Position numbers and translations under genes: made by a program. Shown one piece after another: positions 1 to 22,559 of a DNA stretch of 22,559 nt. The DNA comes from a virus, in the IMG/VR virus record IMGVR_UViG_3300042465_002049, positions 1-22,559 of that record. One strand, given 5' to 3'. How positions within the stretch are numbered: position 1 is the first letter of the stretch; every line of letters begins with the position of its first letter. The notes under the pieces are model-generated. The model was not told the origin of the DNA. It saw only the letters and a program-made list of their open reading frames with translations, and ran no database searches.

Positions 1-13
1 TGGAGTACGTTAC

Positions 14-1513
14 GTGGCTGATATCATCACTCCTAACGCTAAATTAGCACTCATTACTCCTACCAGAAACAACTGGTCGGATGCTGCTAATAAGAATTTT
101 GAAGCGATTGATGCTATTATTGGCACGTACTTCATTATCAATCAGTTGCAGGGACCGTGGACTAATTCTACGGTCTACGCTGTAAATGATACTGTTATTG
201 ATTCCGTCACTAGTTCTGTTTGGACGGCATTAGTAGCACATACTTCTGCTGCTATTCCTACTACGTTTGCACAAGATCGTGCTGCAAATAGTTCGTATTG
301 GGCAACGTATGCTGCACCTGCTACGGCTCGTGGTGTATGGACTATTAATACACAGTACAAGTTGAATGACTTTGTTGTATCAGGCGCACAGTATGCTATC
401 TGCATAGCTTCGCATACATCAGGAGCTACGTTTGCTGCTGATTTGGCGTTGGGTAAGTGGTCTGTGCTGATTGATCTGTCTACAGTCAGTAGCACGATCA
501 TGCCCGCACCTAGTGGTGGTGATGCTAACAAGTTTACTGTAATCAATGGTACGGGCAGTGGTTATACACTGGTATCATCGAGCAGCGCGTTGTCATTGTT
601 AGGTGGCACTAGTATTGGTATCGGTGTATTGCAAGCAGCTTCTACTGCGGCAGCACGTACTGCGATCAATGCTCAGATTGCTGGTAGTTACCAAGCACAG
701 TCTACGTATCTGTCTGCTATTGCGGGTCTTACTGTTACCGCTAATACGTTTCCCTATTTTAATGCTGGTCCTACTGCATCACTAGGTACAATCTCAACGT
801 ATGGTTTGAGTCTTGTTGATGATGCAAATGCTGCTGCTGCACGTACTACACTAGGACTTGGCACTGCGGCTGTAACGGATACAGGCACAAGTGCAGGAAA
901 CACTGTAGTACTTAATGGCAGTGCTCAACTTCCTGCTGTTGATGGTTCGTTGCTCACTGGCATTGCTTCGGCGTGGGAAACTGGCGATCTTTCTATCAGT
1001 ATGCGTACGTCAAAGAGTGTGGGTTGGGTACTCATTAATGATGGCTCTATTGGCAATGCCGCTAGTGCAGCTACGATGCGAGCGAATGCTGATACGTCTG
1101 CACTCTTTACGTTGTTGTGGACTAATTGCAGTGACGCATTGTGCCCTGTTTCTGGAGGACGAGGTGCAAATGCTGCGGCAGACTTTGCAGCAAACAAGAG
1201 ACTGACTCTTACACCTATGCTTGGTCGTGCATTGATTAATGCTGGTGCGGGCAGTGGTCTTACTACACGTACACTTGGATCGGCATTTGGTGCAGAAACA
1301 GTTAGTGCTCCTGTTGTAAGTCATAGTCATACAGCATGGAATATTATTGCGACTACGCCAAATACTGGTTATGTAGGTGCTGAGCCTTCAATCAACATGC
1401 TTACTGACGCTAGCTTTTCTAATGGAGGTGTAACAGGAACCACCTCTAGCGGTACTAATCCAATGAGCGTAGTTCAGCCGGGCGCTGCTGTAAACGTGTT
1501 TATTCATCTTTAA
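14..1513 (+). CDS. Tail fibre / tail-collar-like protein
   Basis: A 499-residue protein, probably a tail fibre or receptor-binding protein. The N-terminus (about residues 1-40, with NNWSDAANKNFEAID) resembles the attachment regions of phage tail proteins. Residues about 48-98 and 107-153 are two similar modules with the pattern W..N..Y..ND.V......W/Y......HTS, resembling small carbohydrate-binding modules. Residues about 200-315 are the Ala/Thr-rich low-complexity stalk typical of fibres (AAARTTLGLGTAA). The last ~180 residues resemble tail-collar/fibre-tip domains: GWVLINDGSIGNA, a SHSHT motif and the ending NPMSVVQPGAAVNVFIHL. The start is GTG at 14 with GGAG at 2-5. The same frame is open to the left edge, so a longer form cannot be excluded, but the ribosome site fits GTG. 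Another frame ends with TGA at 19-21, so an upstream gene may overlap the start by 8 bases. Role inferred from architecture; no receptor is known. Confidence 0.8.
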   Translation: MADIITPNAKLALITPTRNNWSDAANKNFEAIDAIIGTYFIINQLQGPWTNSTVYAVNDTVIDSVTSSVWTALVAHTSAAIPTTFAQDRAANSSYWATYAAPATARGVWTINTQYKLNDFVVSGAQYAICIASHTSGATFAADLALGKWSVLIDLSTVSSTIMPAPSGGDANKFTVINGTGSGYTLVSSSSALSLLGGTSIGIGVLQAASTAAARTAINAQIAGSYQAQSTYLSAIAGLTVTANTFPYFNAGPTASLGTISTYGLSLVDDANAAAARTTLGLGTAAVTDTGTSAGNTVVLNGSAQLPAVDGSLLTGIASAWETGDLSISMRTSKSVGWVLINDGSIGNAASAATMRANADTSALFTLLWTNCSDALCPVSGGRGANAAADFAANKRLTLTPMLGRALINAGAGSGLTTRTLGSAFGAETVSAPVVSHSHTAWNIIATTPNTGYVGAEPSINMLTDASFSNGGVTGTTSSGTNPMSVVQPGAAVNVFIHL

Positions 1514-1525
1514 GGACTAATGAAC

Positions 1526-1843
1526 ATGTCCACTGAAAAGCTTGAGAAAGTTGCTTGGTTGAATCAGATCAGTCTCGGAAACGTACTGACTATCCTAGGG
1601 GGTATCATTGCGGTCGGGATGATCTATGGCACTACACTTACGCGAGTACAAGCAGTAGAAACTAAGATAGAGCTAAATGAGATTGCTGATCGCAAATCGA
1701 TAGATTCAATAGGCATCATGAAAGAAAGAGCATCTGAAATTTCTACAGAACAAAAATCATTTCGGCGTGATATAGATCGCATCAGCGAACAGCTTACACG
1801 AATTGAAATCTTGCTTCGTCGTCCTGTCTCGCCAAGTCCGTAG
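1526..1843 (+). CDS. Small membrane protein with coiled coil, lysis cassette
   Basis: A ~105-residue protein with one hydrophobic segment near the N-terminus (VLTILGGIIAVGMIYGTTL) followed by a charged helical region likely to form a coiled coil and a Pro-rich tail (RRPVSPSP). The first ATG (1520) has AAGGA only 3 bases upstream; the second ATG (1526) has it 9 bases upstream, so 1526 is the better start. It lies directly before the holin and endolysin genes. One N-terminal membrane anchor plus a coiled coil would fit an accessory holin/antiholin or an inner-membrane spanin-like component, but no spanin partner with a lipobox was found in overlapping frames. The lysis role is inferred from position only. 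Confidence 0.7.
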   Translation: MSTEKLEKVAWLNQISLGNVLTILGGIIAVGMIYGTTLTRVQAVETKIELNEIADRKSIDSIGIMKERASEISTEQKSFRRDIDRISEQLTRIEILLRRPVSPSP

Positions 1844-1852
1844 GAGATTCTT

Positions 1853-2281
1853 ATGGCATTTCTAGGTGTTGCGGCAGTGATTCCCTCTATCATTGGTATT
1901 GCTGGAGGAGCAATTGATAAAGTCATTGACCACTACCTTCCGGATGCTCAAAAGGCGGCAGAATTTAAGCTTGAGGTCTACAAGTCACTACAAGCATCTG
2001 ACCTCGCACAGATTGATGTCAACAAAACAGAAGCAGCAAGTAGCAGTGTCTTTGTTGCAGGATGGCGTCCTTTTATTGGCTGGGTTTGCGGTGGTGCATT
2101 GGCTTATCAGTATATACTCCTACCTATCAGCATCTATATCGCGACTCTGATTAATGAGAAGTACGCCACTGTGCTGCTGAATGCTCCGAAGCTGGATGAC
2201 AATTTGTGGCAGCTTCTTATTGCGATGCTTGGTATGGGTGCGCTGCGTTCGTTTGATAAGTATCAAGGGACTTCAAAGTGA
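1853..2281 (+). CDS. 3TM holin (GTA-holin-like)
   Basis: A 142-residue membrane protein. It has a hydrophobic N-terminal stretch (FLGVAAVIPSIIGIAGGAI), a central charged helix (about 25-60), and a hydrophobic core with the signature AGWRPFIGWVCGGALAYQYI, then a last hydrophobic helix (WQLLIAMLGMGALRSFDK). The AGWRPF-GW core is characteristic of the 3TM holin family also found in gene transfer agents. Its role is to open the inner membrane so that the endolysin can reach peptidoglycan. AGGAG at 1842-1846 gives good spacing to ATG 1853. The stop overlaps the start of the endolysin gene (GTGA), a normal coupling for a lysis pair. Confidence in the family is high; topology is predicted by eye. 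Confidence 0.88.
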   Translation: MAFLGVAAVIPSIIGIAGGAIDKVIDHYLPDAQKAAEFKLEVYKSLQASDLAQIDVNKTEAASSSVFVAGWRPFIGWVCGGALAYQYILLPISIYIATLINEKYATVLLNAPKLDDNLWQLLIAMLGMGALRSFDKYQGTSK

Positions 2282-2712
2282 AGATCAGCGATCAGGGAAT
2301 TGCTTTGCTCATTGAGCGTGAGGGCAAGCGGAATACTGTCTATCTAGATACGGAAGGCTATCCGACTGTAGGTGTCGGTCATATGGACCCTACACTTGTA
2401 GTTGGTGATGTATGGACTGACGAGCAGGTAGAAGAAGCATTCCGCAAGGACATTGAACGATTTGAAGTAGCTCTCAATGATAATCTTACTGTAGATTTGT
2501 ATCACTTTCAGTACGATGCACTTCTGTCATGGCTGTTCAATGTTGGTGCAGGCTGGGCATCTAGAGCTACACTGATGAAGCTAGTCAATAAGGAAGAGTT
2601 TGAGAGTGCTGCTACTGAATTCAATAAGTGGCGCATTCCAGCATCAATTATTACTCGTCGTAATGGTGAGCGTGAGCAGTTTGCTGGTCGTAAGTTCGTA
2701 GCTAGGTGCTAG
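2278..2712 (+). CDS. GH24 endolysin (T4-type lysozyme)
   Basis: A 144-residue muramidase predicted to cut the MurNAc-GlcNAc beta-1,4 bond in peptidoglycan. The catalytic triad pattern of T4 lysozyme is visible: E15 in EREG, D24 in YLDTEGYPT, and T30, followed by VGVGH. The C-terminal FNVGAG...W region and the RRNGEREQF motif also match the family. Length is normal for a single-domain enzyme. There is no signal peptide or N-terminal membrane anchor, so release should depend on the upstream holin. The start is GTG, overlapping the holin stop by 4 bases. Confidence 0.95.
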   Translation: MKISDQGIALLIEREGKRNTVYLDTEGYPTVGVGHMDPTLVVGDVWTDEQVEEAFRKDIERFEVALNDNLTVDLYHFQYDALLSWLFNVGAGWASRATLMKLVNKEEFESAATEFNKWRIPASIITRRNGEREQFAGRKFVARC

Positions 2713-2713
2713 T

Positions 2714-3187
2714 ATGTATACTGTACGTGATGCTCAAGACATTGAAGTCTTTCAGCTAGTAGACATCAGTAAATTGGTACTGGTTGAGAGTCCTATATAC
2801 AAGGACATGATATTTGATGCAGAGAAGAGCGCAAATTATATTTATAGCGCAATTATGAAGCACGATGGTTGGTTCTTGCGTGTAATTGCTGATGAGAATA
2901 ATCGTATAGTTGGTGGATTGCTTGGGTGCATGGAAACTACAGTATTTGGACCTAACAAGATTGCGTATGATGTAACGGTGATGATGGAAACTGCACATCG
3001 CGGTCGTTGTGTTAAGCAACTAGTACAGGTCGTACAGGAATTCAAGCAGTGGGGCATCGATAACGGTGCTAAGCTGATTAAGTTAGGCGTATCTTCTGGC
3101 ATCAATATCGAGAAAGCTTCAATGTTCTTTGAGCATATGGGATTTGAGCGTATTGGTGCTTTGCACGGCTTTAAGGTAGGAGAATAA
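2714..3187 (+). CDS. GNAT-fold acetyltransferase-like protein
   Basis: A 157-residue protein with a GNAT-like layout: a beta strand (WFLRVIADENNRIVGGLLG), a second strand (AYDVTVMMETAHRG), a helix, then KLIKLGVSSGINIEKASMFFEHMGFERIG, which matches the end of GNAT domains (N..A..FYE..GF). The acetyl-CoA loop, normally Q/R-x-x-G-x-G/A, reads A-H-R-G-R-C, so both end positions are replaced. It starts 1 base after the endolysin stop and precedes a run of probable internal-virion proteins. T7 gp13, an internal virion protein gene in the same relative place, also looks GNAT-like to me, so this may be a structural or morphogenesis protein rather than an enzyme. That comparison is inference. Confidence 0.75.
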   Translation: MYTVRDAQDIEVFQLVDISKLVLVESPIYKDMIFDAEKSANYIYSAIMKHDGWFLRVIADENNRIVGGLLGCMETTVFGPNKIAYDVTVMMETAHRGRCVKQLVQVVQEFKQWGIDNGAKLIKLGVSSGINIEKASMFFEHMGFERIGALHGFKVGE

Positions 3188-3188
3188 C

Positions 3189-4109
3189 ATGAGTGGTGGT
3201 GGCGGTGGTGGTGGTTATCAACCAGATAACAGTCTAGCTATTGCTCAGTTGGCAGATCAACGCGCTAGAGAAGATCAAGCTCGTCGTGATGCTGAAAAGA
3301 AAGCTGCTGAAGCTAAGTTCATTACTGATCGTGATGCTGCATATGCTGCTGCTCAGGGAACAGGTCGTGATGTTCTAACTGGTCGCGGCTTGGACGTTAA
3401 TGAATTTGAAAGTATCATTAATCGTGCATTGACAGATCAGAAAGCGCGCATTCCTAGCGGCGATCTTAATCCTGCATCATACTTTACTACTGATATTATC
3501 AATAATGCACTGACACAAGAAGAGAATCAGCGCCGCATTCGTAACACTAGTCAAGTAAATAATGAATTTGCTCCAGGATTTGATCGTTCGTATATTGCAG
3601 ATACTGCTGATGATGCATACATCAATGAATTGCTTACTGGCCAGAGGAATCAGGCTACATCAGCTCTAGATTTCGCTCGCAAGCGTGGGCAGTTGAATGA
3701 TGCTGGATACAATAGTGCGATGGGTAAGTTGATTGAGCAGGAAGGTGGCGCTAGGTCTACGCTTGATACTCTTGGCTCTAGTGTACTCGGCAAGAATCGT
3801 AGCAGTCTGAGTGGCATTCGTGATAGGGCTAGCACTGGCGCTAATGCATACTCACTTGGTGGGCCGTTGTTCAGTCTTGATCCTTATAGGAATGAATTGA
3901 CTAGTGCTGTTGAAGGATTCAATAAGAATCTTAAGGGTGACATTACTAATGCACTTGGCGGTACGCAGTTGTTCAATGTGAATGACATTTTGTTGTCTGG
4001 CGCAAGGGCACAGGGACCGCAGAATCTGACTACCGCTAACGTGCCGGGTATGTTGCCTAAGAAGAATGCACAGGCTGATCGTGGTCTTGGAAGCACTGGT
4101 CAATTCTAA
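3189..4109 (+). CDS. Probable internal virion / structural protein (306 aa)
   Basis: A 306-residue protein I do not recognise by sequence. It begins with an unusual run of seven glycines (MSGGGGGGGYQPDNS), followed by an Ala/Arg/Lys/Glu-rich helical stretch (about residues 15-55, likely coiled coil), then mostly helical, polar sequence and a disordered C-terminus. No membrane segment or catalytic motif is seen. Start ATG 3189 follows an AGGAG-like site just upstream. Its stop shares a base with the next start (TAATG). Position between the GNAT protein and the large 1384-aa protein, and its helical composition, suggest a core or ejection component; this is inference. Confidence 0.72.
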   Translation: MSGGGGGGGYQPDNSLAIAQLADQRAREDQARRDAEKKAAEAKFITDRDAAYAAAQGTGRDVLTGRGLDVNEFESIINRALTDQKARIPSGDLNPASYFTTDIINNALTQEENQRRIRNTSQVNNEFAPGFDRSYIADTADDAYINELLTGQRNQATSALDFARKRGQLNDAGYNSAMGKLIEQEGGARSTLDTLGSSVLGKNRSSLSGIRDRASTGANAYSLGGPLFSLDPYRNELTSAVEGFNKNLKGDITNALGGTQLFNVNDILLSGARAQGPQNLTTANVPGMLPKKNAQADRGLGSTGQF

Positions 4110-4576
4110 TGGATGGCGTACTGATCGTTGCTCATAAACATATTCCTGCAATGGATGCGCCTTCGGTACAGAAGGTACGTGATCTTGAGAAGGAATTGTT
4201 GAAGTTACCGCAAGGACAGTACGACACTAATCATGTGATTCATGCTGGTATGTATGCACGTACATTGATTACTCCTCCGTATACGTTGATTACTGGCGCA
4301 CTGATTAAGATACCTACTATTCTTATTACTCATGGTGAGATTACTGCGTACGTTGGAAATGGTGTAGTACGGTTGCACGGATACAATGTGTTGCCTGCTA
4401 GTGCTGGTCGTAGGCAGGCAGTATTCTCACATGATACTATGGCGCATTATACTATGATGTTTCCTACTACACATAAAACTGTCGAAGAGGCAGAAAAACA
4501 ATTCACGGACGAGTATGATTTGCTTGCTTCTCATAGGGATGAGAAGTTTAATTATACCGTAGTTACGGGAGAGTAA
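4109..4576 (+). CDS. Small cupin-like beta-barrel protein
   Basis: A 155-residue protein. The middle (about residues 40-120) is a series of short beta-prone stretches: HAGMYARTLITPPYTLITG, PTILITHGEITAYVG, VRLHGYNVLPASAGRRQAVFSHDTMAHYTMMF. This is the pattern of a cupin (RmlC-like) barrel, with several His residues, but the full metal-binding motif is not clear. The C-terminal ~35 residues (KTVEEAEKQFTDEYDLLASHRD) are helical and acidic. The start overlaps the previous stop (TAATG). A structural or assembly role in the virion block is likely by context. The fold assignment is tentative. Confidence 0.65.
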   Translation: MDGVLIVAHKHIPAMDAPSVQKVRDLEKELLKLPQGQYDTNHVIHAGMYARTLITPPYTLITGALIKIPTILITHGEITAYVGNGVVRLHGYNVLPASAGRRQAVFSHDTMAHYTMMFPTTHKTVEEAEKQFTDEYDLLASHRDEKFNYTVVTGE

Positions 4577-4577
4577 T

Positions 4578-5570
4578 ATGGCAGGTTGGGTTGCTGGCGC
4601 AGGACTAGCCGGCTCGTTACTATCTACTGGCGGATCGTTGCTATCTGCTAGTCAGCAGCAGAGCAGTCAGCAAGAAAGTTTGCGCCAAGCGCAACAGAAT
4701 TATATGCTTCAGAAGCAGATTGCAGAACAGCAGCAGCGTATGGCTGAAGCTGGTCGCACTGATGCGGCTGGTAATCGTGTGTACTTCAATGGCAAGGATT
4801 GGGTAACTGAACCTACTGCTGCCACGAAGAGCATTATTGATGCGTCGCAAGCTAACGAACGCGAACAACAGGTAAAGGGTGGTACTCGTCGTGAGCTTGG
4901 ACAAGCCAATAACTTCGCTTCAAGAGAAAACGCAGCTAATGAAGCTGCTTCCGTGCTTCGTATGCTACGAGATAGGGTTGGAGCGCCTACCGAAGAAGGA
5001 GTTAGAGGTAGAGGTGCTATTGCAGCAGCTACTGAAGCAGGGTCGAATAGAGATTTGCTAGTTGATGCTGTTGCACGCAACACTATTCGTAGTGGTGGCG
5101 GTGCTAGCAATACGATTGGTAGGACGTTGGATAATATCGAGTCTGGTGCTGCTGATAACCTGCGTACTGCACTTGCTAAGAATGATGCTATTGCACCTGA
5201 ACAGTATCGTGTTGCTAATGAAGGCTGGGAGACTGGCCGTGCTAACAAGTTCAATCCGTTGAATGCTGTTGGTAGTAACATTACTGATGCGCCGTTTGCT
5301 CCTACTCAAGTGGGTGCGCCTATTGATGCATCACTGAATCAGGCTGCTGCGTACGGTGCTACTACTTCTGGTAAGAATGCTACTAATTTGAATGCTGGTT
5401 CTGCATTGATTAGTGGAGTGCAGCAGACGCCTATGCCTTGGGGCAGTGCTATCGGTAGCATTACTGATGCAGTTAAAGCGTATATGCGTGGACGTAGTGG
5501 TTCTAGTCGCAATGCTGGTGATAATACTGATAGAAATGATCCATCTTACAATAGTGGAAGGCCGTACTAA
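4578..5570 (+). CDS. Probable internal virion protein with Q-rich coiled coil (330 aa)
   Basis: A 330-residue protein of unknown family. The N-terminus is a Gly/Ala/Leu hydrophobic stretch (VAGAGLAGSLLSTGGSLLSA), followed by a Gln-rich coiled coil (about residues 26-57). A small module with RVYFNGKDWV follows, then Ala-rich helical sequence and a polar, Asn/Ser/Gly-rich C-terminus that looks disordered. A hydrophobic N-terminus plus Q-rich helix is common in phage core or ejection proteins that enter the membrane, so a part in DNA ejection is plausible. It starts 1 base after the previous stop and its own stop overlaps the next start (TAATG). Confidence 0.7.
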   Translation: MAGWVAGAGLAGSLLSTGGSLLSASQQQSSQQESLRQAQQNYMLQKQIAEQQQRMAEAGRTDAAGNRVYFNGKDWVTEPTAATKSIIDASQANEREQQVKGGTRRELGQANNFASRENAANEAASVLRMLRDRVGAPTEEGVRGRGAIAAATEAGSNRDLLVDAVARNTIRSGGGASNTIGRTLDNIESGAADNLRTALAKNDAIAPEQYRVANEGWETGRANKFNPLNAVGSNITDAPFAPTQVGAPIDASLNQAAAYGATTSGKNATNLNAGSALISGVQQTPMPWGSAIGSITDAVKAYMRGRSGSSRNAGDNTDRNDPSYNSGRPY

Positions 5571-6292
5571 TGACCGTATCAACTCGTACTAGTGCTCCTT
5601 CTTACAAAATCTTTGAGCCTGATACGCTCGATGCTGTCTATGCTAAGGGCAATCTTGACCCTATCATGGGCGGCATTTCGTATGCATTTGGCAGTGCTCA
5701 TAAGCAGAACAAGGCTGAGTATCGAGATCAATATCTAGCTAGCCAAGAGAAGTTTAACAGAATGGCTGCTACTCTTGATGCTATGGAAATGGATAGCAAG
5801 ACTAAGCAAGAAGCTATGAAGCTCGGTGTTGCATTGATTAAAGAAGGTGAGGACCCTATCAAGATCATTGGCGCAAGTAATGTATATGCCAATCCTGCTG
5901 ATAGTTCGTTGCCTGCATTGAAGCGTAATGAGTTGCAGGCTTCTATCAATGCGAAGAATGCAAGTGCGTCTGCTAGTGGTAAAGAAGGCTACGATACTAT
6001 TTCGACTGTTACTACACCTCCAGGCAGCAATCAGACGGTTACAGTAACACAGAAGCGTCCTGCAGGTAAGATGAGTACTGCTGCTCCTAGCACAGTCGAT
6101 CCTACTACTAGTACTCCTGTAGCACCTAATGCGAATGCTGCTGCTGTTACTAGACAACAGATTCAGGCTCGCGCAGAAGCTGCTGTTGGGCGTGGTGCTA
6201 AGATCATTGACCAGTCTCCTAGCGGTGCTACGTTGTGGCAGGGACCGAAAGGTACTGCAACATTCAAGCCTGATGGAACAATGGTGCGGTAG
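5570..6292 (+). CDS. Probable structural protein (240 aa)
   Basis: A 240-residue protein I do not recognise. The first ~115 residues are helical and charged (AEYRDQYLASQEKFNRMAAT and following). A Ser/Thr/Pro/Ala-rich linker (about 130-190) comes next. The C-terminal ~45 residues carry a compact motif, AKIIDQSPSGATLWQGPKGTATFKPDG, which reads like a small beta hairpin unit. No membrane segment is seen. Translation is probably coupled to the previous gene (TAATG overlap) and it lies 5 bases before the 1384-aa gene. The function is unknown; virion location is inferred from context. Confidence 0.68.
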   Translation: MTVSTRTSAPSYKIFEPDTLDAVYAKGNLDPIMGGISYAFGSAHKQNKAEYRDQYLASQEKFNRMAATLDAMEMDSKTKQEAMKLGVALIKEGEDPIKIIGASNVYANPADSSLPALKRNELQASINAKNASASASGKEGYDTISTVTTPPGSNQTVTVTQKRPAGKMSTAAPSTVDPTTSTPVAPNANAAAVTRQQIQARAEAAVGRGAKIIDQSPSGATLWQGPKGTATFKPDGTMVR

Positions 6293-6297
6293 TACAC

Positions 6298-9200
6298 ATG
6301 GTTGATTATACAATCGATCCTGATAGACTTGCTGAATACGAAAAAGAGAGGGGTTGGGGGCCTCTTAGCAGGGCTGACTCTAAAGTACTTGGTGGCTATG
6401 TAGGTATGGGTATTGCAGAAATTCCTGCATTGCCTACTACTATTTACAATCTAGCTGCTAAGGCAGTGCGAAATATCCCAGCTAACATTCCTCTTATCGG
6501 TCCTGCTGCCGCTGCAATTCGTACAGTTGCTACGAATGAAGAAGGCAAGATATACGGTGAAGAAGGTGCTGGCGAGATTAGTGACGCCATCAACAAGAAT
6601 GCTAAAGATTGGGGTAGCAAGCTAGCAGGTCGTGAGCTAGAGCCGGGACTATTGAAGGATAATTCACCGATCGATAAGTTTGGTACTGTAGTAAACATTG
6701 CTACCAATATGATTCCTGTTGGTGGCGGTCCTATTAAGGCATTGGCTGATGGAGCTAAGAATGTCAATACAGGTATCAAGGCTATTGACAAAACTGTACC
6801 CATGCTATCAGAAGCTGCGGGCTTTCTGTCACCGTTTGTACCGACGAATTCTCCCAAGACTCTGATCGCTGCTAATCTTGGTATTGGTGGTGCATTGACT
6901 GTTGCTGCTGATGTTGCTGAGGATATGCTAACGCCTAAGAAGGCAGAAGATGATCCTGAGTTGCAACAGAAGATTCAGTTCTTCCGCGATCAGTGGGGCA
7001 CTATTGATACTGCCGTAGATCAGCAAGCTAAGGCTGGTGGTGATCTTGCTATCGATGGTGTTGGTCAGGCATTTGATGCATCTAAAGATGTAGAGACTCA
7101 AAAGGCTATCGAAGCATTCAGAGCTACTGATTGGAGCAATCCTGTAGATGTAGAGACTAAGAAGCAAAATGTAATTGCTGCTGGCTTGCCTGATCTTGAA
7201 GATTACAAGGGTGCGGCTCTTGGCGTTGCTGCTATTGGTATTGGTCTTGGTGTTGCATACACAAAGCGTGCCGCACTGAGCAACAAGATGGCTGAGTTTA
7301 TTGGTGGTAAGGAATTCAGCAAGATTGCGAAAGAAGATGCAGTCTCTAAGCCAAATGCTACTAATCTTAGCGGTGGCGATATGTTCGCTACACAGACTGC
7401 TGACTACTCTATCCCTATTAAACGTGAGTCATTGCGTCCCGAAGAAATGGGAGCTAGGGCTGAGAAGGTTGCTGCTGCATCGAAGGTACAGTTCAAGCAT
7501 CTTGAGGAAGATGGACTGATTGCTAACTCTAATGTGAAATTGAATCGTCCTCTTGCGGACTTCGTACGTGATGTGCAGGCACTTGGTAACGATCCTGTTA
7601 AGATAAAGATGTATCGTGATGCAGCTAATGCCGGTGCAGAGAGCAATAACAGAATTCGTATGTGGCTTGAAGGTGAAAAGCCAGTAGGTGTAGGCACTCG
7701 TAACGTCGCTGATCCTGCGTTGATTGGTGAGTACACTAATTATCTAAACACGCAGCGTCGTAAGGTTGCTCCGGGCACTGCTACTACTCAAGCACAGTTG
7801 GATGCTATCGAAATGAAGTACTCATTTCATGGCCGTGATCCTCTTACTGATACTGTGCCTTCATTTGGAGACTTGCTTGCTATTCGTCGTGCTGCATATG
7901 CTGATCCTGTAGTTGGTCCATTGCTGCAAGAACATAAGAACATCATGCAGAAGATCGGTCTTGACTATAGACTTGAGAAGGGACTGATTACTAAAAAAGA
8001 ATACACTGATCTTAAGAATCTGCATCCTGACTACTTTCCTGTGCGTATTGAAGGGAAGCATATGTCTGCGCTAGAGTTGTCGCAGACTGGTGGCAGGTTG
8101 AATCGCGGTGATCCTATCAAGGAACTGTATCCGTATATTCATGAGACTGTTACAGACGTGGCACATGCTGAATTGAAGCGTGCTGCTATCATGGAATTGA
8201 AGGACAATGCACGTTCAGGTAACAAGCGTGCGATTGAGTTGCTTGGACGTGATGATATCTATTCAAAGAACAAGTACAACAAAGACAAGATGATTGAGTA
8301 TCGTGACTATAAGGGCAATGCTCGTATGGTCGAGATACGTGATCCTGTGTATCGCTATGCACTGAGTCAAGGTGCAGGCAGTGCTGCATTGCGTTTGAAT
8401 ACTGGACTTGTCAAGGCGTTGTCGATGCCTTCTCGCGTGTTGGAATCGTTGACTACTGGCCCCATTACTGCATTCGTAGGTGCGCCATTCGCTGCGGCTA
8501 ATGCTGCGTATGGTTCGCTTGCTACATTGATTAATCGTCCTGCTGGCACTGTTGCAGGATACATTGATAAGTTAGTGCAGGATACAGGTATTCTAGGCAA
8601 GGGTAAGGGTGGCGTCAATCGCGGTGTACGTGGTGATCCTACGTTCTACTTGCAAGTAGCTGCACAGATGCTGCCTAACATTACTGCTGTACTAGCTAAG
8701 AACGGTGCCGCTGCAATTGAGTCTGTAGCTCGTACAAATTCATGGTTCGCTCCGGCTGCTGGTAGTGCAACTATGGATGCATTTGCTAAGAGTATGTCTA
8801 ACTTTTACAAAGCATCAATGGTGAATCAGTTAGAGAAGCGTGGTTTGCAGGGTGGCGCTACACCTATGGCTAGAGTGACACAGCCTACTATGGCTGATCT
8901 AGAAGCGTCACTTACGCCTGCTGCTAGAGGCAGTAAGGGATGGCAAGTTACTCGTGACTTCTTGCATGATGCATTCGGCGCTATTGGTAATGCTCCGCAG
9001 GCTGCATACTTGAAGCAGAACATGGGGCGTGGAATGCAAGAAGGTATTCTTACGTCGCGTGTACGTAATGTGATGGGTGATCCTGCTAAAGTTGGTCGTA
9101 GTGATCTAGTCAATCAAGGTGTATTGCTTACTCCTTGGGGTGGTGTGACTGTTCAATCGTTTTCACGCTTTGCACACGCTGTTCGTACTAATCCTACTGG

Positions 9201-10452
9201 TACTGCTGCTGCAATTGGTGCATCTGTAGCTATGCCTACGATGTTGATTACCAATTGGAATGCTTCTCTTCCTGATTATGTTGATCCGGGAACAGGAGAG
9301 AAGCAGAATTATATTAACTATCAATACAATGTGCGTACACCGGATCAGGTAGCAGGCTCGCATTATGTTGCGATTCCGGGCCGTCCTCCAGAAGAGGGGC
9401 TAGAGATTCGTATCGATCAGTTGATGCGACCGTTCAAGGTGCTTACTGATATTATCTATGGCACTCAACTTGGACTACAAGACGGTAGCATCTTCAAGCC
9501 TGAGAATGAGCAGATGCTTGCGGCATTGCAAGATGGAATGCAGACTCGATACAATATTGGTGGTGATGCCATGATGTCAGCACTATCACAGATCGGTCCT
9601 GCTATTCCTACGGTTATTAATATGGGACTGGCTGCTGCTGGTACGAATGTACAGCTTCGTTCGTACACTGATCCGCACTCTCGCATTGTAGACAACAAGG
9701 CAGCGGGCGCTACTGATTCGACTGCACGTTATACTGATGCGAAGTTCTTTGGATATGATATCAGTGCTAGGACTGAGGCTATCTTTAATAACCTTGGCGG
9801 TCAGGTTGGTCGTGCTATCTTGAACACGATTGAATCTAATCAGCAAGGCACTAAAGATGGTCTGTCTGGCATGGATAAGACCAAGGACTATGGCGATAGA
9901 TTCATGATGAATCTTGAACAGTCTACTCGTGAGATATCAGGACTGTGGGGACGTAGCGCTACCATTTCTCCGAGTCAGGAAGCTGCCTCTAAGTCGTTGC
10001 AAGAGAATATGGAAGGTATTAAAAAGTTGGCTGCTGTTAGTCAGAAGCTTCGTGGACTTAGTGGTGCTGGTGATACAATGGTTGGCGCTAAGGGACGTGA
10101 GATTGATTCGCTGGTGGGCAGTGGTCCTGTACGATTCAAAGATGAGCAGATGTACGCCCTTGGAAATGATGCTCAGAAGTTCATGCAACAGTATAATAAA
10201 ATCTATGCTGGTGCTTTGAAGGACTTGTATGAGAATCGTGCTAGTGCTATGTCTAGTGAGAAGGTTCCACCGCGCGTCAAGCAACAGATTGTTAACGATA
10301 TCTCTAAGAAGATTATCGAAAAGAATCGTGAAGCTCTCAGCGCAGTGAAACAATGGGAATGGAACGTATCGAAGGCGTATAATAGGAACATCGATATCAG
10401 GAAGATCGATTTGGATGAGCCTATTACGCAGTTCAAAGAGATACTTAACTAA
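6298..10452 (+). CDS. Very large internal virion / ejection-type protein (1384 aa)
   Basis: A 1384-residue protein at the end of the late block. Several hydrophobic stretches are visible: about residues 45-75, 170-200, 302-322 (AALGVAAIGIGLGVAY), 700-760 and 965-990. The centre (about 380-660) is charged and helical; the region around 984-1050 (NASLPDYV, NYINYQYNVRTPDQ, RIDQLMRPFKVLTDIIYG) and the preceding membrane-prone part resemble the C-terminal regions of large polyvalent phage proteins thought to be injected with DNA. The C-terminus is helical and charged. I saw no clear lytic transglycosylase motif. Its size and position recall T7 gp16 (about 1318 aa), the membrane-crossing ejection protein, though homology is not shown. 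The ribosome site is weak. The stop overlaps the opposing gene by 8 bases. Confidence 0.75.
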   Translation: MVDYTIDPDRLAEYEKERGWGPLSRADSKVLGGYVGMGIAEIPALPTTIYNLAAKAVRNIPANIPLIGPAAAAIRTVATNEEGKIYGEEGAGEISDAINKNAKDWGSKLAGRELEPGLLKDNSPIDKFGTVVNIATNMIPVGGGPIKALADGAKNVNTGIKAIDKTVPMLSEAAGFLSPFVPTNSPKTLIAANLGIGGALTVAADVAEDMLTPKKAEDDPELQQKIQFFRDQWGTIDTAVDQQAKAGGDLAIDGVGQAFDASKDVETQKAIEAFRATDWSNPVDVETKKQNVIAAGLPDLEDYKGAALGVAAIGIGLGVAYTKRAALSNKMAEFIGGKEFSKIAKEDAVSKPNATNLSGGDMFATQTADYSIPIKRESLRPEEMGARAEKVAAASKVQFKHLEEDGLIANSNVKLNRPLADFVRDVQALGNDPVKIKMYRDAANAGAESNNRIRMWLEGEKPVGVGTRNVADPALIGEYTNYLNTQRRKVAPGTATTQAQLDAIEMKYSFHGRDPLTDTVPSFGDLLAIRRAAYADPVVGPLLQEHKNIMQKIGLDYRLEKGLITKKEYTDLKNLHPDYFPVRIEGKHMSALELSQTGGRLNRGDPIKELYPYIHETVTDVAHAELKRAAIMELKDNARSGNKRAIELLGRDDIYSKNKYNKDKMIEYRDYKGNARMVEIRDPVYRYALSQGAGSAALRLNTGLVKALSMPSRVLESLTTGPITAFVGAPFAAANAAYGSLATLINRPAGTVAGYIDKLVQDTGILGKGKGGVNRGVRGDPTFYLQVAAQMLPNITAVLAKNGAAAIESVARTNSWFAPAAGSATMDAFAKSMSNFYKASMVNQLEKRGLQGGATPMARVTQPTMADLEASLTPAARGSKGWQVTRDFLHDAFGAIGNAPQAAYLKQNMGRGMQEGILTSRVRNVMGDPAKVGRSDLVNQGVLLTPWGGVTVQSFSRFAHAVRTNPTGTAAAIGASVAMPTMLITNWNASLPDYVDPGTGEKQNYINYQYNVRTPDQVAGSHYVAIPGRPPEEGLEIRIDQLMRPFKVLTDIIYGTQLGLQDGSIFKPENEQMLAALQDGMQTRYNIGGDAMMSALSQIGPAIPTVINMGLAAAGTNVQLRSYTDPHSRIVDNKAAGATDSTARYTDAKFFGYDISARTEAIFNNLGGQVGRAILNTIESNQQGTKDGLSGMDKTKDYGDRFMMNLEQSTREISGLWGRSATISPSQEAASKSLQENMEGIKKLAAVSQKLRGLSGAGDTMVGAKGREIDSLVGSGPVRFKDEQMYALGNDAQKFMQQYNKIYAGALKDLYENRASAMSSEKVPPRVKQQIVNDISKKIIEKNREALSAVKQWEWNVSKAYNRNIDIRKIDLDEPITQFKEILN

Positions 10453-10478
10453 TTCCTAACTTGTTAATGCTCTCTTTG
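10434..10478. terminator. Hairpin spanning the convergent gene ends (possible bidirectional terminator)
   Basis: An inverted repeat lies across both stop codons. The outer stem is 8 bp (caaagaga at 10434-10441 with tctctttg at 10471-10478). After a 3x3 internal loop comes a 5-bp inner stem (TTAAC 10445-10449 with GTTAA 10463-10467) and a 13-base loop. It is AT-rich and lacks a clear U-run on either side, so a role as terminator is a position-based guess. Confidence 0.35.
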
Positions 10479-11701
10479 TATAGATCATCGTTGCCTAGAT
10501 AGATAGTGGCACGCCAGATAGTCTTTGGCCTGCCACTACTTTCTACTGTGAAGCGTTGTACAAGATCAAGCTCGTGCATAACGGTGAGAACGCTTCGCAC
10601 TTGTTCAGATCGATACTTTGGCCGCATCGCTCGCAGTATGTCTGACTGGCTAAGTCCGCTAACTGAGGCAGCAAGGAGTTCAGCACGCACTTTTTCGACA
10701 AGTCTGATGTCGTTGCGGTCAACGACGGTTCCTGAGAAGAGTCTTTGTCCATCTTGCTTGATCCTTGATACGATCTTTATGGCATGTTTAATGTGATGTA
10801 CGTCAACAAGCCAATGTTCATCATTAATTGCAAGAAGTGCAGCAAACCTGAGTATGTGTGCATCCTCTCTAGCTTCAAAGCTTGCACGGTAAGCATCGAC
10901 ATGATGCGGTCTAGCATTATACCATTGCTTGAAGCTCTCAATAGCAGAGCTTCCAACTTCAATTCTCCCCACAGTTCCGGCTCTTCCTGCAATTTCTCGT
11001 AGCTGTCGTCTGAGTTCTTCTCGCTTGTCATTGTCGTCTCCTTCCTCGGGCCATGCGACATTACGTTTCCTTGCGCTTCCATCAATAAAATAGCAGCGTG
11101 AAGTGAATCCTCCTTCGATAATTGCAGGGGTGACTGCTCGCATAAGCCACGATGGTGTGCTTCCTGCAATGAATGAAGCGTATACATTTTTGAGATTGTA
11201 GCCGCCTCCTATTGCTACAGTGCCGCCACCAATTCTAGTATCAGGGCAATCGTAAAGATCAGTAAGAAGGGCAGGCAGTCCTGATAGACCACCGCTACGT
11301 GATAATACTGCTGCCAGCTCGCTCGCAGAGATTGCAACGTGTGCGTAGCCATGTGCTTTAGTTGCGTTGTATAATTCATACTGCAACTGCCCTGTAGTTA
11401 TTTTAGACTCAATAAGGATAAGCTTACTGTCTGTGTTAGTAAGGAAATCCCGCACAAGATTAGTTGCCACTCGGACACTTGTAGACTTGCGAGTGACGCC
11501 ACTATCACTACTGAGGATGACATACATATTAAGACGCACAGGTGCTTTCGGTCTGTTGACATAGCATTCACGTCCTACTGCGATAGACAGTGCCCAACAG
11601 GCACACATGAAGTCGTATACGAGTGGGGTTTCTTGCCCACTCATATACTCAATGTACTTTCCTATGAATGAATCTTTAGGAATGAAGTCGTATGCGCTCA
11701 C
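10445..11701 (-). CDS. DUF3987-type P-loop ATPase (replication)
   Basis: A 418-residue ATPase. The P-loop is at about residues 65-74, SDSGVTRKST, within RLNMYVILSSDSGVTRKSTS; the R-K-S/T form is the usual one in DUF3987 proteins. A second hallmark, YASFIAGSTPSWLMRAV...EGGFTSRCYFI (about 183-215), matches the family pattern of a TP..L motif followed by GGF.SR. The C-terminal ~100 residues look like winged-helix DNA-binding sequence (SQSDILRAM...SEQVRSVLTVMHELDLVQRF). Such proteins are found in mobile elements and phages next to replication genes and are thought to act as helicase or primase-linked ATPases. The start is GTG, overlapping the upstream stop (GTGA). It is last in the - strand block. 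Confidence 0.8.
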   Translation of the reverse strand: MSAYDFIPKDSFIGKYIEYMSGQETPLVYDFMCACWALSIAVGRECYVNRPKAPVRLNMYVILSSDSGVTRKSTSVRVATNLVRDFLTNTDSKLILIESKITTGQLQYELYNATKAHGYAHVAISASELAAVLSRSGGLSGLPALLTDLYDCPDTRIGGGTVAIGGGYNLKNVYASFIAGSTPSWLMRAVTPAIIEGGFTSRCYFIDGSARKRNVAWPEEGDDNDKREELRRQLREIAGRAGTVGRIEVGSSAIESFKQWYNARPHHVDAYRASFEAREDAHILRFAALLAINDEHWLVDVHHIKHAIKIVSRIKQDGQRLFSGTVVDRNDIRLVEKVRAELLAASVSGLSQSDILRAMRPKYRSEQVRSVLTVMHELDLVQRFTVESSGRPKTIWRATIYLGNDDLYKESINKLGIS

Positions 11702-12072
11702 GAATCAAGTGTCTCTCTGATGTTGAAGATTGATTTTTTGTCAAGCATCAATCGAGCGTTGGCACCTACAGCATCAGGCATTGCATTAATCATTGACATA
11801 AGTGTTTCAATGAATGCTTGCATGTCAGCATCGAATGTAATTTCTTCATTGTATTCAGCTAGTGCCATTGCAGTAGTAACTACATCAAATGCGTACGTGA
11901 GTACAGCAGTAGCAATGTGTCGTGGCTGTAGTTGTCGTGCGTACAAGAATGGAAGCGTTGCATTGTACATTGCATCGTACACTTCCGTATAAGGGAAGTC
12001 TATGTTCTTGCTCTTGGATTGATCGATAGTAATGTCACGATAGAATGCAGTAGGTTCCTTGATATCAGACAT
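11698..12072 (-). CDS. Hypothetical protein (124 aa)
   Basis: A mostly helical protein of unknown function. The best start is ATG at 12072 (MSDIKEPTAFYRD), with AAAAGG 9 bases upstream; a TTG at 12090 in the same frame would add 6 residues but lacks a good ribosome site. It overlaps the polymerase stop by 8 bases (ATGTCTGA), and its own stop overlaps the ATPase GTG start (GTGA). Being placed between the polymerase and the DUF3987 ATPase, it may help one of them; no motif supports a specific role. Confidence 0.75.
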   Translation of the reverse strand: MSDIKEPTAFYRDITIDQSKSKNIDFPYTEVYDAMYNATLPFLYARQLQPRHIATAVLTYAFDVVTTAMALAEYNEEITFDADMQAFIETLMSMINAMPDAVGANARLMLDKKSIFNIRETLDS

Positions 12073-14539
12073 GGAGCTTAACCTTTTCAATTGTGGACCA
12101 ACGATGTATCCCTGTCTTATCAGGCTTGCTCAATCCCGGTTCAGCCGGAATGATTAGTTCTTTGCCGTGTACCATGATAGGCTCTTGAGCGTGCTTAATC
12201 ATGATTCTCATAACTTTGGCACGATCTTCGAGCTTGGCAGTAGCGACCAGAGCGTCATGTATATTGATAGTGATCGAAGCTGCTAAACTTCCGTCATCGT
12301 TACGCGGCCATTCTGCATCCTCGTAGCACAGATACATAGTTCTGCATACTTTATCCCCAATCGTGGACTGAGGATCGAATGCCACGATAGACTTAAGGGC
12401 TTCTTCGTTACCCTCAACCCTTTCGAGAAGTATCCAACGTCGTCCGTATGCATTGTATAACTTCTGCTCCTTAATAGCCTTATCAATCAGAGCCGACCAC
12501 GCAGCAGAGACTTCGGGGAAAGCCGAATGATATAATCTGTGGGCGCGCATCGCATCCAGCAAAGGAATTTGTGCTGACTGTGCGAGTCCATCTGGTTGAA
12601 GGCGATAGTTAAGTCCATGCACACACCGCTTGGACTTATAACGTAGAGTAGGGCGATGTTGATCGTCGAAGTCGTAGGTGGGTACATCTTCGTATGCAAC
12701 TTTGAAGATATCAACTGCATTCGCGCGATGAATGTCGTAGGATGAATCAACCATCGCACGGTCGAAGTTAGCCATGAGACGTTTGACTTTCCATTTGTAT
12801 GCAACGTACATGGCCTCCGCTTGTTTGAGGTCGAAGTATACAAAGCCATAGCCACGAGGGGCTATGAACATTTCTTTGGCACGACCCGGTATGTTTTGTA
12901 GATTTCCTCCGGTACCGATGAGTGTCTGAGCTGAGGATAACCTACCGGGAGCAGACTGTACACCGTACTGCTTCCACTCACAGCGCCAACGTCCATCCTC
13001 GTCGGTCTTTGCTCTAGTATACGTAGAGACGAACTTGAATTCCTTTCTGTACTCATCAATTGCTTTGAGCATTTCGCGCGCAGCAGGTGGAGTAGACGGG
13101 TGCATGAGGATAGCGTGCCTGTTTTTTTCATCTGTCTTACGTCCACGTCCCTGTAGCTTAAGATCAGTGAAGTATAGCTTTGCAAGTTGCTTAGGTGAGT
13201 TGAGAGTCTTATCAGTAATGGGATAGTTAGGATCACCAGTTGCAACGTAGATCATTTCGTGAATCTTGTTCTGCATAACGTCGAGTTGTGCAGTCAAGTC
13301 AGTGTTGATCTTCTCACGTAGTGTGTCATCTACAAGGATACCGTTAGCTGTCATCTCTACTAGATGAGGCTGTAGCTTCATGACGTGTCCGTAGTAGAAG
13401 TCTTTCAAGCCAGCAGATGCTAGCTCTTGATCCATCTTCTCCCACACACGGCGTGTGATACAGATATCCTTTACGTTGTACTCCCAAAATTTATTGATGT
13501 CCCCCACAGTTCTCCAAGTATCAACTTCATCTTTGTAGTAAGGGTGCTCTGTATACTGTGTCGTGAGAAATCCGAGATTGTGCGGAAGTGCTGGATATAG
13601 AGTATGGTGGGCCAGCAATGTGTCTGCGTATACGTTGCGGATTCTAAGTCTATCCTTAAGCCAAAGCCAATAGGCGTCGAAATTTCCATTCTGTCCGATA
13701 AGACGGACATTGGGATCAGCAAACAGGCGTGCGATAGCAATTCGTATCTCAGTCTCTTCTGGTACGGTATAGACGGAGCGCTCACTGTCACGAAACGCAA
13801 TACACATCCCAGAATGGTTGTCATTAGTTAGACCTATGCACGCTGTCTCTTGGTTGATGGTTTCGATGTCGAAGGAGATAGGCTTACCTCCATCTTTGAC
13901 CATTCGTATGTAGTCAAGTGCGGCTTGTTTTGTGGGGTTGATGATTGGCTCGATGACGTACTCTTTGTATCGTCCTTCGATAACACGCTTGAATCGTCCA
14001 ATATCTGATTTGAATGTAAGCTCTTTGCTAGGCTCTCGAAGAATGTATGCAGGATTATACGCGATAAGAAGGCGTCCGTCAGTTCCGAAGCCGGAATCTT
14101 TTGAGTATGTAAAGGTACTACCCCTCCACTTCTCGACGCCACTATATCCCGCAACAGCTTTGCAAGCGTAGCCACCGAGAAGTAGAATGTATTTCCCGTT
14201 AATGAGATTGGATAGTTCATACCGTAGTATCGATTCCCAGTGCGCCAACTCACCAATGCTGATGGCTTCGTCTTTAGAATCGGATTTTTTGTCGAGTTTT
14301 CGTTTGATAACATTAGTGACGTAGCACTGATTACGTGTGATACCAATCTTAGCAAGCTCTTGCCAGAGATATCGCCCAGCGTTACCGATAAGCGGGATTT
14401 TAGACTGTACTTCTGTGTCACCGGGCGCCTCTGATATGATAATATACTGTGCAGTAGGGCTTCCACTTCCTGCGCATTGTAGTTGTAGTCCTATAGCATC
14501 ACAGCGCCGCTGGATTTCAGCCTGCATGTCATAGTTCAT
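12065..14539 (-). CDS. DNA polymerase I with N-terminal uracil-DNA-glycosylase-like domain
   Basis: An 824-residue replicative polymerase with three parts. Residues about 28-192 resemble family-4-like uracil-DNA glycosylase: SEAPGD (E37), IPLIGNAG, YVTNVIKR (N76), LLLGGYACKAV, and YNPAYILRE, where the usual His of the HP(S/A) motif is N162. Residues about 218-375 are a DnaQ-like 3'-5' exonuclease: D224-I-E226, NGNFD (to D288), and YNVKD. The rest is a PolA catalytic core: motif A YFDLKQAEAM, motif B RYKSKRCVHGLNYR, motif C INIHDALVA. Motif C reads HDA rather than HDE. SPO1-type polymerases are known with a similar UDG-like domain. AAGGA precedes ATG 14539 by 7 bases, and the gene starts 3 bases after the MazG-like gene stop. 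Expected role: phage genome replication with proofreading. Confidence 0.93.
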   Translation of the reverse strand: MNYDMQAEIQRRCDAIGLQLQCAGSGSPTAQYIIISEAPGDTEVQSKIPLIGNAGRYLWQELAKIGITRNQCYVTNVIKRKLDKKSDSKDEAISIGELAHWESILRYELSNLINGKYILLLGGYACKAVAGYSGVEKWRGSTFTYSKDSGFGTDGRLLIAYNPAYILREPSKELTFKSDIGRFKRVIEGRYKEYVIEPIINPTKQAALDYIRMVKDGGKPISFDIETINQETACIGLTNDNHSGMCIAFRDSERSVYTVPEETEIRIAIARLFADPNVRLIGQNGNFDAYWLWLKDRLRIRNVYADTLLAHHTLYPALPHNLGFLTTQYTEHPYYKDEVDTWRTVGDINKFWEYNVKDICITRRVWEKMDQELASAGLKDFYYGHVMKLQPHLVEMTANGILVDDTLREKINTDLTAQLDVMQNKIHEMIYVATGDPNYPITDKTLNSPKQLAKLYFTDLKLQGRGRKTDEKNRHAILMHPSTPPAAREMLKAIDEYRKEFKFVSTYTRAKTDEDGRWRCEWKQYGVQSAPGRLSSAQTLIGTGGNLQNIPGRAKEMFIAPRGYGFVYFDLKQAEAMYVAYKWKVKRLMANFDRAMVDSSYDIHRANAVDIFKVAYEDVPTYDFDDQHRPTLRYKSKRCVHGLNYRLQPDGLAQSAQIPLLDAMRAHRLYHSAFPEVSAAWSALIDKAIKEQKLYNAYGRRWILLERVEGNEEALKSIVAFDPQSTIGDKVCRTMYLCYEDAEWPRNDDGSLAASITINIHDALVATAKLEDRAKVMRIMIKHAQEPIMVHGKELIIPAEPGLSKPDKTGIHRWSTIEKVKLHV

Positions 14540-14542
14540 ACT

Positions 14543-14893
14543 TTATTCCTTATCTTTACGAGCCTGTGCATCGATGTCGCTATACTTATCGATATACCTC
14601 TTGTTCAGCTTATCGATGTTGTATTTTAGCACATCTTCACGTGTGATGTCAAGCGCCTTACGCAATCCTTCCATGTACCATTCAATATCTCCTAATTCCT
14701 CTACAACATTCTCTTCATCGAGAGTCTTACCGTAGATAGCAGTCTTTTTGATTGCATCTACCAGCTCTCCAGCTTCACCAGCAATGCCGAGTGCCATATG
14801 TACTAGATGTGCTTGATGTGGAGTGAGTTTGATATCTTCTCCGAGTTTACAGGTACGTTCGACAAGCCTAGCGTGGTCATTGAATACACTCAC
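14543..14893 (-). CDS. MazG-like nucleotide pyrophosphohydrolase
   Basis: A 116-residue all-alpha protein. The MazG metal-binding pattern is visible: E40-A-G-E43 in GIAGEAGELVDAIKK and E66-L-G-D69 in VVEELGDIEWY. The family hydrolyses nucleoside triphosphates to monophosphates plus pyrophosphate. In a phage it could adjust dNTP pools or remove unwanted nucleotides or ppGpp; the substrate cannot be told from sequence. The start is GTG, overlapping the kinase stop (GTGA), and the polymerase follows after 3 bases, so these are probably translated together. Confidence 0.88.
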   Translation of the reverse strand: MSVFNDHARLVERTCKLGEDIKLTPHQAHLVHMALGIAGEAGELVDAIKKTAIYGKTLDEENVVEELGDIEWYMEGLRKALDITREDVLKYNIDKLNKRYIDKYSDIDAQARKDKE

Positions 14894-15546
14894 AGTTCAA
14901 TCTCCTTTAGTAATTTGAGTTTAAAGTGATTACGGATAGCGACTGCCACTTGTGCGGCGGTGTGATGGATTGAACCATTATTTTCAATGTCTCGTTCTTC
15001 GCCAGCCACCTGTCGTAAGTAGCTACGACTATCATTCCTGAAATCACATCCTTCTCTGTGTAAGCGAATAAGAATTGTGTTTCCTCTTCCGACAGATCGT
15101 ACGACTGCATCCACTTCGTCAGGGAATCCACAATCTGTGAAGATAACGAGAGGATAAGCGGATCGGTTGAGTTCCCTAACAGCGAGCCGACCAAAGAAAG
15201 TATTTCCGTAGGTCGGTTTAAGAAATTCCTCACTGATACGGATAAGTAGCTTCCGTAGGGTATCTTTCGGTCCGTATTCATACTGTTTTGTATCTTCATA
15301 TCCTATTACAGATGGCAGAATTACTTTAATCTCTCTGCAGAGAATGTTAAATTCAGCTTCCTTGTGCTTTTCAACACTAGAAACGTCCATATCGAGCAAT
15401 GCAGCAGCCATTCGCTTGATTGGTGCTGCAAACTTCATGTGCCCAAACTTCAAATACTGTACAAGGTGTTGTTGCACAGTATCTTTACCACATCCGGGAG
15501 GTCCATTGAGCAGAACAACGTATTTTTGGGGTCGTTCAAATGCCAT
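14890..15546 (-). CDS. Deoxynucleoside monophosphate kinase-like protein
   Basis: A 218-residue P-loop kinase. The Walker A motif is GPPGCGKDT (about residues 15-23), in the GKDT form of T4 gp1-type dNMP kinases. It is followed by KFAAPIKRMAAALL, matching the conserved APIK element of that family, then a helical lid-like middle, VIFTDCGFPDEVDAV (a Walker-B/D-x-R-like place) and a C-terminal NNGS motif, comparable to the NDGS of T4 gp1. It would phosphorylate dNMPs to dNDPs for DNA synthesis. AGGGA sits 10 bases upstream of ATG 15546. It lies between the helicase and MazG genes. Confidence 0.82.
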   Translation of the reverse strand: MAFERPQKYVVLLNGPPGCGKDTVQQHLVQYLKFGHMKFAAPIKRMAAALLDMDVSSVEKHKEAEFNILCREIKVILPSVIGYEDTKQYEYGPKDTLRKLLIRISEEFLKPTYGNTFFGRLAVRELNRSAYPLVIFTDCGFPDEVDAVVRSVGRGNTILIRLHREGCDFRNDSRSYLRQVAGEERDIENNGSIHHTAAQVAVAIRNHFKLKLLKEIEL

Positions 15547-15563
15547 TTGAAAAATTTCCCTTT

Positions 15564-16880
15564 TTAGATACGACTTCTTGTGGTGGAAGCAGCGGTCTGC
15601 ATACTTTGTGCGTCACTCACTAGCCAAACATGCTTGCGTGCGCGTGTTACGGCAGTGTAAAAGTTGGCACGATTGAGCATCATGAATGCTGACTTGTTAA
15701 GTACGTAGATTACGTGTTCGTACTCACTTCCTTGCGCTTTGTGAGTAGTAACAGCATAAGCCAGTTGTAGTACCTTACGAGGATCATACCATTTTTCCTC
15801 TCCACGAAGATGGTATACCACGACAGGGGGAACCGCGACTTCGCGATCACCAAAGTTAATTTCAATCGTCCCATCTTCACTGATTTTAATAACATTTCCA
15901 GTCTCACCGTTGAAGATGTTAAGATTGTAGTCATTCTTGGTCCAAAGTACCTTGTCGCCTTCCTTGAGGAATAGTGGGTTCTTAGCATCCCACTTGTTAC
16001 GAGGAATAGCTACGGCTCCAGCCATCATGTCATGGAACATAGGCTGTAGTCCTGCATTCAATGCAGTAGTACCGATCCAAGATGTGTTCTGAGGAGTGAT
16101 GATCTGATTAGTAGGCTTCTGAAAGTCTACGTGATCGTTATTGAGGATCAATTCCTTGATCTTGTTTACCGGATCGTTAGTAATGACAAGATCAAAGTTA
16201 GGCTTACGTACGGGACACATGCCATACAGAATGCGAGAAGCATTAACTGCAATATCTGAGCCTTCTCCCTGTCTGTGAAGTTTCTTAAGAATAACAGAAG
16301 GGAAGCGAGTAAGAATATCTTTGAATGGAGAAGGAAGCTTTGCAATTTCCTTGTTCTCTTCAATAGGAGGAAGCTGGTTGATATCACCGAAGCAGCGAAG
16401 GATAGAGCCAGGCTTCATTGCGTCGAGAATATCACGATGCAAGTTCTGATTGACCATAGTGTACTCGTCAACGAACAGTACGTCGCAATCAAGAGGATTA
16501 TTCATGTTTCGCTTAGGCACAGAATCGCCGTAGACTTTGCCAGTCCTTTCGTCTACTTCTCCGGGATGTGAGAATTCTAGAAGTCTGTGTACGGTAGAAG
16601 CTGGAAAGCCTGTTACTTCTTCAATTCGTTTTGCGGCTTTGCCTGTGGGTGCTGCTAGCTTTACTGAGTATCCGGAATCAGTATATTCCTTGTAGCCTGT
16701 CTTAAGTAGTGTAGTCTTACCTGTACCTGCTGCGCCAGTGATTGCAACTAGGCGCTTGCTCATGTCCATACATAGAGCAAGCCCTAGCTGCTGTTCAGTG
16801 TCGAGATTGAGTTCGTGCGTCTGTGGGATAGTAGCCTGAGAAGATTCCGTGGCTCCCACCGTCTGCGATTCGGTAGTCAT
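15564..16880 (-). CDS. SF1 DNA helicase, RecD/Dda-like
   Basis: A 438-residue helicase. Motifs in order: Q-like region LNLDTEQQ (24-31), Walker A GAAGTGKT (49-56), motif Ia KLAAPTGKAAKRI (74-86), Walker B VDEYTM (137-142), motif III GDINQLPP (165-172), motif V AVTTHKAQGSEY (about 390-402), motif VI YTAVTRAR (about 415-422). The size fits a compact Dda-type enzyme of SF1B (5'-3'), which remodels forks or loads recombinases. The N-terminal 23 residues are a polar tail. They overlap the gene upstream, so a later start is possible, but the Q region needs to be kept. An AAGGG lies about 11 bases before ATG 16880. Confidence 0.93.
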   Translation of the reverse strand: MTTESQTVGATESSQATIPQTHELNLDTEQQLGLALCMDMSKRLVAITGAAGTGKTTLLKTGYKEYTDSGYSVKLAAPTGKAAKRIEEVTGFPASTVHRLLEFSHPGEVDERTGKVYGDSVPKRNMNNPLDCDVLFVDEYTMVNQNLHRDILDAMKPGSILRCFGDINQLPPIEENKEIAKLPSPFKDILTRFPSVILKKLHRQGEGSDIAVNASRILYGMCPVRKPNFDLVITNDPVNKIKELILNNDHVDFQKPTNQIITPQNTSWIGTTALNAGLQPMFHDMMAGAVAIPRNKWDAKNPLFLKEGDKVLWTKNDYNLNIFNGETGNVIKISEDGTIEINFGDREVAVPPVVVYHLRGEEKWYDPRKVLQLAYAVTTHKAQGSEYEHVIYVLNKSAFMMLNRANFYTAVTRARKHVWLVSDAQSMQTAASTTRSRI

Positions 16881-17028
16881 TACGATATGTACCCTTCATG
16901 TTACTTGCGATAAATGAGCGCAAGTCATCAACCGTAGAGAACGTGTGCAGCATTATGCGCCCATCGTTATACTCTACGGTACACTGTATCATTTCGTCGT
17001 CAAGGTTTATCGGATTTGAGATAATCAT
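16795..17028 (-). CDS. Small hypothetical protein (77 aa) overlapping the helicase start
   Basis: A 77-residue protein with no recognised family. The first ~55 residues (MIQCTVEYNDGRIMLHTFSTVDDLRSFI) read like a small alpha/beta fold. The last ~28 codons overlap the helicase gene in another frame (86 bases). The start ATG 17028 lies inside the upstream gene (29-base overlap), with only a weak AGAAG-type site next to it. The filled gap between helicase and upstream gene supports it being real, but overlaps on both sides lower the certainty. Confidence 0.55.
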   Translation of the reverse strand: MIISNPINLDDEMIQCTVEYNDGRIMLHTFSTVDDLRSFIASNMKGTYRNDYRIADGGSHGIFSGYYPTDARTQSRH

Positions 17029-17266
17029 CTTCTAGTCTCTCTAATTCTTGTGCTACTCTAACAGCACAGAATTTCATAAATGTTCCAAGTTTCAAATCGA
17101 GTTTCTTACATACTCGTTCAATGGATTCTGATTCGAATTTGTTGAGTCTTGCGTATGCGATGGTTGAGTCTGGATGTTTTGAAGAGTATATGCCGTGTCG
17201 TCTAGGCTCATCGAATGGTACTGGTATTGTGATGCTGAGAGGATGTTCGTACTTTTTATCGTTCAT
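17000..17266 (-). CDS. Ribbon-helix-helix-like small protein (88 aa)
   Basis: An 88-residue protein. Residues about 35-78 (TIAYARLNKFESESIERVCKKLDLKLGTFMKFCAVRVAQEL) have the strand-helix-turn-helix rhythm of the RHH/CopG fold: a short strand, helix, 'LDLKLGTF' turn, helix. RHH proteins bind DNA as dimers through the strand. The N-terminus (SITIPVPFDEPRRHGIYSS) is Pro-rich and unlike the fold. GGAG 8 bases before ATG 17266 is a strong site. It lies just after the two hairpins at 17297-17382, so it may be expressed separately from the genes upstream. It may regulate phage transcription, but that is inference. Confidence 0.68.
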   Translation of the reverse strand: MNDKKYEHPLSITIPVPFDEPRRHGIYSSKHPDSTIAYARLNKFESESIERVCKKLDLKLGTFMKFCAVRVAQELERLEDDYLKSDKP

Positions 17267-17296
17267 TAGTTAAGCTCCGTCAAGTAGATGTAGAAA

Positions 17297-17337
17297 CGGG
17301 GCTAGTGAGCGAAAGGTTAAAACTCTCACTAGCCCCG
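17297..17337 (-). terminator. 13-bp perfect hairpin after the basic-protein gene
   Basis: A perfect 13-bp inverted repeat (cggggctagtgag at 17297-17309 with ctcactagccccg at 17325-17337) around a 15-base loop. On the - strand the stem is followed by TTTCTACATCT, a weak U-rich tail, so this looks like a terminator or attenuator downstream of the 17402-17632 gene and ahead of the RHH-like gene. Confidence 0.7.
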
Positions 17338-17344
17338 CCCTCTT

Positions 17345-17382
17345 AGTAGCGCCAACTTATTCAGGGGAAAAGAGGCACCACT
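17345..17382 (-). other. Upstream 9-bp hairpin with G:U pairs (3' UTR structure)
   Basis: The arms agtagcgcc (17345-17353) and ggcaccact (17374-17382) form a 9-bp stem as - strand RNA with two G:U pairs and a 20-base loop. On the + strand the two non-Watson-Crick positions would be A:C mismatches, so the fold belongs to the - strand transcript. It lies 7 bases from the perfect hairpin, giving two tandem stem-loops behind the 17402-17632 gene. Confidence 0.45.
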
Positions 17383-17401
17383 TAGAATACTACAAAACTA
17401 A

Positions 17402-17632
17402 TTACGCAGCCGGAGCATCCGACTTCTTACCGACCGGAGCCGGGAGCATGACACGCTTGAAGAACAGCTTGACGCCATTCTTAGCAGCGTTATCAACCGC
17501 ATCCATAGCGTCATCGCCGTTACGCGCAAACGTCGGCTCGCCCTGAATCTCGACTTCCGACAGAAGATAGAGACGCTTCGCCTTGGCCGAACGAGTACGC
17601 TTCTTGCCGCCTTCCGTGGGAGACTTAGCCAT
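17402..17632 (-). CDS. Small basic protein (76 aa), probably highly expressed
   Basis: A 76-residue protein of no family I recognise. The N-terminal ~20 residues are strongly basic (GGKKRTRSAKAKR), followed by a compact alpha/beta-looking part (YLLSEVEIQGEPTFARNGDD, AVDNAAKNGVKLFFKRVMLP) and an Ala/Pro tail. The basic tail suggests nucleic-acid binding. Codons are rich in C/G at third positions, unlike neighbouring genes, matching only the SSB-like gene; this suggests strong expression. AAGGA 8 bases before ATG 17632 is a good site. It has its own apparent promoter (17727-17755), a 5' hairpin, and two hairpins behind it, so it may be a one-gene transcript. A DNA-binding or host-takeover role is possible but not shown. 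Confidence 0.75.
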   Translation of the reverse strand: MAKSPTEGGKKRTRSAKAKRLYLLSEVEIQGEPTFARNGDDAMDAVDNAAKNGVKLFFKRVMLPAPVGKKSDAPAA

Positions 17633-17675
17633 TTTGGTGTTCCTTAAATGATTGATGTTATTGAATTATAAGAGC

Positions 17676-17722
17676 GTGTCGGATAGGGAGGATGGTGTTC
17701 TGAAACGCTCCCCACCCGACAC
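17676..17722 (-). promoter_or_regulatory. 5' leader hairpin, 15 bp
   Basis: The arms 17676-17690 (gtgtcggatagggag) and 17708-17722 (ctccccacccgacac) form a 15-bp stem as - strand RNA, with two G:U pairs and a 17-base loop; on the + strand the same two positions are A:C mismatches. It begins within a few bases of the transcription start predicted from the promoter at 17727-17755, so the RNA would start with a stem. Such 5' stems are known to shield mRNA from 5'-end-dependent decay. It could instead mark the end of the SSB-like transcript, though no U-run follows. Confidence 0.65.
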
Positions 17723-17726
17723 ACCT

Positions 17727-17755
17727 TATATACGCTCTCTGTTACGCTAGGTCAA
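17727..17755 (-). promoter_or_regulatory. Sigma70-like promoter for the 76-aa gene
   Basis: On the - strand, TTGACC (17755-17750), a 17-base spacer and TATATA (17732-17727) make a near-consensus sigma70 promoter. The predicted start is around 17720. It lies in the gap after the SSB-like gene and reads into the 76-aa gene. Confidence 0.65.
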
Positions 17756-17772
17756 GCCTTGTCGCGCAGGTA

Positions 17773-18210
17773 TTACGCTGCCTCGACAGCCTTGATTTCG
17801 TGACGGTTCTGCCCCTCATAGACGGTGTGAGCAATCTCAATCGTAGCCTCACGACCGATCCAATCGTTGAGGTCAATACGGCGACCGGCAGGCGCACCAA
17901 TAGCCTGTAGGAACCGCTTCAGCCCGAACATGCCCATCGGGTTAGCCTCAAGCGACACGCGCCTGTAGACCACCTTAGTACCGTCCGGAGCGCCATCCGT
18001 GTAGTCCATCGGATACTGATCCGAAGGCACAAGGAAGGTAACGGCAGCATACTTAGTACCCTTCGCTACGGAAGTCATCTTCTTAGCTTCAACGATGGAA
18101 GCGTGATACTTCTTAATAGGAAGCGGAGACGGAGCCTTAGCGTTAGCAATGTCATCCTGATACTCAATGACGCTATCGATCTCGTCGTTCTCAATCTGAT
18201 TGTCAGCCAT
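17773..18210 (-). CDS. SSB-like single-stranded DNA-binding protein
   Basis: A 145-residue protein. After an acidic N-terminus (residues 1-25) the pattern fits phage SSB-like OB-fold proteins found beside Sak4 recombinases: YHASIVEAKKMTSVAKGTKYAAVTF, a middle with VVYRRVSLEANPMGMFGLKRFLQAIGAP, and a closing DLNDWIGREATIEIAHTVYEGQNRHEIKAVEA, in which G.E..I....Y.G..R..IK is typical. It would coat ssDNA in replication and recombination. The acidic tail seen at the C-terminus of bacterial SSBs is absent, while the N-terminus is acidic. Codon use is more G/C-ending than its neighbours, suggesting high expression. AGGA lies 8 bases before ATG 18210. Confidence 0.7.
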   Translation of the reverse strand: MADNQIENDEIDSVIEYQDDIANAKAPSPLPIKKYHASIVEAKKMTSVAKGTKYAAVTFLVPSDQYPMDYTDGAPDGTKVVYRRVSLEANPMGMFGLKRFLQAIGAPAGRRIDLNDWIGREATIEIAHTVYEGQNRHEIKAVEAA

Positions 18211-18245
18211 GATAATTATCCTATACTAGTTGGTTACTTGCAAGT

Positions 18246-18283
18246 GCCCGCTACCTTTACTACACGTTCTACGCGGGCGGTAG
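18246..18283 (-). other. Leader structure before the SSB-like gene
   Basis: A 6-bp GC stem (gcccgc 18246-18251 with gcgggc 18273-18278) overlaps an alternative 5-bp stem (ctacc 18251-18255 with ggtag 18279-18283); the two pairings exclude each other or would make a pseudoknot. It lies between the Sak4-like stop and the SSB-like start. Function, if any, is unknown. Confidence 0.3.
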
Positions 18284-19102
18284 AGCGATCTTGTTGAATT
18301 CGTTTTTCTTCCATCGTTCGTATAGTTCTGTGATAGTGATGCCTTTCTCTGTTACTGCATCGTAGTTAGATTCGAACTCGTAACCAGTACGAGTATCGAA
18401 CATACGGGATTTCATGGGTTTGCGGTAGCCTACACTTCTAACCGTAATGTATCGTTTCTTACCAGTGTCGCGGAGATTCCATACTTCGCTAATTTGTAGA
18501 GGCACTTCTTCTGAAAGTGAACCCCCAAGGAGAATAGTGATAGAAAGAATCTCTCCTTCTTTTCCAAGTTTTGGTACATCTTCATGTCCGATAAAGATGC
18601 AGTGCTTATTGTGCTTTCCTGTGACGGCGAGTATATTCTTTGCAAGACCAAGGGTAAATCTGTTTCGGAAACCATAGCCGGACATGCTAGGATTTTCAAA
18701 CACCGCGCCCGGAGCAGACTTGTGACCCGCAGAGTAAGCCACAGCTTGACTAGCAAAGGCAGTAACACTATCAACAATAACGGTTTCGATGTCTTTATGT
18801 TGTGTAAGTAGATCATTGATACCAAATGGGTTGCTTGAAAGTTTAGCCTCTTCGACAATACTAGGAGGCTGCTTGCTCAAATCCATTACGATGTTATCGC
18901 TGCTACGCTTTAGAGATTCTGATCCATCATTATCGAATTGAATAATCAGACGCTTCTTAGGAGCAGTTGCAGCGATTACTGTTTTGCCTGTGCCAGCAGG
19001 TCCCCATATGAACATAGACATACGAGGGATTGCTGCACTTGATACTGTGATAGGATATTTGGATTTGTATTCTGTTACTGGTACTGGTGCTTCATCTGCC
19101 AT
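18269..19102 (-). CDS. Sak4-like RecA-fold ATPase (recombinase)
   Basis: A 277-residue protein with a RecA-type P-loop core: Walker A GPAGTGKT (34-41), a strand RLIIQFDNDG (51-60), Walker B-like ETVIVDSV (106-113), and a motif-3-like CIFIGHEDVP. The size and motif spacing match Sak4-type phage ATPases, which act with an SSB to anneal or pair single strands. The SSB-like gene follows and a PD-(D/E)XK exonuclease is two genes upstream, a typical phage recombination set. ATG 19102 begins 1 base after the stop of the small upstream gene (TAACATG). Confidence 0.85.
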   Translation of the reverse strand: MADEAPVPVTEYKSKYPITVSSAAIPRMSMFIWGPAGTGKTVIAATAPKKRLIIQFDNDGSESLKRSSDNIVMDLSKQPPSIVEEAKLSSNPFGINDLLTQHKDIETVIVDSVTAFASQAVAYSAGHKSAPGAVFENPSMSGYGFRNRFTLGLAKNILAVTGKHNKHCIFIGHEDVPKLGKEGEILSITILLGGSLSEEVPLQISEVWNLRDTGKKRYITVRSVGYRKPMKSRMFDTRTGYEFESNYDAVTEKGITITELYERWKKNEFNKIALPPA

Positions 19103-19103
19103 G

Positions 19104-19271
19104 TTAACGCTCAGTTTTCATAGCAACGAATTGTTCAGCGTCGGTTTCCTTGGTGAAGCGTGCGACCTCCATATCGTAATCTTCGCCATCTTCGTCGGTA
19201 GTGACAAGCCAACGCAGGATGCCAGCTTCCATATCTTCGTTAGCCTTATCATCGATTACGTAGAGTTCCAT
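19104..19271 (-). CDS. Small acidic protein (55 aa)
   Basis: A short gene fills the gap between the exonuclease and the Sak4-like gene: MELYVIDDKANEDMEAGILR and so on to FVAMKTER. It is rich in Asp/Glu and contains WLVTTDEDGEDYDMEVARF, which reads like a small beta sheet. Two adjacent ATGs are possible (19274 and 19271); AGGAG is 4 bases from the first and 7 from the second, so the second is chosen. The first overlaps the exonuclease stop as ATGA. The acidic nature could mean DNA mimicry or a partner for a basic protein, but there is no direct evidence. Confidence 0.7.
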   Translation of the reverse strand: MELYVIDDKANEDMEAGILRWLVTTDEDGEDYDMEVARFTKETDAEQFVAMKTER

Positions 19272-20371
19272 CATACATCTCCTGTTGAGTTGTCAGCAAC
19301 TTCGCCAACGTGATCGAGTGGGGACCATTCCTCCACTGACATAGCTTCAATCATATCAACTTGTTCTTCTCTGTGCATGGTACAGTAAGGAATGAATTGG
19401 CAAGGGTGGAAATACCGATTGCAGGAGTGTGTATAGCGAGGCGCTGCTGTAGGTCGATGTACGAATTCCTGATATACATTAACGCTATGCTCGATCCATT
19501 CTGTCCATCGTGTAAAGTCACTGTCATTACGTGAAACTTGTTCGAATGCGACACCATCTGTCATACTCTTAGGTTGTGGGATTTGTGTTCCCATTACGAA
19601 GCCATTGAGTACTTCTCTACCAAGTAACAGAGTAGCAGCTACCATGTATCCTGTAACTTGATTACTAGTATGAAACATCATGCGCCATACGTCGTCTAGT
19701 CTGAATGCAGTTTTATTCTCCGCAATGTGCGGTGCTGAGTTATAGTTATGAAGTCCGTCGATACGTCCAGTATATATGTAGACAGGAGTGTCGGAGGAGG
19801 ACCGCTTTCTAAATAGAATACAGAATGGCAGTTCGACACCAACAAGCTCACCCTCCAACACGACCGGCATTTCTGACATAAGATAGCGTGATGTATAACT
19901 GAGGCATGACTGTTCAAGATTAGCCATAGTTCGTCTACGATCTGATGGATTATCGTAGAATCCTGACGTGTGCAATGCAGGCAAACAGAAATTGATGGCG
20001 TTCGAAAACTCATCTGTTGCGTCCTGTGGTGCAGATAGCATTTCAGCGAAGCGTACGGAGCCGAAGAGTTTGGTAGCGTGTAGGCCAATCTTTGTTATTT
20101 GTTTTGGTGAGTCTTTATATTGATTTCGTAGACTCCAGACTCGTAACGCTGCAAAATAATCGTGACAGGCTTTTCCTGCATCGATTGCCATGCTTCTAGT
20201 ACTACTGCTTTCTGTGCGGTGGAGAGCATATCTAAGAACGCCGAAGGTAGGACAGGTATTGATGGCAGTGAGCTTAGTGAAATCGTAGCATACAAGACCA
20301 TTTGCAACATGCTTACGCGCCTCCTCGATTGTGATTAGTTCAAGTGAGTAGTCTCCATACTCTAACCTCAT
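19271..20371 (-). CDS. PD-(D/E)XK (RecB/Cas4-like) exonuclease with Fe-S cysteines
   Basis: A 366-residue nuclease. The RecB-like motifs are in order: H70 (AGKACHDYF), D205 (GRIDGL), E218-N-K220 (ENKTA), and Q238...Y242 (NQVTGYMVA). A Cys at position 40 (NTCPTF) and a C-terminal set C317-x6-C324-x5-C330 (CNRYFHPCQFIPYC) match the four-cysteine layout of Cas4/AddB-type 4Fe-4S domains. It probably resects DNA ends to give ssDNA for the Sak4/SSB pair. The start ATG overlaps the upstream stop (ATGA), with a weak GAAAAG site, so translation is likely coupled. Confidence 0.85.
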   Translation of the reverse strand: MRLEYGDYSLELITIEEARKHVANGLVCYDFTKLTAINTCPTFGVLRYALHRTESSSTRSMAIDAGKACHDYFAALRVWSLRNQYKDSPKQITKIGLHATKLFGSVRFAEMLSAPQDATDEFSNAINFCLPALHTSGFYDNPSDRRRTMANLEQSCLSYTSRYLMSEMPVVLEGELVGVELPFCILFRKRSSSDTPVYIYTGRIDGLHNYNSAPHIAENKTAFRLDDVWRMMFHTSNQVTGYMVAATLLLGREVLNGFVMGTQIPQPKSMTDGVAFEQVSRNDSDFTRWTEWIEHSVNVYQEFVHRPTAAPRYTHSCNRYFHPCQFIPYCTMHREEQVDMIEAMSVEEWSPLDHVGEVADNSTGDV

Positions 20372-20679
20372 TTCTTTTCATCCATGAAACGTGTAGCGTT
20401 AGACTGATCGTCATCCTCGCTCATAGAATTAACACCGTCGGCTGCGCTAGTGAGGCCAAGACGCTTCTTCAAGTTCTCAGCATCAGTATGCATACCTTTA
20501 ACGCCAGCGAGTACAGTAGAAAACATATTGACTAGACGATCATATGCCTCTGCCATCTGTACCATCTGCTTATGCTGTACGTCATCACGCTCTGCTAGAG
20601 CACAGAGAATGTTAACGATCTTGGGATCAGTATTACTCTGTAGCTTCGCTTGAATGTCTCGTGCCTTGAGTGAGGCCAT
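20368..20679 (-). CDS. Small hypothetical protein (103 aa)
   Basis: A 103-residue mostly helical protein with an acidic C-terminus (MSEDDDQSN). No family recognised. GGAG 7 bases before ATG 20679 is a strong ribosome site, though the start lies 47 bases inside the upstream gene. Its stop overlaps the exonuclease start (ATGA), so it may act with or control that nuclease. Confidence 0.72.
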   Translation of the reverse strand: MASLKARDIQAKLQSNTDPKIVNILCALAERDDVQHKQMVQMAEAYDRLVNMFSTVLAGVKGMHTDAENLKKRLGLTSAADGVNSMSEDDDQSNATRFMDEKK

Positions 20680-21004
20680 TTGTTTTCTCCAATACTAATG
20701 TGCCGTCTGAGGCTTCCAATACTAGACCGCGTGCGCTGTTCAGCAATGTGGTGACAGCGGCATCGTCTTTCTTCATACGTTCAATGATTTTTTCTAACTT
20801 GTTCAATGCTTTTTGAAGGTCATCGTCTAGTCGCTTCTGTATGGCAATACGTGAGTTGCCAAGGATTTGTTTTTGTTTTTGAACGTGAAGCGTACGGCGA
20901 TGTTGTAGGACTGTGACTAGTCCTTGAATCTCATCCACGCGCATCGACATCAAATCGTAGCGATGTGTAGGTGTGTCTCTTGCTTTAGTCGGTAGTTGTG
21001 ACAT
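20633..21004 (-). CDS. Hypothetical coiled-coil protein (123 aa)
   Basis: A 123-residue protein. Residues about 20-90 are Lys/Gln/Leu-rich and probably a coiled coil (QKQKQILGNSRIAIQKRLDD, LNKLEKIIERMKKDD). AGG precedes ATG 21004 by 5 bases. It overlaps the genes on both sides (20 and 47 bases) in other frames. Function unknown. Confidence 0.7.
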   Translation of the reverse strand: MSQLPTKARDTPTHRYDLMSMRVDEIQGLVTVLQHRRTLHVQKQKQILGNSRIAIQKRLDDDLQKALNKLEKIIERMKKDDAAVTTLLNSARGLVLEASDGTLVLEKTNGLTQGTRHSSEATE

Positions 21005-21230
21005 TCTTACCTGCCGTTGCTGCGGTGTCTAGCACACGCTTCAATGCGAGGGTTGCCTTCTCTTGTGAATCTTCGTCGCCCTCTTGAGACATAGGGATAT
21101 TCATAGTTACTTTCCAGTGCCACTTCTTAGTAGCAGGATCGAAGGTGATTACTCCGTGTAGTCCCTTGTGACGCACCTTGAGAGACTTGGGAGATAGTTT
21201 CTTAAATGACAGTACGTTATCGGTGTTCAT
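20985..21230 (-). CDS. Hypothetical protein (81 aa)
   Basis: An 81-residue protein with a basic N-terminus and a beta-prone middle (HGVITFDPATKKWHWKVTMN), then a helix (QEKATLALKRVLDTAATAG). The strand-turn-strand then helix order loosely resembles small DNA-binding or Arc-arm folds, but I do not recognise a family. AGGAG 5 bases before ATG 21230 supports the start. It is the first gene after the tRNA. Confidence 0.72.
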   Translation of the reverse strand: MNTDNVLSFKKLSPKSLKVRHKGLHGVITFDPATKKWHWKVTMNIPMSQEGDEDSQEKATLALKRVLDTAATAGKNVTTTD

Positions 21231-21253
21231 TACTACTCCTACGCTGTTAGAAT

Positions 21254-21328
21254 TGGTGGGGCGGGTAGGGATCGAACCTACGACAAATGCGATGTAAACG
21301 CACTACTCTGCCGCTGAGTTACCGCCCC
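21254..21328 (-). tRNA. tRNA-Val (anticodon UAC)
   Basis: A full cloverleaf on the - strand, 75 bases including an encoded CCA. Acceptor GGGGCGG pairs with CCGCCCC; D stem ACTC/GAGT; anticodon stem GTGCG/CGCAT with loop TTTACAT (anticodon TAC); T stem GTAGG/CCTAC with loop TTCGATC; discriminator A. It reads GUA and, by wobble, other Val codons. GUA is frequent in the phage genes here, so it probably helps phage translation. It lies 12 bases after the 152-aa gene stop, in the same transcript direction. Confidence 0.95.
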
Positions 21329-21340
21329 ACTTACGCTACG

Positions 21341-21799
21341 TTACGCTACAATGCTAGGCTTGAAATACGTAGGAGGCTTAGTGCTACCGCTGCCCTCGCT
21401 CAAGATGTCGTCGATGTCTGTGATGCTGATGCCTCTCTTAGCGAGTGCAGTAGTAAGTAGAGCGCGATCAAGACGCGCAGGCGCGTTTCGGACTTCAACA
21501 TTAAGGGCGGTGTTTCCTCGCACGATTGTATTGCTGCTGCCGGGCTTGATGGCGTCAATGATTTCTTCATACTGCATCCTGATAGATTTCTTAGCGTTGT
21601 CTACACGCTTGTCAGCGTAAGATGCAATCTGTTGAGCAATCATTAGTTCAAACGTAGCAGCACGTTCGTCGTGGAACTTAGCGATCTCTTCGTTAGTAAT
21701 AAGAGCGGAGGGATGTGAGACTTCAGGCAGCGCAGTGCCGTTAGTCTTACCAATCTTGTTTAGTGCTTCTACTACCTTGATCTGAATGGCCTTACTCAT
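21341..21799 (-). CDS. Hypothetical protein (152 aa)
   Basis: A 152-residue protein with no family I can name. The N-terminal two thirds are helical (residues about 35-80, charged); then comes a beta-prone TIVRGNTALNVEVRNAPARLD, followed by a helix-turn-helix-like stretch LTTALAKRGISITDIDDIL, and a Pro-rich end (KPPTYFKPS). The last part might bind DNA, but this is weak. GAAAGGG lies 7 bases before ATG 21799. Confidence 0.75.
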   Translation of the reverse strand: MSKAIQIKVVEALNKIGKTNGTALPEVSHPSALITNEEIAKFHDERAATFELMIAQQIASYADKRVDNAKKSIRMQYEEIIDAIKPGSSNTIVRGNTALNVEVRNAPARLDRALLTTALAKRGISITDIDDILSEGSGSTKPPTYFKPSIVA

Positions 21800-21826
21800 G
21801 TGTATACCCTTTCATGCGTGTGTCAA

Positions 21827-21849
21827 GCACCATATACAGGATATGGGGC
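21827..21849. other. Short hairpin in the gap before the 152-aa gene
   Basis: ccatat (21830-21835) pairs with atatgg (21841-21846) around a 5-base loop, with two more G-C pairs outside one mismatch (gc 21827-21828, gc 21848-21849). A TTGACA hexamer (21826-21821, - strand) follows directly. No U-run follows, so a terminator is unlikely; it could be an operator or chance. Confidence 0.3.
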
Positions 21850-21886
21850 ATTTTGTGTAGACATACTAGTAATGGTAGGCAGTGTC

Positions 21887-22090
21887 TTACTTTGTCAGTT
21901 CGCGTGCAGCGTACACGATCTTGGCCTTGGTGCCCTTAATACGATCATTAATGATCTGTAGCGTATCTTCCTCACGCATAAGCTTAGCGCGTGCGCTAGT
22001 GAGGCGTGCGATAGTAAGACCACGCTTCTTTTCGTCAGCTTCTAGCTCGTCCTGAAGCTGGCCCATGTCAATGTCATTGCTCTTGACCAT
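21887..22090 (-). CDS. Small coiled-coil protein (67 aa)
   Basis: A 67-residue charged, helical protein (MVKSNDIDMGQLQDELEADE and on to IVYAARELTK), probably a coiled coil. The frame is open further upstream, but ATG 22090 has an AAGGA 8 bases before it and removes the overlap with most of the HNH gene, leaving 17 bases. Function unknown. Confidence 0.72.
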   Translation of the reverse strand: MVKSNDIDMGQLQDELEADEKKRGLTIARLTSARAKLMREEDTLQIINDRIKGTKAKIVYAARELTK

Positions 22091-22553
22091 CTTTGTGTTC
22101 CTTTCGACGTTTGTTACGATAGTCTGTATTGATATCAGTAACAGCTTGTCTACTAATCTTACGTTCAAACTGAAACGATACACGATCAGCAATGCGCTGA
22201 TGTGTGAGGTCCGTGTCAGTTAGTAAGTGTATTATAGCACTAATCATGTCTTGAGTCAAACCAAAGCGCCCACTTTCTACCGCATCATTCATGTTGTCTT
22301 GGTGAGTACCGGGTTTCATGTGATGATAGTTGCCACATAGATTGTTATTACAAACTACATGGCGAATAAGTCTAGGATCATCGAGCGGAAAGTCCTTGGG
22401 ATGAATAACATGGTACACAACACGATGCCCGTAGTAACTCTTGCCATTGTAAGAGAATACTGCAATGCCTTTTCCATTCAGTGCGTACTCTTTTACCTTC
22501 CAAGGCCAGCATAGTTCTATGTGTATCTTGCCATCATTCAAACCGCCAGTCAT
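22074..22553 (-). CDS. HNH homing-type endonuclease
   Basis: A 159-residue protein. The HNH core is clear: HRVVYHVIHP (about residues 43-52), then DPRLIRHVVCNNNLCGNYHHMKPGTHQDNM, which matches the HNH_3 pattern R.V...H....NP.HL..GT...N. The C-terminal part (QRIADRVSFQFERKISRQAVTDI) looks like a helix-turn-helix/NUMOD-type DNA-binding region. Such genes are usually free-standing selfish elements in phage genomes, or act in DNA packaging. ATG 22553 is only 6 bases from the window end and the frame stays open, so the true start may lie outside. Confidence 0.88.
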   Translation of the reverse strand: MTGGLNDGKIHIELCWPWKVKEYALNGKGIAVFSYNGKSYYGHRVVYHVIHPKDFPLDDPRLIRHVVCNNNLCGNYHHMKPGTHQDNMNDAVESGRFGLTQDMISAIIHLLTDTDLTHQRIADRVSFQFERKISRQAVTDINTDYRNKRRKEHKDGQEQ

Positions 22554-22559
22554 ATCGTA

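Follow-up and report, generated by a model that had tools for sequence, protein, structure and literature searches.

A small gene on the - strand of virus record IMGVR_UViG_3300042465_002049 (22,559 bases, analysed over its full length and called here the window) probably forms a high-output unit with a transcript of its own, behind which termination is leaky or the 3' end is processed. The first-pass annotation had proposed a self-contained, strongly expressed unit, and a conserved promoter, compensated stems, an excess of G-U pairs, synteny and codon usage all agree with that proposal, but the hairpin at the 5' end of the message is confined to the window's clade.

In the proposed mechanism, host RNA polymerase would start at an embedded sigma70-type promoter near 17720, and in the window's clade a stable hairpin at the start of the message would protect its 5' end, and behind it would come an open, A/U-rich leader bearing a good ribosome site. 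Two hairpins behind the gene would end most transcripts as a leaky terminator, or would both define and protect a processed 3' end, and leftover read-through would supply the genes for the ribbon-helix-helix (RHH) protein, helicase, kinase and polymerase at low level. The outcome would be much small protein and little downstream product, as with T4 gene 32. The steps for which the sequences argue are the conserved promoter, the action of the hairpins as coding-strand RNA, the conserved ORF, and a codon bias suggestive of high translation.

Layout and genomic setting of the unit

Every element listed by the first-pass annotation was recovered at its position on the - strand (Table 1). The 5' stem pairs 17722-17708 with 17690-17676 (15 bp, two G-U pairs), and reaches 18 bp when extended to 17725/17673. 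The folding energy of the 443-nt stretch is -164.6 kcal/mol (z = -4.55; 0 of 100 shuffles as good), and the 5' stem and the perfect 3' stem, each of which beat all 60 shuffles of its gap, rank first and second among the inverted repeats of the whole window. The U-tract after the 13-bp stem is weak (TTTCTACATC), so termination there may be poor, and this stem is absent from the terminator-scan list.

Table 1. Features of the unit and its two neighbours, in window positions.
Feature	Position	Strand	Description
Promoter	17727..17755	-	sigma70-type TTGACC-17-TATATA; predicted start near 17720
Promoter boxes	TTGACC 17755-17750; 17-nt spacer; TATATA 17732-17727	-	
5' hairpin	17673..17725	-	15-18 bp; about -5 to +48 relative to predicted start; -31.4 kcal/mol
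Leader	17633..17672	-	A/T-rich; Shine-Dalgarno AAGGA 17645-17641, then ACACC
Small gene	17402..17632	-	76-aa ORF; net charge +6; unnamed family; capsid-like codon usage
First 3' stem	17345..17382	-	9 bp, 17382-17374/17353-17345, with G-U pairs
Second 3' stem	17297..17337	-	perfect 13 bp, 17337-17325/17309-17297; 15-nt loop AGTTTTAACCTTTCG; tail TTTCTACATCT; presumed leaky terminator or 3' processing/stabilising hairpin
DUF669/SSB-like gene, upstream neighbour	17773..18210	-	weak Pfam DUF669 match in relative L007; position kept in relatives
RHH gene, downstream neighbour	17000..17266	-	NikA-like by Pfam in relatives; DUF1778 profile matches

Taken by itself, the window promoter is weak evidence (p about 0.04-0.10 per sequence). 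Two sites of the form TTGACn-16..18-TATAnn occur in the window, the small-gene promoter being one; the other good promoter-like site, TTGACT-17-TATAAT at 22259-22231 (- strand), lies within an ORF at 22074-22553, and a similar site is present in relative G002.

The motif GAACACC occurs in the loop of the 5' stem (17700) and just behind the Shine-Dalgarno sequence (17642) on the - strand, and both copies are kept in the two close relatives; the window's - strand holds three copies only. This repeat is a possible translational operator. Pairing of the 3' loop with the ribosome site, judged by eye, gave just 4-5 pairs and was dismissed.

The unit lies among the DNA-replication genes of this uncultured bacterial virus, in the right-hand part of the window. 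There the - strand carries genes for a PD-(D/E)XK nuclease-like protein, a Sak4-like AAA protein, the DUF669/SSB-like protein, the small protein and the RHH protein, and also for a RecD-like helicase, a dNMP kinase, a family A DNA polymerase whose N-terminal domain is UDG-like, and a primase/helicase-like protein. In the polymerase (12065-14539, - strand), the UDG-superfamily domain spans residues 24-172. The DUF669 assignment rests below Pfam's cut-off (E 0.0045 in relative L007). Of 16 relatives, 10 gave a NikA-like Pfam match for the RHH protein (best 1e-6); profile matches to DUF1778 chains were obtained as well, and an RHH protein with a conserved TIPxP N-terminus stands between the small gene and the helicase gene in most lineages (alignment A8).

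Conservation in close and distant relatives

The close relatives are two viral contigs, L002 (93% identical small protein) and L003 (about 75%). Each has the promoter, with -35 and -10 boxes identical to those of the window, the same spacing between the -10 box and the stem, and likewise the 5' stem, the gene and the two 3' stems. Within the 5' stem, both partners differ in two pairs and one partner in several more, yet below the apex almost all pairing survives; compensatory double changes were found in the perfect 3' stem (two, in L003) and in the first 3' stem (in L002 and L003), these counts being small since they come from three sequences only (window, L002 and L003). The 5' loop TCAGAACACC and the 3' loop AGTTTTAACCTTTCG are unchanged in all three, in each of which the 5' stem occupies -5 to +48 relative to the predicted start. 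The 3' loop (17324-17310, - strand) is invariant together with its tail TTTCTACATCT in the three phages, on a stem that varies with compensation.

A strong overall fold and invariant loops would also suit a structured non-coding RNA in which the ORF is incidental, and the first-pass annotation had suggested an RNA with a role of its own. This is extremely improbable: dN/dS of the small gene is about 0.18-0.25 in the window's clade (purifying selection), an indel is in frame, ORFs occupy the same place in relatives, and an Rfam search of the stretch gave no match. The suggestion was dropped on these grounds of coding constraint and the Rfam result.

For distant relatives, the neighbouring DUF669-like protein was used as query and gave 29 loci, from which 26 units in 18 lineages were analysed (lineages grouped by similarity, without a tree). 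An ORF of 62-98 aa lies directly behind the DUF669-like gene in the 26 units, usually followed by an RHH gene and a RecD-like helicase gene, and the order DUF669-like, small gene, (usually) RHH, RecD-like is kept in the 18 lineages. The small proteins are barely alignable and share a pattern of basic or mixed N-terminus, hydrophobic strand, helix and final strand; one profile comparison joins the window's clade to the other lineages (probability 89.5, E 2e-6; a single comparison). MW202455, a published phage genome with a DUF669-like relative, seems to be without the small gene. The order promoter, stem, gene, stem, for which the first-pass annotation proposed a search in relatives, is complete in L002 and L003, and hairpins commonly flank the gene across the 18 lineages, but placement at the 5' end holds only in the window's clade.

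Flanking hairpins and promoters across lineages

Of the 18 lineages, 13 have a hairpin beyond shuffles (p <= 0.05) in the upstream gap, 12 have one immediately downstream and 9 have both, with unrelated sequences. Scores of at least 25 were reached by 76% of upstream and 79% of downstream gaps versus 26% of 34 other gaps (60-150 nt, same contigs), the differences in gap score from these controls having p values of 0.005 and 0.001, respectively. One or both strong hairpins are missing in L053, L038, L036 and L027, with no significant hairpin in L053. In L048, L051, L052 and L053 the next gene follows at once, leaving a gap behind the small gene too short for a hairpin, and L051 and L052 have a strong hairpin behind the RHH gene instead. 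Some of the other gaps carry a hairpin too, for example the one before the DUF669-like gene in L038 and L040; the strong hairpins found before the DUF669/SSB-like gene are at L038:3407-3446, L040:2509-2545 and L052:3405-3444.

Imperfect pairs were counted on the coding strand using one representative per lineage and a scoring in which G-U and A-C are alike. This gave 42 G-U versus 4 A-C pairs (23:3 upstream, 19:1 downstream), where base composition predicts 1.16 to 1; selection therefore acts on the coding-strand RNA, and the hairpins work as RNA and not as DNA operators. Inverted repeats serving as DNA operators for a dimeric regulator, for example the neighbouring RHH protein, would fit the presence of an RHH-type gene next door and the overlap of the repeat with the -35 box in several lineages. 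The 42:4 asymmetry is unexpected for DNA sites, for which symmetry without strand preference would be expected, and the repeats also occur behind the gene, where promoters are not enriched; this reading was rejected on the asymmetry and we regard it as highly unlikely.

Promoter-like sites, called with an E. coli matrix that may not fit the hosts, are jointly enriched in the gaps before the gene in 17 lineages (Fisher p = 0.002) but not in those behind it (0.76), many single predictions being not significant on their own. Measured from the best promoter-like site of each upstream gap, the hairpin reaches from about -60 to about -10 in L030-L032, L039, L046, L054, L051, L052 and L057, where its loop contains or adjoins the -35 box. 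In L048 and L058 it covers the promoter wholly or for the most part, and L056 has a small hairpin at +1 to +15. A hairpin at the 5' end of the transcript, as first annotated, is thus borne out in the window's clade (-5 to +48), but elsewhere it mostly stands before the predicted start. Because the upstream hairpins precede the predicted start in most lineages, outside the window's clade they look like the 3' end of the SSB-like message, and by the predicted promoters a strong stem at the small gene's own 5' end would be particular to the window's clade.

U-rich tails (at least 4 of 8) follow about half of the downstream hairpins, with terminator-like tails in L036, L039, L044 and L054. The downstream hairpins of L039, L046, L054 and L035 combine different stems with a common GAGA tetraloop and a U-G closing pair (UGAGAG); this tetraloop is of GNRA type and is found in two lineages.

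The main rival to a separately transcribed unit is that the hairpins are processing sites of RNase III or RNase E type, of which T7 early RNA and T4 gene 32 are examples, so that one long transcript of the operon is cleaved into stable segments and the promoter within it plays a minor part. Stems of 13-18 bp, the many downstream hairpins with no U-tract (L057, L058, L038) and the RNA function indicated by the G-U excess are all consistent with it, but the enrichment of promoter-like sites in upstream gaps, their full conservation in the clade and the terminator-like tails listed above count against it, and we consider it rather unlikely.

Codon usage, the small protein and known systems

Among 13 contigs with a capsid gene, the small gene is the closest codon match to that gene, among called genes (simple greedy ORF method, used also for the gap controls), in six (G002, G006, G011, G012, G015 and G019; z 3.1-6.7). 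G018 shows a moderate rise in codon bias, and clade 2 (G003-G005), G007, G014 and G016 show no clear one; in 12 of the 13 contigs the small gene has a higher z than its downstream neighbour, and the codon usage of the SSB-like gene is often capsid-like too, in several contigs. In G002, the contig of L003, similarity to the major head gene places the small gene first, the SSB-like gene second and the RHH gene last of the genes tested, and the window's own small gene scores 0.85 against this head gene, the next best window gene scoring 0.73. A codon choice often close to that of the abundant capsid gene makes it probable that the small protein is produced in large amounts. Codon usage is independent support for high translation and is no gauge of mRNA stability.

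The small protein had been described as basic and as possibly DNA- or RNA-binding. Net charge ranges from -1 to +6 across relatives, so basic character is not conserved, and binding to nucleic acid finds no support in a family or fold match. Searches gave no family in Pfam or PHROGs, no convincing match among PDB chains (best E 0.076), and nothing at E<=0.001 in Foldseek with low-confidence AlphaFold models (pLDDT 54 and 64). No sequence or fold similarity to SSB was seen in the same resources (Pfam, PHROG, PDB and the low-confidence fold model), no relative of the small protein was found in phage databases, and no prophage or host relative was found in the genome contigs.

Since the gene adjoins SSB-like and Sak4-like genes, we tentatively favour, at somewhat less than even chances, a stoichiometric accessory of phage DNA replication or recombination. 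Its position, taken with the known Sak4-SSB cooperation (PMC5928155), suggests a partner of SSB/Sak4. As in the phage HK620 module of Sak4 and DUF669 SSB (PMC5928155), an AAA/Sak4-like gene lies upstream of the DUF669-like gene; differences are that the small gene, promoter and hairpins go undescribed in the part of that paper cited here, and that the DUF669 match is below Pfam's cut-off.

The closest functional parallel is T4 gene 32, encoding a replication-module protein (SSB) needed in quantity, whose mRNA is T4's most stable, is processed at conserved sites ahead of its start codon and close to its stop codon, and carries a structured leader with an A+U-rich ribosome-site region after it (PMC3014915). 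Unlike gene 32, the small gene has hairpins where T4 has mapped RNase E sites; it is no homologue, its product is not the SSB, and no pseudoknot is shown. With its stable stem at the predicted 5' end and an open leader behind the stem, the message also resembles those with the 5' stabilisers of ompA and papA (work cited in PMC3997798, refs 92-95). A stem within a few nucleotides of the 5' end, as in ompA, is present in the window, L002 and L003 relative to the predicted start; this placement is clear only in the window's clade, and its stabilising effect is putative here.

Since GAACACC is common to the 5' hairpin's invariant loop and the site behind the Shine-Dalgarno sequence, the small protein might belong to a new family of abundant SSB/replisome partners that repress their own translation by binding the leader, which we hold to be a speculative and improbable reading. 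If true, it would be feedback like that of T4 gp32 in a protein unrelated to gp32.

An unnamed small-protein family thus accompanies SSB-like and Sak4-like genes in many uncultured phages, and in several of them, as codon usage indicates, the protein is probably made at near-capsid level. Proteins at that level are usually central to replication, recombination or host takeover. Hairpin rank, G-U asymmetry and capsid codon similarity together make a simple comparative finder of strongly expressed unknown genes in uncultured phages.
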